A DNA stretch of 64,000 bases, from the NCBI RefSeq assembly GCF_900115245.1, contig NZ_FOVT01000004.1, positions 124,001-188,000 on the forward strand, in the 5' to 3' direction. Position numbers and translations under genes: made by a program. The stretch is from Mesorhizobium sp. NFR06. GTDB taxonomy: Bacteria; Pseudomonadota; Alphaproteobacteria; Rhizobiales; Rhizobiaceae. Below the pieces are notes generated by a model. It ran no database searches. It was not told where the DNA came from and was given only the letters and a program-made list of their open reading frames with translations. Below are positions 1-64,000 of this stretch, in pieces. The stretch's first letter is position 1. Each line of letters begins with the position of its first letter.

Positions 1-230
1 ATCGCCAGCGTGAGATCACTCTTCAGCGTCAGGAAGAGCGGCGTTTCGGGGCGCGGCGCCGGCGTCGCCGTTGAACCCGGCAGGTCGACATTGACGTCGA
101 CGGTGGCGAGGGGGGCGGCGACCATGAAGATGATCAACAGCACCAGGATGACGTCGATGAACGGCGTGACGTTAATGTCGTGGCTTTCCTCGAGATCGTC
201 GCCGGAAGTTTCGCGAAGCCGCGCCGCCAT
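1..230 (-). CDS. exbD: ExbD/TolR-type biopolymer transport protein (partial)
   Basis: Cut off by the left edge of the window, so only the first ~76 residues are visible. ExbD is an inner-membrane partner of ExbB that couples the proton motive force to TonB for outer-membrane uptake of iron-siderophore and similar ligands. The visible part has a short cytoplasmic N-terminus, the family motif [18 protein letters not shown] (residues ~20-37, one membrane helix with the proton-relay Asp) and then the start of the periplasmic domain ([12 protein letters not shown]). The ATG lies 5 bp after the exbB stop codon with a GGAG-type ribosome site inside the exbB end, so the two genes are one operon. The C-terminus and any tonB gene lie outside the window. 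Confidence 0.93.
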
Positions 231-235
231 CGCCG

Positions 236-1192
236 TTACTCCGCCGCCATGGCCGTTGCCGGCGGCACCGTGCGGAAATCGAGGTCGCGGCTGACCAGCC
301 GCTCGACGCCGGCGGAGGCATCGGCGAGGATCTGCCTGTAGCCGGCTATCGAGCGCGCGAAGACGTTGTAGATGACCACCGCCGGAATGGCCGCGACCAG
401 GCCCATTGCGGTGGCGAGCAACGCCTCGGCGATGCCGGGCGCCACCACCGCGAGCTTGGTGGTCTGCGCCTGCGAGATGCCGATGAAGGCGTTCATGATG
501 CCCCAGACGGTGCCGAACAGTCCGACGAAGGGCGCCGTAGAGCCGATGGTGGCGAGCAGGCCGGTGCCGCGCGACATGCGCCGCGCCGCCGCCGCCTCGA
601 TGCGCGAAAGCCTGGAGGCGACGCGTTCCTTAAGGCCGTCGCCGGAAGCATGGTCGAGCGCGCCGGCCGAAAGCGCGCGCTCTTCTTCCGCCGCCCGCAC
701 CAGAAGCGCGCCCGGACCGCCGCTGTGGCCCAGTTCCCGCCCAGCCTGCATCAGCGTCGCGGCGTTGCCGATCGCATCGGCGGCGCGACGGGCCCCCAGC
801 TTGCCGCCGAAGACCTCCAGCGACTTGGCGAGCCAGATGGTCCAGGTGACCAGAGAAGCGAGGGCCAGCCCGACCATGACCGCCTTCACGACGATGTCGG
901 CATTCATGAACATGCCCCAGGGCGACAGGTCATGCGGCAGCGTCAGCGAGATCGGGGGTTCTTCGCCGATGGGCCCGTTCGCAGCCGCCTGGATGCCTGG
1001 CTTCGCCGGTGTGGGGGCGGGCGCCTTTGTCTGGGGTGTCTGGGGCAATGGAGCGGCAGGCGTCTGCGTCGCCGGTTGTTCCTGCGCCACGGCGATAGCG
1101 GCCGGAAGGATTAAGCCGGCCGACAGAATGAGAGATGCGGCCAGCGCCGCGAAAAGACCGTTTCGGGACAAGGCTCGTCCTCGCTTGTTCAT
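236..1192 (-). CDS. exbB: ExbB proton-channel subunit (tonB-system energizer)
   Basis: ExbB forms the pentameric inner-membrane proton channel of the TonB-ExbB-ExbD complex. The 318-residue product begins with a cleavable-looking signal sequence (to about residue 36), followed by a Pro/Ala-rich spacer, then the MotA/TolQ/ExbB domain with membrane helices near residues 100-125, 210-240 ([20 protein letters not shown], the family signature) and 250-275. I chose ATG 1192 because it opens directly on the signal peptide; the open frame continues 34 residues upstream without family-like sequence. The extended N-terminus is the long ExbB type common in rhizobia. It is transcribed first, with exbD 5 bp behind. 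A TGA-N9-TCA palindrome 140 bp upstream suggests iron control by RirA. Confidence 0.95.
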
Positions 1193-1330
1193 TGCACGTA
1201 TCCGATCGTGAGCGGATGCTTCGGCGCGGCGTCGACATGAAAGGCTGTCCCGGCTCCGGCCAACATCCACCCCAAAGCGGCGGCCACCATTCATGGCAAG
1301 TGCCGAGCGGTGTCGATTGACTATGAAACA

Positions 1331-1345
1331 TGACTTAACGAGTCA
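1331..1345 (-). promoter_or_regulatory. Candidate RirA-type iron-responsive operator for exbBD
   Basis: The box TGACTTAACGAGTCA fits TGA-N9-TCA, the rhizobial iron-responsive operator bound by RirA, and has perfect TGACT/AGTCA arms. On the minus strand it abuts a TATAGT element (1346-1351) that sits 17 bp from TTGTTG (1369-1374). The operator would therefore cover the transcription start of exbB, a repressor position. The sequence match is direct; the regulator is inferred from the family literature. Confidence 0.65.
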
Positions 1346-1374
1346 ACTATAAAGGTGACTGCCGGGATCAACAA
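1346..1374 (-). promoter_or_regulatory. Putative exbB promoter (-35/-10)
   Basis: Minus-strand TTGTTG (1369-1374), a 17-bp spacer and TATAGT (1346-1351) make a sigma-70-like promoter pointing to exbB. The leader to the exbB ATG would be about 150 nt. The start site is not mapped. Confidence 0.45.
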
Positions 1375-1470
1375 TTTACATGGCGCTCCCGACCTGAACG
1401 CGCGGCGAGATCTGGACGGCAAGGCGGTTGCTGGGCACGATGGGCGCACAGCAACCAAAGCAAGCGGCCC

Positions 1471-2145
1471 ATGATCAAGGCGATACCCTTCGACTTTCCC
1501 TATGACGGCAGGCTGGAGCCGCAACACACGGCGCTGCTGGTGATCGACCTGCAGGAGGATTTCCTGTCGCCGAACGGCTACTTCGCCAGGAAGGGCTATG
1601 ATCCATCGCCACTGAGAGCCATCCTGCCGGCGGTGAACCGGCTGATCGCCGCCGCCCGCGCCGCCGGCCTGACCATTGTCCACACCAGGCAGGGCTATCG
1701 CGCCGACATGGCGGATATGACGCCTTACGAGAAATGGCGGCGCCAGCGGGCAGGGCTCGACGGCACCGATATCCTGCTGCGGTCCAGCGCGGGCTTCCAG
1801 ATCGTTTCCGATATCGAGGTCAAACCGCAAGACATCGTCGTCGACAAGACCTGCAACGGCGCCTTCACCTATACGGATCTGGAGCTGGTGCTGCGGGCAC
1901 GAGGCATCACACATCTCCTGTTCAGCGGATGCACGACCGATGTGTGCGTGCACACCACATTGCGCGAGGCCTGCGACCGCAACTTCCAGTGCCTGACGAT
2001 CGCGGACGCCTGCGCCAGCGGCGACCAATATGCGCATGAAGCGGCACTGCATATGGTGACGGTCGAGGACGGCGTCTTCGGCGCGCTGGCGGACTCGGAA
2101 GCTGTCATCACCGCGCTATCACGACTCGCGGGCGGTGCGCGTTGA
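1471..2145 (+). CDS. Isochorismatase-family cysteine hydrolase
   Basis: A 224-residue cytosolic hydrolase of the isochorismatase/nicotinamidase fold. The catalytic triad is visible: Asp in LLVIDLQEDF (~residue 27), Lys in VVDKTCNGAF (~residue 119) and Cys in TTDVCVHTTLREA (~residue 155). The N-terminal FDFPYDGRLEP segment and overall spacing resemble the biuret/ureidoacrylate amidohydrolase branch more than true isochorismatases, so an amide of a small urea- or uracil-derived compound is a reasonable guess. It is divergent from exbB, and no siderophore-synthesis genes are adjacent, which argues against an isochorismate role. The exact substrate is not determinable. Confidence 0.85.
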   Translation: MIKAIPFDFPYDGRLEPQHTALLVIDLQEDFLSPNGYFARKGYDPSPLRAILPAVNRLIAAARAAGLTIVHTRQGYRADMADMTPYEKWRRQRAGLDGTDILLRSSAGFQIVSDIEVKPQDIVVDKTCNGAFTYTDLELVLRARGITHLLFSGCTTDVCVHTTLREACDRNFQCLTIADACASGDQYAHEAALHMVTVEDGVFGALADSEAVITALSRLAGGAR

Positions 2146-2299
2146 CGGCTTCGGGACCGCCCGGGTCGCCGACCTGCGGCCAGCCGATATCCTTGCGAAT
2201 ATCCATCGGCAGCAGATAAAGTGTCCGTGCCGCACGATGGCGGGCATGGGTAGCTGCATATTCGGTCGCGATGCGACCGATCGACGACAGGATCGACAT
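2108..2299 (-). CDS. Small DUF1127-like protein
   Basis: A 63-residue basic protein missed if only long frames are considered. The start is marked by a strong ribosome site (AAGGGAGAAG, 4 nt before ATG 2299). The central stretch RTLYLLPMDIRKDIGWPQV has the length and shape of the DUF1127 (YjiS-like) motif, a short Arg-rich domain found in alphaproteobacterial regulators of phosphate, motility and RNA turnover. Its last 38 bp overlap, tail to tail, the 3' end of the isochorismatase-like gene, so the two transcripts are partly antisense. Function is not established; assignment to DUF1127 is by eye. Confidence 0.7.
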   Translation of the reverse strand: MSILSSIGRIATEYAATHARHRAARTLYLLPMDIRKDIGWPQVGDPGGPEAVNAHRPRVVIAR

Positions 2300-2573
2300 T
2301 TTGCTTCTCCCTTGGTTGACGCCGGCATCGCAAGCCCCGGCACCCATCAAGACGAACGGCAGCCGCCTTTCGGAACGGTGAGGCGAATTTTTTCCGCGAC
2401 GGTGCGTTCGCCGATCAACCCGGTGCCGCGAAAGGCGGCTCCGGGTCATCGTCGTCGATCGCGAAAACTTTTTGCCTGCGCCGTTCCGTTGCCGGCGTCG
2501 GATTCGTCTTGAGGGTCGTGACGAGTGCGGATGCCGCGACGGCCTCCGCCGAAAGGACAAACGGAGCCAAGCC

Positions 2574-2900
2574 ATGTCGACCACGGTAACCTTGATCAAC
2601 GTCTTCACCGCCAAGCCCGGCAAGCAGCAGGCAATGGCCAGGACTCTCGCCGAAGGCACCAGGACCTTCTTCAGCAAGCAGCCGGGCTCGATTTCGTCAT
2701 CGGTGGTTGTCGGCGGCGACGGCAGCAAGGTCGCCAACATCTCGCAATGGCGTTCGGTCGACGACATCGCGGCCTTCCGCAACGATCCTCGCTTCGCCGA
2801 TTACATGAAGACGATCATCGCGCTGGGAGCGGGCGAGACAATGATGGGCCACACCACCTATTCCCACACGGGCGGCATCGAGAGGCAGGAGGAAGTGTGA
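2574..2900 (+). CDS. Antibiotic biosynthesis monooxygenase (ABM)-like protein
   Basis: A 108-residue single-domain ferredoxin-like alpha-beta barrel protein. The N-terminus (TLINVFTAKPGKQQAMARTL) and the QWRSVDDIAAFRNDPRFADY region match the usual ABM layout, in which small cofactor-free oxygenases or quinol monooxygenases form dimers. ATG 2574 is preceded by GGAG at suitable spacing; the frame continues upstream without domain-like sequence. The stop overlaps the GTG start of the following sigma factor in a GTGA arrangement, so the two are translationally coupled. It is probably the enzyme made together with that sigma factor; substrate unknown. Confidence 0.8.
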   Translation: MSTTVTLINVFTAKPGKQQAMARTLAEGTRTFFSKQPGSISSSVVVGGDGSKVANISQWRSVDDIAAFRNDPRFADYMKTIIALGAGETMMGHTTYSHTGGIERQEEV

Positions 2901-3820
2901 CCGGTTCGCAGGATCATTCCGTTGCGTCGACCGAGAGCAGGCTTCGCGCCTTCGAGCGCGAAGCCGCCGGTTCGAGAGCCAAGCTGCACCGCTACTGCTC
3001 GCGGATGGTTGGATCGGTCATCGATGGCGAAGACATCGTCCAGGAGGCTTTGGCCAAAGGCTTCGTGGCGATCAGGAATGGCGATATGCCCGACAAGACC
3101 GAACCCTGGCTGTTTCGCATCGCGCATAACGCGGCACTCGATTTCCTGCGCAAGCGGGCTCGTTCGCGCGGGCGCGAAAGCGAGGTCGAGCTCGACACGA
3201 TTGCCGACGAGAACTCGGCGCTGGATGCGCGGATTGCCGCCGAGGCAAGCCTGGCCGAGCTGATGCAATTGCCGCCCGCGCAACGATGCACGGTCGTGCT
3301 GAAGGACGTGCTCGGCCACAGCCTGGAGGAGATTGGCGAAATTCTCGAAACCTCCGACGTAGCGATCAAGGGCGCGCTGCAGCGGGGTCGCGAGAGCCTG
3401 CGCAAGCTTGCGGCGTCACCCCGGGCGGCTTCACCCCGTCCGACCCTCAACCAGCAGGACATGCGCCGCCTCGGCGACTATGTCGCCGCCTTCAACGCCA
3501 GGGACTTTGATGCCTTGCGGGGGCTCCTGGCGCACGACGTCAAGCTGGAGCTGGTCAACCGCCTGCGCGCCGACGGCAAGGAATTTGTCGGCAATTACTT
3601 CGGCCGCTATGCCGACGAAACGCATTGGCATTTCACGACCGGATTCGTCGAAGGCCGGCCCGCCATCCTGGTCACCAGTCCGGACCGTCCGGACGGGCCG
3701 CCGCGCTATTTCATCCTCATCCGCTGGGAGAACGGGCTGATCGCCGGCATCCGCGACTTCCTGTTCGCGGATTATGTGATGGACGGCCTGGACTACTCCG
3801 TCGCGCCGTCTTTGTTTTGA
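2897..3820 (+). CDS. ECF sigma factor with C-terminal SnoaL-like domain
   Basis: A 307-residue extracytoplasmic-function sigma factor. Region 2 (residues ~20-90) includes IDGEDIVQEALAKGF and TEPWLFRIAHNAALDFLRKR; region 4 (~115-170) includes LPPAQRCTVVLKDVLGHSLEEIGEIL and a helix-turn-helix. Residues ~190-305 form an NTF2/SnoaL-like domain (MRRLGDYVAAFNARDFDALRGLL), as in SigJ/ECF41-type factors, where the tail modulates activity in place of a separate anti-sigma factor. No anti-sigma gene is adjacent. Start GTG 2897 overlaps the stop of the ABM gene and has GGCAGGAGGAA before it. The last codons and stop lie in a 62-bp dispersed repeat. The ECF subgroup cannot be fixed from the sequence alone. 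Confidence 0.88.
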   Translation: MTGSQDHSVASTESRLRAFEREAAGSRAKLHRYCSRMVGSVIDGEDIVQEALAKGFVAIRNGDMPDKTEPWLFRIAHNAALDFLRKRARSRGRESEVELDTIADENSALDARIAAEASLAELMQLPPAQRCTVVLKDVLGHSLEEIGEILETSDVAIKGALQRGRESLRKLAASPRAASPRPTLNQQDMRRLGDYVAAFNARDFDALRGLLAHDVKLELVNRLRADGKEFVGNYFGRYADETHWHFTTGFVEGRPAILVTSPDRPDGPPRYFILIRWENGLIAGIRDFLFADYVMDGLDYSVAPSLF

Positions 3821-3870
3821 TGCATGTCGTCGTCCCAGAACCGCTGCACGCTTCCGGGCGACATGCATTA
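3809..3870. repeat. 62-bp dispersed palindromic repeat, copy 1
   Basis: This block matches 47794-47855 at 59 of 62 positions. Outer arms TGCATGTCG / CGACATGCA and inner arms around CCCAGAA / TTCCGGG can fold into one hairpin. It contains the stop codon of the sigma factor gene (3818-3820) on the plus strand and the TAA of the flavin oxidoreductase gene (3868-3870) on the minus strand, so it fills the whole gap between two convergent genes and probably ends both transcripts. Confidence 0.85.
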
Positions 3871-4806
3871 ACCCGCGCGATGTTGCGCGAAGGGATGCGA
3901 GGCAAACGTGCCTGGCTGCGGAACCTCCGTCTCGCGACGCGCCAGCGAATTCGCGACCAGCGTGATCGTCTCGCGCCCGATCCGGGCGATCTCACTTGGA
4001 CGGTCGATGCCGCCGATCATGAACTCCTCGATGCCCAGCGTGGCATAGGGCAAAAGCGCCAAAGCGAGCCGCGCCGGGGGTCCGGCAAGCTCGACCGCCT
4101 TGTGCTCGGGAGTGCCTGTCCAGCCGTCGGCATGGATGCGCACCGGAAGCGCGAAGCGGAGCCTGCCGGCGCGGCCATGCTCGGCGGCGGCGCTGCGCAC
4201 GCGCTCGATCAACCGCCGCACCTCGTCGGGTGAGCCGGCGGCGAGCTCGAAGACATCGGCATGCTTGCCGGCGACCTTCAGCGCCGTACCCGATTGGCCC
4301 CCGAGGCGGATCACAATGTCGGCGCCGTGCGGGCCCTTGCGCGGCACGAAGCCACCCCTGACGCTGTAGAAGGCGCCTTCATGATCGAAGGGCCTTTCGT
4401 TCGACCATAGCCGTTTCAACAGTACCAGATATTCGTCAATGCGCTGCCACACCACGCTGTGGCCGAAGGGCCGCGCGTCCGCATCGCTGTCTTCCAGCGG
4501 CTCGCTCAGCATGCGAAGCGACAGGCGGCCGCCACCTCTGCGATCGAGCGCCGCAAGCTGCCTTGCCGCCACCGTAGGCTCGATCACGCCGGCCCAATGC
4601 GTCAGCACCACCTCCAGCGAGCCGGTGCGGTCGAGCGTCTGCGCCGCGATGTCCATATTGGTGAGCAAGCCGGCCGGATCGTCGACCACCAGCTTCCGGA
4701 AACCGGCGTCCTCGATCAGCGACAGCTTGGTCGCGGTCTCGGCGAAATCGTAGAAGAAGCTGCCATTGGCAGATTTCCCGGGAACATGCGTGAACTCGAT
4801 CGGCAT
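3868..4806 (-). CDS. LLM-class flavin-dependent oxidoreductase
   Basis: A 312-residue luciferase-like (bacterial luciferase/alkanesulfonate monooxygenase family) protein with a TIM-barrel layout. Visible family traits are LTNMDIAAQTLDRTGSLEV, WQRIDEYLVLLKRLWSNE, the typical FDHEGAFYSVRGGFVPRK loop, IVIRLGGQSGTALKVAGKHADVF and the EEFMIGGIDRP strand-turn. The family uses FMNH2 or F420 to oxidise sulfonates, amines or other small molecules; substrate not determinable. I start at ATG 4806 because GGAGG lies 8 nt before it; in-frame ATGs at 4812 and 4821 are alternatives. It is convergent with the sigma factor gene, and its stop lies in the 62-bp repeat. Confidence 0.85.
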   Translation of the reverse strand: MPIEFTHVPGKSANGSFFYDFAETATKLSLIEDAGFRKLVVDDPAGLLTNMDIAAQTLDRTGSLEVVLTHWAGVIEPTVAARQLAALDRRGGGRLSLRMLSEPLEDSDADARPFGHSVVWQRIDEYLVLLKRLWSNERPFDHEGAFYSVRGGFVPRKGPHGADIVIRLGGQSGTALKVAGKHADVFELAAGSPDEVRRLIERVRSAAAEHGRAGRLRFALPVRIHADGWTGTPEHKAVELAGPPARLALALLPYATLGIEEFMIGGIDRPSEIARIGRETITLVANSLARRETEVPQPGTFASHPFAQHRAG

Positions 4807-4952
4807 TGCCATCGCCTCCATCACGTTGTGGTCGCCCCGCTCCGAACCCGAATAACAGCCATGCGTCGACGCGCGACAACGCATCGGCCAACCTTCAACT
4901 CCGATCACTCAACTCAGATTTTTTGGACGGCGGGGCCTTGGCCCCAGCTCAG

Positions 4953-5102
4953 TCAGGGGATGATCCCGAACACGACCGCGCCGGTGAACACAAAGGCCAG
5001 CGCAAAGACGAGGTAGGCGAAGGTGCCACCATAAGCGGGCCGCCAGCTCCGGTCGGCGGCAAACCTTTGGCCTTTGCGTTGGGCGTTCTGAATGTAGGAC
5101 AT
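4953..5102 (-). CDS. 49-residue single-pass membrane protein
   Basis: A short gene on the minus strand with a clear ribosome site (CGGAGGATCGACC before ATG 5102). The product has a basic, aromatic N-terminal half (YIQNAQRKGQRF, DRSWRPAYGG) and one hydrophobic helix at the C-terminus (FAYLVFALAFVFTGAVVFGI), ending IIP. I do not recognise a named family. The ribosome site, clean membrane segment and absence of any competing gene support it as real. It stands alone between the oxidoreductase and the SDR gene, facing away from the latter. Confidence 0.65.
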   Translation of the reverse strand: MSYIQNAQRKGQRFAADRSWRPAYGGTFAYLVFALAFVFTGAVVFGIIP

Positions 5103-5395
5103 GGTCGATCCTCCGTCGCGACCATTAATCTATAAAGTTAGTAGACTTTGTCGATTGCTATTTTTTGACGATTTGTGGAAATGCGTTTTCAAAATTCGGC
5201 GGATCGGGGTTTCTCATACCCGAAATCCATGTGACGCAGCCGGCATCCAAGCCGGGCATCTGGCCAAAGCGCCTGAAAATCCTGCGTTTCAGGCGTTCCA
5301 CGGGCATAATATCCGATCGATCGAGCGACCTTGGCCATCTCACGCATGACGGATAGCATCGCCTGACCAATATCAGCAGCGTTGGGAGGAAAAAC
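5103..5395. other. Intergenic region, divergent promoters
   Basis: About 290 bp between the 49-residue membrane protein and the SDR gene. It is AT-richer than its surroundings near 5125-5200 and holds a perfect AAAGT-N6-ACTTT inverted repeat near 5136-5151, which could be an operator for the small gene. No coding sequence was seen in it. Confidence 0.35.
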
Positions 5396-6163
5396 ATGGG
5401 CGGAAGGCTGGCGGGCAAGGTCGCGATCATTTCGGGTGGCGCGACGGGCATGGGCGGGGCGGCTTCCGAGCTGTTTGCCGCCGAAGGCGCCAAGGTGGCG
5501 ATCATCGACCGCAACGGCGAGGCGGCCGGTAAGACGGCAGCAGCGATCCGGGCGAGGGGCCATGTAGCCGAGCATTTCGTGGCCGACGTTTCGGACGAGG
5601 CGCAGGTCGAAGCGGCGGTGAAGGCGGCGACCGCAAAGCTCGGCCCGGTCACCGTGCTGTTCAACCACGCCGGCACCATCGTCATAAAACCTTTCCTGGA
5701 GACGACCTTGCAGGAATGGGACTGGCTGCACGCCGTCAACGTGCGCTCGATGTTTCTGATGACGCGCGCGGTGCTGCCCGGCATGATTGCCGCCGGCGGC
5801 GGCTCGATCGTCTGCACCTCGTCGATCTCGGCGGTGGCGGCGACGCCGAACGAAGTGCTCTATGACACCACCAAGGGCGCCTGCCACATGTTCGCGCGCG
5901 CCATCGCGGTGGAATTCCGCGACCGCAACATCCGCTGCAACGCCGTGTGTCCCGGCTTCATCCGCACGCCGCACGGGCTGCGCGAGGTGGCCGATCTCGG
6001 CAAGCTCGGCGTCGATGTCTCGGACGCGGCGATGGCCGCGCAGCAGGGCCGCATCGGCGAGCCGGAGGAGGTGGCCAAGGCGGCGCTGTTCCTGGCGAGC
6101 GACGAATCCAGCTTCGTCAACGGCGCGCATCTGTTTGTCGATAACGGCTTTACGGCGGCGTGA
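5396..6163 (+). CDS. Short-chain dehydrogenase/reductase
   Basis: A 255-residue classical SDR. It shows the cofactor glycine motif SGGATGMGG (residues ~13-21), the acidic residue after the second strand (IIDR, favouring NAD), the NHAG variant of NNAG (~residue 89), catalytic Ser in CTSSIS (~143) and the YDTTK catalytic Tyr/Lys (~157-161). PGFIRTPHG and the C-terminal [13 protein letters not shown] are also typical. It is a soluble oxidoreductase of an alcohol or keto substrate, which cannot be named. GGAGG lies 7 nt before ATG 5396. It stands alone, convergent with the ABC transporter operon. Confidence 0.9.
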
Positions 6164-6209
6164 GGCGTCCCAAGCTCTAGGTTCTTCGTCCTGGGAACAG
6201 CTTGGTGCC

Positions 6210-6400
6210 CTTCCTCTATCCCGTCGATCGGGGAGAGGTGTCGAGCGCAGCTCGACGGAGTGGGGGTCGACCCTTGGCGCAGTGCTGGGAGATTCGCGCG
6301 CTTTCAAACGTCCGTTGGTGACGGTTGCCAGGTGGTTCCCCCACTCCGTCGCTGCTTCGCAGCGCCACCTCTCCCCCCTCCGGAGGGAGAGGAAAAGGGC
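6210..6400. repeat. Intergenic GGGGAG-type inverted repeat
   Basis: Arms around GGGGAGAGGTG ... GGAGTGGGGG (6229-6266) recur inverted as CCCCCACTCCGTCGCTGC ... CACCTCTCCCC (6338-6376). They would form a long imperfect hairpin between the convergent SDR and permease genes. This belongs to the family of short dispersed repeats seen throughout the window. Confidence 0.7.
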
Positions 6401-6401
6401 A

Positions 6402-7346
6402 TTACCGTTCCTCCCGTCGAAACGGCTTCAGCAGCGCCGAAGGCGCGACTGCGTTGCGCGACATGAAGGCCATGGCGACGATGGTGAAGATGAAGGGCAG
6501 CATCAGGAATGCTTCATAGGGAATATGGCCGAGGCCGCTTGCCTGCATCCTGAGCTGCAACGCGTCGACGAAGGCGAAGAGCAGCGCCGCTCCCGCCGAG
6601 CGCCACGGGTCCCAGCGGCCGAACACGACCAGCGCGATCGCCACCCAGCCGCGGCCGGAGACGACGCCGAAGGTGAAGGCGTTGAACTGCGCCATGGTCA
6701 GGAAGGCGCCGGCAAGGCCCATCAGCGCGCCGCCGAGGATGACCGCCTGGAAGCGCGTGGCGATGACGCTGACGCCGGCTGAATCGGCCGCGCGCGGGTT
6801 CTCGCCGACCATGCGCACCGACAAGCCCCAAGGCGTGCGGTAGAGCACGAAGGCGGCGAGCGGGACGGCGACGACGGCGAGATAGACCAGCGCGAACTGG
6901 TTGAACACCGCTGGGCCAAGCACCGGTATGTTGGACAGCAGCGGGATCGGCACGGGCTTGAAGCCGTCGATGCTGGGCGGCACCGATTGCTGGCCGAAGA
7001 TCAGCCGGTAGAGGAAATAGGCAAGGCCCGAGCAGAACAAAGTCACGCCGATGCCGCAGACATGCTGGCTGAGCCCCAAAGCCACCGTGAACAGCGCATG
7101 CAGCGCGCCCATCAACGCGCCGGTGAGCACGGCCGCCAGCACGCCCAACCATAGGCTGCCGCTCAGGCTGGCGGCGGTGAAGCCGGCCATCGCCGAGAGC
7201 AGCATGATGCCTTCGATGCCGAGGTTGAGCACGCCGGCGCGTTCGGAAAACATCTCGCCGAGCGTGGCGAAGGCCAGAGGCGTGGCGATGCGGATGATGG
7301 CGGCGAGGAAGCCGACCTGGAAAATCTGCTCGAACACCGCGCTCAT
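6402..7346 (-). CDS. BMP-type ABC transporter permease 2
   Basis: A 314-residue integral membrane protein of the branched-chain amino acid/ribose permease superfamily, nucleoside (BmpA-NupPQ/YufQ-like) branch. About eight hydrophobic helices are visible. The signature ERAGVLNLGIEGIMLLSAMAG near residue 35 is typical of this branch, as are VGENPRAADSAGVSV and RGWVAIALVVFGRW. Start ATG 7346 overlaps the stop of the upstream permease by ATGA, so it is the last gene of a four-gene importer operon. The importer is expected to carry purine nucleosides or similar compounds; the substrate is inferred from the family only. Confidence 0.92.
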   Translation of the reverse strand: MSAVFEQIFQVGFLAAIIRIATPLAFATLGEMFSERAGVLNLGIEGIMLLSAMAGFTAASLSGSLWLGVLAAVLTGALMGALHALFTVALGLSQHVCGIGVTLFCSGLAYFLYRLIFGQQSVPPSIDGFKPVPIPLLSNIPVLGPAVFNQFALVYLAVVAVPLAAFVLYRTPWGLSVRMVGENPRAADSAGVSVIATRFQAVILGGALMGLAGAFLTMAQFNAFTFGVVSGRGWVAIALVVFGRWDPWRSAGAALLFAFVDALQLRMQASGLGHIPYEAFLMLPFIFTIVAMAFMSRNAVAPSALLKPFRREER

Positions 7347-8398
7347 GACAGAGCTCCCACGCGGCGGACGCGGTAGGCGGTGAAGAGCAGCGCCACCAGC
7401 ATGGCAAGCAGCGCCGTGCCCTGGATGACGTCGCTGAGGAAAGCCGGCACGCCGGTCGCCCGCGACATCGCCTCGGCGCCGGTCATGACCGCGGCCAGGA
7501 AAATCGCCGCCGGCACCACGCCCAGCGGGTTGAGCCTAGCCAGCATCGCGACGACGATGCCGGAATAGCCATAGCCCGGCGAGATGTCGCTCATCACCTG
7601 GAAGTGGACGCCGCCGACCTCGCCGACGCCGGCGAGCCCGGCCAGCGCGCCGGAGAGCAGCGCGGTGGAGAGCAGCACACGCCGCACGTTGATGCCGCCA
7701 TAGCGCGCGGCTTCCGGATTCTCGCCGGTGACGCGGATGCGGAAGCCGAGCGTGGTGCGCGCGATCAGGAACCAGCACAGCGGCGCCGCGACCAGCGCCA
7801 CGATGACGCCGAGATGCAGCCTTGTGCCTTCGACCAGCACCGGGAAGTTGGCGGAATCTTCGATCGGCGGCGAGATCGGGTAGCCGCTGAACGTGTCCTT
7901 CCACGGCCCTTCGATCAGCGCCATAAGCGCATAATAGATGACCGAGTTGAGCAACAGTGAGGAGACCACATCGTCGACCTTGAATTTCACACGCAGCGTC
8001 GCCGGCACCAGCGCGACGAGCGCGCCGGCAGCCGCGCCGACAAGCGCCATCAACAGCATGGCGAGATAGCCAGGCATCGGGATCGCGCCGACGAAGCAGC
8101 TAGCTACCGCGCCGGCCAGCAGCTGGCCCTCGGCGCCGATGTTCCAGAATTTGGCGCGGAAGGCGATGGCCACGGCAAGTCCGGTAAAGATCATGGGTGC
8201 CGCGCGCACCAGCGTCTCGGTGATGGCGTAGCTGTCGCCGAGCGAAGCCGACAGCATGACGCCATAAGCCTCGACGACGCCGGCGCCGGCCACCGCGATC
8301 AGGCCGCTGCACAGGATGAGCGTCGCGGCGATCGCGATGAGCGGCAGCGCGAGATTGAACCAGGCGGGCGTCGACGTGCGCGCTTCCAGGCGAAACAT
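7343..8398 (-). CDS. BMP-type ABC transporter permease 1
   Basis: A 351-residue inner-membrane permease, YufP/NupP-like. It has a long N-terminal helix and further helices; FWNIGAEGQLLAGAVAS (residues ~105-121) is the family signature equivalent to NLGIEG in the partner subunit. VTGENPEAARYGGINVRR is the conserved cytoplasmic loop that contacts the ATPase. ATG 8398 overlaps the ATPase stop (TGATG) and its own stop overlaps the start of permease 2, so all three genes are translationally coupled. It pairs with permease 2 as a heterodimeric channel. Confidence 0.92.
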   Translation of the reverse strand: MFRLEARTSTPAWFNLALPLIAIAATLILCSGLIAVAGAGVVEAYGVMLSASLGDSYAITETLVRAAPMIFTGLAVAIAFRAKFWNIGAEGQLLAGAVASCFVGAIPMPGYLAMLLMALVGAAAGALVALVPATLRVKFKVDDVVSSLLLNSVIYYALMALIEGPWKDTFSGYPISPPIEDSANFPVLVEGTRLHLGVIVALVAAPLCWFLIARTTLGFRIRVTGENPEAARYGGINVRRVLLSTALLSGALAGLAGVGEVGGVHFQVMSDISPGYGYSGIVVAMLARLNPLGVVPAAIFLAAVMTGAEAMSRATGVPAFLSDVIQGTALLAMLVALLFTAYRVRRVGALS

Positions 8399-9909
8399 CA
8401 GGCATGACCCTCCGCGCCGGTCATCATGAGGCCAAGCCTCGCGACCGTGGCGTCCGCGCCCGAAACCGTGCCGGCGATGCGGCCCTCATACATCACCGCG
8501 ATGCGGTCCGAGAGCATCAGCAATTCCTCGAGGTCCTCGCCGATGACGATGATGCCGCAGCCCCTGGCGCGCATGGCGAGGAACTTTTCATGGATGAAGC
8601 GGGCGGCGCCGATGTCGAGGCCGCGCGTCGGCTGCGAGACGATCAGCACCTTCGGGTCGAAAGCCAGCTCGCGCGCCAGAAGCGCCTTCTGCAGATTGCC
8701 GCCGGACAGCGCGCCGGCGCGCGTCATCGGCCCCGGGCAACGAATGTCATAGGCCCTGATCTGCGCCTCAGCGAAGGCGCGGATGGCGCCGGGATTGAGC
8801 AGGCCCTTGCGGCTGAAGGCCTCGGTGCCGATGCGCGGCAGCACCATGGAGTCGGCTAAAGGCAGGTTGGTGACAAGCCCGGTCGTCATGCGGTCTTCCG
8901 GGATGCGGCCGAGGCCGAGCGCCTGCAGCTCGCGCGGCGAGAATTGCTCAACCGCTTTGCCGGCTATCGTCATCGCGCCGGCCCTGGGCGCCAGCATGCC
9001 GGAAATGACGTCGGCCAGCGCGCGCTGGCCGTTGCCGGAAACGCCGGCGATGCCGAGGATCTCGCCCGAGCGGACGGAAAGCGAGACGTCGCGCAGTGGC
9101 GTGCCGGCATGGCCGGAAGTGGAAATATTGTCGAGCGCCAGCACGGAAGCGCCGGGCGTCGAAGCCTCCCTGGTGGGCGGCACGATCTCGTGGCCGCACA
9201 TCAGCTTCGCCATTTCGGCCGAGGTCGTTTGTGCCGGCTGGTCGACGCGGCCGGCGACCTTGCCGAGACGCAGCACGACGCAGCGATGGGTGAGCGCGCG
9301 CACCTCGTTGAGCTTGTGCGAGATGAAGATGATGCCGAGACCTTGCGCCGCCATGGAGCGCAAGGCGGCGAACAGGCCATCGACTTCGGACGGCGCCAGC
9401 ACCGCGGTCGGCTCGTCGAGGATCAAGAGCCTGGCGCCGCGAAACAGCGCCTTGATGATTTCCAGCCGTTGCTGCTCGCCGACCGACAAAGCCGAGACCG
9501 GCAGGTTCGGATCGAGGCTCAAGCCATGCTGGCGGCCGATCTCCTTCAGCCGCGCCAGCCCGCCGGCGCGGTCGATGCGGCCGGATTTGCCGGGAATGCC
9601 GATCAGCAGGTTCTCCAGCACCGTCAGCCGCGGCGCCAGGTGAAAATGCTGGTGCACCATGCCGATGCCGGCAGCCAGCGCATCGGCCGAATTGTGGATT
9701 GCGACCGGCCTGCCCTCGACCAGGATCTCGCCGGCATCCGGAGCATAGGCGCCAAACAGCACGTTCATCAGCGTGGTCTTGCCGGCGCCATTCTCGCCGA
9801 GCAGGCCGAGGATCTCGCCGGGCGCGACGCTGAGATCGACGGCCTCGTTCGCCTTGACGGCGCCGAAGCTCTTGGTGATGCCGCGCATTTCGATGAGTGG
9901 GGCGGACAA
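8398..9909 (-). CDS. BMP-type ABC transporter ATP-binding protein (tandem ATPase)
   Basis: A 503-residue protein with two fused ATPase domains, as in sugar and nucleoside importers (YufO/NupO, RbsA-like). Domain 1 (residues 1-235) has Walker A GENGAGKTT, signature LSVGEQQRLE and Walker B LLILDEPT. Domain 2 (~255-500) has a degenerate Walker A (GVSGNGQRA), intact LSGGNLQKALLAREL and VLIVSQPTRGLD, the usual asymmetry of the family. The likely start is TTG 9909, with GGAG 6 nt ahead; no better ATG precedes the first strand. The substrate-binding protein gene lies upstream across an inverted repeat. Confidence 0.93.
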   Translation of the reverse strand: MSAPLIEMRGITKSFGAVKANEAVDLSVAPGEILGLLGENGAGKTTLMNVLFGAYAPDAGEILVEGRPVAIHNSADALAAGIGMVHQHFHLAPRLTVLENLLIGIPGKSGRIDRAGGLARLKEIGRQHGLSLDPNLPVSALSVGEQQRLEIIKALFRGARLLILDEPTAVLAPSEVDGLFAALRSMAAQGLGIIFISHKLNEVRALTHRCVVLRLGKVAGRVDQPAQTTSAEMAKLMCGHEIVPPTREASTPGASVLALDNISTSGHAGTPLRDVSLSVRSGEILGIAGVSGNGQRALADVISGMLAPRAGAMTIAGKAVEQFSPRELQALGLGRIPEDRMTTGLVTNLPLADSMVLPRIGTEAFSRKGLLNPGAIRAFAEAQIRAYDIRCPGPMTRAGALSGGNLQKALLARELAFDPKVLIVSQPTRGLDIGAARFIHEKFLAMRARGCGIIVIGEDLEELLMLSDRIAVMYEGRIAGTVSGADATVARLGLMMTGAEGHA

Positions 9910-9924
9910 GGGATACTCCTGGTA

Positions 9925-10070
9925 TCCCCCCCTTGAGGGGAGGGTGCCGAGCGAAGCGAGGCGGGAGGGGTCACCTCAACCGCCTCGACCTATGATCTAG
10001 CGAGATGGAGCGCGTCGCGTGCGACCCCTCCCGGCCCTGCGGGCCACCCTCCCCTCAAGGGGGAGGGGAA
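9925..10070. repeat. Inverted repeat between importer ATPase and binding-protein genes
   Basis: CCCCTTGAGGGGAGGGTG (9930-9947) recurs inverted as CACCCTCCCCTCAAGGGG (10043-10060), and GGGAGGGGTC pairs with GACCCCTCCC nearer the centre. In the mRNA this would form a stable hairpin just after the binding-protein gene. That would suit differential expression, with much binding protein and little ATPase/permease. Confidence 0.75.
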
Positions 10071-10078
10071 CGCTGGCT

Positions 10079-11104
10079 CTAATCCGAAACCGGCGTGTTC
10101 TCATCCACGTCGACGCGGAAATTGCCTTCGAGGATCTCGGCCTTCTTCTTCTCGACAAGGTCCTTCACATCCGCCGGCAGCGTCTTGTCGAACTTGTGGT
10201 AAGGCGCCAGATAGGAGCCGCCCTTGGCCATGCGCGAGAAGTCGCCATAGTCCTGCGCAGTGAAGACGCCGGCCTTGACCAGTTTGATCGCCTGCTCGAC
10301 CGTCGGATACATATCCCACACCGGGCCGGTGATGACCGTGTCCGGGCCGAGGCTCGACTGGTCGGACATGTTGGAGATGGCGTAGATCTTCTTTTCCACC
10401 GCGGCCTCGATGACGCCGAAGCGCTCGGCATAGATGACGTCGACGCCGGCATCGATCTGCGCCACCGCCGCTTCCTTGGCCTTGGGCGGATCGAAGAAGG
10501 AGCCGATGAAGGCGACCTTCTTCTTGACGTTCGGATTGACCTCCTTGGCGCCGGCGAAGAAGGCGTTGACCAGCCGGTTCACTTCCGGAATGCCCATCGC
10601 CGCGACCGCGCCGACCGTGCCCGACTTCGACATTTTTCCCGCGATCATGCCGGAGAGGTAGGCGGGCTCATGGATCCAGTTGTCGAAGACCCCGAAATTC
10701 GGTTCGGCCGGGCCGGCGCCGGAGCCGAACAGCCAGGCCGTCTTCGGGAACTGCTTTGCCGTGCGGCGCGACTCGCGCTCGGCGGCGAAGGCGTCGCCCA
10801 ACACCAGCTGATAGCCGCCCTGCGCATATTCGCGCATCACGCGGCTGAAGTCGGCGGTCTGCACCTTCTCCGACCATTTGTATTCGATGCCCAGTTCCTT
10901 CTCGGCCTTCTGCAGGGCGACATGGATCTGGTTGTCCCACGGCTCCTCGATCGGCGTGGCGAAGATCGCCGCCACCTTGAGCTTCTTGTCCTTGGCGAAG
11001 GCGGCGCCCGGCAGGACGGAAGCGGCGAGGCCAAGCGCACCGAGTTCCAGCACGTTGCGCCGCGACAGGCCCGCGCGTTGCGTTTTGCTACGTTCGTTTT
11101 CCAT
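10079..11104 (-). CDS. BMP-family ABC transporter substrate-binding protein
   Basis: A 341-residue periplasmic binding protein of the basic membrane protein/PnrA class, which binds purine nucleosides and related ligands. The N-terminus carries a Tat-like signal (SRRNVLELGALGLAASVLPGA, cleavage near FAKDKK, ~residue 38). DNWIHEPAYLSGMIAGKMSK and VKKKVAFIGSFFDPPKAKEA are family-typical, as is the late GPVWDMYPTVEQAI segment. It is the first gene of the importer operon and is separated from the ATPase by a 146-bp inverted repeat. The ligand is not determinable from sequence alone. Confidence 0.92.
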   Translation of the reverse strand: MENERSKTQRAGLSRRNVLELGALGLAASVLPGAAFAKDKKLKVAAIFATPIEEPWDNQIHVALQKAEKELGIEYKWSEKVQTADFSRVMREYAQGGYQLVLGDAFAAERESRRTAKQFPKTAWLFGSGAGPAEPNFGVFDNWIHEPAYLSGMIAGKMSKSGTVGAVAAMGIPEVNRLVNAFFAGAKEVNPNVKKKVAFIGSFFDPPKAKEAAVAQIDAGVDVIYAERFGVIEAAVEKKIYAISNMSDQSSLGPDTVITGPVWDMYPTVEQAIKLVKAGVFTAQDYGDFSRMAKGGSYLAPYHKFDKTLPADVKDLVEKKKAEILEGNFRVDVDENTPVSD

Positions 11105-11430
11105 TTGGAATTCCCCTCTGTTCGACGGCCGTGTCGAGCCGGCCGTTCAAGAATGTCAGACGCGAGGACTATGGAACGGCGTCTGAGTTTTGTCCACATG
11201 GTCAAATTTGATGGATAGGGACAGTGGGAGCCTGGAAGCGCAGGCGGGACAGCGCCCCCCTCTGGCCTGCCGGCCATCTCCCCCACTTGGGGGGAGATCA
11301 GACGTTGCGCCTGCTTTCGCCAATTATCAGCGTGGCAGGAAGAGCGAGGCGCCCAAGCTGCCAATCTCCCCCCTTGTGGGGGAGATGCCCGGCAGGGCAG
11401 AGGGGGGCGCGAAGGATCTCGGCGTCTGCC
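11105..11430. repeat. Intergenic region with GGGGAG-type repeat
   Basis: Contains the importer promoter region and, at about 11265-11413, a dispersed repeat. Two hairpins (CCCCACTTGGGGGGAG and CCCCCTTGTGGGGGAG) flank a core containing TTTCGCCAATTATCAGCGTG. The same core is found inverted near 22104-22130 and in degenerate form near 18590-18615. No gene seen. Confidence 0.7.
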
Positions 11431-13497
<2,067 letters not shown>

Positions 13498-13754
13498 GCG
13501 GAACCTCCCGAGACCGGCTGCGATCGCGCAACGCTTTACTTGGCCGGCCGGCGAAAGGGAACCCGATCCGGCCATGGCCTAATTGATCGAAGACTAGCGC
13601 CGGCCTCTGCTTCGGTCGCAAGGCTTTCCGGTTGAGGGGGCCGAACAAATACCAGGGGCGCCGGTCACCTAGTTCCCCGACACGGGGATTTTGAAAGATT
13701 GCCATTTTGTCTTGGTGTAAGGTTTTCCCGTTCATTTGAAAACAGCGCAAACGT
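13498..13754. other. Upstream region of the beta-oxidation gene
   Basis: About 250 bp, moderately AT-rich toward 13680-13750, presumably the promoter of the hydratase/dehydrogenase gene. I found no convincing operator and no gene. Confidence 0.3.
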
Positions 13755-13936
13755 CGTCATTCTATGGCGGAGCAAGGAGCGCAGCGACGCGGCGCAGACC
13801 ATAGAATCCATGCCGTGACTTCGAAGCGTTGCTGCGATGCAGAATTTTGCTCTGTTGCACGCCTTGGCGAAGGTAACGGCATGGATTCTAGGGTCTTCGC
13901 GACGGAGCTTCGCTCCTGCTCCGCCCTAGAATGACG
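13755..13936. repeat. 182-bp palindromic dispersed repeat (CGTCATTCTA ... TAGAATGACG)
   Basis: The ends CGTCATTCTATGGCGGAGC and GCTCCGCCCTAGAATGACG are inverted copies. Inner arms CATAGAATCCATGCCGTGAC and ACGGCATGGATTCTAGG also pair, so the whole block can fold on itself. A related 178-bp block lies at 36069-36246, and short forms at 39059-39110 and 47636-47691. It encodes nothing and looks like a non-autonomous palindromic element. Confidence 0.8.
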
Positions 13937-14024
13937 ATCGCGATGGGCGTTTCGGCCAATCTCCAAGGCATGCCACCCGCCAACGCAAACAGAGTCGACC
14001 GGTCAAAATCCCTGTGCAGTGCCA

Positions 14025-14615
14025 CTAGTTATCCACCCGGCCGAACGGCGGCACGTCGCCGACGACTTCGCGCTTGTCCTTGCCGCAGGCGAAGGTCTTC
14101 GCCTTGTCGTCGGCGAGCTTGCGCGCCTGGTCGTTGGCCTGTGCGTTGCCGGTGGCGAGCACCAGTCCAATCGTGCAGCCCTGGTGCTCTTCCGGCTGAG
14201 CGACCTTGGCGACAACCAGCACCTCGATCGACTTCTTCTCGTCTTCGGGGTTGCTGACGGAGCGGCGATGAATGGCGGCGAACGGGACGGCGACATCGCC
14301 GTTCGTCTCGATCCGCCATTCCACCTTCGGGCCGGAACCGTTGAAGGCGGTGAAGCTTTCCCAGACCGCGGTCATGTCGTCCGATGGAAAGCCGTAATAG
14401 ACGGATTCGCGCGCATCATCGTAACCGATCAGGACGGGGTAGCCGCGATAGCCCGAGCAGACGAGGCTCGCCCAGTCGCCGTCGCCTTCCGCGGCCTGGG
14501 CATAGGTGACGCAGTCCTTCTTCCAGTCGAGATCGGTGTAGGCGCTGGAGATGTCGCCGGAAACGGCTGCCTGGCAGGACCCGGCGAGGGCGAGCGGGAT
14601 CAGAACAGCACGCAT
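14025..14615 (-). CDS. Secreted hypothetical protein
   Basis: A 196-residue protein with an N-terminal signal peptide (MRAVLIPLALAGSCQA, cleavage likely after QAA). The mature part is about 180 residues with four Cys (DCVTYA, LVCSGY, GCTIGL, FACGKD) that could form two disulfides. It reads as a periplasmic beta-rich protein (GYRGYPVLIGYDDARESVYYGF). I do not recognise a functional family. ATG 14615 is preferred over 14642 because it begins on the signal peptide. It lies just downstream of the tetR gene on the same strand, 44 bp away, so they may be cotranscribed. Confidence 0.75.
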   Translation of the reverse strand: MRAVLIPLALAGSCQAAVSGDISSAYTDLDWKKDCVTYAQAAEGDGDWASLVCSGYRGYPVLIGYDDARESVYYGFPSDDMTAVWESFTAFNGSGPKVEWRIETNGDVAVPFAAIHRRSVSNPEDEKKSIEVLVVAKVAQPEEHQGCTIGLVLATGNAQANDQARKLADDKAKTFACGKDKREVVGDVPPFGRVDN

Positions 14616-14659
14616 GGGCACGTCCCCGGTGGAGGTTGCCATGAGCGTAACGTCAATCG

Positions 14660-15268
14660 CTATTTCTTCAAGCTCGCTTCGATCAGCAGGTCGGCGTTGC
14701 GGGCCACCGCCGCCGCCGGCCCGCCCAGGCCGAAAAGCTGCCCGCTGATGTAAGCGCCTTCGATAAGGAGCAGCAGCCCGTCGCCGAGCGTGTCGGAATC
14801 GCTCGCGCCCATCGCGGCCGCCATGGCGCGCAGGCGCCGGCGCAGTTCCACTTTGTTGTTCTCGCTCACCACCCGCGCGGGATGCCCGCGCTCGGGATAT
14901 TCCACCGCCGCGTTGGTCATGCCGCAGCCGCGATAGTCGGGCTTCTGCGTGCGTTTGCCGACGCGGGTCAGGAACGCGATGATCTGGGCGCGCGGATTGC
15001 CCGGATGCGCGTCGACGGCTTCGTCGAAGCGTTCCCAGAATTCGAGATCATATTTGCGCAGATAGGAGGCAGCGAGTTCGTCCTTTGACGGGAAGCTGCG
15101 ATAGAGGCTTGGCTTGGTGACGCCCGCGCGCCTGACGATCTCGTCGACGCCAATCGCCCGGATGCCCTCGCGATAAAAAAGGTCGCGCGCCACGTCCAGG
15201 ATTTTGTCCGCCGCCTTCGGGACCGGGGCCCCGCTCAACGATGCATCAGTTTTATTGTCCGATGGCAT
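14660..15268 (-). CDS. TetR-family transcriptional regulator
   Basis: A 202-residue repressor. The N-terminal DNA-binding domain (residues ~20-66) has ILDVARDLFYREGIRAIGV and the helix-turn-helix VDEIVRRAGVTKPSLYRSF. The C-terminal ligand-binding part contains GCGMTNAAVEYPERGHPAR, which is common in a TetR subgroup. It is divergently transcribed from an MFS transporter gene across a perfect 19-bp inverted repeat. It most likely represses that transporter and itself until an unknown ligand binds. Confidence 0.92.
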   Translation of the reverse strand: MPSDNKTDASLSGAPVPKAADKILDVARDLFYREGIRAIGVDEIVRRAGVTKPSLYRSFPSKDELAASYLRKYDLEFWERFDEAVDAHPGNPRAQIIAFLTRVGKRTQKPDYRGCGMTNAAVEYPERGHPARVVSENNKVELRRRLRAMAAAMGASDSDTLGDGLLLLIEGAYISGQLFGLGGPAAAVARNADLLIEASLKK

Positions 15269-15281
15269 GCAAACAACTCGC

Positions 15282-15348
15282 TTGACAATGTTACTGACCG
15301 GTACGTATGTATGGCTTCATTCCATTGCAACGTACCGGTCAGTAACAT
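15282..15348. promoter_or_regulatory. TetR operator pair and MFS promoter
   Basis: ATGTTACTGACCGGTACGT (15288-15306) and its exact reverse complement (15330-15348) are separated by 23 bp. A TTGACA at 15282-15287 and a TATGTA at 15306-15311, 18 bp apart, form a promoter toward the MFS gene. The right arm overlaps the probable MFS start codon. Two repressor dimers could therefore cover both divergent promoters. Confidence 0.8.
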
Positions 15349-16630
15349 GATAACCCAGTCCCGTCCGTTTGGCCAGCGCTACGCCTTCGTCGTCGTTGCC
15401 GTCATCTTCCTCTGCCTGCTGATCGCGGCCGGGCTTCGTTCGGCGCCTGCCGTCATGATGGTGCCGCTGGAAAATAGTTTCGGCTGGCGGCGCGATGTCG
15501 TTTCGCTGGCCGCTGCGACCGGTATTTTCCTCTATGGCCTGACCGGACCATTTGCCGCGGCGCTGATGGAGCGGATAGGTCTGCGCCGGACGCTGCTGGC
15601 CTCATTGCTTATCATGTCGGGCTCGACGGCGCTCAGCCTTTTGATGACCAAGCCGTGGCATCTGCTGATCACATGGGGGGTGTTTTCCGGCATCGGCTCG
15701 GGTGCGGTCGCCACCGTGCTCGGCGCCACCATCGTCAATCGCTGGTTCAAGACCAATCGCGGCCTGGTGATGGGGCTGATGTCGGCCTCCAGCGCCACCG
15801 GCCTCTTGGTGTTCCTGCCGCTGCTCGCCGCGCTCGCGCAGTCGGGCGGCTGGAAGCCGGTCGCTATCGCGATTTCCATCGCCACCGCCTGCCTTCTGCC
15901 GCTGGTCTGGCTGCTGGTGCCGGAACGCCCCGCCTCGATCGGTCAGGTGCGTTTTGGCGCCGACGCCGACGACGTGCCGCCGGCCTCGCCGGCTTCGCAG
16001 GGCAATTTCCTGGCGCATACGCTCAATACGCTCCGCCGCGCCGCCGGCACCCGCGTGTTCTGGTATCTGTTCGCCACCTTCTTCATCTGCGGCTTCACCA
16101 CCAACGGCCTCGTCGGCACGCATCTCATCGCCTTCTGCGGCGACATGGGCATCGGCGAGGTGCAGGCGGCAGGCCTCTTGTCGATGATGGGCATCTTCGA
16201 CCTGATCGGCACGACCCTGTCAGGCTGGCTCACCGATCGTTTCGATCCGCGCAAGCTGCTCGGCGTCTATTATGCCGTGCGCGGCCTGTCGTTGATCTAT
16301 CTGCCCTATTCCGGCTTCTCGGCGACCAGCCTGATCATCTTCGCCGTGCTCTACGGGCTCGACTGGATCGCCACGGTGCCGCCGACGCTGCGGCTTGCCA
16401 ACGAAGCCTTCGGCGACCGCAGCGGTCCGATCGTGTTCGGCTGGATCGTCGCCGGCCACCAGGTGGGCGCGGCGGCAGCCGCTGCCTTCGGCGGCACCAT
16501 GCGCGAGCTGCAGGGCAATTACGAACTGGCGTTCCTGATTGCCGGCATGACGGGTATCGCGGCGGCCTGTATCTCGCTCTTGATCAATACGAGCCGGCCG
16601 GCCTTCGAGCCGGAGCCGCAGGCGGTTTGA
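15347..16630 (+). CDS. Major facilitator superfamily transporter
   Basis: A 427-residue protein with 12 predicted membrane helices. The loop after helix 2 is MERIGLRRTLLASLL and that after helix 8 is LTDRFDPRKLLGVYYA, the paired MFS motif A positions. NRWFKTNRGLVMGLMSASSATG resembles monocarboxylate/oxalate-formate-type carriers. The start at ATG 15347 fits a short leader from the promoter at 15282-15311; an upstream ATG at 15311 would lie inside the promoter. It is controlled by the divergent TetR. The export or uptake substrate is unknown. Confidence 0.88.
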   Translation: MITQSRPFGQRYAFVVVAVIFLCLLIAAGLRSAPAVMMVPLENSFGWRRDVVSLAAATGIFLYGLTGPFAAALMERIGLRRTLLASLLIMSGSTALSLLMTKPWHLLITWGVFSGIGSGAVATVLGATIVNRWFKTNRGLVMGLMSASSATGLLVFLPLLAALAQSGGWKPVAIAISIATACLLPLVWLLVPERPASIGQVRFGADADDVPPASPASQGNFLAHTLNTLRRAAGTRVFWYLFATFFICGFTTNGLVGTHLIAFCGDMGIGEVQAAGLLSMMGIFDLIGTTLSGWLTDRFDPRKLLGVYYAVRGLSLIYLPYSGFSATSLIIFAVLYGLDWIATVPPTLRLANEAFGDRSGPIVFGWIVAGHQVGAAAAAAFGGTMRELQGNYELAFLIAGMTGIAAACISLLINTSRPAFEPEPQAV

Positions 16631-16634
16631 GCCG

Positions 16635-16816
16635 CCCTTCACCTTCTCCCCTGTGGGGAGAAGGTGGCTGAGCGAAGCTCGGTCGGATGAGGGGTGCTCC
16701 AGGTAACGCCAGCGCTTCGCTCAGCCGGAACATCAACGACTCACTCCGCTGGAACACCCCTCATCCGTCTCGGCGCTGGGCGCCGATCCACCTTCTCCCA
16801 AAAGGGGAGAAGGGGA
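16635..16816. repeat. GGGGAG-type inverted repeat after the MFS gene
   Basis: CCTTCTCCCCTGTGGGGAG (16639-16657) starts a block whose other end is CACCTTCTCCCAAAAGGGG (near 16790-16808). Between them GGATGAGGGGTG and CACCCCTCATCC pair. It is a dispersed palindromic repeat and a possible terminator for the MFS gene. Confidence 0.7.
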
Positions 16817-16920
16817 AGAGCGCCCTGTTCACTGTTATCAAAACTTCATGGTTCCGATATGCGCCTGAAACATTGACGCAGCAGCTTGGCGGTCCCGTTC
16901 AATGCCATCCGGAGACAGCC

Positions 16921-18495
16921 ATGAACAAGCTCTCGTTGACCCGCCGCGCTTTCGTCACTTCAGCCAGCGCCTTTGGCCTGGTCGGCGCCTCCGGTCTCGC
17001 TCTGCCCTATTATTCCCGCGCCAGCCAGCGCCCGGCCTTCACCCACGGCGTCCAGTCCGGCGACGTCGACGCCACCTCCGGCATGGTGTGGACCCGCACC
17101 GACCGTCCGGCGCGCGTGATGTATGAAGTGTCGACCACCGAAAGCTTCGCCAATGCGGCGAGGCTCGCGCCGCTCGATACCTCTCCGGCCAGCGACTACA
17201 CGGTGAAGCGGCTGCTCACCGACCTCGCCGCGGACCAGGACATCTTCTACCGCATGACGGCGGCCGACCTCTCCGACGTCAACATGCTCTCCGAGCCGAT
17301 CGTCGGCCGATTCCGCACGGCCCCGGCCTCGAAGCGCGACGTGCGCTTCGCCTGGTCGGGCGACACCGCCGGCCAGGGCTGGGGCATCGACGAGACCGGC
17401 ATGAAGACCTACTCGACCATCGCCAAGCACACCCCGGACTTCTTCCTGCATTCCGGCGACACGATCTATGCCGACGGCGCCATGAAGGATGAGGTCGACC
17501 TGCCCGGCGGCGGCAAGTGGAAGAACGTCGTCATGATCGACGGCAAGCGCAAGGTGGCCGAGACGCTGGACGAGTACCGCGACCAGTGGAAATACAACAT
17601 GATGGACAAGCACGTGCTCGCGCTTAGCGCCATCTGCCCGACCTTCTACCAGTGGGACGACCACGAGGTGCTGAACAACTGGTCGGACTCGAAGAACCTG
17701 ACCGCCGACGACCGCTACAAGGAAAAGTCCATCCATGTGCTGGCGGCGCGCGCGGCGCGCGCCTTCCATGAAATGACGACCATCCGCTACGAGCCGTCGG
17801 AGCCGGGCCGCGTCTATCGCAAGATCTCGCACGGGCCGCTGCTCGACGTCTTCTTCCTCGACATGCGCTCCTATCGTGGCCCCAACGGCCCCAACCTGCA
17901 GGAAACGCTGACGCCGAAGTCGCGCATGATCGGCGAGGAGCAGTCCAAGTGGCTGAAGCGTGAGCTCGCCAATTCCAAGGCGACGTGGAAGATCATCGCC
18001 GCAGACATGCCACTCGGCCTCGTCGTCTGGGACGACGCGGCCAAGAAGGCCGGCTTCGAGGCCGTCAGCAACAACGACAATGGCGCGCCAAAGGGCCGCG
18101 AGCTCGAATTCGCCGACGTGCTGCGTTTCATCAAGAATGCCGGCATTACCGATACGGTGTGGCTCACGGCCGACGTTCACTACACGGCGGCGCATTACTA
18201 CAACCCCGACAAGGCGCAGTTCCAGGATTTCAACCCGTTCTGGGAGTTCGTCTCCGGCCCGATCCACGCCGGCACCTTCGGCCCCAACGACCTCGACATG
18301 ACTTTCGGGCCCGAGCTGAAGTTCATCAAGGCGCCGACTGCCGAACAAGGCCAGAACCTGCCGCCATCAGCCGGCCTGCAGTTCTTCGGGCTGGTCGATA
18401 TTTCCGGCGCGACCGAACAGCTCACCGTGCGGCTGATGGATCGCGACGACAACGAGCTCTACAAGGTTACGCTGGACCCGGTGCGGTCGGCGTAA
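16921..18495 (+). CDS. phoD: PhoD-type alkaline phosphatase (Tat-exported)
   Basis: A 524-residue metallophosphoesterase that releases phosphate from phosphodiesters and monoesters in the periplasm. The N-terminus is a Tat signal (LTRRAFVTSASAFGLVGASG). The mature enzyme starts with the PhoD N-domain (FTHGVQSGDVDATSGMVWTR). The metal site is spread over SGDTIYADGAM, QWDDHEVLNNW, DMRSYRG and LTADVHYTAAHYY, and FVSGPIHAGTFGPN closes the domain. Length and order fit PhoD, which uses Ca/Fe. ATG 16921 has GGAGA upstream. No convincing Pho box was found, so phosphate control is only expected from the family. Confidence 0.93.
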   Translation: MNKLSLTRRAFVTSASAFGLVGASGLALPYYSRASQRPAFTHGVQSGDVDATSGMVWTRTDRPARVMYEVSTTESFANAARLAPLDTSPASDYTVKRLLTDLAADQDIFYRMTAADLSDVNMLSEPIVGRFRTAPASKRDVRFAWSGDTAGQGWGIDETGMKTYSTIAKHTPDFFLHSGDTIYADGAMKDEVDLPGGGKWKNVVMIDGKRKVAETLDEYRDQWKYNMMDKHVLALSAICPTFYQWDDHEVLNNWSDSKNLTADDRYKEKSIHVLAARAARAFHEMTTIRYEPSEPGRVYRKISHGPLLDVFFLDMRSYRGPNGPNLQETLTPKSRMIGEEQSKWLKRELANSKATWKIIAADMPLGLVVWDDAAKKAGFEAVSNNDNGAPKGRELEFADVLRFIKNAGITDTVWLTADVHYTAAHYYNPDKAQFQDFNPFWEFVSGPIHAGTFGPNDLDMTFGPELKFIKAPTAEQGQNLPPSAGLQFFGLVDISGATEQLTVRLMDRDDNELYKVTLDPVRSA

Positions 18496-18504
18496 GGTCG
18501 GCGC

Positions 18505-18680
18505 GAGGCACCCCCTCTGTCCTGCCGGACATTCTCCCCCTTGGGGCCCGCAAGGGGGGAGATCGGCAGCTCCGTCGCCGGCGCTTTTTCTGCGACGTCG
18601 GCGATTGGCGAAAGCCGGCGTGACATCTAATCTCCCCCTTGCGGGGGAGATGCCCGGTAGGGCAGAGGGGGTGCGCCGGA
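18505..18680. repeat. GGGGAG-type dispersed repeat
   Basis: TCTCCCCCTTGGGGCCCGCAA and TCTCCCCCTTGCGGGGGAG hairpins flank a core with GGCGATTGGCGAAAGCCGG, similar to the cores at 11265-11413 and 22025-22190. It lies between phoD and a convergent small gene. Confidence 0.65.
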
Positions 18681-18712
18681 GTGCTATCCTAGTCAGACAG
18701 CCGCCGCGAAGC

Positions 18713-19000
18713 TCAATCCGGATAACAGGCTCTCGGAATGTTCGGCCATACCGCCGTGTCGCAGCTGGCATCCTTCTGGCGTTGCTTGAAGGCGGCCCTG
18801 ACCGGGCCGGTGACGACGGGGTCGACGCCGTCGGGAGCATCGGCGAACATCTGTTCGACGGTCTTGGCGTCGTCCGGACGCGCCGGATTGGCTTCGCGCA
18901 GCACGGCAGCCGACTGCGCGGCCCCCGCCGCGACCAGCCCGGCAAGCGACGCCCACGCAAAAACCGGACGCAATCTGGACATCTGATCGGTCATGAACAT
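18713..19000 (-). CDS. Small secreted hypothetical protein
   Basis: A 95-residue protein with a signal peptide (RPVFAWASLAGLVAAGAAQSA). The mature part ends with a two-Cys tail, CDTAVWPNIPRACYPD, preceded by a charged stretch. This tail gives the impression of a small rhizobial periplasmic family, but I cannot name it. In-frame ATGs at 19000, 18994 and 18982 are all possible starts; none has a strong ribosome site. It is divergent from typA. Confidence 0.6.
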   Translation of the reverse strand: MFMTDQMSRLRPVFAWASLAGLVAAGAAQSAAVLREANPARPDDAKTVEQMFADAPDGVDPVVTGPVRAAFKQRQKDASCDTAVWPNIPRACYPD

Positions 19001-19194
19001 CGAACTGCCCGGCCCCTCAAAGGTTCCGCCTTGGTTAACAAAATCACTTCACACCAAGACGTTTAAGAATCAGTGACCATCTATTTGGGGCGGGGCCTCC
19101 CCTTTCGCAATTGCGAAAAACCTTGTATGAGCCGCCCAATCGAAAATGGCGGCGCCTTTGGGCCTGCTGCCTGCAACACTCCCGAGACCAGACA

Positions 19195-21024
19195 ATGAAC
19201 CTCCGCAATATCGCGATCATCGCGCATGTCGACCATGGCAAAACCACCCTCGTCGACCAGCTCCTGAAACAGTCCGGCGCCTTCCGCGACAACCAGCGCG
19301 TCGCCGAGCGCGCCATGGACTCCAACGACCTCGAAAAGGAACGCGGCATCACCATCCTGGCCAAGGCGACCTCGGTCGACTGGCATGGCACCCGCATCAA
19401 CATCGTCGACACGCCCGGACACGCCGATTTTGGCGGCGAGGTCGAGCGCATCCTGTCGATGGTGGATTCGGCGATCGTGCTCGTCGACGCCGCCGAAGGC
19501 CCGATGCCGCAGACCAAGTTCGTTGTCGGCAAGGCGCTCAAGGTGGGCCTCAAGCCGATCGTCGTCATCAACAAGATCGACCGTCCGGACGCCCGCCATA
19601 TCGAAGTGGTCAACGAGGTGTTCGACCTCTTCGCCGCGCTCGACGCCACCGACGAGCAGCTCGACTTCCCGATCCTCTACGGTTCGGGCCGCGACGGCTG
19701 GGTCTCGGAAAATCCGGAAGGCCCGAAGGACCAGGGGCTGGCGCCGCTGTTCGACCTCGTCGTCAAGCATGTGCCGGCGCCGACCGTCCATCCCGGTCCT
19801 TTCCGCATGATCGGCACCATTCTCGAAGCCAATCCGTTCCTCGGCCGCATCATCACTGGCCGCATCGAATCCGGCACGCTGAAGGCCAATCAGGCGGTCA
19901 AGGTGCTGCACCACGACGGCGCGCAGATCGAGACGGGCCGCATTTCCAAGATTCTCGCCTTCCGTGGCCTCGAGCGCCAGCCGATCGAGGAAGCCCAAGC
20001 GGGCGACATCGTTGCAATCGCCGGCCTGTCGAAGGGCACCGTCGCCGACACGTTCTGCGACCCGGCGGTGAGCGAGCCGCTGCATGCACAGCCGATCGAC
20101 CCGCCGACCGTGACCATGTCCTTCCTCGTCAACGACAGCCCGCTTGCCGGCACCGAGGGCGACAAGGTGACCAGCCGCGTCATCCGCGACCGCCTGCTGC
20201 GCGAGGCCGAGGGCAATGTGGCGCTCAAGATCGAGGAATCGGCGGAGAAGGATTCCTTCTTCGTCTCGGGCCGCGGCGAATTGCAGCTGGCGGTGCTGAT
20301 CGAGACGATGCGCCGCGAGGGCTTCGAACTCGCCGTGTCGCGCCCGCGCGTCGTCATGCAGAAGGGCGATGACGGCCAGCTGCTGGAGCCGGTCGAGGAA
20401 GTCGTCATCGACGTCGACGAGGAGCATGCCGGCGTCGTCGTGCAGAAAATGTCGGAGCGCAAGGCCGAGATGGTCGAGCTGCGTCCATCGGGCGGCAACC
20501 GCCAGCGCCTGGTCTTCCACGCCCCGACGCGCGGCCTGATCGGCTACCAGTCGGAGCTGTTGACCGATACGCGCGGCACCGCGGTGATGAACCGGCTGTT
20601 CTTTGCCTATGAGCCCTACAAGGGCGAACTGCCCGGCCGCACCAACGGCGTGCTGATCGCCAACGAGCAGGGCGAGTCGGTCGCCTATGCGATGTGGAAC
20701 CTGGAAGACCGCGGCCCGATGATCATCGACCCCGGCGTCAAGGTCTATCAGGGCATGATCATCGGCATCCATTCGCGCGACAACGACCTCGAGGTGAACG
20801 TGCTCAAGGGCAAGAAGCTCACCAACATCCGCGCCGCCGGCAAGGACGAAGCGGTGAAGCTGACGCCGCCGGTCCGCATGACGCTGGAGCGCGCGCTGGC
20901 CTGGATCCAGGACGACGAGCTGGTCGAGGTGACGCCGAAGACCATCCGTCTGCGCAAGCTCTATCTCGACCCGAACGAGCGCAAGCGCTCCGAGAAGGCG
21001 GCCAAGGTGATGGGCGCGGCGTAA
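19195..21024 (+). CDS. typA: Translational GTPase TypA/BipA
   Basis: A 609-residue ribosome-binding GTPase of the EF-G-like class, needed for efficient ribosome assembly and for growth under cold and other stress. G1 [10 protein letters not shown] (residues ~10-19), G2 within RGITI, G3 [11 protein letters not shown]4 NKIDRPDA and the domain-specific [32 protein letters not shown] and [11 protein letters not shown] motifs are all present. The length matches the family. ATG 19195 starts exactly at [16 protein letters not shown] rho-independent terminator follows at 21044-21070. Confidence 0.98.
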
Positions 21025-21043
21025 GCCTTCCAGGGAAGGGTTC

Positions 21044-21070
21044 AAAAGAGGGGGCATTGCTCCCTCTTTT
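21044..21070. terminator. Rho-independent terminator after typA
   Basis: AAAAGAGGG and CCCTCTTTT form a 9-bp stem around a 9-nt loop. The arms give a T-run on both strands, so it can end typA and the convergent DUF1062 gene. Confidence 0.8.
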
Positions 21071-21074
21071 CGTT

Positions 21075-21701
21075 TCAGCCGCTCGCGGCCGACAGGACAG
21101 CGCTGCAATCCGCCTCGTCGGCCAGATCGATGCGCACCGCCAGGCCGTCGCGCACGGGCTTGCGCAAGGCCCTGGCGCCGTCGGGCTCGACAGTCAGCCG
21201 CTCCCGGTCCTCCAGGGCCTGTAGCCTTGATCGCGAAAGGCCGAGTTCGCCGGCAAGCAGGCGATCCAGCCGCAAAGGCGTCGTGCCCTCGAGCCGAAGC
21301 CCGAGCTCCAGCGCGGCCGCGTGTTCCGGCTCTCCGTCCAGAAGCTTCTTCCCGACCGTGATGTCGGCGAATTCCTCGATCCGACCGGCCCGGTTGCGCA
21401 GTGTGGCGCTGTCGAAAGCGTAGCGCCGGACAAGCGCCGGATCGTTGCCTTCAAGCGCGGTGAGCAGCGAAGGCTCGATGTCGCGGCGGTTTCGCCGTTC
21501 CAGGATGGTGAAATTCCAGGAGTTCTCGCAGCCCGTGCAGCGGTAGATCAGCCACGCGTCGATGCGCTTGCCGTTGGCGTTGACGCGAAATTTCTCGCCG
21601 CACTGATAGGGCCTGACGCCGCCGCAGCGGTTGCAGTTGATAAGAGGTCGAGGTGCGATCGCGGGCGCGATCGTCCAACGGATACGCAAAGTTCGAGACA
21701 T
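21075..21701 (-). CDS. DUF1062 protein (zinc ribbon plus S4-like segment)
   Basis: A 208-residue protein of the DUF1062 family. Two CxxC pairs, NCNRCGG (~residue 23) and YRCTGCENSW (~residue 54), form a probable zinc ribbon. The C-terminal half contains LRLDRLLAGELGLSRSRLQA followed by a basic strand and RKPVRDGLAVRI. By eye this resembles an S4 RNA-binding fold, where the usual pattern is RLD-LL, SR, KP and V-GD-V. An RNA- or ribosome-related role is therefore an inference, not a known function. It is convergent with typA, with the shared terminator 5 bp from its stop. Confidence 0.75.
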   Translation of the reverse strand: MSRTLRIRWTIAPAIAPRPLINCNRCGGVRPYQCGEKFRVNANGKRIDAWLIYRCTGCENSWNFTILERRNRRDIEPSLLTALEGNDPALVRRYAFDSATLRNRAGRIEEFADITVGKKLLDGEPEHAAALELGLRLEGTTPLRLDRLLAGELGLSRSRLQALEDRERLTVEPDGARALRKPVRDGLAVRIDLADEADCSAVLSAASG

Positions 21702-22275
21702 GCCGGTAGGCCCTTCCCATCGGGAAGTCCGTCAGGCCGGCAATGTCCGAGATGCCCCAAGGGCACGGCGTGGCGAAGACTGCGTGTTTAAATCAGGCGT
21801 CGGCGTGGATGACGCGCGGCTCAGCAATGCCAAACCGGTCTCGAACCGCCGCCTGAAGAACACGTGAATAAGGTGCAGGGCGGCTAAAGCTGCGCCTGCG
21901 GTGCATTCAGGGGAGTTGGCGAGACCGGTGGTTACTGAGGCAAAGTGATGCTCGAAATGGATAAAGGGTCGGCTCTTCTAGCGGCAGGATGACGAAGGGA
22001 CAAGGCTTAACGGCCGAGGTAGGCGCTGCCCCTCATTGCCCTGCCGGGCGTTTCTCCCCGTGAACGGGGAGAAAGGACCTGATCGCGGCGTAGGCGCTTT
22101 CCTGCAACGCTGATGATTGGCGAAGCCGGTGGCGACATCGCCCTTCGCCCCGTTACGGGGAGAAGATGGCGGCAGCCAGATGAGGGGCGGCGCCAGCATC
22201 AGCGATTGCCGCATCTTTGCCAATGTTGCTTTCGCTGGCTAGTATGGCAGCCAGCCCCAATCGAAGAGGTCCGCC
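21702..22275. other. Intergenic region with a GGGGAG-type repeat
   Basis: About 570 bp without a convincing gene. At about 22025-22190 lies a dispersed repeat: hairpin TTTCTCCCCGTGAACGGGGA, a core CCTGCAACGCTGATGATTGG and a final CCCCGTTACGGGGAG hairpin. The core is the inverse of the one at 11320-11345. The rest (21780-22020) shows no structure I can interpret. Confidence 0.5.
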
Positions 22276-22890
22276 ATGCATCTCGCCTCGCTGCTGATCT
22301 TCGCCGCTGCCCTGTTCGTCGCCGCCGGCTCGCCCGGCCCGTCGATCGCAGCCCTTGTGGCGCGCGTGATCTCGAAGAGGTTCCGCGACGTCTTCCCGTT
22401 CCTGCTGGCCATGTGGATCGGCGAGGGCATCTGGCTGTCGCTGGCGGTGTTCGGGCTCGCGGCCGTGGCGCAGACCTTCCACTACGCCTTCGTCGTCGTG
22501 AAGTGGGTGGGCGTGGCCTATCTCGCCTGGCTGGCGTTCAAGATGTGGACGGCGCCGGTCGAGGCGAAGGAAGGCGAGATGCCGCGCGAGGATTCGGCCG
22601 TGAAACTGTTCTTTGCCGGCATGGCAGTGACGCTCGGCAACCCCAAGATCATGATGTTCTATCTGGCGCTGCTGCCGACCATCATCGATCTTGCCTCGGT
22701 GAGCGTGGTCGGCTGGGTCGAGCTGACGCTGACCATGGCCGTTGTGCTGGTCGTCATCAACCTCGCCTGGGTGCTGGCCGCTGCCCAGGCGCGCCGGCTG
22801 CTGAAGAGCAAGCGCGCCATGAAGATCGCCAACCGCGTCAACGCGACGACGATGGCAGGCGCTGCCGCCGCTATCGCCGCACGTTCTTGA
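22276..22890 (+). CDS. LysE/RhtB-family amino acid exporter
   Basis: A 204-residue inner-membrane protein with about six hydrophobic helices. The N-terminal motif AAGSPGPSIAALVARVISKR (residues ~15-34) is the family signature (PGP). KWVGVAYLAWLAFKMW and FFAGMAVTLGNPKIMMFYLALLP are also typical. The family exports amino acids or related metabolites. ATG 22276 has GAGG upstream. It stands alone and is convergent with the YCII gene. Confidence 0.9.
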   Translation: MHLASLLIFAAALFVAAGSPGPSIAALVARVISKRFRDVFPFLLAMWIGEGIWLSLAVFGLAAVAQTFHYAFVVVKWVGVAYLAWLAFKMWTAPVEAKEGEMPREDSAVKLFFAGMAVTLGNPKIMMFYLALLPTIIDLASVSVVGWVELTLTMAVVLVVINLAWVLAAAQARRLLKSKRAMKIANRVNATTMAGAAAAIAARS

Positions 22891-22907
22891 CCTGCATTAT
22901 TGTTCAG

Positions 22908-22930
22908 GTGAGACCGGCTGGCCTCACTTT
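22908..22930 (+). terminator. Possible terminator after the LysE-type gene
   Basis: GTGAGACC and GGCCTCAC form a stem with one mismatch around GGCT, followed by TTTAAT. Weak but well placed, 18 bp after the stop codon. Confidence 0.4.
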
Positions 22931-22951
22931 AATCCGAACACGCCTCTTGCC

Positions 22952-23275
22952 TCACATCACTTCGATGATAGGGGCAATCTCGACGCTGAAGGCCGGGTCC
23001 ATCAGGATCGGGCAATCCTTCGCCTTGGCGACGGCATCGTCGATGTCCTTGGCCTCCACGATCGTATAGCCGGCTGCCGGATTGGCGCCGCCATTGTTCT
23101 CGACCTTCCCGCTGGGTAGCACCGTCTTCGACATGCCCACCGGATTGCCGCCGTCGACCACGGCCGAGCCGAGCTTGCCATACCAGCCGGTCCAGGCATC
23201 CATCGCCGCCTTTCGTTCAGCTTCGTCGGTCGGCATCTTGCCGGAGCCATGATAGACATAGAGAAATTTCGCCAT
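22952..23275 (-). CDS. YCII-related protein
   Basis: A 107-residue single-domain protein of the YCII/DGPF family, with a ferredoxin-like fold. MAKFLYVYHGSGKMP opens the domain; VVDGGNPVGMSKTVLPSG and the end segment GYTIVEAKDIDDAVAKAKDCPIL are family-typical. Some relatives are partner genes of ECF sigma factors or act on small aromatic compounds, but this one has no assigned reaction. A GGGAGGAGAA site lies directly before ATG 23275. The gene on the same strand upstream is an AhpD-like protein, across a small tandem repeat. Confidence 0.85.
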   Translation of the reverse strand: MAKFLYVYHGSGKMPTDEAERKAAMDAWTGWYGKLGSAVVDGGNPVGMSKTVLPSGKVENNGGANPAAGYTIVEAKDIDDAVAKAKDCPILMDPAFSVEIAPIIEVM

Positions 23276-23310
23276 GTTCTCCTCCCTTGTCGGCGGCGTC
23301 GAACCGGCAT

Positions 23311-23366
23311 GCGGCCACGCCGCAGGACGCGGCCACGCCGCAATCCGATACGCGGCTACGCCGCAA
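23311..23366. repeat. Three tandem GCGGC-N3-GCCGC palindromes
   Basis: The unit GCGGCCACGCCGCA occurs at 23311, 23329 and (as GCGGCTACGCCGCA) 23352, with 4- and 9-nt spacers. Each unit is itself a hairpin. It lies upstream of the YCII gene on the minus strand. It is too short and too palindromic for a CRISPR array and looks like local slippage of a palindromic unit. Confidence 0.7.
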
Positions 23367-23438
23367 TCCTGATCATCGGACCAAACGGCTGGGCGGGCAA
23401 TGAAAAATTCGATGTTGCTAATGTAAAGCCTGCGAGCC

Positions 23439-24002
23439 TCACCGCGCCATGGCGTGGTATTCGGGGTTCGGCCGCATGTCGACGGCGGACGCCACCCTAT
23501 TCGACATGTTGAAGAAGGCGGCGGTCGAAGCGATGTCCCAGATGTCGCGGTCGGAGAAGCCGGCCCGACGCAAGGCTGCGCGGTCGGCCTCGACGATCTT
23601 GGCCGGCTCTTCCGTCAGCTTCACGGCGAATTCCAGCATGGCCTGCTGGCGGTCCGGCAGCCCGGCGGCGCGAAAATTCATCACCATCATCTCGCCTAGC
23701 GCCGGCTCGCCTGACAGCTGGCGCACCGCGGCGCCATGCGCGGTCAGGCAGTAGAAGCAGTTGTTGATCGAGGAGACGACCACGGCGATCATCTCGCGCT
23801 CCAGTTTCGACAGGCCGGACTCGCCCAGCATCAGATCGTTGTACATGTCGGTGAAGGCACGCAGCTTCTTCTCGTCGAAGGCATAGGCAAGGAGCACGTT
23901 GGGCACGAGGCCGAGCTTCTCCTCGCATTTGGCGAAATAGGCTTTCGTCGCCTCGCTCAGCTCCGCCTGAACCAGGTCGAGCGCGGTAATCTTGTCGGTC
24001 AT
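23439..24002 (-). CDS. AhpD-like/peroxidase-related carboxymuconolactone decarboxylase-fold protein
   Basis: A 187-residue protein of the AhpD/CMD superfamily. The redox motif INNCFYCLTAHGAAVRQLSG (~residues 79-98) carries the CxxC pair and the downstream His expected for alkylhydroperoxidase activity; the second conserved segment is FSDRDIWDIASTAAFFNMSNR. It probably reduces organic peroxides or acts as a thiol-dependent peroxidase in the cytosol. GGGAGAACGACCC precedes ATG 24002. It is divergent from the glutamate dehydrogenase gene. Confidence 0.88.
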   Translation of the reverse strand: MTDKITALDLVQAELSEATKAYFAKCEEKLGLVPNVLLAYAFDEKKLRAFTDMYNDLMLGESGLSKLEREMIAVVVSSINNCFYCLTAHGAAVRQLSGEPALGEMMVMNFRAAGLPDRQQAMLEFAVKLTEEPAKIVEADRAALRRAGFSDRDIWDIASTAAFFNMSNRVASAVDMRPNPEYHAMAR

Positions 24003-24131
24003 GGGTCGTTCTCCCTTTGCAAGGCCCGGCGTCGGTTCGAATTTTTTAATACGTCGTCAAACCTTTGTCGCGAAACGGCGGTCATCTGCTACGATAGTCG
24101 CAAAAGCATTTGACGGGAGGGAATAAGCATC

Positions 24132-27100
24132 ATGGCCAGCGTGAAATCCAAGCCAAAGAAGAAGGCCGCTGCCGCCGCGAAAGCGGAGGAGAAACCCGCA
24201 AGGCTTGCCGATTACCTCCTGGCCCGGGCGCCTGCCGAAGATGTCGCGGCCTATGACGTGGCCGACCTCGAACGGGCAGGCGAGCTCGCTGGCCGGGCGG
24301 TCGCAGGCCACAGGAAGGGCGAAAGCGTCGTTGCCGTCGAGGCCGATTCGGGCGTTTCCTGCAACGGCCGGCCGGTTACGGTCGTCACCGTCGTCAACGA
24401 CAACATGCCGTTCCTTTTCGATTCCATCCTCGGTGAAATCACCGAGACCAGCGGCGAGCCGACGCTGGTCACCCATCCGATCGTCACCGTGCGCCACGGC
24501 AAGAGCGGTGTCGTCGAGGTCCTTGGCGACAGCGGCAAGGAGGATGACGGGCGCGACCGGCTGAGCGTCGTACACGTCCATATCCCGCGGCTGACCGCCG
24601 ACCAGGCAAAGAGCCTCACCGAGCGGCTGCGCAAGACGCTTTCCCAGGTCCGCGCCGCCGTCGTCGACTGGAAGCGCATGCTTGCCCGGCTCGATCAGGC
24701 GATTTCCGAATTCCGCTATTCGGCGGTGCCGCTCGACAAGAAGAGCGTCGCCGAGGCGATCGCTTTCCTCGAATGGCTGCGCGACGACAATTTCACCTTC
24801 CTCGGCATGCGCGAGTTCAAATATGTCGGCGGCGAAGAAAGCGGCTCGCTGGAGCGCGCCGAGAAGCCCGGCCTCGGTATCCTGTCCGACCCGGATGTGC
24901 TGGTGCTGCGGCGCGGCACGGAGGCGGTGACGACGACGCCCGAAATCCGTGCCTTCCTGCATGGGCCGGAACCGCTGATCGTCACCAAGGCCAACGCCAA
25001 GTCGTCGGTGCACCGACGCATCTATCTCGATTACATCGGCATCAAGACCTACACCTCGAAAGGCGCGCTCGCGGGTGAATTGCGCATTGTCGGCCTGTTC
25101 ACCTCGACCGCCTACACGCGTTCGGTAATGAAGATCCCTTATCTGCGCTCGAAGGCCGAAACCGTGATCTCGAAATCCGGTTTCGATCCGCACGATCACT
25201 CCGGCAAGGCGCTGATCAACATCCTGGAAAGCTACCCGCGCGACGAGTTGTTCCAGGTTCCCATTCCCATTCTGCGCAAGCATGCCATGGCTATTCTGGG
25301 ACTCATCGAGCGGCCGCGCGTGCGGGCGCTGGTGCGCGTCGATCAGTTCGACCGGTTCGTGTCCATCATCGTCTTCGTGCCGCGCGACCGCTATGACAGC
25401 GTCGTGCGCGAGAAAGTCGGCACGTATCTCAAGACCGTGTTCGAGGGCCGGCTGTCGGCCTACTATCCGGCCTTCCCGGAAGGCGGGCTGGCGCGCGTGC
25501 ATTTCATCATCGGCCGCTCGGGCGGCAAGACGCCGAAGGTCGAGCAGTCCACGGTTGAAGCGACGATCCGCGACATCGTGCGCACGTGGGAAGACGCGCT
25601 CTCCGAAGCCGCGGAAGCGGCCGGCAGCGATCCGGCGCTGAAGGCGATCGCGGCGCGCTTCCCGGAAAGCTATCGCGATACTTTCTCGGCTGCCGTGGCG
25701 CTGGCAGATGCCGGGCGCATCGCCAGGATCAGCGCCGAAAATCCGATCGCCATCGACTATTACCGCCATGGGGACCAGAAGCTGCAGCAGGCGGCGCTGA
25801 AGATCTATCACTTCGGCAGCCCGGTGGCGCTGTCGCGCCGCGTGCCGGTGCTGGAGAATATCGGCTTCCGCGTCATCAGCGAGCGCACCTTCGAGATCGG
25901 CGACGATGTTTCCGGCAAAGTCTTCATCCACGACATGGAACTGGAGAACAGCTATGGCAAGCCGATCGATCTCACCGACGGCGGCGCGCTGTTCGAGGAC
26001 GCCTTCCTCTCCGTCTGGCGTGGCGATGTCGACAATGACGGCTATAACGGGCTGGCCCAGACCGCCGGCCTGTGGTCTGGCGAGATCACCATCCTGCGCG
26101 CCTACGGCCGCTACCTGCAGCAGGCCGGCATTGCGCAGAGCCAGGATTTCATCGCCGCCGCGCTCAACCGTTATCCCGAGATCGCGCGCGGCCTGCATGC
26201 GCTGTTCGTCGCCCGCCTCGGGCCGACGGCGGAAGCCGAAGGCGTGGTCGCCGCAAAGCACCTCAAGGCCAAGATCAAGGACGCGCTGGAAGAGGTGCCC
26301 AATATCGACGACGACACCATCATCCGGCGCTACCTCAATTTGATCGAAGCCTCGCTGCGCACCAATCATTTCGTAGCCGATACGAAAGCGAAAGGGCAGT
26401 CGCTGGCGATCAAGCTCGACTCGCAGGCGGTCGAGGGCCTGCCGGCGCCGCGGCCATGGCGCGAGATCTTCGTCTATGGATCCGAGGTCGAGGGCGTGCA
26501 TCTGCGGTTCGGCCCGGTGGCGCGCGGCGGCCTGCGCTGGTCGGACCGCGCCCAGGATTACCGCACCGAGGTGCTGGGCCTCGTCAAGGCGCAGCAGGTC
26601 AAGAACGCGGTCATCGTGCCTGTCGGCGCCAAGGGCGGCTTCTATCCGAAGAAGCTGCCAATGAGCGCCGGCCGCGACGCCATCTTCGAGGCCGGCACGT
26701 CGGCCTACAAGAACTTTGTCTCCAGCCTGCTCTCGATCACCGACAATATCGGCGTCGACGGCGTCATTCCGCCGGCCGGCGTGGTGCGGCGCGACCAGGA
26801 CGATCCCTATTTCGTCGTCGCCGCCGACAAGGGCACGGCGACCTTCTCAGATACCGCCAACGCCATTTCCGAAAAGCACAATTTCTGGCTGGACGATGCC
26901 TTCGCCAGCGGTGGCTCGGCCGGCTACGACCATAAGAAGATGGGCATCACCGCCAAGGGCGCCTGGGAGGCGGTGAAGCGGCATTTCCGCGAGATCAACC
27001 GCGACATCCAGACCTCGCCCTTCACGGTCGTCGGCGTCGGCGACATGTCGGGCGACGTGTTCGGCAACGGCATGCTGTTGTCGCCGCAGACCAGGCTGAT

Positions 27101-28910
27101 CGCCGCCTTCGACCACCGCGACATCTTCATCGATCCCGACCCGGACATGGCGGCCTCGATGGCCGAGCGGGTGCGCATGTTCGCGCTGCCGCGCTCGTCC
27201 TGGCAGGACTATGACAAGTCGAAGCTGTCGGCAGGCGGCGTCATCGTCTCGCGCAACCAGAAATCGATCACGCTGCCGCAGGCGGCGGCAGTCGCGATCG
27301 GGCTCGCCAAGACGACGGCGACGCCGGTCGAGATCATGAACGCCATCCTCAAGGCGCCGGTCGACCTTCTGTGGTTCGGCGGCATCGGCACCTATGTCCG
27401 GGCTTCCGGCGAGAGCAACGCCGATGTCGGCGACCGTGCCAACGACGCCATCCGCGTCACCGCGCTCGATCTGCGCGCCAAGGTCATCGGCGAGGGCGCC
27501 AATCTCGGCGTCACGCAGCGGGCGCGCATCGAGTTCGGTATGAATGGCGGCCGCTGCAATTCGGACGCCATCGACAATTCGGGTGGCGTCAACTGCTCCG
27601 ACGTCGAGGTCAACATCAAGATCGCGCTGGCCTCGGCGATGCGCAAAGGCTCGCTGACCAGACCGGCGCGCAACAAGCTGCTCGCCGAGATGACCGACGA
27701 GGTGAGCGCGCTGGTGCTCTCCAACAACTACCAGCAGACGTTGGCGCTGTCGCTGGCGCGCAAGCGCGGACTGGCCGACATCGCGCATCAGGCGCGCTTC
27801 ATGGCCGCGCTGGAAGCGCGCGGCCTGCTCGACCGCGCGGTCGAGACGCTGCCTTCGCCGGCGGCGCTTGCCGAGCGCGAGGCGCGCGGCGAACCGCTGA
27901 CCAGGGCCGAGCTCGGCGTGCTGCTCGCCTATGCCAAGATCGTGCTGTTTTCCGACATCGTCGCCAGCGACGTGCCGGACGACGCGCATTTCGATCGCGA
28001 CCTGATGGGTTATTTCCCTGAACGGATGACGAAGAAATTCGCCGGCGAGATCCGCGACCACCGGCTGCGGCGCGAGATCATCACGCGCGTGCTTGCCAAC
28101 GATCTCGTCAACCGCGGCGGTCCGTCCTTCGTCAACCGGCTGCAGGAAGCCACGGGCCGCACGGCGGCCGATGTCATGCGCACCTTCGCCATGGTCCGCG
28201 ACGGTTTCGCCCTGCCGGCGCTCTATAAGGAGATCGACGCGCTCGACAACCAGATCGACGGCCAGATGCAGCTCGATCTCTATCAGGCGGTCAGCCGGCT
28301 CATCTTCGTGACCAGCGGCTGGTATCTGAAGAACGAAGCGGGCGCCGTGCCGCTCGGCCAGCGCATCGCCGAATTGCAGGAGGCCCGCAAGGCGCTCGAG
28401 CCCAAGCTGGCCTCGCTGCTGCCGGCCTTCTCGCGCGAGCGCATCGAGGAGCGGCGGCATGGCCTGTTCAAGGGCGGCGCGCCGGAAAAGCTGGCCGAGA
28501 AGCTCGCTCTGGCCGAGGTGGCCGAACTGATCCCGGATGTCGCGCTCACCGCGCGCACCGCCAATGCCGACATCGTCAGCGCGGCCAAGGCCTTCTTTGC
28601 GGTCAGCGATGCCTTCCGCATCCCGCGCGTCGAGGAAGCGGCGCGCTCGATCATGCCGCCTGATTATTACGACCAGCTGGCGCTGTCGCGCGCCACCGAC
28701 ACGATCGGCGTGGCGCGCCGCGGCATAGCGGTGGCGGCGCTAACCGGTCACGGCACGGCGGCGGATCCCGTCGCGGCCTGGCTGGAGGCCGGCGGCGAAC
28801 GCGTCGCGCGCATCCGCGAGCGGCTGCAGGCGCTGACCGAAGGCGGCGACATCACCGTGTCGCGGCTATCGGTGGCGTCCGGCCTGATGAGCGACCTGAC
28901 GGGGATGTGA
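24132..28910 (+). CDS. Large NAD-specific glutamate dehydrogenase
   Basis: A 1592-residue member of the ~180 kDa NAD-glutamate dehydrogenase family (L-180 type), which oxidatively deaminates glutamate to 2-oxoglutarate, mainly for catabolism. The N-terminal ~700 residues hold ACT-like regulatory segments (VTVVTVVNDNMPFLFDSIL, DDNFTFLGMREF). The catalytic core lies at about 790-1230, with GPVARGGLRWSDRAQDYRTE, AKGGFYPKK (catalytic Lys) and GIGTYVRASGE for nucleotide binding; EGANLGVTQRARIEFG is also conserved. A Lys/Ala-rich tail of ~20 residues opens the protein. ATG 24132 has GGGAGGG upstream. Length is as expected for the family. It appears monocistronic. Confidence 0.96.
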   Translation: MASVKSKPKKKAAAAAKAEEKPARLADYLLARAPAEDVAAYDVADLERAGELAGRAVAGHRKGESVVAVEADSGVSCNGRPVTVVTVVNDNMPFLFDSILGEITETSGEPTLVTHPIVTVRHGKSGVVEVLGDSGKEDDGRDRLSVVHVHIPRLTADQAKSLTERLRKTLSQVRAAVVDWKRMLARLDQAISEFRYSAVPLDKKSVAEAIAFLEWLRDDNFTFLGMREFKYVGGEESGSLERAEKPGLGILSDPDVLVLRRGTEAVTTTPEIRAFLHGPEPLIVTKANAKSSVHRRIYLDYIGIKTYTSKGALAGELRIVGLFTSTAYTRSVMKIPYLRSKAETVISKSGFDPHDHSGKALINILESYPRDELFQVPIPILRKHAMAILGLIERPRVRALVRVDQFDRFVSIIVFVPRDRYDSVVREKVGTYLKTVFEGRLSAYYPAFPEGGLARVHFIIGRSGGKTPKVEQSTVEATIRDIVRTWEDALSEAAEAAGSDPALKAIAARFPESYRDTFSAAVALADAGRIARISAENPIAIDYYRHGDQKLQQAALKIYHFGSPVALSRRVPVLENIGFRVISERTFEIGDDVSGKVFIHDMELENSYGKPIDLTDGGALFEDAFLSVWRGDVDNDGYNGLAQTAGLWSGEITILRAYGRYLQQAGIAQSQDFIAAALNRYPEIARGLHALFVARLGPTAEAEGVVAAKHLKAKIKDALEEVPNIDDDTIIRRYLNLIEASLRTNHFVADTKAKGQSLAIKLDSQAVEGLPAPRPWREIFVYGSEVEGVHLRFGPVARGGLRWSDRAQDYRTEVLGLVKAQQVKNAVIVPVGAKGGFYPKKLPMSAGRDAIFEAGTSAYKNFVSSLLSITDNIGVDGVIPPAGVVRRDQDDPYFVVAADKGTATFSDTANAISEKHNFWLDDAFASGGSAGYDHKKMGITAKGAWEAVKRHFREINRDIQTSPFTVVGVGDMSGDVFGNGMLLSPQTRLIAAFDHRDIFIDPDPDMAASMAERVRMFALPRSSWQDYDKSKLSAGGVIVSRNQKSITLPQAAAVAIGLAKTTATPVEIMNAILKAPVDLLWFGGIGTYVRASGESNADVGDRANDAIRVTALDLRAKVIGEGANLGVTQRARIEFGMNGGRCNSDAIDNSGGVNCSDVEVNIKIALASAMRKGSLTRPARNKLLAEMTDEVSALVLSNNYQQTLALSLARKRGLADIAHQARFMAALEARGLLDRAVETLPSPAALAEREARGEPLTRAELGVLLAYAKIVLFSDIVASDVPDDAHFDRDLMGYFPERMTKKFAGEIRDHRLRREIITRVLANDLVNRGGPSFVNRLQEATGRTAADVMRTFAMVRDGFALPALYKEIDALDNQIDGQMQLDLYQAVSRLIFVTSGWYLKNEAGAVPLGQRIAELQEARKALEPKLASLLPAFSRERIEERRHGLFKGGAPEKLAEKLALAEVAELIPDVALTARTANADIVSAAKAFFAVSDAFRIPRVEEAARSIMPPDYYDQLALSRATDTIGVARRGIAVAALTGHGTAADPVAAWLEAGGERVARIRERLQALTEGGDITVSRLSVASGLMSDLTGM

Positions 28911-28914
28911 GCTA

Positions 28915-29025
28915 ACCCTTCCCCCTGTGGGGAGGGTCGCCGCATAGCGGCGGGGCGGAGGTGAGGCACCGACCCCCACCCGGACCTGCGCTGCGACCTC
29001 GCCACAAGCGGGAAGTGGAGGCGGG
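28915..29025. repeat. Short GC-rich palindromic repeat after glutamate dehydrogenase
   Basis: CCTTCCCCCTGTGGGGAGG hairpin followed by GTCGCCGCATAGCGGCGGGG. It is part of the dispersed family described elsewhere and may end the dehydrogenase transcript. Confidence 0.55.
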
Positions 29026-29115
29026 CGCTCAGCCGCGCCACGCTTGTTCATTTGCATCGCTGCCTCAAAACATGCAGACATGGCGCCCGACGCGGGCGGG
29101 GCCGAAGGAATCAGC

Positions 29116-30495
29116 ATGGCGGCGGTAGAGACAATGCAGCGGGCATCGGGGCGCGGCATCTGGGGTTGGATGTTCTTCGACTGGGCGGCGCAGCCTTTCT
29201 TCACCGTCGTCACCACCTTCATCTTCGGGCCATATTTCGTCTCGCGCATGGCGAGCGATCCGACCGCGGGACAGGCCGCCTGGGGCTACGGCATCGCCGC
29301 GGCAGGCCTGGTCATCGCGGTGCTGTCGCCAGTGCTCGGCTCGATCGCCGACCAGACGGGGCCGCGCAAGCCCTGGATCGCCTTCTTCGCCACGATCAAG
29401 ATCGTCAGCCTCACGCTTTTGTGGTTCGCAGCGCCGGGCTCGAACCTGTTCCTGGTCGTGCTGTTGTTCTCGCTGGCCTCGGTGGCGGCCGAATTCTCCA
29501 CCGTGTTCAACGATTCCATGATGCCGCGGCTGGTGCCGAAGGAGGAGATCGGCAGGATCTCCAATGTCGCCTGGGGTCTCGGCTATCTCGGCGGCATGGT
29601 GGCGCTGATCTTCGTCGTGCTGTTCCTGGCCGGCAATCTGGAAACCGGCAAGACGATCATCGGTCTCGATCCATTGTTCCGGCTCGACCCGAAACTCGGC
29701 GAAGACGCGCGCTTCACCGGGCCGATGTCCGCCGGCTGGTATTTCCTGTTCATCCTGCCGATGTTCTTCTTCACGCCAGACGCCATCAAGGGCATCCCGA
29801 TCGGGCCTGCGGTGCGCGAAGGCCTGTCCGAACTGAAATCGACCCTTGTGGAGGTGCGCCGGCGCGGCGGCATCCTGCGCTTCCTGCTCGCCCGCATGAT
29901 CTATCAGGACGGCGTCAACGCGCTGCTTGCGCTCGGCGGCACGTTCGCGGCCGGCATGTTCCAGTGGTCGATTACCGAGATCGGCATGTTCGGCATCATC
30001 CTCAACGTCGTCGCCATCTTCGGCTGCTGGATCGCCGCACGGCTCGATACCGCGCTCGGTTCGAAGGCCGTGGTGATGATCGCGCTGGTGATGCTTTCAA
30101 TCGCCACGATCGGCGTCATCTCGACCGGCCCAGGTTTCACGCTGCTCGGCCTGATCCCGCTTTCGACCACCGATTCCGGGGGCTTGTTCGGCACTGCGGC
30201 CGAAAAAGCCTACATCCTCTACGGTCTGCTGATCGGACTTGCCTTCGGTCCGGTGCAGGCGTCGTCGCGATCCTACATGGCGCGCAGCGTGACCGCCGCC
30301 GAATCCGGCCGCTATTTCGGCATCTACGCGCTGGCGGGGCGCGCAACCAGCTTCCTGGCGCCGTTCCTGGTCGCAAGCATCACCACCATCAGCGGCTCGG
30401 CGCGACTCGGTATGGCGGTGATCATCCTGTTCCTGGCGCTTGGGATGGCGATCCTGGTGGGAACGCCCTACCCGGCGGACAAGCCGAAGGGGTAG
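29116..30495 (+). CDS. UMF1/Atg22-like MFS transporter
   Basis: A 459-residue membrane protein with about 12 helices. WGWMFFDWAAQPFFTVVTTF near the N-terminus is the hallmark of the UMF1 branch (FDWA-QP). GSIADQTGPRKPWIAFFATI is motif A-like, and VPKEEIGRISNVAWGLGYLG is also typical. Start ATG 29116 has AAGGA upstream; the frame opens earlier at 29044 inside the repeat-like leader. In fungi the family effluxes vacuolar amino acids; bacterial substrates are unknown. It is convergent with purH. Confidence 0.88.
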   Translation: MAAVETMQRASGRGIWGWMFFDWAAQPFFTVVTTFIFGPYFVSRMASDPTAGQAAWGYGIAAAGLVIAVLSPVLGSIADQTGPRKPWIAFFATIKIVSLTLLWFAAPGSNLFLVVLLFSLASVAAEFSTVFNDSMMPRLVPKEEIGRISNVAWGLGYLGGMVALIFVVLFLAGNLETGKTIIGLDPLFRLDPKLGEDARFTGPMSAGWYFLFILPMFFFTPDAIKGIPIGPAVREGLSELKSTLVEVRRRGGILRFLLARMIYQDGVNALLALGGTFAAGMFQWSITEIGMFGIILNVVAIFGCWIAARLDTALGSKAVVMIALVMLSIATIGVISTGPGFTLLGLIPLSTTDSGGLFGTAAEKAYILYGLLIGLAFGPVQASSRSYMARSVTAAESGRYFGIYALAGRATSFLAPFLVASITTISGSARLGMAVIILFLALGMAILVGTPYPADKPKG

Positions 30496-30506
30496 CGCGA
30501 CATTCG

Positions 30507-30527
30507 CTTCTCCCACAAGGGGAGAAG
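30507..30527. terminator. Hairpin between the UMF1 gene and purH
   Basis: CTTCTCCC and GGGAGAAG pair around ACAAG. It lies in the 44-bp gap between convergent genes and is a small member of the GGGGAG repeat family. It probably works as a bidirectional terminator, although no long T-run follows. Confidence 0.5.
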
Positions 30528-30539
30528 GAAAAGAGGCGC

Positions 30540-32156
30540 TCAATGCCGGAAGTGCCGCACGCCGGTGAACACCATGGCGATGCCATGCTCGTCGGCGGCG
30601 GCGATAACGTCGTCATCGCGCATCGAGCCGCCGGGCTGGATGACGGCCGTGGCGCCGGCCTCGATCGCCGACAGCAGGCCGTCGGCGAAAGGGAAGAAGG
30701 CGTCTGAGGCAACCACCGAGCCCTCGGTCAGGGGTTCGGCCAATCCAGCGGCTTCCGCGGCATCCAGCGCCTTGCGGGCGGCGATGCGCGAGGAATCGAC
30801 GCGGCTCATCTGGCCGGCGCCGATGCCGACCGTCGCGCCGTCCTTCGCATAGACGATTGCGTTCGACTTGACGTGCTTGGCGACGCGGAAGGCGAATTTG
30901 AGGTCGGCCATCTCGGACGGCGTCGGCGCGCGCTTCGTCACCACCTTCAATTCGAGGTCGTCGACGACCGCATTGTCGCGGCTTTGCACCAGCATCCCGC
31001 CGGCGACGGATTTCACCATTGTGCCGCCGGCGCGCGGGTCGGGCAGGCCGCCGGTGACCAGCAGACGCAGGTTCTTCTTGGCAGCGACGATCGCGGCGGC
31101 CTCGTCGGTGGTGTCGGGCGCGATGATGACCTCGGTGAAGGTCTTCACGATTTCTTCCGCCGCCTCGGCGTCGAGAATGCGGTTCATGGCGACGATGCCG
31201 CCGAAGGCCGAGACAGGATCGCAGGCGAGCGCCCTGGCATAGGCCGCCTTCAGCGAGGAGCCTTCGGCGACGCCGCAGGGATTGGCGTGCTTGATGATGG
31301 CGATCGCCGCCGAGCGGGCGGGATCGAACTCGCCGACCAGCTCGAAGGCGGCGTCGGTGTCGTTGATGTTGTTGTAGGAAAGCTGCTTGCCCTGCAGCTG
31401 CCTGGCGGTCGCAACACCCGGCCGCCTGTCGCCCGACAGGTAGAAGCCGGCGCCCTGATGCGGGTTCTCGCCATAGCGCATCACCTGATCGAGGCGGCCG
31501 CCGAAAGCGCGCCAAGTCGGATGCTCGATCTCCAGCGCTTCGGCGAACCAGCCGGAAATCGCCGCGTCATAGGTGGCGGTGCGGGCAAAGGCCTTGGCTG
31601 CCAGCTTCTTGCGGAAGTCGAGCGACAGCGAGCCGAGGTTCATCTCCAGGGCGTTGACGACGGAAGCGTAGTCGGCCGGATCGGTGACGATGGCGACGTA
31701 GGCGTGGTTCTTGGCCGAGGCGCGAATCATCGCCGGCCCGCCGATGTCGATATTCTCGACGATCGAGGCATAGCCGGCGCCGGAGCGGCGGACATCCTCG
31801 AACGGGTAGAGGTTGGAGACGACGAGGTCGATCGGCTCGATGTGATGGTCGCGCATGGCCTTGGCGTGGTCGGCATCGTCGCGGATGCCGAGCAGCGCGC
31901 CATGCACCGAAGGATGCAAGGTCTTCACTCGGCCGTCCATGATCTCGGGAAAGCCGGTGAGTTCGGAGACATCGCGCACCGCAAGGCCGGCCTCGGCGAT
32001 GGCCTTTGCCGTGCCGCCCGTCGAAACCAGCTCGACGCCGGCGGCGGCGAGCGCCTTGGCGAAATCGACCAAGCCGGTCTTGTCGAAGACGGAAAGCAGA
32101 GCCCGGCGCACCGGAACGAGGTCGGGCGCGGGAATGTTCTTGGTTGGCACGGCCAT
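30540..32156 (-). CDS. purH: Bifunctional AICAR formyltransferase/IMP cyclohydrolase
   Basis: A 538-residue enzyme for the last two steps of de novo purine synthesis (AICAR to FAICAR to IMP). The N-terminal cyclohydrolase (MGS-like) domain, ~1-150, shows [30 protein letters not shown] and [17 protein letters not shown]. The transformylase part has [46 protein letters not shown] and the late catalytic [18 protein letters not shown]. The length is normal. ATG 32156 has GAAAGG 10 nt before it. The heparinase-like gene is just upstream on the same strand. Confidence 0.98.
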
Positions 32157-32252
32157 GGGCGGGCGGCCTTTCAAAGCTGTTGGAAGGGACCTTGGCCGGC
32201 CCTAGCATATGAGCCCCGGAAATCAAGCGCGGAGCTGGTATGCCGGATAGGT

Positions 32253-33977
32253 TCAGTTGTTTTCGGGATAGCCGGCGATATCGGTACGCGTCAGCTGCCA
32301 GTGCACCTCGGCAACTTCCGAGGCCTTGAAGGCGAGAACGATCTGCCGGCTGCGTCGCGGGCCGCCAAGTCCGGCGAAATAGATCGATTCCTCGACCTCA
32401 GGCACCACTTCGGCGCAGGTGAAAACCCAGGTGTCGCCTTGCGCGGCCGCCAGCGTCAGGCGGTCGTGATCGTCCTGCAGCAGGCTGATGTCGGGGTGGA
32501 CGTGGAAGCGCACCGTGACGAAGTCACGGCCATTGTTGCGGAACGCCGCATTGCCCGGGCGCAGGAAACGGTCGCGGCCGGCGAGCACGTTGCCGTTGGT
32601 GGTCAGCTTCAGCTCACGCTCATGCAGGAAGCCGAATTGCGGGACATAGCCGTCGTGGCGGGCGACGAAGCCGTGCACGCCCTTCTGATCGAGGCGCTTG
32701 CAAGGCACATGCTGCGGGCCGCCGATCAGCGGCGAGCCCAGCAGGTCGCTGACGCGCAGCGAGTGGCTGAAGCGCGCCGACGACGTATCGTTGACGGTGG
32801 CGGTCGAATGCGCGGCGGTGGCGCGCGCCAATGGCCGGAACTCCGGGGCGCCGTAAGTGTCGATGCCGGCATTGACGATGAAGTGCTGACGCCCGGAGGA
32901 GAGCTCGAAGGCGAGGCAGCTGGCATGCGCGGCGTTGGAGACGTCGACCGGCGGCGGCAGGCCCGTATCGGCGATCACCGTCACGCCGCCCATCGACAGG
33001 CGCTCATAGCCGGAATGCGGCGCGTGCAGCAGCGGCGCGCCCGCAGTGTCGTCGTGGCGCATGATGGTGGCGATGCGGTCATGGATGGTGGCGCCCATGC
33101 CGTTGAAGCGGGCAAGGCTGCCGTCCTGGTGGCGGAAGAAGCGCAGCGCCGGCAACATACGATCGATGGCGCCGATCAATGCCGGCGGCGGCGCCTCGGC
33201 CTGGTTGGCATAGGTCTGGCGCAGCGGCAGAAGGTCGGCCAGCAGTTCCAGCACCGCCATCGGGTTGCGCGATATGTGGCCGCCGTCGGGCAGGATCTGG
33301 TGCTCCAGCTCTTCGGCCAGGTTGCGCGTCGCGGCGCGCAGCGCCGAGGCCGGCGCCGGCAAGGACAGCGCGGCGAAGGCGAGCGCGACGCGGGCGCGCA
33401 GCCTGGCCTCGCCATCCGGCATCTCACGCGCCATCGAGCGGAGATAGCGGATTTGCACCGCCAGCGATTTGAGGAAGGCGCGATAGAAGGGGAATTCGGC
33501 GCCTTGCAGCACCACCGAGGAATGTTGCAGCCAGGCGATCACCCGCTTGGCCGTCGTGCCCGGATCCCAGGCGACGCCGGAGATCTGGTTGCCGTGCATG
33601 GCGATCCAGTCGGTCACCAGCGCTCTCGCATTGGCGGCGGCGAGTTCGGTGCCGGTGGCGCGCATGTGGCGCAGCCAGCGGAAGCCATGCAGCGACTTCT
33701 GCCAGCCGCGATTGGGCACGTCGAGCTGAAACGGCGACTTGCCGCCGGTCTCGACCAGATGGCCGGAGAGAGGATAGCGGCCGTAATAGATCTCCAGCGC
33801 GATCTGCGGATCGGCGAGCCGCAAATCCGGTGGGGCGATCAGGACGCGTTCGGGCGTGCGGCCGGAATAGCGCCAGCGATAAACCGGGCCGGCGCGCAGG
33901 CGCCGGCGCGTCTTGCGCCAAAACTCCTTCGCGACGAGCGTCCATAGACGCGTCGTGCTGCCGGCAACAAGTGCCAA
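32253..33977 (-). CDS. Heparinase II/III-family protein
   Basis: A 574-residue protein with the two-part polysaccharide-lyase layout. An alpha/alpha toroid covers the first ~320 residues (LEIYYGRYPLSGHLVETGG, WLRHMRATGTELAAANARAL, LPDGGHISRNPMAVLELLAD). A beta-sandwich Hepar_II_III domain follows (SSGRQHFIVNAGIDTYGAPE, AHSTATVNDTSSARF, ARHDGYVPQFGFLHERELKL). There is no clear signal peptide, so it may act in the cytosol or at the membrane on an acidic glycan. In related genomes this gene sits between rsmB and purH; here an AraC/dioxygenase pair separates it from rsmB. The substrate is unknown. Confidence 0.88.
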   Translation of the reverse strand: MALVAGSTTRLWTLVAKEFWRKTRRRLRAGPVYRWRYSGRTPERVLIAPPDLRLADPQIALEIYYGRYPLSGHLVETGGKSPFQLDVPNRGWQKSLHGFRWLRHMRATGTELAAANARALVTDWIAMHGNQISGVAWDPGTTAKRVIAWLQHSSVVLQGAEFPFYRAFLKSLAVQIRYLRSMAREMPDGEARLRARVALAFAALSLPAPASALRAATRNLAEELEHQILPDGGHISRNPMAVLELLADLLPLRQTYANQAEAPPPALIGAIDRMLPALRFFRHQDGSLARFNGMGATIHDRIATIMRHDDTAGAPLLHAPHSGYERLSMGGVTVIADTGLPPPVDVSNAAHASCLAFELSSGRQHFIVNAGIDTYGAPEFRPLARATAAHSTATVNDTSSARFSHSLRVSDLLGSPLIGGPQHVPCKRLDQKGVHGFVARHDGYVPQFGFLHERELKLTTNGNVLAGRDRFLRPGNAAFRNNGRDFVTVRFHVHPDISLLQDDHDRLTLAAAQGDTWVFTCAEVVPEVEESIYFAGLGGPRRSRQIVLAFKASEVAEVHWQLTRTDIAGYPENN

Positions 33978-34137
33978 AACCCCTCCTGGTCCGTCCGCTA
34001 CCCGAGCACAAGCTTATGCGATTCAAGAACTTATGCGAAGGCGGATTTCGCAGAAGTGAAAGAGTTCACGCCGCCGCAGCGGGGTCGTCCCTAAAAATTC
34101 ATGGCTTTCCGGGGCATGCCGCCGGTAGTGCCGCGGC

Positions 34138-35004
34138 TCATGTCCTCCTGTGGCGGCGGCGGAACTCGCTCGGCGTACAATCTTCCCGGCTCCGAAAAAG
34201 CCGGGAAAAGTAGAAGGCATCGCGAAAGCCTACCGCCTCCGCCACCGCATCGACGGGCGAATCGGTCGCGGCCAGCAGTTGCTTGGCGTGGTCGAGCCGG
34301 ATGCGCAACTGGAATGACTTTGGCGATTGGCCGGTGTGCAGCGCGAACCTGCGCCGCAACGTCGCCGGCGACATGCCAAACCTGGCGGCAAACGCGCTGA
34401 AATCGATCGGCTCGGCGGCGCGGTCGCGCAAGTCGTCGATGGCGTTGCGGAAGTCGGGATGGAAGTCGCCGCTGCTTCGGCCCGCTGCCTGGCGGGCGGC
34501 CTGCACGACCAGCCGATACAGGGTGGCGGCGGCCTCCGCCTGGCTGAGCGGCGTGTCGGGGGAAAGCTCGGCGTGGAGCCGGTCGAACAGAAGGCGCATG
34601 CCGCCGAGGTCGGACAAGGGAACGACCGGGGCCGGCTCGACGATGAGCCGCATGCGCGTGAAGTCTCGCGTCAGGGCGCCGGCGAAAAGCGCCCAGCGTT
34701 CGCTCCAGCCCGGACCGTCGGGTCCATAGGAATGGATCGTGTCCGGGAACAGCCAGAAAAGGCTAGGCGCGACGATCGCCTGCCTGCCGGCAGCCCTGGT
34801 TTCCAGCCAGCCATGGCCTTCTTCAACCAGGACAACGGCAAAATCCGGCAGCTTTCGCCTGATGATGGCCCGGCTGACACGATGCCGGCCTATTCCTCTT
34901 ACCGACAGCCCGCCCATGGCGGCCGGCGGCGATCGATACAGCGCATAGGAAGATTCCGGCATGAGCGAAAAGTCCAGGTTGGAATTTCTGTCCATGGGAG
35001 GCAC
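34138..35004 (-). CDS. AraC-family transcriptional regulator
   Basis: A 288-residue regulator. The N-terminal cupin-like sensor domain spans ~1-170 (VVLVEEGHGWLETRAAGRQ, SLFWLFPDTIHSYGPDGPGW). Two helix-turn-helix motifs are at the C-terminus: DFSAFAARFGMSPATLRRRF and AVDAVAEAVGF-like spacing ending DAFYFSRLFRSREDCTPSEF. The start is unsure: GTG 35004, ATG 34995 and ATG 34962 are possible. It is divergent from a phytanoyl-CoA dioxygenase-like gene with starts less than 100 bp apart, so it probably regulates it, sensing a sugar or other small ligand. Confidence 0.88.
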   Translation of the reverse strand: MPPMDRNSNLDFSLMPESSYALYRSPPAAMGGLSVRGIGRHRVSRAIIRRKLPDFAVVLVEEGHGWLETRAAGRQAIVAPSLFWLFPDTIHSYGPDGPGWSERWALFAGALTRDFTRMRLIVEPAPVVPLSDLGGMRLLFDRLHAELSPDTPLSQAEAAATLYRLVVQAARQAAGRSSGDFHPDFRNAIDDLRDRAAEPIDFSAFAARFGMSPATLRRRFALHTGQSPKSFQLRIRLDHAKQLLAATDSPVDAVAEAVGFRDAFYFSRLFRSREDCTPSEFRRRHRRT

Positions 35005-35046
35005 GGCGAGACTAAGTCATTGTCCGCGGCAATTGAAGAATGCCGG

Positions 35047-35991
35047 ATGATTGAAATGTCGATATCTTCCTTCGGGAAAGCTTCGATGGATGATGTTTCC
35101 TCGGTTGCCTTGACGGCCAACGGCAAGGCGCTGTCCGCGGCACCGGACAGGCTGGGATATCTCTCGCCAACCGACCCCTCGGCCGGCGTCGAGACCATTC
35201 GCCGTCTCTATGCAACGCAAGGCTATGTCTGGCTGAAGGGTCTTTTGCCGCGCCGCGACGTGATCGATTTTCGCGGCTTCGCGCTTTCGCATCTTGCCGA
35301 AAGCGGGTTGCTGAAGCAGGGGACCGATCCTGCGCTCGGCGTTGCGTCATCCGGCGCGTTCGATCGCCAGCTCGCCGATCGCCGGCTGATGTCTTTGGTC
35401 CGCTCGAGCGCCTATGAAGGCTTTTGCGCACAGCCCCGTCTGTCCAGGCTGATGGACGCGTTTGTGGGTGGCCTGTCCTATCTGCACAAGCGAAAGATCA
35501 TGCGCTTCACCATGCCCGGAACGGCGACCGCCACGCCGGCGCATTACGACCTCGTCTATCTGCGCGGCGGCACGAGCCGCGTGGTGACGGCATGGATCCC
35601 GATCGGCGATACCTCCCTCGACATGGGCGGGCTTATCTACCTGGAGGGATCGCACGCCGTCGGGGCCGAGATGGAGGCCCGGTTCAGCGAGGATAATGCG
35701 GGTCTCAGCCCGCAAGAGCGCATCAGCGCCTACAACCGCAACATGAGCGAAGGCGGCTGGGTGTCGAAGGACCTGCCCGCGATGGCCGAGCGGTTCGACA
35801 GGCGCTGGCTGGTGGCGGACTACGAGGCTGGCGACGTCGTACTGCACTCGCCCTTCATGATCCATGCTTCCACGACCAACCGGAGCGTCGATGGTCTCAT
35901 CAGGCTGTCGACGGACATCCGCTACCAAAATGTCGATGACGAAATCGACGCCCGCTGGGCGAACCACTGGAGCCTCGACGACATGCTTTAG
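35047..35991 (+). CDS. Phytanoyl-CoA dioxygenase (PhyH)-family protein
   Basis: A ~314-residue Fe(II)/2-oxoglutarate-dependent oxygenase. The iron triad is visible as HYD (His and Asp in TPAHYDLVYLRGG, ~residue 174) and a distal His in VVLHSPFMIHAS; an Arg a few residues on (SVDGLIRLSTDIRY) would bind 2-oxoglutarate. The double-stranded beta-helix length is normal. ATG 35047 is the first candidate; ATG 35086 has the better ribosome site (GGGAAAG) and would shorten it by 13 residues. Substrates of bacterial PhyH proteins vary widely (hydroxylated lipids, ectoine, secondary metabolites), so none is assigned. It is paired with the divergent AraC gene. Confidence 0.85.
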   Translation: MIEMSISSFGKASMDDVSSVALTANGKALSAAPDRLGYLSPTDPSAGVETIRRLYATQGYVWLKGLLPRRDVIDFRGFALSHLAESGLLKQGTDPALGVASSGAFDRQLADRRLMSLVRSSAYEGFCAQPRLSRLMDAFVGGLSYLHKRKIMRFTMPGTATATPAHYDLVYLRGGTSRVVTAWIPIGDTSLDMGGLIYLEGSHAVGAEMEARFSEDNAGLSPQERISAYNRNMSEGGWVSKDLPAMAERFDRRWLVADYEAGDVVLHSPFMIHASTTNRSVDGLIRLSTDIRYQNVDDEIDARWANHWSLDDML

Positions 35992-36068
35992 GCATGTCGA
36001 TATTCAGGTGAGGCCGATCTGCAAATGGCGGCTTCCGGCGTGGGGCGCGGCATAGAAGCCCCTGACGT

Positions 36069-36246
36069 CGTCATCCTTGGGCGCAGCGACGCGAAGCGGA
36101 GCGCAGACCCAAGGATCCATTCCGTGACCTTCGCCGAAGGGCGCAGCGGAGCAGAATTCCACGGCGTCGCAACGCTTTGAAGTCACGGAATGGATTCTAT
36201 GGTCTGCGCCGCGTCGCTTCGCTCCTTGCTCCGCCATAGAATGACG
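36069..36246. repeat. 178-bp palindromic dispersed repeat, relative of 13755-13936
   Basis: It begins CGTCATCCTTGGGCGCAGCG and ends in the inverse-type tail CTCCGCCATAGAATGACG. The inner part (GGATCCATTCCGTGACCTTC / GAAGTCACGGAATGGATTC) pairs with itself. It shares most of its plan and several exact stretches with 13755-13936, in the opposite internal order. It fills the gap between the convergent dioxygenase and rsmB genes. Confidence 0.8.
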
Positions 36247-36251
36247 AGATC

Positions 36252-37631
36252 CTAGCTGCCAGCCCGCTTCATCCGCGCTGCGAAGAAGCCGTCAAGGCCG
36301 GAGATCGCGGGCGAGTCCAGCGCCATGTCGGCAGGCGTCGTGCGCAACGTGCCTTCTGGGGTCAGGAACGGACCGATGCTGGCGAATTCGCCAGGCCGGA
36401 TCGGGTCAGCGGCCACGCCGGGCGTTTCTGCCAGGAAATTGCGATAGAGCTCCTCGCCTTCGATCGGGTCGAGCGAGCAGTTGGAAAAGACGATGCGGCC
36501 GCCAGGCCTGACGAGACCGACGGCCTGGGCAAGCATCCGGTGCTGGAGGGCGGCGAGCTTTTCGACATCGGCCATGGTCTTGGTCCACGGCACGTCGGGA
36601 TGGCGGCGCACCGTGCCGGTCGAGGAGCAGGGCGCATCGAGCAGCACGGCGTCAAAGAGTTGCGAAGGCTTGTAGTCGAGCAGATCGGTCTGGACCAGTT
36701 CGGCCGTCAGGCCGAGGCGGTCGAGATTCTGCTTGAGCCGCGCCAGCCGGCTCTTCGACGGGTCGATAGCGGTGACGTTGGCGCCGGCCAGGATAAGCTG
36801 CGCCGTCTTGCCGCCGGGCGCGGCGCAAAGGTCGGCGACACGCTGGCCCCTGACGTCGCCGAACAGGCGCGCGGGCAGGCTCGCGGCTGCGTCCTGCACC
36901 CACCAGGCGCCCTCAGCAAAACCCGGCAGGTCGGTGACGTTGGCCGAGAGCTTCTCGACGCGCACCGTGCCGGTCGGCAGCACGATGCCGCCCAGCTTCC
37001 CTGCCCAGAGCGCCTGGTCGGATTTGACCGTGAAATCGACCGGCGCCTCGTGGCGATGCGCGGCAAGGATGGCGCGCGCCTTGTCGGCTCCGTAGGCAGC
37101 GGTCAGCCGCCCGGAAAACCATGGTGGCGCCTCGCTGGTGGCGGCTAGCGCCGGCGCTAGCTCGGCGTCCTTGGCGCGGGCAAGCGACCGCAGCACGCCG
37201 TTGACGAGACCGGAGAAGCGCACGGTGCGCGGATCGGATTTGGCGTGGGTGACGGCAAGGTCGACGGCGGCGCTGTCGGGAACGTCGAGAAACAGGATCT
37301 GCGCGGCGGCGACGTGCAGGATGTGCGAGAGCGCGGTGGCATTGGGCGGCAGCGGCTTTTCCAGCCGCCTGGCCAGCAGCCCGGCAATGGTCATGCGATG
37401 GCGCAGCGCCGTGACCAGGATGGCGCGCACCAAAGCGCGATCGCGGCCGTCGAGCGCCTTGTATTGCGGATGGCCATGCTCGTTGTCGGTCAGCCCGTCC
37501 AACGGCGTGCGGGCATCGATGACGGCGGCAAGCAGCCGAGCCGTCGCCTTGCGCGCGGCAAGGCCGGCGACGTTCTCGTCGCTGGCCCTATCCCGCGCAT
37601 TGGCTGAGTGCTCGCGCCTCGGCGGCGTCAC
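36252..37631 (-). CDS. rsmB: 16S rRNA m5C methyltransferase RsmB/NOP family
   Basis: A 459-residue RNA methyltransferase. The N-terminal NusB-like RNA-binding domain (~25-160) has [15 protein letters not shown] and [16 protein letters not shown]. The SAM domain shows [19 protein letters not shown] (motif I), [20 protein letters not shown], the [20 protein letters not shown] motif with a catalytic Cys, and [15 protein letters not shown] with the second Cys. It methylates a cytosine in the 30S subunit (C967-type in E. coli). The GTG start overlaps the stop of htpX by GTGA, so it is translationally coupled to the protease gene. Confidence 0.96.
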
Positions 37632-38662
37632 GACCAGGGACCCCTCGACCGGACATTGCGCGGTCCGGTCGGGTTGCGGCCCCAGGGATTAGGCTTTGGT
37701 GGCGCCCGCTCGGCTTCTTGGGCCGGGTCTGCCGGCTTACCCCACGGCCCTGCCGATGGCTCCTCTGGCTGGATGGGGGGCGAAGAAGCCTCGCGCCGAT
37801 TGGCCGGCGATGCGCCGCCCATCTCGCGCGCCATATCCTGCAGCGCCGCGATGCGGTTCTCGGTGCTCGGATGGGTCGAGAACAGGTTGTCCATGCGCTC
37901 GCCGGAGAGCGGGTTGATGATGAAGAGATGCGCCATCGCCGGATTGCGCTCGGCGTCCGGGTTGGGGATGCGCTCGGCGCCTCGTGCGATCTTGTCCAGC
38001 GCCGAAGCCAGCCACAGCGGGTTGCCGCAGATTTCGGCGCCGCGCCGGTCGGCTTCGTATTCGCGGGTGCGGCTCACCGCCATCTGCACGATCATGGCGG
38101 CGAAGGGCGCGACCAGCATGGCCACCAGCACGCCGACGAAGCCGAACGGGTTGTTGTTGTCGCGGCTGCTGCCGAAAAAGAAAGCGAAATTGCCTAGCAT
38201 CGAGATGGCGCCGGCAAGCGTCGCGACGATCGTCATGGTCAGCGTGTCGCGATGCTGCACATGGGCAAGCTCGTGCGCCATCACCGCCGCGACCTCCTCG
38301 TGGGAGAGCCGCTCGAGCAAGCCGGTGGAGGCGGCAACGGCGGCGTTCTCGGGGTTACGGCCGGTGGCGAAGGCGTTGGGCTGCGGGCTGTCGATCAGAT
38401 AGGTCCTGGGCATCGGCAAGCCGGCCCGCTTCGCCAATGCCTGGACGATCGCATAATATTCGGGCGCGTTCTTTTCGTCGACCTCGACGGCGCGGTTCAT
38501 CGACAGCACCATCTTGTCGGCGTTCCAGTAGCTGAACAGATTGGTGCCGGCGGCGATCAAAAGCGCGATTATCATGCCGCCCGAGCCGCCGATCAGATAG
38601 CCGACGGCCATGAACAGCGCCGTCATAGCGGCAAGAAGCATGGCGGTGCGAAGCGTGTTCAT
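37628..38662 (-). CDS. htpX: Membrane metalloprotease HtpX
   Basis: A 344-residue zinc protease of the inner membrane that degrades damaged membrane proteins. Two helices at the N-terminus ([40 protein letters not shown]) precede the M48 active site [19 protein letters not shown] (HExxH ~residue 135), with the third ligand Glu in [14 protein letters not shown]. The C-terminal ~70 residues are a Pro/Arg-rich low-complexity tail, longer than in E. coli. Its stop overlaps rsmB. The neighbour on the opposite strand is a DUF1674 gene, a common arrangement in rhizobia. Confidence 0.96.
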
Positions 38663-38775
38663 CGTTTCATCCGTCTGACTTGGTGTCGGAGGGGGCGAAT
38701 AGGGGTCGATCCTGCTGGCATCATGGCTATATGATGGGAAAGGCCGTTCTTCGTTTCAATCGGCTGGAGTATCGC

Positions 38776-38988
38776 ATGACCGAAGAGCCAGGCAAAACCG
38801 AAGCCTCCGCCGAGCCGAAAAAAGTGCTGCCGTCAGCGGCGCAGCGGGCATTGGCCGAGGCCGAAGCGCGGCGCAAGCTCTATCGCGAGGCGGAGGCCGC
38901 GGCGCAGAAAGAAATCGGCGGCCGCGGCGGCAAGGAGCCCGGGCGTTACGGCGACTGGGAGGTGAAAGGGCTGACCAGCGATTTTTGA
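38776..38988 (+). CDS. DUF1674 protein (SdhAF4-like succinate dehydrogenase assembly factor)
   Basis: A 70-residue protein. The C-terminal signature GGKEPGRYGDWEVKGLTSDF is that of DUF1674/SDHAF4, whose eukaryotic members bind the flavinated SdhA subunit and help succinate dehydrogenase assembly. The N-terminal half is a charged Ala/Lys/Glu helix. ATG 38776 has GGAG 7 nt upstream; in-frame ATGs further up (38731) are less likely. It is divergent from htpX. The function is inferred from the family. Confidence 0.85.
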   Translation: MTEEPGKTEASAEPKKVLPSAAQRALAEAEARRKLYREAEAAAQKEIGGRGGKEPGRYGDWEVKGLTSDF

Positions 38989-39224
38989 CGAGAGCCGGTT
39001 CTTGATCGGCGGTCACGCAGATTGCATGCGTTGGCGATTGGCCGAACGCCCATCGCTTCGTCATCGTCGGGTCTGCGCTCCGCTGCGCGTCGCTCCGCCC
39101 GTGGATGACGAAGTTCGTAGGCTTCGGCCAATCTCGAAGGTTTGGCTGATTCGGCGAAACGAAAGGTGAAAATCTCGCCTGCCGACAAGCCTGCAATCCG
39201 TCAAATCCCTGTATGTACGAGGGA
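38989..39224. repeat. Intergenic region with a short palindromic repeat
   Basis: CGTCATCGTCGGGTCTGC ... CCCGTGGATGACG (39059-39110) is the short form of the CGTCAT...ATGACG repeat. It is flanked on the left by GCGATTGGCCGAACGCCCAT and on the right by CTTCGGCCAATCTCGAAGG, inverted copies of a GGCCAATC sequence. The same flank follows the repeat at 13936. No gene seen. Confidence 0.65.
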
Positions 39225-39890
39225 CTAGGCCGCAGCCCGTGTCGGCGACAAAGCGATGAAACCGGTATCGTCCGTCGCAATGGCGACTTCGTCATAAGAC
39301 CGGATTGTCGGGTGCGGCGTGACGAGCGGATGGATGTGCGTGGCGCTGATCACCATCACCGACGCGCCGGATGCCTCGCCGGCCGCGATGCCCGCTGGCG
39401 CATCCTCGAAGACGAGGCAATCGCGGGCCTCGACGCCGAGACGTTTTGCGGCCAAAAGGAAGCAGTCCGGCGCCGGCTTGCCGCGGGTGACGTCTTCCGC
39501 CGTCACCATCATGGCGGGAACCGGAATGCCGGCCGCCTTGATGCGCAGCAGCGCCAGTTCGCGCGGCGCCGAGGTGACGATCGCCCAGCGCTGCGGCGGC
39601 AGCGATTGCAAAAACGCAACGGCGCCGGGAATCGGGCCGATGCCTTCAAGGTCCTCGGCTTCGGCCTTGAGCAGCAAATCCGCCTCCACCACCGGATCGA
39701 TGCCCGGAAGCTTCAGCGCGGCAATCGTCTCGATCGCGCGCTTACCGTGGATCGTCGGCAGGAAGGCCGTCACATCGAGGCCCTGCCGGGTTGCCCATGT
39801 CGTCCATACCCGCTCCGCCGCGGCGATGGAGTTGAGCACCGTGCCGTCCATGTCGAACAGGAAGGCGGCGAATCTTGAGCCTGCAAACAT
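39225..39890 (-). CDS. HAD-superfamily sugar phosphatase
   Basis: A 221-residue HAD hydrolase, subfamily IA (beta-phosphoglucomutase/YfbT-like). Motif I FLFDMDGTVLNS (residues ~9-20) has both catalytic Asp; motif II is WAIVTSAP, motif III Lys lies in RGKPAPDCFLLAAKRLG, and motif IV is CLVFEDAPAGIAAGEASGA. It dephosphorylates a sugar phosphate or similar small molecule in the cytosol. ATG 39890 has AGGA upstream; the frame extends to 40004 without domain sequence. It is divergent from the transglutaminase-like gene. Confidence 0.92.
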   Translation of the reverse strand: MFAGSRFAAFLFDMDGTVLNSIAAAERVWTTWATRQGLDVTAFLPTIHGKRAIETIAALKLPGIDPVVEADLLLKAEAEDLEGIGPIPGAVAFLQSLPPQRWAIVTSAPRELALLRIKAAGIPVPAMMVTAEDVTRGKPAPDCFLLAAKRLGVEARDCLVFEDAPAGIAAGEASGASVMVISATHIHPLVTPHPTIRSYDEVAIATDDTGFIALSPTRAAA

Positions 39891-40060
39891 CGGGTGTCCT
39901 GGAGAATGGTTTTCGGGGAGGGCGAAACGCGACCCCAGTTTAGACCGGCCGGCACCTCCTGAGAAGGCGAGATGGCCGGCAATTCGGCACGCCGCTGGAA
40001 CCACCGCCGTTTCGAGGCGTTGAACAGCCAGTCTTCCAAAATCACCAAAGGGGGAACGCG

Positions 40061-40930
40061 ATGCTGATCCGGGTCGGCTATGAGATCGCCATTGAATGCG
40101 CGGCGGCGACGCCGATCATCTCGCTTCTCGACATTCATCCCGACCGACATGCCGACATCGCGCGGCAGACGCGGGTTCTCACCTCGCCTTCGGTGCCGAC
40201 CAGGACCTATCGCGACCGCCACGGCAATATCTGTCGCCGCTTCACCGCGCCCGCCGGGAGCTTCCGCATCCTTTACGATGCGGCAATCGAGGACAGCGGC
40301 GAGACCGATACGGTCAACGTGCTGGCGCGCGAAACGCCTGTTGCGGACCTGCCGGACGAGGTGCTGGTCTATCTGCTCGGCAGCCGCTACTGCGAGACGG
40401 ATCACCTCAGCGACGTCGCCTGGCAGCTTTTCGGCCACCTTCCCGCCGGCTGGGCGCGTGTCCAGGCGATCGTCGACTACGTCAACGGCCGGCTCTCCTT
40501 CGGCTACGGTTATGCCCGCGCGACCCGCACGGCCGCCCAGGCGCATGAGGAGCGGGTGGGCGTCTGCCGCGATTTCGCGCATCTGGCGATCGCGCTGTGC
40601 CGATGCATGAACATTCCGGCGCGCTACGTGAACGGCTATCTCGGCGACATTGGCGTGCCGGCCGATCCGGCGCCGATGGACTTCTCTGCCTGGATAGAAG
40701 TTCTGCTCGACGGCAAATGGTACACGTTCGATCCGCGCCATAACCGGCCGCGCATCGGCCGGGTCGTCATCGCGCGCGGCCGCGACGCCACCGACGTGCC
40801 GCTGCTGCACAGTTTCGGTCCGCACCGGCTCACCCTGTTCAAGGTCTGGACCTACGAGCAGGAAGGCAATCGCTTCAATCCTCCGCACCATGGCATCGAC
40901 CGGACGGTCAGCGCGCAGATGCTGGCCTAG
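40061..40930 (+). CDS. Transglutaminase-like cysteine protease-fold protein
   Basis: A 289-residue protein. A beta-rich N-terminal domain (~1-110) is followed by a transglutaminase core: YVNGRLSFGYGYARATRTAA, the Cys nucleophile in ERVGVCRDFAHLAIALCRCM (~residue 170), and DFSAWIEVLLDGKWYTFDPR, where the last Asp is the usual third residue. The catalytic His expected just before AWxEV is Ser here (FSAWIEV), with a His only in the following DPRHN. The family includes peptidases and amidases. GGGGGAAC precedes ATG 40061. It is a single gene; no ATP-grasp or alpha-E partner is adjacent. Confidence 0.88.
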   Translation: MLIRVGYEIAIECAAATPIISLLDIHPDRHADIARQTRVLTSPSVPTRTYRDRHGNICRRFTAPAGSFRILYDAAIEDSGETDTVNVLARETPVADLPDEVLVYLLGSRYCETDHLSDVAWQLFGHLPAGWARVQAIVDYVNGRLSFGYGYARATRTAAQAHEERVGVCRDFAHLAIALCRCMNIPARYVNGYLGDIGVPADPAPMDFSAWIEVLLDGKWYTFDPRHNRPRIGRVVIARGRDATDVPLLHSFGPHRLTLFKVWTYEQEGNRFNPPHHGIDRTVSAQMLA

Positions 40931-41251
40931 GGTCTATTGCTGGATCTCAAGAGCCCCCGGGCGGCTGTCTGCTTCATCACGGCCGCCGACCCGCTTCGGC
41001 ACAGCCGGATTGTGCCGAAGAGGGAACGGCCACGATAGCCGTCAAGGACATGGTAAGCGCTTCATGAACGTCTGACTTGCCAGCGCATTTTCGTTTACTT
41101 CCCGTTCACCCTCAGATTATCCGAAAGCCAGCAAAAACAACGGATTAACCGCCCGTTAAGCATCTCTCGGCGGCTGCCCGCCGCCTCTGGCCACATTCCT
41201 GCAACGCCTTATCCGAGCGGCACGAGGCCGGAGGCAGTGGGGGCGGAAGGT
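40931..41251. other. Intergenic region with a perfect 10-bp hairpin
   Basis: CTTCGGCACA (40994-41003) and TGTGCCGAAG (41011-41020) form a perfect stem around GCCGGAT. It could end the transglutaminase-like transcript although no T-run follows. The AT-rich stretch at 41075-41160 is probably the promoter of the next gene. No coding sequence seen. Confidence 0.5.
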
Positions 41252-42613
41252 ATGCGGTGGTTCAGAGGTGTCGTTCGTGGGGTGGACGGCTTTGTCCGGA
41301 ATCGCGAAGGCAACTTCGCGGTCCTGTTCGGGGCTGCCGCATCGGTCCTCGCGCTGGGGGTGGGATTCGCGGTCAATATCTCGCAGCTCTACAATGCGAG
41401 GTCGAGCCTGCAGGGCGTCGTCGACGCCGCCGTGACCTCGACGGCCCGCGATCTCACCCTCGGCGTCATCGAGGAGGCCGATGCCAACAAAATGGTCCAG
41501 GTGTTCCTCGAGGCCAACAGTACCGCCGGGATTCTGCAAGCCGATCAGATCGTTCTTGACAAGCTTACCGTCGACAGGTCGGCCAAAACCGTGCAGGCGG
41601 ATGCACATGTCGATGTCGGCCTTTATTTCCCGCTGTTCAGCACCAGCAGCATGCGACGCGTGACCGCCTCGACCACTGCGCTTTATTCCGACAAGACGGT
41701 CGAGGTGGCGATGATGCTCGACGTCACCGGTTCGATGGCAGGCCAGAAGATAAAGGACCTGCGGACTGCGGCGGGCAACGCGGTCGATTCGTTCCTCACC
41801 GGCCAGAACGCCTCCAACCCGCGGGTGCGGGTGGCGATCGTGCCTTATGCCAATTCGGTCAATGCAGGCTCGCTTGCCGCAAGCACCGTGTTCGTCGAGA
41901 CCAAGGCCAGCGAGCGCAAGCAGGCGCCGGGCAATGACGACCCGAAATATGTCTCGGCATCGACGCGGCCGGACAACTGCGCCACCGAGCGCAAGGGCGC
42001 CTACCAATATTCCGATGCCGGCCCGAATGTCAGCATGGTCAACCGGGACCTCTATTTGTCCGACTTTGCCAGGTCGAGCCACACACGAGCCTGCCCCGTC
42101 GCAACAATACAGCCGCTGACCACAGATGCGTCAGCTCTGAACAATGTCATCAAGGACCTTGAGGCCTCCGGCGGCACCGCAGGCCATATCGGCGTGCAAT
42201 GGGCATGGTACATGCTTTCGGAAAACTGGGGCAGCGTCATGAAGGCCTCGCAGCGGCCGGCCAAAATGGATCCCAAGAAGGTGGCGAAATACGTGATCCT
42301 GATGACCGACGGCGAATTCAACCTGTCCTATTTCGACGCCAACGATCCGAATCAGGTCTATGACAATGCCGGCAAGGTACAGACGCGGACCGCGGCAACG
42401 ACGCTCTGCGCGGCAATGCGCGACAACGGCATAGAGATCTTCACCATCGGCTTTGCCCTCACCGAGAAGAACGCCAAGTCGACGCTGCAGTCTTGGGCCA
42501 GTCCCGATACAGGCAACAGCAGGCATTTCTACCAGGCGGCCAACGGCACCGAGCTCGACAAGGCCTTCCAGGATATCGTGCTCACCATCGACAACCTCAC
42601 GGTGACCAGGTAG
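41252..42613 (+). CDS. TadE/TadG-like pilus-associated protein with von Willebrand A domain
   Basis: A 453-residue membrane-anchored protein. The N-terminal segment FVRNREGNFAVLFGAAASVLALGVGFAVN is a TadE/G-type helix preceded by the conserved EGNFAVLF. Residues ~40-145 are periplasmic; a von Willebrand A domain starts at about 150 with the metal site MMLDVTGSM (DxTxS) and has KYVILMTDGEFN later. ATG 41252 has GGAAGG upstream. TadG-like proteins accompany Flp/Tad adhesive pili, but no other tad gene is adjacent, so it is an orphan. A terminator follows at 42648-42681. Confidence 0.88.
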   Translation: MRWFRGVVRGVDGFVRNREGNFAVLFGAAASVLALGVGFAVNISQLYNARSSLQGVVDAAVTSTARDLTLGVIEEADANKMVQVFLEANSTAGILQADQIVLDKLTVDRSAKTVQADAHVDVGLYFPLFSTSSMRRVTASTTALYSDKTVEVAMMLDVTGSMAGQKIKDLRTAAGNAVDSFLTGQNASNPRVRVAIVPYANSVNAGSLAASTVFVETKASERKQAPGNDDPKYVSASTRPDNCATERKGAYQYSDAGPNVSMVNRDLYLSDFARSSHTRACPVATIQPLTTDASALNNVIKDLEASGGTAGHIGVQWAWYMLSENWGSVMKASQRPAKMDPKKVAKYVILMTDGEFNLSYFDANDPNQVYDNAGKVQTRTAATTLCAAMRDNGIEIFTIGFALTEKNAKSTLQSWASPDTGNSRHFYQAANGTELDKAFQDIVLTIDNLTVTR

Positions 42614-42647
42614 CGGTCGCCGACTGAAAGCCGACACCAAAAAGGAA

Positions 42648-42681
42648 AAGGCCGCCGCTTCTTCACGAAGCCGGCGGCCTT
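42648..42681. terminator. Bidirectional rho-independent terminator
   Basis: AAGGCCGCCG and CGGCGGCCTT form a 10-bp stem; inner CTTC/GAAG can extend it. Read on the minus strand it is followed by TTCCTTTTTGG, a good T-run, so it can end the small minus-strand unit at 42750-42821 as well as the tadG-like transcript. Confidence 0.8.
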
Positions 42682-42712
42682 CCGTGTTTCCGTCCATGAC
42701 GCGGCTCCTGGC

Positions 42713-42731
42713 GGCAGCCCTTCGGGCTACC
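42713..42731 (-). other. Stable hairpin after the 23-codon ORF
   Basis: GGTAGCCC and GGGCTGCC (minus strand) pair over 8 bp with one G-U around GAA. It lies 18 bp after the ORF stop and has no T-run, so it is more likely an RNA structure than a terminator. Confidence 0.6.
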
Positions 42732-42749
42732 TGCCGCGCGTCTCGCGCC

Positions 42750-42821
42750 TTAACGGGAAGACTGCTTCCCGGAAGTGCAATCCGCTGAGCTCACGTTCTG
42801 GAAAACGAAATCACTCGACAT
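42750..42821 (-). CDS. 23-residue peptide with a perfect anti-SD match
   Basis: A 24-codon ORF (including stop) on the minus strand. Its ribosome site (42823-42836) is AAAGGAGGTGATCC, a 14-nt perfect complement of the 3' end of 16S rRNA, with AGGAGG 7 nt from ATG 42821. The peptide is Ser-rich and neutral, starting MSSDFVFQNVSSADC, with one Cys and no membrane segment. A promoter-like pair lies at 42858-42886, a hairpin at 42713-42731 and a terminator at 42648-42681, so it is a complete ~200-nt unit. I recognise no family. It may be a real micropeptide, a dual-function RNA or a ribosome-sequestering RNA. Confidence 0.55.
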   Translation of the reverse strand: MSSDFVFQNVSSADCTSGKQSSR

Positions 42822-42857
42822 CGGATCACCTCCTTTCGGTTTGTTGAACACTGCCTC

Positions 42858-42886
42858 ATGATGGGGTGGCGATCCGCAAATGACAA
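42858..42886 (-). promoter_or_regulatory. Putative promoter of the 23-codon ORF unit
   Basis: Minus-strand TTGTCA (42881-42886), a 17-bp spacer and CATCAT (42858-42863). The leader would be about 30 nt before the ATG, most of it the strong ribosome site. Confidence 0.4.
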
Positions 42887-43028
42887 GATGCCGTTGCGGA
42901 ATGGCCGGACGGGAGATGGGAAATCCGCCGCCGCGGTGCTTTTTCGCAACAGAATTGGGATTGCGGTCCGCGGGCCGATTGGACGACAGTGTCGTCCTGG
43001 AGCGGATTCGATGCATCGGGAGGTGGGA

Positions 43029-44297
43029 ATGAACGCCGCCGACAGGGCCGCCCGGATCGTGCGGACGATCATCGAGACGCTGCAGCCGGGTTTCGCGGTC
43101 AAGCTGTGGACCGGCGAGCGTATCGGTCCCGCCAACGGCCCGGTGCTTACCATCAACGATCAGGACATCGTCTGGCAGCTGGTGCGCCGTCCGACCTTCT
43201 CGACGCTGGTCGAGATGTGGATTTCCAAGACCGTCGACATCGAGGACGGGACGCTGTTCGACTTCTACGCGCTGCCCTCGCAGGGCAAGCTCAGGACGAA
43301 GCTCAAATCCTTGCCGAAACTGGCGATCCTGCGCGACCTGCCGGCGGTGCTGTTGTCGCGAAAACAGATGACGGCGCGCAGCGACCTTTCCGGTCGCAAC
43401 CCTTATGTCAGCGGTTCGAGCCAGGAAGCGATCCAGCATCACTACGACATATCGAACGCCTTCTACCGCCTCTTCCTCGACGAGCGCATGGTCTATAGCT
43501 GCGGCTACTTCAAGGATTTCGCCAATGGCATCGACCAGGCGCAATTCGACAAGCTCGACCACATCTGCCGCAAGCTCAGGCTGAAGCCCGGCGAAAGGCT
43601 GCTCGACATCGGCTGCGGCTGGGGCGCGATGCTCATCCATGCGGCGAAGAACTACGGTGTCGTCGGCCACGGCGTGTCGCTGTCGCAAGCTCAGACCGAG
43701 CTCGCCCGCGAGCGCATTCGCGCCGAGGGGCTGCAGGACCGCATCACCATCGAGATAAAGTCCTATGCCGAACTCTCCGGCTCCTTCGACAAGATCTCGT
43801 CGATCGGCATGTTCGAGCATCTGGGGCTCGCCAACCACGCGGCCTATTTTTCGGCCGTCCACCGCCTGCTGAAGCCCGGCGGCATCTATTTGCACCATGC
43901 CATCACCAGGCGCAGCAAGGGCGACGCCAGGAAGACCTTGCGCAAGGGACCGGAGTACAAAGCGCTGATCAAATACATCTTTCCCGGCGGCGAGCTCGAC
44001 ACGATCGGCATGACGCTGGGCAATCTCGAGGCGCACGGCTTCCTGGTCTATGACGTCGAGAATCTGCGCGAGCACTACGGGCGCACCTGTCGGCTGTGGG
44101 CCGAGCGTCTGCACGCGCGTTTCGACGAGGCGATCGCCGAGGTGGGCGAGGCCAAGGCGCGGCTGTGGCTGCTCTATCTCACGGGCTGCTCGATCACCTT
44201 CGAGCGCGCGTCGGCGCAGATTTTCCAGACTGTCGCCACCAAACGCGCGCGCGGCCCGAGCGGCCTGCCGCTGACCCGGGCGGATCTGTATCGATAG
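43029..44297 (+). CDS. cfa: Cyclopropane-fatty-acyl-phospholipid synthase family protein
   Basis: A 422-residue SAM-dependent methyltransferase that adds a methylene across double bonds of membrane phospholipid acyl chains. The N-terminal lipid-binding part (~1-130) is followed by NAFYRLFLDERMVYSCGYF and the SAM motif GERLLDIGCGWGAMLIHAAK (~residues 195-214). HGVSLSQAQTELARERI, SSIGMFEHLGLANHAAYF and YIFPGGELDTIG match the family, including the Glu/His bicarbonate-site region. ATG 43029 has GGAGG 5 nt upstream; ATG 43011 is a weaker alternative. It is a single gene; many rhizobia have two or more paralogues. Confidence 0.92.
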   Translation: MNAADRAARIVRTIIETLQPGFAVKLWTGERIGPANGPVLTINDQDIVWQLVRRPTFSTLVEMWISKTVDIEDGTLFDFYALPSQGKLRTKLKSLPKLAILRDLPAVLLSRKQMTARSDLSGRNPYVSGSSQEAIQHHYDISNAFYRLFLDERMVYSCGYFKDFANGIDQAQFDKLDHICRKLRLKPGERLLDIGCGWGAMLIHAAKNYGVVGHGVSLSQAQTELARERIRAEGLQDRITIEIKSYAELSGSFDKISSIGMFEHLGLANHAAYFSAVHRLLKPGGIYLHHAITRRSKGDARKTLRKGPEYKALIKYIFPGGELDTIGMTLGNLEAHGFLVYDVENLREHYGRTCRLWAERLHARFDEAIAEVGEAKARLWLLYLTGCSITFERASAQIFQTVATKRARGPSGLPLTRADLYR

Positions 44298-44299
44298 CC

Positions 44300-45048
44300 C
44301 TAAACGAAGCGCATCGGCGCGCCGATCCCGACGCGCGCCGGCCGGTCGACGGTGCAGTAGACGCCGAGATTGTGGGCGTTGTGGCGCACCAGATTGCGCA
44401 GGATGCCGGGATCGGTGTCGAAGCCGTCCTGGGCGATGATGGTGAAGCCGCAGCGGCGGCAGGGTTCGGAGACGGTGAGCAGCAGATCGCCGACCGCGAG
44501 TTTCCTGCCGATCCATTCCGTCTCCGGAAAGGCGCCTTCGACGGGGTCCATGTCGACGACGATGTTGGGCCGGAAGCGGCGCGGATCGGGCGCACCCCCG
44601 GGATGCAGCGCCTTCAACCTGGCCAGCGAGGCGGTGGTGAGCAGATGGATGGGCGCCTTGGCGTAGCGGGCCTCGGTCAGCGGGCCGGCATAGAAAGGCG
44701 CCGCGATCTCAGCGCCGAAAGGTCGGATCGAGGCCTCGAAGCCGAGAAAGGCGGATACGGCGCGGTCGCTTCGAGGATCGGGCGCCGGCAGCCAGCCGCC
44801 GCCGGGCACGGCCACTTCGAGCCGCCGCTCCTCGGTGAGCCTGGTGCGGATCAGCGGCACCTTGTGCCATTTGGCTTCGCGATCGGGTCTGGCGATCTCG
44901 CCGCTGGCGGTATCGACAAGCCCAAACAGCCGGTCGCCGTCGACGGTTTTCAGGCCGACGGAGATGGCGTCAAGACGCTCGCCGGCGAGCGAGCTCGCCG
45001 GATAGCGCCAGAGCTGGCTGACGGCGCCGAGGATTGCCTCGCCGGCCA

Positions 45049-45049
<1 letters not shown>
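44300..45049 (-). CDS. MOSC-domain protein
   Basis: A 249-residue protein with an N-terminal MOSC beta-barrel (SQLWRYPASSLAGERLDAIS, GDRLFGLVDTASGEIARPDR) and a C-terminal MOSC core (PDPRRFRPNIVVDM, WIGRKLAVGDLLLTVSEPCRRCGFTIIAQ). The conserved Cys lies in SEPCRRCGF. The family carries sulfur or molybdenum cofactor and includes N-hydroxylated-compound reductases (mARC/YcbX). The start ATG overlaps the acs stop by one base (TGATG), so it is translated after acs on the same mRNA. The reaction is not assigned. Confidence 0.9.
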
Positions 45050-47004
<1,955 letters not shown>

Positions 47005-47308
47005 TCCTTGCTTTCCTCCCAAACCGTTCCGCCGGCTTGACGACCGGCGGTATCGCGGCGAAGCGGCCGCGAATTCGCCGGCATTATTAACAGTTCCGCC
47101 GCGACGGCAACATTAGACGTTGGATTCGCGTGGCGGGATGACGCAGGGCAGGAGCGAAATGCTGTCAGCACTCGCGGCTTGTCGCTGCTAACCAACTGTT
47201 TTGGCGGCGAAAATTCCGACTGCGCCAGCAGAAATCAATAGACAGTTAAGCAACCCGGGCGCAGAATCCACGTTGGGAGGAAAGGAGAACCGACCAGGGA
47301 ACAGGGAA

Positions 47309-47581
47309 ATGCGCGACAATTCCGAAATGGACCTGATGCTCCGGGGCTATGGGCTGACCACTGCCAAGATTCTCTACCACTTCCCCGACCACCCGCATCT
47401 CTTGCAAAGCTATATCTGGCAGGACTACGACATCGCACCGAAGTTTCCGGTGCTGATCCGCTTCATCGAGTTCTGGAAGACGAAACTCGACGGACCGCTG
47501 CATTCGGTGACGTATACGCATCAGAAGCTGATTGCGCCGAACGAGTGGCGGAAGGTGGATGGGGAGTTTCTGGTGCATTGA
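47309..47581 (+). CDS. Usg-family protein
   Basis: A 90-residue protein recognised as the alphaproteobacterial Usg family. MLRGYGLTTAKILYHFPDHP, LQSYIWQDYDIAPKFPVLIRF and the ending HQKLIAPNEWRKVDGEFLVH are family-typical. It has no known biochemical function; the name comes from a gene upstream of hisT in other bacteria. ATG 47309 has AGGGA close upstream; the frame opens at 47201 without family sequence. It is divergent from acs. Confidence 0.82.
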   Translation: MRDNSEMDLMLRGYGLTTAKILYHFPDHPHLLQSYIWQDYDIAPKFPVLIRFIEFWKTKLDGPLHSVTYTHQKLIAPNEWRKVDGEFLVH

Positions 47582-47635
47582 GGCGTCGCAGAGGTTCTCT
47601 GGACGTCGAATGTTTGGCGGAAGCGTCCATCAATT

Positions 47636-47691
47636 CGTCATCCTCGGGTCTTCGCGACGCCGCTTCGCGGCTGCTTCGCCCGTGGATGACG
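47636..47691. repeat. Short CGTCAT ... ATGACG palindromic repeat
   Basis: CGTCATCCTCGGGTCTTCG ... CGCCCGTGGATGACG is the short form of the larger repeats at 13755 and 36069 and is very close to 39059-39110. It is followed by GCGGCCAATCGCAAACG, again the GGCCAATC flank. Confidence 0.7.
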
Positions 47692-47793
47692 AAGGTCGGA
47701 GGGCTGCGGCCAATCGCAAACGTTCACGCTCGCCCTCCGGTTGCGACATAAAGCGCGTCGCGCTGAAGCGGAATCAGGCGACGCGCTTTTAAG

Positions 47794-47855
47794 TCTTTGT
47801 TTTGATGCATGTCGTCATCCCAGAACCGCTGCACACTTCTGGGCGACATGCATTA
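47794..47855. repeat. 62-bp dispersed palindromic repeat, copy 2
   Basis: 59 of 62 positions match copy 1 at 3809-3870. It ends 1 bp before the stop codon of the aldo/keto reductase gene and holds the same TGCATGTCG/CGACATGCA hairpin, with the inner arms CCCAGAA/TTCTGGG fully complementary here. Confidence 0.85.
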
Positions 47856-47856
47856 G

Positions 47857-48891
47857 TCACACCGCCGGCGGGTTCAGCTGGGCAAAGCCTTCCTGGCGGC
47901 GATAAGGGAAATATGGGTAGGGCGCTGTGACCTCGCTCGCCTCATCGAGCGCCTTGATCTGCCCGGGCGTCAGTGCCCAGCCAACGGCGCCGAGGTTCTG
48001 GCGCAACTGCTCCTCGTTGCGCGCGCCGATGATGACCGACGACACGGTCGGCCGCTGCAAGAGCCAGTTGATGGCGACCTGCGGCACGGTCTTCCTGGTC
48101 TCGTCAGCGACCGCTTCCAGTGCGTCGACCACATTGAAAAGATGCTCGTCCTCGACCGGCGGGCCGAAGTCGGCGGTGCCGTGCAGCCGGCTCTTTTCCG
48201 GCAAGGGCTGTCCACGGCGGATCTTGCCGGTCAGCCGGCCCCAGCCGAGCGGGCTCCACACCAGGGCGCCGACGCCCTGGTCGAGACCGAGCGGCATCAG
48301 CTCCCATTCATAGTCGCGGCCGACCAGCGAATAATAGACCTGATGCGCGACGTAGCGCGAATAGCCATGCCTTTCGGCCAGGCCGAGCGACTTCATCACC
48401 TGCCAGCCGGAGAAGTTGGAGACGCCGACATAGCGCAGCTTGCCCGAGCGCACGAGGTCGTCCAGCGTCGACAGCACCTCTTCGATCGGCGTCGAGGCGT
48501 CGAAGGCATGAAGCTGCAAGAGGTCGATATAGTCGGTGCCGAGGCGCTTCAGCGCCGCATCGACGGAGCGGATCAGCCGCGATCGGGACGAACCCCAGTC
48601 GGCCGGGCCGTCGCCCATCGGCAGCGCGGTCTTGGTCGATATCAGCACGGCGTCGCGGCGGCCCTTGATCGCCTCGCCGAGCACCTCCTCCGACGCGCCG
48701 TTCGAATAGACATCCGCCGTGTCGAAGAGATTGACGCCCGCTTCCAGGCAGATGTCGACGAGGCGGCGCGCCTCCCTGGCGTCGCTGTTGCCCCAGTGAC
48801 CGAACAGCGGGCCGGAGCCGCCGAAGGTTCCGGCGCCGAAGGAAAGCGCGGGCACCTTCAGGCCGGACGCGCCAAGACGTCTATATTCCAT
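47857..48891 (-). CDS. Aldo/keto reductase (first of two)
   Basis: A 344-residue TIM-barrel NADPH-dependent reductase. FDTADVYSNGASEEVLGEAI (residues ~56-75) has the catalytic Asp/Tyr, VLISTKTALP the Lys; DLLQLHAFDASTPIEE holds the His. TVSSVIIGARNEEQLRQNLG is the cofactor loop near the C-terminus. It is like the YajO/Tas branch. AAGGAG precedes ATG 48891. It lies 39 bp downstream of an MFS gene on the same strand, so the two are probably cotranscribed. Substrate (aldehyde or keto compound) unknown. Confidence 0.92.
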   Translation of the reverse strand: MEYRRLGASGLKVPALSFGAGTFGGSGPLFGHWGNSDAREARRLVDICLEAGVNLFDTADVYSNGASEEVLGEAIKGRRDAVLISTKTALPMGDGPADWGSSRSRLIRSVDAALKRLGTDYIDLLQLHAFDASTPIEEVLSTLDDLVRSGKLRYVGVSNFSGWQVMKSLGLAERHGYSRYVAHQVYYSLVGRDYEWELMPLGLDQGVGALVWSPLGWGRLTGKIRRGQPLPEKSRLHGTADFGPPVEDEHLFNVVDALEAVADETRKTVPQVAINWLLQRPTVSSVIIGARNEEQLRQNLGAVGWALTPGQIKALDEASEVTAPYPYFPYRRQEGFAQLNPPAV

Positions 48892-48930
48892 GATTTTCTC
48901 CTTGGGATGTCGAAGGCGGAATTCGGCCGA

Positions 48931-50118
48931 TCAGCACTGCGCCGTGACCGGCTTGCCGATCGCGCGGCCGCGTTCGAGACGCAGCGCCGTCAGCACCACG
49001 CCGAGCGCGGCCAGCGGCACCAGGCCGGCGACGAGCGTGACCGCGCCGAGGCCCGGGCCGTGGTCGATGACGAAGCCGCCGAGCCATGCGCCGATGGCGT
49101 TGCCGAGATTGAAGGCGGCGATGTTGAACGAGGAGGCGAGGCCCTGGCCGGCGCCTTCGGCCTTATCCAGCACCCACATCTGCAGCGGCGCGACGGTGGC
49201 AAAGGCAGCAGCACCCAGCAGGCCGACGGCGATGATGGCGGCGGTCGGCTGATGGATCGCCGCGGTCATGACGAACAACACCGCCGACAGCGCGACCAGC
49301 GTGCCGACGACCGTCGGCACCAGATGCCGGTCGGCGAGGCGTCCGCCAAGCAGGTTGCCCGCGACCAACCCGCCGCCGAAGACAAGCAGGATCGGCGACA
49401 CTGCTGCCTCGGAAAAGCCGGTGACGCGGGTGAGGATCGGCGCCAGATAGGTGAAAGCGGCAAAAACGCCGACCCAACTCAGCACCGTGGTCAAAAGGCC
49501 GAGCAGCACAGGGCCGCGGCCGAGCACGGCGAGCGTGCCTTCCGAACTCGCCTCCTCGTCCGCCGCGGCCGGCTCGTCGCGCGGCACCAGCAGCGCGATC
49601 ACGACAAAGGCGATGGCGCCGACCAGCGTGACGGCAAGGAAGGCCGAGCGCCAGCCATAGGTCTGGCCGAGCCAGGTGCCGAAGGGCACGCCGAGGATGT
49701 TGGCGACGGTGAGGCCGGTGAACATCAGGGCGATGGCCGACGCCTTTCTGTTGGGAGCGACGAGGCTGGTGGCGACAACCGAGCCGACGCCGAAGAAGGA
49801 GGCATGGGCGAAAGCGGTGAGCACGCGCGCCGCCATCAGCGTCCAATAGTCGGGCGCCAGCGCACAGGCGAGGTTGCCGATGGTGAACACGACCATCAAG
49901 GCAAGCAGCAATGTCTTGCGCGGCAGGCGGCTGGTCAAGGCTCCGAGCAGCGGCGCGCCGGCGACGACGCCCAGCGCATAAGCGGAAATGAGCAAGCCCG
50001 CGCCCGAGATCGAGACGCCGAGATCGGCGCTGACGTCGAGCAGCAGGCCCATGATGACGAATTCGGTGACGCCGATGCCGAAGGCGCCGGCGGTAAGGGC
50101 ATAAAGTGCAAGAGGCAT
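48931..50118 (-). CDS. MFS drug-efflux-type transporter
   Basis: A 395-residue, 12-helix transporter of the arabinose/drug efflux (AraJ/DHA1) branch. LYALTAGAFGIGVTEFVIMG, motif A-like GALTSRLPRKTLLLALMVV and ANILGVPFGTWLGQTYGWRS (antiporter motif C) support proton-coupled export. ATG 50118 begins at MPLALYALTAG; the frame opens at 50238 without membrane sequence. It is divergent from a LysR regulator gene, 122 bp away, and upstream of an aldo/keto reductase gene. Confidence 0.9.
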   Translation of the reverse strand: MPLALYALTAGAFGIGVTEFVIMGLLLDVSADLGVSISGAGLLISAYALGVVAGAPLLGALTSRLPRKTLLLALMVVFTIGNLACALAPDYWTLMAARVLTAFAHASFFGVGSVVATSLVAPNRKASAIALMFTGLTVANILGVPFGTWLGQTYGWRSAFLAVTLVGAIAFVVIALLVPRDEPAAADEEASSEGTLAVLGRGPVLLGLLTTVLSWVGVFAAFTYLAPILTRVTGFSEAAVSPILLVFGGGLVAGNLLGGRLADRHLVPTVVGTLVALSAVLFVMTAAIHQPTAAIIAVGLLGAAAFATVAPLQMWVLDKAEGAGQGLASSFNIAAFNLGNAIGAWLGGFVIDHGPGLGAVTLVAGLVPLAALGVVLTALRLERGRAIGKPVTAQC

Positions 50119-50223
50119 GGCGATGGTTCCATTCGATCTGAAGGGCGCCCCAGTCCCGCGCCCCGGCCTGAAAAATCGTGATCCGGCGAGCTGTGAACCA
50201 GCCTTGCATCGGGCATATTTTCT

Positions 50224-50238
50224 GTGAAATAGATTCAC
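50224..50238. promoter_or_regulatory. Candidate LysR operator between the MFS and lysR genes
   Basis: GTGAA-ATAGA-TTCAC is a perfect 5-bp inverted repeat fitting the T-N11-A pattern of LysR sites. It ends 3 bp before the lysR ATG, so it may serve autoregulation and activation of the divergent MFS gene. Confidence 0.45.
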
Positions 50239-50240
50239 GA

Positions 50241-51146
50241 ATGGCGAGGCCCGAAATCAACCGCTCCGGCGAGATCGAAGTGTTCGTCCGCGTCGTCGAG
50301 GCGGGCAGCTTCTCGGCCGCGGCTCGGGCGTTGCGCATGACGCCGTCGGCGGTAAGCAAGCTGATCGCGCGGCTGGAGACGCGGCTTGGCGCGCGGCTGA
50401 TCAGCCGCTCGACACGCCGGCTGCAGCTGACACCGGAAGGCGCGGCCTTCCACGACAGCGGCATGCGCATCCTCGCCGACCTCGACGCGGCCGAGCGTGA
50501 GGCCGCGGCGGGCGCGGCGCCGCGCGGCAGGCTCAGGGTCAACAGCTACGTGCCGTTCGGCCAGCACCGGCTGATGCCGCTGCTGCCGCGTTTCCTGGAG
50601 CGCTACCCGGAAATCTCCGTCGAGGCGGTGCTGACCGACAGCGTCATCGACCTGATGGAGGAGCGCGCCGACGTTGCGATCCGCGCCGGCCCGCTGCGCG
50701 AGTCGCGGCTGGTGGCCCGCAAGCTCGGCCAGAGCCGGATGGTGGTGGTGGCGTCCCCCGCCTATCTCGAAGAACGCGGCACGCCGCGGACGCCGGCCGA
50801 TCTGACCAGTCACAACCTGCTCGCCTTCGGCTTCGTGCGGCATATCGACGGCATGCCTTTTGTCGATGCGACAGGCGCGCCGGTCATGGTTCCGATTGCC
50901 GGCAACGCGACGGTCAGCGACGGCGAAGCGATGCGGCTGACGACACTGGCGGGTGCAGGCGTCGCAAGGCTGGCGCGCTGGCACGTCGAGCCTGACATCG
51001 CCGCCGGGCGACTCGTGCAACTGCTGGAGGACTTCAACCCGGGCGACGAGGAGCCGACGCATGCCGTCTATGTCGGCCAGGGCAAGCATTTGCCGGCGCG
51101 CGTCAGGGCCTTCCTCGACTTTCTTGCGGAGGCCGTTCGTCTTTGA
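50241..51146 (+). CDS. LysR-family transcriptional regulator
   Basis: A 301-residue regulator. The N-terminal winged HTH (~5-65) shows VFVRVVEAGSFSAAARALRM and PSAVSKLIARLETRLGARLI. The effector domain follows from ~90 (YVPFGQHRLMPLLPRFLERY, EERADVAIRAGPLRESRLVA). ATG 50241 follows the palindrome at 50224-50238. It is divergent from the MFS/aldo-keto reductase operon and probably controls it, and it is convergent with a second aldo/keto reductase gene across a terminator. Confidence 0.93.
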   Translation: MARPEINRSGEIEVFVRVVEAGSFSAAARALRMTPSAVSKLIARLETRLGARLISRSTRRLQLTPEGAAFHDSGMRILADLDAAEREAAAGAAPRGRLRVNSYVPFGQHRLMPLLPRFLERYPEISVEAVLTDSVIDLMEERADVAIRAGPLRESRLVARKLGQSRMVVVASPAYLEERGTPRTPADLTSHNLLAFGFVRHIDGMPFVDATGAPVMVPIAGNATVSDGEAMRLTTLAGAGVARLARWHVEPDIAAGRLVQLLEDFNPGDEEPTHAVYVGQGKHLPARVRAFLDFLAEAVRL

Positions 51147-51154
51147 AAAAGGAA

Positions 51155-51182
51155 AAGCCGCGTCTCCAAGGACACGCGGCTT
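51155..51182. terminator. Rho-independent-like terminator between lysR and aldo/keto reductase 2
   Basis: AAGCCGCGT and ACGCGGCTT form a perfect 9-bp stem around a 10-nt loop. It lies between two convergent genes; A-rich sequence to its left gives a T-run for the minus-strand transcript. Confidence 0.75.
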
Positions 51183-51211
51183 CCGAAAAGTCAGCCTATT
51201 CCGAAGACGGA

Positions 51212-52261
51212 TTACGCCTTCGGCACGAACGGTGCCGGCCGCCGACCGGCGCCCTGCCGCTCCAGCATCCAGCCGGGATATTCGGCAGGCAGCGCGCTCA
51301 CTTCATCGAGCTTGGCGAGGTCGTCGGCATCGAGCTTCAAACCGGTCGCGGCGAGGTTCTGCTCGAGCTGGTCCATGCGGCTGGCGCCGATGATGACGCT
51401 CATCACGAAAGGCTTGGCCAGCACGTAGCCCAGCGCCACCGTGGCGACACTGACAGCGTGCTTGCTGGCGACCTCGCGCATGACGGCAACCGCCGCCCAG
51501 GCGCGATCCTCGTTCACCGGCGGGAAGTTGAAGGAGGCGCGGCGGCCTTCGCCATTGCCGGGGGCGCCGGGACCGTATTTGCCTGAGAGCAGCCCGCCCG
51601 CCATCGGCGACCAGACCATGAGCCCGAGCTTCTCTTCATTGATGAGCGGCACGATCTCGCGTTCGAGATCGCGACCGGCGATCGAGTAATAGGACTGAAT
51701 GGTCTCGAAGCGGGCAAGGCCCTTGCGCTCCGCGATGCCCAGCGCCTTGGCGATGCGCCAGGCCTGCCAGTTGGAGACGCCGATATAGCGCACCTTGCCG
51801 CTGGTGACGAGATCGTCGAGGGCCCGCAGCGTCTCGTCGATCGGCGTCACCGTATCGGTGCCGTGCAACTGGTAGAGGTCGATATGGTCGAGCTGCAGCC
51901 GCTTGAGGCTGCCGTCGACCGAATCCATGATGTGGCCGCGCGAGGAGCCGCGTTCGTTCGGACCATTGCCCATGGCGCCATGCACCTTGGTGGCGATGAT
52001 GACGTCCGAGCGCTTGATGCCGAGATCCTTGAGCGACTGTCCCAGCAACTGCTCCGACTGGCCGAAGGAATAGACGTCCGCCGTGTCGAAGAAATTGACG
52101 CCGGCGGCAATCGAACGGGCGACGATCTCATTCACCCCCTTCTGGTCGAGGCTGGCGATGAGGCCCCATTGGGCGTTCTCGCCGGCGGCGCCGAAGGTCA
52201 TGGTGCCAAGGCAGAGTTCCGAGACGAAGAGGCCGGTGTTACCGAGTTGGTTGTAGCGCAT
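51212..52261 (-). CDS. Aldo/keto reductase (second)
   Basis: A 349-residue TIM-barrel reductase. VNFFDTADVYSFGQSEQLLG (~55-74), VIIATKVHGAMG (Lys), DHIDLYQLHGTDTVTPIDE (His) and MSVIIGASRMDQLEQNLAAT for the cofactor are in place. It is close to but not identical with the reductase at 47857 (different GKVRYIGVSNWQAW and FNFPPVNEDRAW segments), so the two are divergent paralogues rather than a recent copy. ATG 52261 has GGGGA upstream; the frame opens at 52300. It stands alone, reading toward lysR. Confidence 0.92.
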   Translation of the reverse strand: MRYNQLGNTGLFVSELCLGTMTFGAAGENAQWGLIASLDQKGVNEIVARSIAAGVNFFDTADVYSFGQSEQLLGQSLKDLGIKRSDVIIATKVHGAMGNGPNERGSSRGHIMDSVDGSLKRLQLDHIDLYQLHGTDTVTPIDETLRALDDLVTSGKVRYIGVSNWQAWRIAKALGIAERKGLARFETIQSYYSIAGRDLEREIVPLINEEKLGLMVWSPMAGGLLSGKYGPGAPGNGEGRRASFNFPPVNEDRAWAAVAVMREVASKHAVSVATVALGYVLAKPFVMSVIIGASRMDQLEQNLAATGLKLDADDLAKLDEVSALPAEYPGWMLERQGAGRRPAPFVPKA

Positions 52262-52401
52262 GGTGGGATTCCCCAAAGAGATTTGAACGACATCAGGCAA
52301 ATAGGAACGGCCCGTTTCGTTTCAAGCGCTGCGAAGCACTGTTGGCGGCTTTGGCAGGGGCTGGTAACGGGATCGTGACAACGTGGCTGTGGCCGGATCA
52401 G

Positions 52402-52806
52402 TCAATTTTCAACGATTGCGAGGATGGCAAATGCCGTCATGCCGAAGGCGACGGCCGCCAGCGGCAGCAGAATTTCGATCGTTGCCGTGCTGGCCTTCAC
52501 CGGACGGTCGCCGGTGTCGAATTCGCCGGCCATCCAATCGGCGAAAGCCGCGGTTTTGAAGGAATTGCCGACCCGATGCCGGCGCCAGACGCAACTGGCG
52601 ATGGCCGGCAGCGCCACCGACATCATGATGAATCCGGTCACGATGAAAAGCAGGTAGTCGGCATAGCCGCTGCCTGCGAAGCCGACCCAGGCAGACAACG
52701 CATAGCAGGCCGCGAGCCCCGCCATGGCGAAATAAACCCAGCCATGCAGCTTGCGTGAAACCGGCCGGCCGCTTGTGGTCCGACGATCTTGGCGTGTGGC
52801 AGTCAT
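52402..52806 (-). CDS. Small membrane protein of unknown function
   Basis: A 134-residue protein with about three hydrophobic helices: HGWVYFAMAGLAACYALSAW, YLLFIVTGFIMMSVALPAIA and a C-terminal ILLPLAAVAFGMTAFAILAI. A charged N-terminus (TATRQDRRTTSGRPVSR) and a soluble loop with WRRHRVGNSFKTAAFADWM lie between. AAAGGAGGT is a very strong ribosome site before ATG 52806. I do not recognise a named family with certainty. It is a single gene. Confidence 0.7.
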   Translation of the reverse strand: MTATRQDRRTTSGRPVSRKLHGWVYFAMAGLAACYALSAWVGFAGSGYADYLLFIVTGFIMMSVALPAIASCVWRRHRVGNSFKTAAFADWMAGEFDTGDRPVKASTATIEILLPLAAVAFGMTAFAILAIVEN

Positions 52807-52936
52807 TGGAACCTCCTTTGACTTGAAAGGAGCCACTCGCTCTTTACTTCACTCGCAGCTAGTGAAGTGATTCAGCGCGACAATGCGGTGGTATGACGCG
52901 TCCGCCTTTACCGCTGCGGTCCGGCGAGCCTCGAGG

Positions 52937-53326
52937 TCAGGTTTGCCTAGGATTTATGATAGTCAGGCCGATACCTTCGAAGTCCGCAACGTTGCGAGTA
53001 ACCAGAATAAGGTCGTGGACCAGCGCCGTGGCGGCAATGAGAGAGTCGGCGCCGCCTCGTGTCCGACCAGCCGTGATGCGACCCCAGGCAAGAGCAATCT
53101 CTTCCGTGATCGCAAGAATGCGATCGGCGTTGTCCCTCCGCAACTCTCGCAGCCAGACATTGAGTCGCGCCGCTCTTTCAGGGTCCGCTTTGCGCTGCTT
53201 GAAGATCCCCCGCTCGATCTCGCCAAGAGTGATAACGCTTACCGGCTCGACCGAAGCAAGCCAGGCAATAGGCTTTGGCAAGCGCCTCTGCACGTCCGAC
53301 ACGACGTTCGTGTCCAGCAGATACAT
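52937..53326 (-). CDS. vapC: PIN-domain toxin VapC
   Basis: A 129-residue PIN-domain ribonuclease. The four acidic residues are visible in MYLLDTNVVSD, VITLGEIERG, GGADSLIAATALVHDL and VTRNVADFEG, the classic metal site of VapC toxins that cut tRNA or rRNA. Its ATG overlaps the antitoxin stop by one base (TGATG). It is the toxin of a two-gene module with the antitoxin upstream. Confidence 0.93.
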   Translation of the reverse strand: MYLLDTNVVSDVQRRLPKPIAWLASVEPVSVITLGEIERGIFKQRKADPERAARLNVWLRELRRDNADRILAITEEIALAWGRITAGRTRGGADSLIAATALVHDLILVTRNVADFEGIGLTIINPRQT

Positions 53327-53580
53327 CAGAGGTCAATATCCCGGATCATCGCATTTGCGCGGCGGGTGATTTCCTTATCAAATTCATCGTCCCAACCAGG
53401 ACCGCTCAAAAGATACTCGGCGAGCGACTTCTTTTTCCCGGCCAAGCGGTCGTAGTCCTCGGCGGAAAGCACGATTACAGCGCGCTCGCCGCGAAGCGTC
53501 ACGGTCTGCGGTCCCTCGGTTCGCGCCCGCTGGACCACCTTCGAAAAATTGTTCTTCGCGTCCTGAAGATGCCAGTTCAT
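53326..53580 (-). CDS. vapB: Phd/YefM-type antitoxin (VapB role)
   Basis: An 84-residue antitoxin. The N-terminal Phd/YefM DNA-binding fold is NWHLQDAKNNFSKVVQRART with EGPQTVTLRGERAVIVLSAE. The C-terminal half (SLAEYLLSGPGWDDEFDKEI) would wrap around the toxin. TAGGAGTC precedes ATG 53580, and a palindrome lies at 53597-53609. The pairing of a Phd-fold antitoxin with a PIN toxin is common in rhizobia. Confidence 0.92.
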   Translation of the reverse strand: MNWHLQDAKNNFSKVVQRARTEGPQTVTLRGERAVIVLSAEDYDRLAGKKKSLAEYLLSGPGWDDEFDKEITRRANAMIRDIDL

Positions 53581-53596
53581 GGGCGGAGACTCCTAG

Positions 53597-53609
53597 CTAG
53601 CTTGGCTAG
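53597..53609 (-). promoter_or_regulatory. Candidate antitoxin operator
   Basis: CTAGC-TTG-GCTAG, a perfect inverted repeat just 17 bp before the antitoxin ATG. Adjacent TATATC-like elements on the minus strand could be the -10 region. This fits conditional autorepression by the toxin-antitoxin complex. Confidence 0.5.
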
Positions 53610-53661
53610 ATATAGGGCAATCGTCCCCGGATATAGCACGGAGGCGGCGTGCCCTGGCAGA

Positions 53662-54324
53662 TCAGCGGCTGCCGAAGATCGCCGAGCCGACCCTGACGCT
53701 GGTCGCGCCGAAGGCGATCGCTGTCTCGTAGTCGCCGGACATGCCCATCGAGAGTTTTTCGACGCCCGCCTCCCGCGCCAGCTTTTCGAGCAACGCGAAA
53801 TGCGGGCCGGGGTTCTCGTCGACCGGCGGAATGCACATCAGGCCTTCGATGGCGAGACCGTGCACCTCGCGGCAGCGCTTGACGAAGGTAACCGCCTCGC
53901 GCGGCTCGATGCCGGCCTTTTGCGGTTCCGAGCCCGTATTGACCTGGACGTAAAGCTTGGGCGTCCGGCCCTGCCTGCCGATCTCCTTGGCGAGTTCGGC
54001 GGCGATCTTCTCGCGGTCGACCGTCTCGATGACGTCGAAAAGCGCCACCGCTTCCTTCGCCTTGTTCGACTGCAGCGGGCCGATCAAATGCAGCTCGATA
54101 TCGGGAAAGGCCTCTTTCAGCGCCGGCCACTTGGCCTGTGCCTCCTGCACGCGGTTCTCGCCGAAAACCCGCTGGCCCGCCTCGATGACCGGGCGGATAT
54201 CCCCGGCGGCGAAGGTCTTCGATACAGCCACCAGCGTGACGGCGCCGGGGCTGCGCCCCGCCTCGCGTTCGGCGCTTGCGATCTTCGCCTTGACCGCGTG
54301 AAGCTGCTCTACGGCGCTCGTCAT
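53662..54324 (-). CDS. YggS-family PLP-homeostasis protein
   Basis: A 220-residue pyridoxal-phosphate-binding protein with the alanine-racemase N-domain fold. The PLP Lys is in [14 protein letters not shown] (~residue 36). [48 protein letters not shown] and the end motif [22 protein letters not shown] are all conserved. It is not a racemase but buffers PLP and affects amino acid and keto acid pools. It is divergent from leuS. Confidence 0.96.
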
Positions 54325-54473
54325 GCCTATATCCTGCCTATGGTTTTAACGCCGGCGCCGGATCGCCGCAGTTGACGGGTCCGGCAATCCATGGTGAACA
54401 CCGCGACGACATTTTCCTGAGCCGCCGGGCATTGTCCGCCGCCTCGTGCCTGCTTTTAAGTGAAAAACACCCG

Positions 54474-57101
54474 ATGGCAACTGAACGATACAATCCGCGA
54501 ACGTCAGAGCCCAAATGGCAGAAGGCCTGGGCCGAAAAGAAGCTGTTCGAAGCCAGGAACGACGACCCGAAGCCGAAATATTACGTGCTCGAGATGTTCC
54601 CCTATCCGTCGGGCAAGATCCATATCGGCCACACCCGCAACTACACGATGGGCGACGTGGTGGCGCGCTACAAGCGCGCCAAGGGCTTCAACGTCCTGCA
54701 CCCGATGGGCTGGGACGCTTTCGGCATGCCGGCCGAAAACGCCGCCATGCAGAACAAGGTCCATCCCAAGGACTGGACCTACGAAAACATCGCCGTCATG
54801 CGCGAGCAGCTCAAGATGATGGGCCTGTCGCTCGACTGGGCGCGCGAGTTCGCCACCTGCGACGTCGACTACTACCACCGCCAGCAGATGCTGTTCCTCG
54901 ACTTCGTCGAAAAGGGGCTGGTGACGCGCAAATCCTCCAAGGTCAACTGGGACCCGGAGGACATGACGGTGCTCGCCAACGAGCAGGTCATCGACGGCCG
55001 CGGCTGGCGCTCGGGCGCGCTGGTCGAGCAGCGCGAACTGACGCAGTGGTTCTTCAAGATCACCGACTATGCGCAGGACCTGCTGGATTCGCTCGACGGC
55101 CTCGACGAGTGGCCGGAAAAGGTCAAGCTGATGCAGTACAACTGGATCGGCCGCTCTGAAGGGCTGTTGATCCGCTGGCCGCTGGCCGCGCCGGTTGGCG
55201 ATACGCATGAGCTGGAGGTCTACACGACCCGGCCCGACACCATTTTCGGCGCCTCCTTCATGGCGGTCGCCGCCGACCACCCGCTGGCGCGGAAGGCTGC
55301 TGAGAGCAATGTCGAGCTGGCCAAGTTCATCGACGAGGTGCGCCACATGGGCACCTCGGTGGCAGCACTCGAGACGGCCGAGAAGAAGGGTTTCGACACC
55401 GGCATCCGCGTCGTCCATCCGTTCGACGAGAACTGGACGCTGCCGGTCTATGTCGCCAATTTCGTGCTGATGGAATATGGCACCGGCGCCATCTTCGGCT
55501 GCCCGTCGGGCGACCAGCGCGACCTCGATTTCGCCAACAAATACGGCCTGCCGGTGATCCCGGTGGTGATGCCGGAAGGCGCCGACGCGAAGACCTTCCA
55601 GATCATCGAGGAGGCCTATGTCGACGACGGCGTGATGGTCAATTCGCGCTTCCTCGACGGCATGAAGCCCGAGAAGGCCTTCGACGAAGTGGCGAGGCTC
55701 CTGGAGGAAAAGTCGATCGGCGGCCGGCCGATGGCCGAGCGCAAGGTGAATTTCCGCCTGCGCGACTGGGGCATTTCGCGCCAGCGCTACTGGGGCTGCC
55801 CGATCCCGATGATCCATTGCGAGGCCTGCGGCGTGGTGCCGGTGCCGAAGGCCGAACTGCCGGTCAAGCTGCCGGACGACATCGAGTTCGACCGTCCGGG
55901 CAATCCGCTCGACCGGCATCCGACCTGGCGGCATGTGAAGTGCCCGCAATGCGGCCGCGATGCGCGGCGCGAGACCGACACGATGGACACCTTCGTCGAT
56001 TCGTCGTGGTATTTCGCCCGCTTCACCGCGCCCTGGGCCAACGAGCCGACCGAGCCGAAAGCGGCCGACGAATGGCTGGCGGTCGATCAATATATCGGCG
56101 GCATCGAGCACGCGATCCTGCATCTGCTCTATTCGCGCTTCTTCACCCGCGCCATGCGCGCGACCGGTCACCTGAACCTCGCCGAGCCGTTCAAGGGCCT
56201 GTTCACGCAAGGCATGGTGGTGCACGAGACCTACCGGGTCGGCGGCCCGTCGACGAATGGACGCTGGCTGTCGCCGAGCGAGGTCAGGATCGAGGACGTA
56301 GGCGGCAAGCGCCGCGCCATCGAGATCGCCACCGGCGAGGAGGCGAGCATCGGCGCGCTCGAAAAAATGTCGAAGTCGAAGAAGAACACGGTGAGCCCGG
56401 AAGAGATCACCGACGGCTACGGCGCCGACACGGCGCGCTGGTTCATGCTGTCGGACTCGCCGCCGGAGCGCGACGTCGAATGGACCGACGACGGCGCCGC
56501 GGGCGCGCACCGCTTCGTGCAGCGCATCTGGCGCCTGGTGCAGATCGCGGCCGAATCACTGTCCGGCGTGAAGCCGGCGGCGGCGAAGGATGGCGATGCG
56601 GGCGCCGTTTCCAAGGCCGCGCACAAGATCTTGAAGGCGGTCGGCGAGGACATCGAGAAGCTTGGCTTCAACCGCGCGATCGCCCGCATCTACGAGCTCG
56701 CCAACGTGCTGGCGACGCCGCTCAACGACGTTGCCGAGGGCAAGGCCGACACCGTGCTGAAAGGCGCTTGCCGCGAGGCGGTGGAGATCCTGGTGCACAT
56801 CATTGCGCCGGTCATGCCGCACCTGGCGGAAGAGTGCTGGCAGGCGCTGGGCGGCGCCGAGATGGTCGCCAAACGGCCTTGGCCCGTATACGATCCGGCG
56901 CTTGTCGTCGACAACGAGATCGTGCTGCCGGTGCAGGTCAACGGCAAGAAGCGCGGGGATTTGACAATTGCCCGCGACGCGGATCAAGGTGCCGTCGAAA
57001 AAGCGGTGCTGGCTCTCGACTTCGTGCAAAAAGCACTGGAAGGTAAGGCCCCGCGCAAGGTGATCATCGTCCCGCAGAGGATCGTCAATGTCGTTGCCTG
57101 A
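54474..57101 (+). CDS. leuS: Leucyl-tRNA synthetase
   Basis: An 875-residue class I aminoacyl-tRNA synthetase. [17 protein letters not shown] holds the HIGH motif (~residue 45). The CP1 editing domain spans ~220-420 ([20 protein letters not shown]). [19 protein letters not shown] and the zinc-like Cys pair CPQCGRD follow, and the KMSKS motif is [16 protein letters not shown] (~residue 633). The C-terminal anticodon-binding domain is complete. ATG 54474 starts [15 protein letters not shown], the usual opening. Its last 14 bp overlap lptE, so the two are cotranscribed. Confidence 0.98.
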
Positions 57102-57666
57102 TCCGGTGAAGTCAGAAGCGGCCCGCCTGCGCGGCCGCTTGGCGGTTTGCGGCATGGTCGCCGCGCTGGCGCTGGTCTCGGCCTGCACGGTGCGGCCGCT
57201 CTATTCCAGCCAGGCGCTGGCGCCCGGATCGCAGCTCAGCGCGTCCGCCGAGCTCGCCTCGATCTCGATCAAGCCGGTCAACACCCGTTACGCGCAGCAG
57301 GTGCGCAACAATCTGATCTTCGCCTTCGGGCAAGGCTCGGGCGAGCCGGCCTCGCCGGCTTATACGCTCGATCTCGGCGTTACCGAGCTGGTCGAATCGG
57401 CGGCCATCGTGCAGGTGCAGACCGAGGAAGACGAGCCGACGGCGGGCACGGTGACGCTGACCGCCAACTATGTGCTGAGGGACGCCACCGGCACGGTGAT
57501 CGCCGTCGGCAAGCGCTCCATACCGTCGTCTTTCGACCGGCCGCGCCAGGAATACGCGGCCTACCGCGCGCAGATCGACGCCGAGAACCGCGCGGCGCGC
57601 GAACTGGCCGACCTGCTGCGTCTCTCGATCGCCCAGGACCTGGTCAAGCACGGCAAAAAAGCCTGA
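57088..57666 (+). CDS. lptE: LPS-assembly lipoprotein LptE
   Basis: A 192-residue outer-membrane lipoprotein that plugs the LptD barrel and helps insert lipopolysaccharide. The lipobox is LVSAC (Cys at ~residue 33) after a hydrophobic segment, followed by TVRPLYSSQ. The core has [20 protein letters not shown] and a late alpha segment [19 protein letters not shown]. Length and position after leuS match alphaproteobacterial LptE. The start overlaps leuS by 14 bp. The DNA polymerase III delta gene (holA), which follows in many relatives, is not present here. Confidence 0.88.
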
Positions 57667-57702
57667 GTTGAAGCTCGACGCGGCTTGGCGCGTTGCATCC
57701 AC

Positions 57703-57730
57703 AAAAAAGGCCGGTCACCCGGCCTTTTTT
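57703..57730. terminator. Bidirectional rho-independent terminator
   Basis: AAAAAAGGCCGG and CCGGCCTTTTTT pair perfectly around TCAC. T-runs on both strands allow it to end leuS-lptE and the convergent fsa gene. Confidence 0.92.
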
Positions 57731-57751
57731 CGTTTCTGACGGAGACCGATC

Positions 57752-58408
57752 TCAGTCGATCTTCTGGCCGGTCTTGGCCCAGTCGGCCAGGAAGGCGGCA
57801 AGGCCCTTGTCGGTGAGCGGATGGTTGACCAGCGCCTTCAGCGTCGCCGGCGGCGCGGTGACGATATCGGCGCCGATCAGGGCGGCCTGCTTGACGTGGT
57901 TCACCGTGCGCACCGAGGCGGTCAGGATCTCGGTCTTGAAATCGTAATTGTCATAGATCTGGCGGATCTCCTGGATCAGCTCCATGCCGTCCGAGCCGGT
58001 GTCGTCGATGCGGCCGACGAAGGGCGAGATGAACGAGGCGCCGGCCTTGGCGGCAAGCAGCGCCTGGTTGGCCGAAAAGCACAGCGTCACGTTGACCATG
58101 CGGTTCATCTCGGTGCGGATCGTCTTGCAGGCCTTCAGGCCGTCCAGCGTCAGCGGTACCTTGATGGCGACGTTCGGCGCGATCTTGGCCAGCACCTTGG
58201 CCTCGGCCATCATGTCCTTGTATTCGGTCGCGACGACCTCGGCCGACACAGGGCCTTCGACGATGTCGCAGATCTGCCTGGTGACCTCGGAAATCTTGCC
58301 GCCCGATTTCAGGATCAGCGAGGGATTGGTGGTGACGCCGTCGAGAAGCCCCAGATCGTTCAGTTCCTTAATTTCCTTGATGTCAGCGGTGTCGACAAAA
58401 AACTTCAT
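57752..58408 (-). CDS. fsa: Fructose-6-phosphate aldolase/transaldolase-like protein
   Basis: A 218-residue small transaldolase-family enzyme (FSA/TalC type). [20 protein letters not shown] starts the barrel, [13 protein letters not shown] is the sugar-phosphate end, and [17 protein letters not shown] holds the Schiff-base Lys (~residue 86). [15 protein letters not shown] and [19 protein letters not shown] complete it. It is cytosolic and acts on fructose 6-phosphate or in the pentose phosphate pathway; the exact activity cannot be told from transaldolase. AAGGAGACAGCC precedes ATG 58408. It is divergent from priA. Confidence 0.94.
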
Positions 58409-58498
58409 GGCTGTCTCCTTGGGGATCGCCTGGCGTCGGCCAGGCACATGCGAGGGTCCCCTTTGATCTAGACCAAAGTCAGGGCAAGGTCACGCCTG

Positions 58499-60682
58499 AT
58501 GATGGAAGATTCGCCCTTTGTCGCGGCCGCGCCGGTGCTGGTGCCGATGCCCGCCGAACGGCCCTACACCTATGCCGTGCCGGCTGGCATGCGCGTGGTG
58601 CCGGGCTCGATCGTGCGCGTGCCGCTCGGGCCGCGCCAGGTTGCGGGCATCGTCTGGGACGGCGCGGTCGAGACGGTCGATGCCAAGAAACTGCGGCCGA
58701 TCGAAGAGGTCTTCGATTGCCCGCCGATCGACAAGGCGATGCGCCGCTTCGTCGACTGGATCGCGCATTACACATTGTCGGCCCCCGGCATGGTTGCGCG
58801 CATGCTGCTCAGAGCTCCCGAGGCTTTCGATCCGGAGCCGTGGATCGAAGGATTGCAGCGCACGCTGGCAGCGCCCGATCGGTTGACGGATGCGCGGCGG
58901 CGCGTGCTGGAGACGGCGCAAGGCGGACTTGCCTGGACGCGCTCGGGGCTGGCGCATGCGGCGGGCGTGTCCTCCACCGTCATCGACGGCTTGCGGGCGC
59001 AGGGCGTGTTCGAGACGGTGAAGATCCCGCCGCGGCTCGTGGTGGCGGCGCCCGATCCGAGCCACGCGATGCCGGAGCTGATGCCCGACCAGAAAGCCGC
59101 GGCCGAGAAAATGCGCGCGGCAATCACGGCCGATGCCTTCAACGTCACCCTGCTCGACGGCGTCACCGGGTCAGGCAAGACGGAAGTCTATTTCGAAGCG
59201 GTGGCGGCGGCGCTCGACCGGGGCAAGCAGGTGCTGATCCTCTTGCCGGAAATCGCGCTCACCCATGCCTTCCTCGAACGCTTCCAGGACCGGTTCGGGG
59301 CCAAGCCGGCGGAGTGGCATTCCGACCTGCCGCCCCGGATGCGTGAACGCGTCTGGCGGCAGGTGGCCGAAGGCGGCGTGCGCGTCGTCGCCGGCGCGCG
59401 CTCGGCGCTGTTCCTGCCGTTCAAGGACCTCGGCCTGATCGTCGTCGACGAGGAGCATGATCCCGCCTACAAGCAGGAGGACCGCGTCTTTTACAATGCG
59501 CGCGACATGGCGGTGGTGCGCGGCCATATCGGCGGCTTTCCCGTCGTGCTGGCCTCGGCGACGCCGTCGGTGGAAAGCCGGGTCAACGCCAGCCATGGTC
59601 GATACGAGCGGGCCGTGCTGTCGTCGCGCTTCGCCGAGGCGGCGCTTCCCGACCTCAAGTCGATCGACATGCGGCGTTCGCCCCCGGCGCGTGGCGGCTT
59701 CCTGTCGCCTCTGCTTTTGCAGCAGATGCAGCGCACGCTGGAGAAAAAAGAGCAGTCGCTGCTTTTCCTCAACCGGCGCGGCTATGCGCCGCTGACGTTG
59801 TGCCGCGTCTGCGGCCACCGCTTCGGCTGCCCGGTCTGCTCGGCCTGGCTGGTCGAGCATCGGTTTCGCGGCCAGCTCGTCTGCCATCATTGCGGCCACA
59901 ATGAGCGGCGGCCGGAAGCCTGCCCGGAATGCGGCACGCTTGATCACCTCGTCGCCTGCGGGCCGGGCGTCGAGCGCATCGCGGAGGAAGTGGTGGGGCA
60001 TTTTCCGGATGCCCGCACCATCGTGCTTTCCTCGGACCTTCTGGGCGGCGTGCGTCGGCTTCGACTCGAGCTGGAGGCCGTCGCTAATGGCGAGGCCGAC
60101 ATCGTCATCGGCACGCAACTGGTCGCAAAGGGACATAACTTCCCGGGCATGACATTGGTCGGGGTGGTCGACGCCGATCTCGGGCTTGCCAATGGCGATC
60201 CGCGCGCCGCCGAGCGCACCTTCCAACTGCTCAGCCAGGTGACGGGGCGCGCCGGCCGCACCGGCAAGAAGAGCCTTGGCCTCTTACAGACGTACCAGCC
60301 CGACCATCCGGTGATGCGGGCGATCGTTTCCGGCGATTCGGAAGCCTTTTACGAGCGCGAGATCGCCGAGCGCGAACGCGCGGCTTTGCCGCCCTTCGGA
60401 CGGCTCGCCGGCATCATCGTCAGCGCCGCGACACGGGGCGAAGCCGAGGGCCACGCGAGGGCCTTAAGGCGCGCGGCGCCGACGGCCTCGGATCTATTCG
60501 TGCTGGGCCCGGCTGAGGCGCCGCTGTCGCTCATCGGCGGCCGCCACCGCTTCCGCCTGCTGGTGCAGGGCGAGCGACGTGCGGACATGCAAGGCTTCAT
60601 CCGCGCCATGCTGGCCGAGGGGCCGAAGCTGAGGGGCTCGGTGCGCGTGCAGGTCGACATCGACCCGCAGAGCTTCCTATAA
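58499..60682 (+). CDS. priA: Primosomal replication-restart helicase PriA
   Basis: A 727-residue superfamily 2 DNA helicase. The N-terminal 3'-end-binding domain (RPYTYAVPAGMRVVPGSIVR) leads to the helicase core with LLDGVTGSGKTEVYFEAVAA (Walker A, ~residue 221) and LIVVDEEHDPAYKQED (Walker B). Eight or so Cys of the zinc-binding strand pair lie in LCRVCGHRFGCPVCSAW and QLVCHHCGHNERRPEACPEC. QLLSQVTGRAGRTGKKSLGL is motif VI. The length is normal. It restarts stalled forks in the cytosol. The racemase gene follows 33 bp later, so it may be cotranscribed. Confidence 0.97.
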   Translation: MMEDSPFVAAAPVLVPMPAERPYTYAVPAGMRVVPGSIVRVPLGPRQVAGIVWDGAVETVDAKKLRPIEEVFDCPPIDKAMRRFVDWIAHYTLSAPGMVARMLLRAPEAFDPEPWIEGLQRTLAAPDRLTDARRRVLETAQGGLAWTRSGLAHAAGVSSTVIDGLRAQGVFETVKIPPRLVVAAPDPSHAMPELMPDQKAAAEKMRAAITADAFNVTLLDGVTGSGKTEVYFEAVAAALDRGKQVLILLPEIALTHAFLERFQDRFGAKPAEWHSDLPPRMRERVWRQVAEGGVRVVAGARSALFLPFKDLGLIVVDEEHDPAYKQEDRVFYNARDMAVVRGHIGGFPVVLASATPSVESRVNASHGRYERAVLSSRFAEAALPDLKSIDMRRSPPARGGFLSPLLLQQMQRTLEKKEQSLLFLNRRGYAPLTLCRVCGHRFGCPVCSAWLVEHRFRGQLVCHHCGHNERRPEACPECGTLDHLVACGPGVERIAEEVVGHFPDARTIVLSSDLLGGVRRLRLELEAVANGEADIVIGTQLVAKGHNFPGMTLVGVVDADLGLANGDPRAAERTFQLLSQVTGRAGRTGKKSLGLLQTYQPDHPVMRAIVSGDSEAFYEREIAERERAALPPFGRLAGIIVSAATRGEAEGHARALRRAAPTASDLFVLGPAEAPLSLIGGRHRFRLLVQGERRADMQGFIRAMLAEGPKLRGSVRVQVDIDPQSFL

Positions 60683-60715
60683 GCGAGAGAGACAGTCCCA
60701 ACGGAGTGCCCGCTT

Positions 60716-61411
60716 ATGAAAACCCTTGGCCTTATCGGCGGCATGAGCTGGGAATCGACCGCGATCTATTATCGCCTGCTCAATGAGATCGTGCGCGAGC
60801 GGCTCGGCGGCCTGCATTCCGCGAAGCTGCTCCTGTGGTCGTTCGATTTCGCCGAGATCGCCGAACGGCAGCATGCGGGCGATTGGAAAGGCGCCGGCGT
60901 TCTTCTCGTGGAGGCCGCGCGCAAGCTGGAGTCGGGTGGCGCCGAAGCGTTGGTGATCTGCACCAACACCATGCACAAGCTCGCCGATGCCGTGCAGGCG
61001 GCCGTCTCGATCCCGCTCATCCACATCGCCGACGCGACGGGTCGTGCCGTCGTCGGCGCAGGCGGCAAACGACCGGCGCTGCTCGCGACGCGCTTCACCA
61101 TGGAGCAGGATTTCTACAAAGGGCGGCTCGCCGGCGAATACGGCTTGCGGCCGATCGTGCCGAACAAGGCCGGCCGCGACATGGTGCACAAGGTAATCTA
61201 TGACGAGCTCTGCCAGGGCATCGTCAGGCCCGAATCGAGATCTGCTTATCTCGATGAAGTCGGCCGCATGCAACGTGACGACCGGGTGGACAGCGTCATC
61301 ATGGGCTGCACCGAAATCACCATGCTGATCGGCCAGGGCGACTTCGACATTCCGGTGTTCGACACCACGCGCATCCATGCCGAGGCCGCGATCGATTTCG
61401 CGCTCGGCTGA
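60716..61411 (+). CDS. Aspartate/glutamate racemase-family protein
   Basis: A 231-residue PLP-independent racemase. MKTLGLIGGMSWESTAIYYR is the family opening. The two catalytic Cys are in ALVICTNTMHKLADAVQ (~residue 82) and SVIMGCTEITMLIG (~residue 196). This pattern is closest to the YgeA/RacX broad-specificity amino acid racemase branch. It is cytosolic and makes D-amino acids or detoxifies them. It lies 33 bp after priA on the same strand, a position not usual for core priA-atp regions. Confidence 0.92.
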   Translation: MKTLGLIGGMSWESTAIYYRLLNEIVRERLGGLHSAKLLLWSFDFAEIAERQHAGDWKGAGVLLVEAARKLESGGAEALVICTNTMHKLADAVQAAVSIPLIHIADATGRAVVGAGGKRPALLATRFTMEQDFYKGRLAGEYGLRPIVPNKAGRDMVHKVIYDELCQGIVRPESRSAYLDEVGRMQRDDRVDSVIMGCTEITMLIGQGDFDIPVFDTTRIHAEAAIDFALG

Positions 61412-61505
61412 TGCGCCCTTCCTAATGTGCCGGCCGCTATCTGGCGCGCCGCTTTTCCCTCGCTAGAATGCCTCACATTCAGACAAGAAATACGAGGGGG
61501 ATCAT

Positions 61506-61901
61506 ATGGACTTTGCGTTTCCGTGGCCCGCGAGCCAGGGCGAATGGCTGGCCTGGTCGAGCGCCGTCGTGACGTTGGCTCTGGGACTGTTCCTGTTTCT
61601 GGCGCCGGGGCTTGCCTTTCGCGTGCTGCGTCTGCAGCCAAGGCCGGACAAGGCGGCGGCGATCGCCGAGGGGCGCGGCCGCATGGCGGGCTTCTATCTC
61701 GGCGTCAGCCTGTGCTGCATCCTTTTGGCGCAGCCGCTGCTTTATATGGCGCTGGGCTTCTCCTGGCTGTTCACTGCTTTCGGCCGGCTGCTGTCCATGA
61801 TGTCCGACGGCGCCAACACTCCGTTCAACTGGGCCTCCATCGTCGTAGAACTGGTGCTGGCGGCGTTGCCGCTGGCCTTCGCCTTCGGCTTTGCGCCGTG
61901 A
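61506..61901 (+). CDS. Small four-helix membrane protein (DUF4345-like)
   Basis: A 131-residue integral membrane protein with about four hydrophobic segments (AWSSAVVTLALGLFLFLAPG, GFYLGVSLCCILLAQPLLYM, ALGFSWLFTAFGRLLSMM, VELVLAALPLAFAFGFAP). The GRGRMAGFYLGVSL and AFGRLLSMMSDG segments suggest the DUF4345 group, by eye only. AGGGGGATCAT precedes ATG 61506. Function unknown. Confidence 0.7.
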   Translation: MDFAFPWPASQGEWLAWSSAVVTLALGLFLFLAPGLAFRVLRLQPRPDKAAAIAEGRGRMAGFYLGVSLCCILLAQPLLYMALGFSWLFTAFGRLLSMMSDGANTPFNWASIVVELVLAALPLAFAFGFAP

Positions 61902-62147
61902 ATTCGCGACTAATGCGGCACTTCCGCTGGACTCTGCCGCCCGATGCGACAAAAGTGCCTGAAAAGCATGCCGGACGATGCATTGCGGTCTTAAAAGGCC
62001 TGTGCTAGACGGCAATCGACTTTCGGCCGGGGATAGCGGAAGCCATCCCTCCGTGCTTGGAAAAATCGCAGTAAGGTCAAAGATTTAGCCAGAGTTTTTG
62101 CTCGCGCCAACAATCTGCGGCCTCTCAGACAAGAGAAAAGACGGTCC
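61902..62147. other. Upstream region of the ATP synthase operon
   Basis: About 245 bp that must hold the atp operon promoter. The stretch 62050-62110 is AT-richer (AAGGTCAAAGATTTAGCCAG). I could not place a clear -35/-10 pair and saw no gene. Confidence 0.3.
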
Positions 62148-62708
62148 GTGGCCCAATCGTCATCGCCAATCTCAGCTGTCGCAGAACGCTACGCAGGCTC
62201 GCTGTTCGAGCTTGCGTTGCAGGAAAAGTCGGTCGCCAATGTCGAGACGGATCTGACCAGCTTCGAGACGATGCTCAACGACAGCGCGGATCTTTCCCGG
62301 CTGATCAACAGCCCGGTGTTCTCCAGCGAGGACCAGGCAAGGGCCATCGCCGCCATCGCCGACAAGGCCAAGATCACCGGCCTGGTCGGCAATTTCCTGC
62401 GCGTCGTGGCCAAGAACCGCCGACTGTTCGCCGTGCCCGGCATGATCAAGGCGTTCCGCCAGATCGCCGCCGATCATCGCGGCGAGGCCGCGGCCGAGGT
62501 CACGTCGGCGCACGCGCTGACGACCGCGCAGCAGACTGAACTCAAGGCGGCGCTGAAGGGCATCGCCGGCAAGGATGTGGCCATCGCCATGACCGTCGAT
62601 CCGTCGCTGCTCGGCGGCCTGATCGTCAAGATGGGCTCGCGCCAGATCGATACGTCGCTCAAAACCAAACTCAATTCGCTCAAGCTTGCACTGAAAGAGG
62701 TCGGCTGA
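62148..62708 (+). CDS. atpH: ATP synthase F1 delta subunit
   Basis: A 186-residue stalk subunit linking F1 alpha to the b subunits of F0. The opening [20 protein letters not shown] and the conserved C-terminal stretch [20 protein letters not shown] are typical, with length as expected. The start is GTG 62148 with no ATG in the vicinity, so a low-efficiency start is likely. Its stop overlaps the atpA ATG (TGATG), so they are translated together. This is the first gene of an atpHAGDC operon. Confidence 0.97.
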
Positions 62709-64000
62709 TGGACATCCGCGCCGCGGAAATTTCCGCAATTCTGAAAGACCAGATCAAGAATTTCGGCAAGGAGGCCGAGGTCTCCGAAGTCGGTCAGGTT
62801 CTGTCCGTCGGTGACGGCATCGCCCGCGTCTACGGCCTCGACAACGTCCAGGCCGGCGAGATGGTCGAATTCCCCGGCGGCATCCGCGGCATGGCGCTGA
62901 ACCTCGAAGCCGACAATGTCGGCGTCGTCATCTTCGGCGCCGACCGCGACATCAAGGAAGGCGACACCGTCAAGCGCACCGGCGCCATCGTCGACGTTCC
63001 GGTCGGCCCGGGCCTGCTCGGCCGCGTGGTCGACGCGCTCGGCAACCCGATCGACGGCAAGGGCCCGATCAAGGCGACCGAACGCAAGCGCGTCGACGTC
63101 AAAGCGCCCGGCATCATTCCGCGCAAGTCGGTGCATGAGCCGATGTCGACGGGCCTCAAAGCCATCGACGCGCTGATCCCGGTTGGCCGCGGCCAGCGCG
63201 AGCTGGTCATCGGCGACCGCCAGACCGGCAAGACCGCCATCATCCTCGACACGATGCTGAACCAGAAGTCGGTGCACGACAACGGCCCGGAGAAGGAAAA
63301 GCTCTACTGCGTCTACGTCGCCGTCGGCCAGAAGCGCTCGACCGTCGCGCAGTTCGTCAAGGTGCTGGAAGAGCGCGGCGCGCTCGACTACTCCATCATC
63401 ATCGCCGCCACCGCGTCCGATCCGGCGCCGATGCAGTTCTTGGCGCCGTTCGCCGGCTGCACCATGGGCGAGTATTTCCGCGACAACGGCATGCACGCGC
63501 TGATCAGCTATGACGATCTGTCGAAGCAGGCCGTCGCCTACCGCCAGATGTCGCTCCTGCTACGCCGCCCGCCGGGCCGCGAAGCCTATCCGGGCGACGT
63601 CTTCTATCTCCACTCGCGCCTGCTCGAGCGCGCCGCCAAGCTCAACGACGACAACGGCAATGGTTCGCTGACCGCACTGCCGATCATCGAGACGCAGGCC
63701 AACGACGTGTCGGCCTACATTCCGACCAACGTGATCTCGATCACCGACGGCCAGATCTTCCTCGAGACCAACCTGTTTTTCCAGGGCATCCGTCCGGCGG
63801 TCAACGTCGGCCTGTCGGTGTCGCGTGTCGGCTCCTCGGCGCAGGTCAAGGCGATGAAGCAGGTCGCCGGCTCGATCAAGGGCGAGCTCGCGCAGTACCG
63901 TGAAATGGCGGCCTTCGCGCAGTTCGGCTCGGACCTCGACGCCGCCACGCAGCGCCTCTTGAACCGCGGTTCGCGCCTGACCGAGCTGCTCAAGCAGCCG
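62708..64000 (+). CDS. atpA: ATP synthase F1 alpha subunit (partial)
   Basis: The first ~431 residues of ~509; the rest is beyond the right edge. [20 protein letters not shown] opens the protein. The P-loop [14 protein letters not shown] lies at about residue 170. [20 protein letters not shown]-type sequence and [20 protein letters not shown] are reached before the cut. The alpha subunit binds regulatory nucleotide and forms the hexamer with beta. The start ATG overlaps the atpH stop. Confidence 0.98.

Follow-up and report, generated by a model that had tools for sequence, protein, structure and literature searches.

On the minus strand of a 64,000-nucleotide stretch of the Mesorhizobium sp. 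NFR06 genome (contig NZ_FOVT01000004.1, positions 124,001 to 188,000; hereafter the window), we found a small unit between a VWA/TadG-like gene and cfa that combines a promoter, a complement of the 16S rRNA 3' tail, a 23-codon ORF, a folded body and a terminator. The unit does exist, and its conservation goes well beyond chance. New are the breadth of its occurrence in the class, a short frame that is conserved while its peptide is unconstrained, and a 16S complement that changes in ways that preserve its pairing. Our best explanation, which we hold tentatively and at somewhat below even likelihood, is that of a structured RNA of a CC2171-related type that engages ribosomes via the 16S tail and for which being translated matters as an act in itself, as a decoy or a sensor. 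We infer from the sequence that the RNA would be transcribed in this strain, bind ribosomes, be translated and play such a role.

Layout, neighbours and distribution of the unit

The candidate promoter, obtained from a promoter scan and from related loci, consists of a − 35 box TTGTCA (CTTGTC) and a − 10 box CATCAT separated by 17 nt (42886-42858, minus strand). This promoter-like pair with 17-bp spacing had been pointed out in the initial annotation. It is weak when taken alone since it matches the consensus at only 9 of 12 positions and 2 such sites are found in 2.5 kb for 0.8 expected by chance; among 35 Mesorhizobium-type loci the boxes are in place, with CTTG kept in 34 and CATCAT in 26. 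Placing the start from the − 10 box predicts a transcript of about 212 nt (42851-42640, minus strand, as are the parts that follow).

The short leader TGTTCAACAAACC (42850-42838) carries a CAAC that is there in 24 of 30 and 32 of 38 loci unselected for CAAC. It is followed by GAAAGGAGGTGATCC (42837-42823), a 15-nt perfect complement of the 16S rRNA 3' tail forming an extended Shine-Dalgarno, and, after a gap of one nucleotide, by the start codon of the 23-codon ORF already annotated (42821-42750), which encodes MSSDFVFQNVSSADCTSGKQSSR and ends with TAA. Within this ORF lie the 5' strand of a long-range closing stem, from codon 3 (42814-42787), and a hairpin CGGGAAG-CAGT-CTTCCCG (42771-42754) that explains recurring EQP/KQS residues. 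A second hairpin with compensatory changes lies 3' of the stop codon (42735-42710), and the 3' strand of the closing stem (42707-42684) is directly ahead of the intrinsic terminator, a hairpin plus T run (42683-42640). The stable hairpin and T-rich terminator noticed initially are both present, with the second hairpin besides. Our simple terminator scan does not list the terminator of the unit, probably because of the stem and loop limits of the scan.

The VWA/TadG-like gene, assigned by a domain match, lies at 41237-42613 on the plus strand and is convergent with the RNA. On the other side, cfa (CMAS domain, plus strand) most likely starts at the ATG at 43029 behind GGGAGG, about 190 nt from the 16S-complement motif and close to the distance of about 200 bp first annotated. 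Adjoining cfa upstream and divergent from it, in the window and at several other same-genus loci, the RNA could be taken for the leader or attenuator of an adjacent gene or for an antisense control of cfa. We give this reading hardly any weight: what follows the RNA is not a co-transcribed downstream gene but the terminator and then the convergent VWA/TadG-like gene, and the neighbours change between clades.

A survey with a crude ORF caller, which includes some spurious frames, gave 479 flanking proteins in 349 clusters, of which the two largest are confined to one or two related groups; no class-wide neighbour is found among the 479. With its own terminator and no class-wide neighbour, the RNA is unlikely to have a cis role. 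Functions based on the neighbours (cfa, acs, tadG-like) were discarded as the context is not class-wide. A 12-member cluster across several types consists of AMP-binding enzymes; its member at one locus (L189) resembles acetyl-CoA synthetase, as does the window gene at 45049-47022 (minus strand), and the place of an AMP-binding enzyme beside the unit in several groups is perhaps the ancestral position.

By BLAST, the 281-nt region is found in 24 of 25 same-genus genomes (its own included) with no match in the same-genus genome G013, and short matches over the motif are found in six genomes of other families. A loss of the ORF from relatives that keep the surrounding genes, which the initial annotation had proposed to look for, was not seen: the 24 genomes keep the unit, and the ORF is intact where the motif was read. 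We also scanned genomes with a 20-nt pattern, AAAGGAGGTGATCCRRTGTC, allowing at most one mismatch and using the reversed pattern as control. The motif is present in 122 of 249 genomes of the order, in 57 of 289 genomes of the class (58 matches, one genome matching twice) and, in a sample of the phylum, in 29 of 51 alphaproteobacteria and 0 of 149 other members, while the reversed pattern has 0 matches in the order, class and phylum scans. A longer pattern, also demanding TCAAC and the G that precedes the 14-mer AAAGGAGGTGATCC of the complement, matches at least 119 stretches of named genomes; among the 80 matches listed, all names are ones that we take to be alphaproteobacterial (Mesorhizobium, Bradyrhizobium, Sphingomonas, Brevundimonas, Azospirillum, Salipiger and others).

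The motif is absent from the three sampled genomes of other genera of the same family (G362, G392 and G417) which, with the missing BLAST match in G013, gives the appearance of a clade-wise loss. One genome (G052) carries two units of different types (L180 and L308, MSHGSA... and MSHCH...), and the unit types can therefore be paralogues. On viral contigs, the bare 14-mer is found in at least 120 stretches (L001-L120); the bare motif is therefore not specific.

The 16S-tail complement and the frame that follows it

The 16S tail of two same-genus genomes reads GCGGCTGGATCACCTCCTTTCT / GCGGCTGGATCACCTCCTTTCTAAGGA, and all 15 nt of the complement pair perfectly with this tail, which was borrowed from these two genomes as the 16S end was not found in the window's own assembly. 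The perfect complement of 14 nt that had been annotated is borne out and actually extends to 15 nt, with the two halves GATCC and AAAGGAGG (the AGGAGG half). The 14-mer has a single occurrence in the window and 0 in 100 shuffles, and a 13-mer out of it has a single occurrence in the 6.16-Mb assembly. The duplex with the 16S tail (− 30.1 to − 30.3 kcal/mol) is the strongest in the window, followed by − 26.0 kcal/mol for the next unrelated site and − 22.3 kcal/mol for the best of 43 long ORFs.

An invariant G core is expected of any Shine-Dalgarno and the weight therefore rests on changes outside the core. The G preceding the 14-mer, which is outside the search pattern, is kept in 65 of 68 fetched loci. 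Substitutions within the 14-mer, tallied by hand from the class, phylum and order match tables for single mismatches only, are found in 40 genomes. In 33 of them the 16S pairing is kept as a G-U wobble through A>G or C>T (A1>G 7, A2>G 5, A3>G 1, A6>G 1, A11>G 9 and C14>T 10), while 7 break it (C14>G in four genomes, and A1>T, G4>A and T12>C in one each). Restricted to transitions, 33 changes preserve the pairing and 2 break it; counted once per site and family, the numbers are 28 and 2 (p about 4e-7 if both kinds are equally likely). A T>G in one same-genus genome (G003/L129), outside this tally, also breaks the pairing. These counts suggest that the 16S-complementary block evolves as a pairing.

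It is conceivable that mature ribosomes are not the main object of the complement and that it acts on the 16S 3' end while ribosomes mature or undergo quality control, where it would compete with Era or with 3'-end nucleases. The available text of PMC6943124 has Era binding the 3' end of the 16S precursor, and the pairing of the whole tail GGAUCACCUCCUUUC goes beyond the need of initiation. We nonetheless consider this role improbable, as the start codon and the short in-frame ORF would be left unexplained. Alternatively, the AAAGGAGGUGAUCC block may seed pairing with mRNAs or sRNAs that contain anti-Shine-Dalgarno-like CCUCC stretches, rather than with rRNA. Any CCUCC-bearing RNA could pair in this way, but the full 14-15 nt including GATCC are kept with pairing-preserving changes and are followed by an RTG start and an in-frame stop, and such a seed is accordingly very improbable.

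The position of the stop codon requires 320 nt of downstream sequence, which was at hand for 188 units, with 97 representatives less than 62 % alike. An in-frame stop after 14-36 codons is found in 96 of the 97 representatives, the remaining one having a later stop, compared to 31 and 25 of 97 for the other two frames and to 32.8 ± 5.1 (maximum 48) for shuffles. The larger sets have the short in-frame stop in 162 of 165 and 186 of 188 units. The start codon is ATG or GTG and twice TTG, with TG unchanged throughout the class and order match tables, in which the one mismatch could fall at any position. Of 188 units, 185 have a serine codon TCN as codon 2, and each of the four bases occurs at its third position, under a pattern that demanded TC; TC is found at codon 2 in 26 of 30 loci obtained without demanding it, the four others having ORFs of 39, 57, 26 and 18 codons. 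The set of 165 units was selected for at most one pattern mismatch and a TG start and de-duplicated on 76 nt; because of this selection the start codon and the TC are partly built into the set, and the stop codon is not. Three loci of the class (L156, L162 and L175, with 39, 57 and 18 codons), which are outside the set, have the extended Shine-Dalgarno and a start with no TC at codon 2 and may be ordinary genes or further variants.

We looked at the coding statistics of 115 unique ORFs by clade (Meso, MSS, MSHC, Sphingo, Brady and Rhodo, labels assigned by peptide pattern), skipping the first four codons and the clade/length groups with fewer than four unique ORFs. As descriptive ratios, since sequence pairs are not independent, pN/pS values range overall from 0.90 to 1.67 in the groups with variation: 0.90-1.14 in the five length groups of MSHC, 0.98-1.01 in MSS, 1.15 in Rhodo, 1.42 in Sphingo and 1.67 in Meso. 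The 5 unique ORFs of Bradyrhizobium have no variation within the compared part. Differences at the third codon position are the fewest of the three positions in Meso and Sphingo, and a small third-position excess is found only in the two largest MSHC groups (835 vs 751 and 746; 1179 vs 1022 and 1119). By pN/pS, no purifying selection on amino acids is found in any clade with variation.

These statistics bear on the highly translated micropeptide that the initial annotation had considered, that is, a gene whose product is a peptide of 14-36 aa made at a high rate. Selection on the start site and on a short ORF, as in micropeptide genes, is indeed seen here: the start site is strong, the short in-frame ORF is conserved and codon 2 recurs whether or not the pattern asked for it. 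However, the ratios above reveal no amino-acid constraint, the peptides of different clades look unrelated past Met-Ser and the window peptide has no match in Pfam or NCBIfam. We rejected the micropeptide gene on codon statistics and give it little credence. The apparent peptide conservation MSSD...EQPS was traced to RNA elements, namely the start-proximal stem strand and the GGAGCAGCC-type hairpin, with the hairpin accounting for the EQP residues.

The usual yardstick for a short ORF is conservation of its peptide; in this unit the frame is conserved across the class and the peptide is not. Because the short frame is conserved without peptide constraint, the simplest reading is that the RNA would be translated with the peptide sequence being free. 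At two loci, L240 (Azospirillum tabaci, motif at 5473-5504, minus strand) and L312, an ORF of 57-58 codons lies behind the same extended Shine-Dalgarno and resembles a small secreted protein, with a hydrophobic N-terminal stretch followed by A-DC; the ORFs of the other units read do not look like this.

Fold of the RNA and its possible partners

The 212-nt RNA folds with − 102.3 kcal/mol (z − 6.45) and 0 of 200 shuffles are as stable. A terminator candidate is present in 154 of 165 units; dropping 9 in which it is nearer than 120 nt, 145 units were used for ensemble folds (8 shuffles per unit) and for strand swapping. Whole transcripts beat shuffles in every group, with a mean z of − 4.6 to − 6.5 to which the terminator contributes.

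Two sets, holding 20 (A1) and 25 (A2) of 45 Mesorhizobium/MSS units with 4 common to both, were compared for paired positions and double changes. On the 20 Rhizobiaceae units of A1, the window fold has 91.0 % of cells paired compared to 42.2-49.6 % for slid controls, a test that favours the structure because the structure was derived from one A1 sequence. Double changes number 49 compared to 16.0 ± 3.1 in shuffles, 0 of 500 shuffles reaching this value; they are mainly in the hairpins and the terminator, and only 2 pairs of the closing stem have any. On the 25 divergent MSS-type units of A2, the start-proximal stem and ORF hairpin are 89.3 % paired (vs 37.5-53.6 %) with 37 double changes compared to 15.9 ± 3.5; 35 of the 37 are in the ORF hairpin, and 2 of 4 pairs of the long-range stem have a double change, in one sequence each. 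RNAalifold on A2 finds only the ORF hairpin, the terminator hairpin and Shine-Dalgarno-local pairs. The GGAGCAGCC-type hairpin has compensatory changes across several families.

The closing stem pairs ORF positions of about + 3 to + 33 with the pre-terminator segment. Stem sequences differ entirely between groups and the main support for this stem therefore comes from swapping its strands: the own strands of a unit pair with a mean of − 17.2 to − 21.5 kcal/mol compared to − 11.0 to − 14.4 kcal/mol for strands swapped between clades. Individually, 77 of 145 units beat 95 % of swaps, with 1 of 6 for Bradyrhizobium and 6 of 22 for the group of other units.

The Shine-Dalgarno/start region is unpaired at 0.41-0.56 in the larger groups compared to 0.39-0.42 when the downstream part is shuffled. 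This is modestly above the control in Mesorhizobium (0.56 vs 0.42) and MSS (0.53 vs 0.41) and close to the control value in the Sphingomonas and mixed groups, while the region is more paired than the control in the Rhodobacter-like (0.17 vs 0.42) and Bradyrhizobium (0.24 vs 0.40) groups. The GGAGG core is unpaired at only 0.27-0.36 in the larger groups, a figure without shuffled control. The RNAalifold consensus of A1 differs from the single-sequence fold: the Shine-Dalgarno pairs with the ORF start through pairs that hardly vary, excluding the full closing stem, of which only part is kept. According to these models, accessibility of the Shine-Dalgarno would not be assured, which counts against our best reading.

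Self-sequestering of the Shine-Dalgarno, suggested by eye and by RNAalifold on A1, is doubtful as a general rule: the larger groups do not show it in their ensemble folds, and support of this kind comes only from the small Rhodobacter-like (5) and Bradyrhizobium (6) groups. At the Rhodobacter-like loci L190, L251, L259, L261 and L276, a CACCTCCTT-like or related stretch is found 3' of the ORF and the Shine-Dalgarno is predicted paired. This group possibly self-sequesters its Shine-Dalgarno.

The observations agree best with the other idea of the initial annotation, an RNA that serves to engage ribosomes: the 16S complement, the start and the in-frame stop are constrained across the class, and the peptide, loops and neighbours vary. 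The ribosome is the most probable partner because the constant part (16S complement, start and short frame) faces the ribosome and nearly all else varies. We hypothesize that the 5' end, common to all types, would pair with the whole single-stranded 16S tail and present the start codon, that it should recruit 30S subunits or ribosomes and that the ribosome would translate a short peptide unimportant in itself. Because the pairing ends 1 nt before the start and the stem begins at codon 3, full pairing, start decoding and the folded state should compete; by this reasoning, a duplex that comes this close to the start should be incompatible with P-site decoding. The RNA may hold or slowly release ribosomes and act as a decoy. 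It may also be that ribosome entry opens the closing stem, the folded or open state reporting free initiating ribosomes and acting as a sensor. A wider version, in which an RNA device across the alphaproteobacteria gauges or limits free initiating ribosomes by capturing the complete 16S 3' tail and the translation of a mini-ORF of free sequence switches its fold, is conceivable though doubtful. Against translation of the RNA, a section of PMC4117421 that does not name CC2171 makes the general statement that the intergenic ncRNAs of Caulobacter are untranslated by ribosome profiling.

The RNA may also be a translation-gated base-pairing sRNA that reaches mRNA targets via its loops or the 3' strand of its closing stem, translation merely opening or stabilising it. 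Since the 5' strand is in the ORF and the 3' strand past the stop, a ribosome would free the 3' strand; this alternative would also suit a stand-alone gene with a terminator and a hairpin kept by compensation over several families. We consider it rather unlikely: a common target other than the ribosome is implausible because the loops and the 3' strand vary by clade while the 16S complement is constant.

If engagement of ribosomes is the function, the RNA would be a general regulator at the level of translation in many species, an Rfam family listed simply as an sRNA would gain a suggested role, and sORFs that are translated but not conserved could be functional. If the wider device exists, it would be a case of a conserved ORF with an irrelevant peptide where translation is the signal, with no downstream gene.

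Comparison with CC2171 and other RNAs

The initial annotation recognised no described family in the unit. At curated cut-offs, Rfam has no match in the window. Without cut-off, CC2171 (RF01867) matches over the whole model at 42845-42649 (minus strand) with 32.6 bits and an E value of 5.4e-5, for a cut-off of 75. The statement holds with respect to the formal threshold and gives way with respect to the whole-model resemblance to CC2171 and to an RF01867 RNA in M. huakuii. In a sample of the class, CC2171 matches 26 of 142 genomes at E ≤ 0.001 with 5 above the cut-off and, among 14 named control genomes, matches only Caulobacter vibrioides. A cut-off scan of 12 loci has 2 passing, both of the Caulobacter/Hyphomicrobiales type (L243 with 91.2 bits and L194 with 76.4 bits), and the other 10 (Bradyrhizobium, Sphingomonas, Rhodobacter-like, Azospirillum, MSS and one other) below the cut-off.

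CC2171 reportedly originates from the tiling-array set of Landt et al. 2008. The window RNA is like CC2171 in the 5' consensus CAACAAUCGAAAGGAGGUGAUCCAGUGUC, with the 5' block CAACAA..GAAAGGAGGUGAUCC..UGUC present, in a start-proximal long-range stem closing just ahead of the terminator, made of other sequence and kept in part by the RNAalifold consensus, and in the 3' intrinsic terminator. It differs in its score far below the cut-off, and CC2171 is filed as an sRNA, for which the available text mentions neither a conserved short frame nor the 16S complement. The unit is probably a divergent relative of this known sRNA family, below its formal threshold. The CIN or 'cuckoo' RNAs of Rhodobacter carry CCUCC-type loops; no CCUCC is found in the 212-nt RNA.

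In the same genus, MH_s33 of M. huakuii is annotated as RF01867 with an RNA-seq product of 215 nt (PMC5596092), compared to 212 nt predicted for the window RNA. As listed in the available text, which gives no ORF or function, MH_s33 is on the same strand as both its neighbours whereas the window RNA is opposite to both; because of this misfit in orientation, we count it as suggestive. Within the text available from the open-licence literature on CC2171, the motif, small proteins, sRNAs and ribosome-engaging RNAs, the ORF or the 16S complement is not described.

An extended Shine-Dalgarno may do no more than make initiation strong, as it can in S. aureus, where the helix is likewise extended on the side proximal to the start codon (PMC13009471). 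The S. aureus cases in the available text differ in being ordinary protein genes with two extra base pairs and no conserved RNA body. In S. aureus SprF1, a purine-rich 5' end binds ribosomes and lowers initiation (PMC8938821). SprF1 is a toxin antisense RNA of a Firmicute with no short ORF mentioned in the available text, and no homology is suggested. What SprF1 and other ribosome-associated RNAs would have in common with the window RNA is a ribosome-binding purine-rich 5' end, and by analogy the window RNA may work alike.
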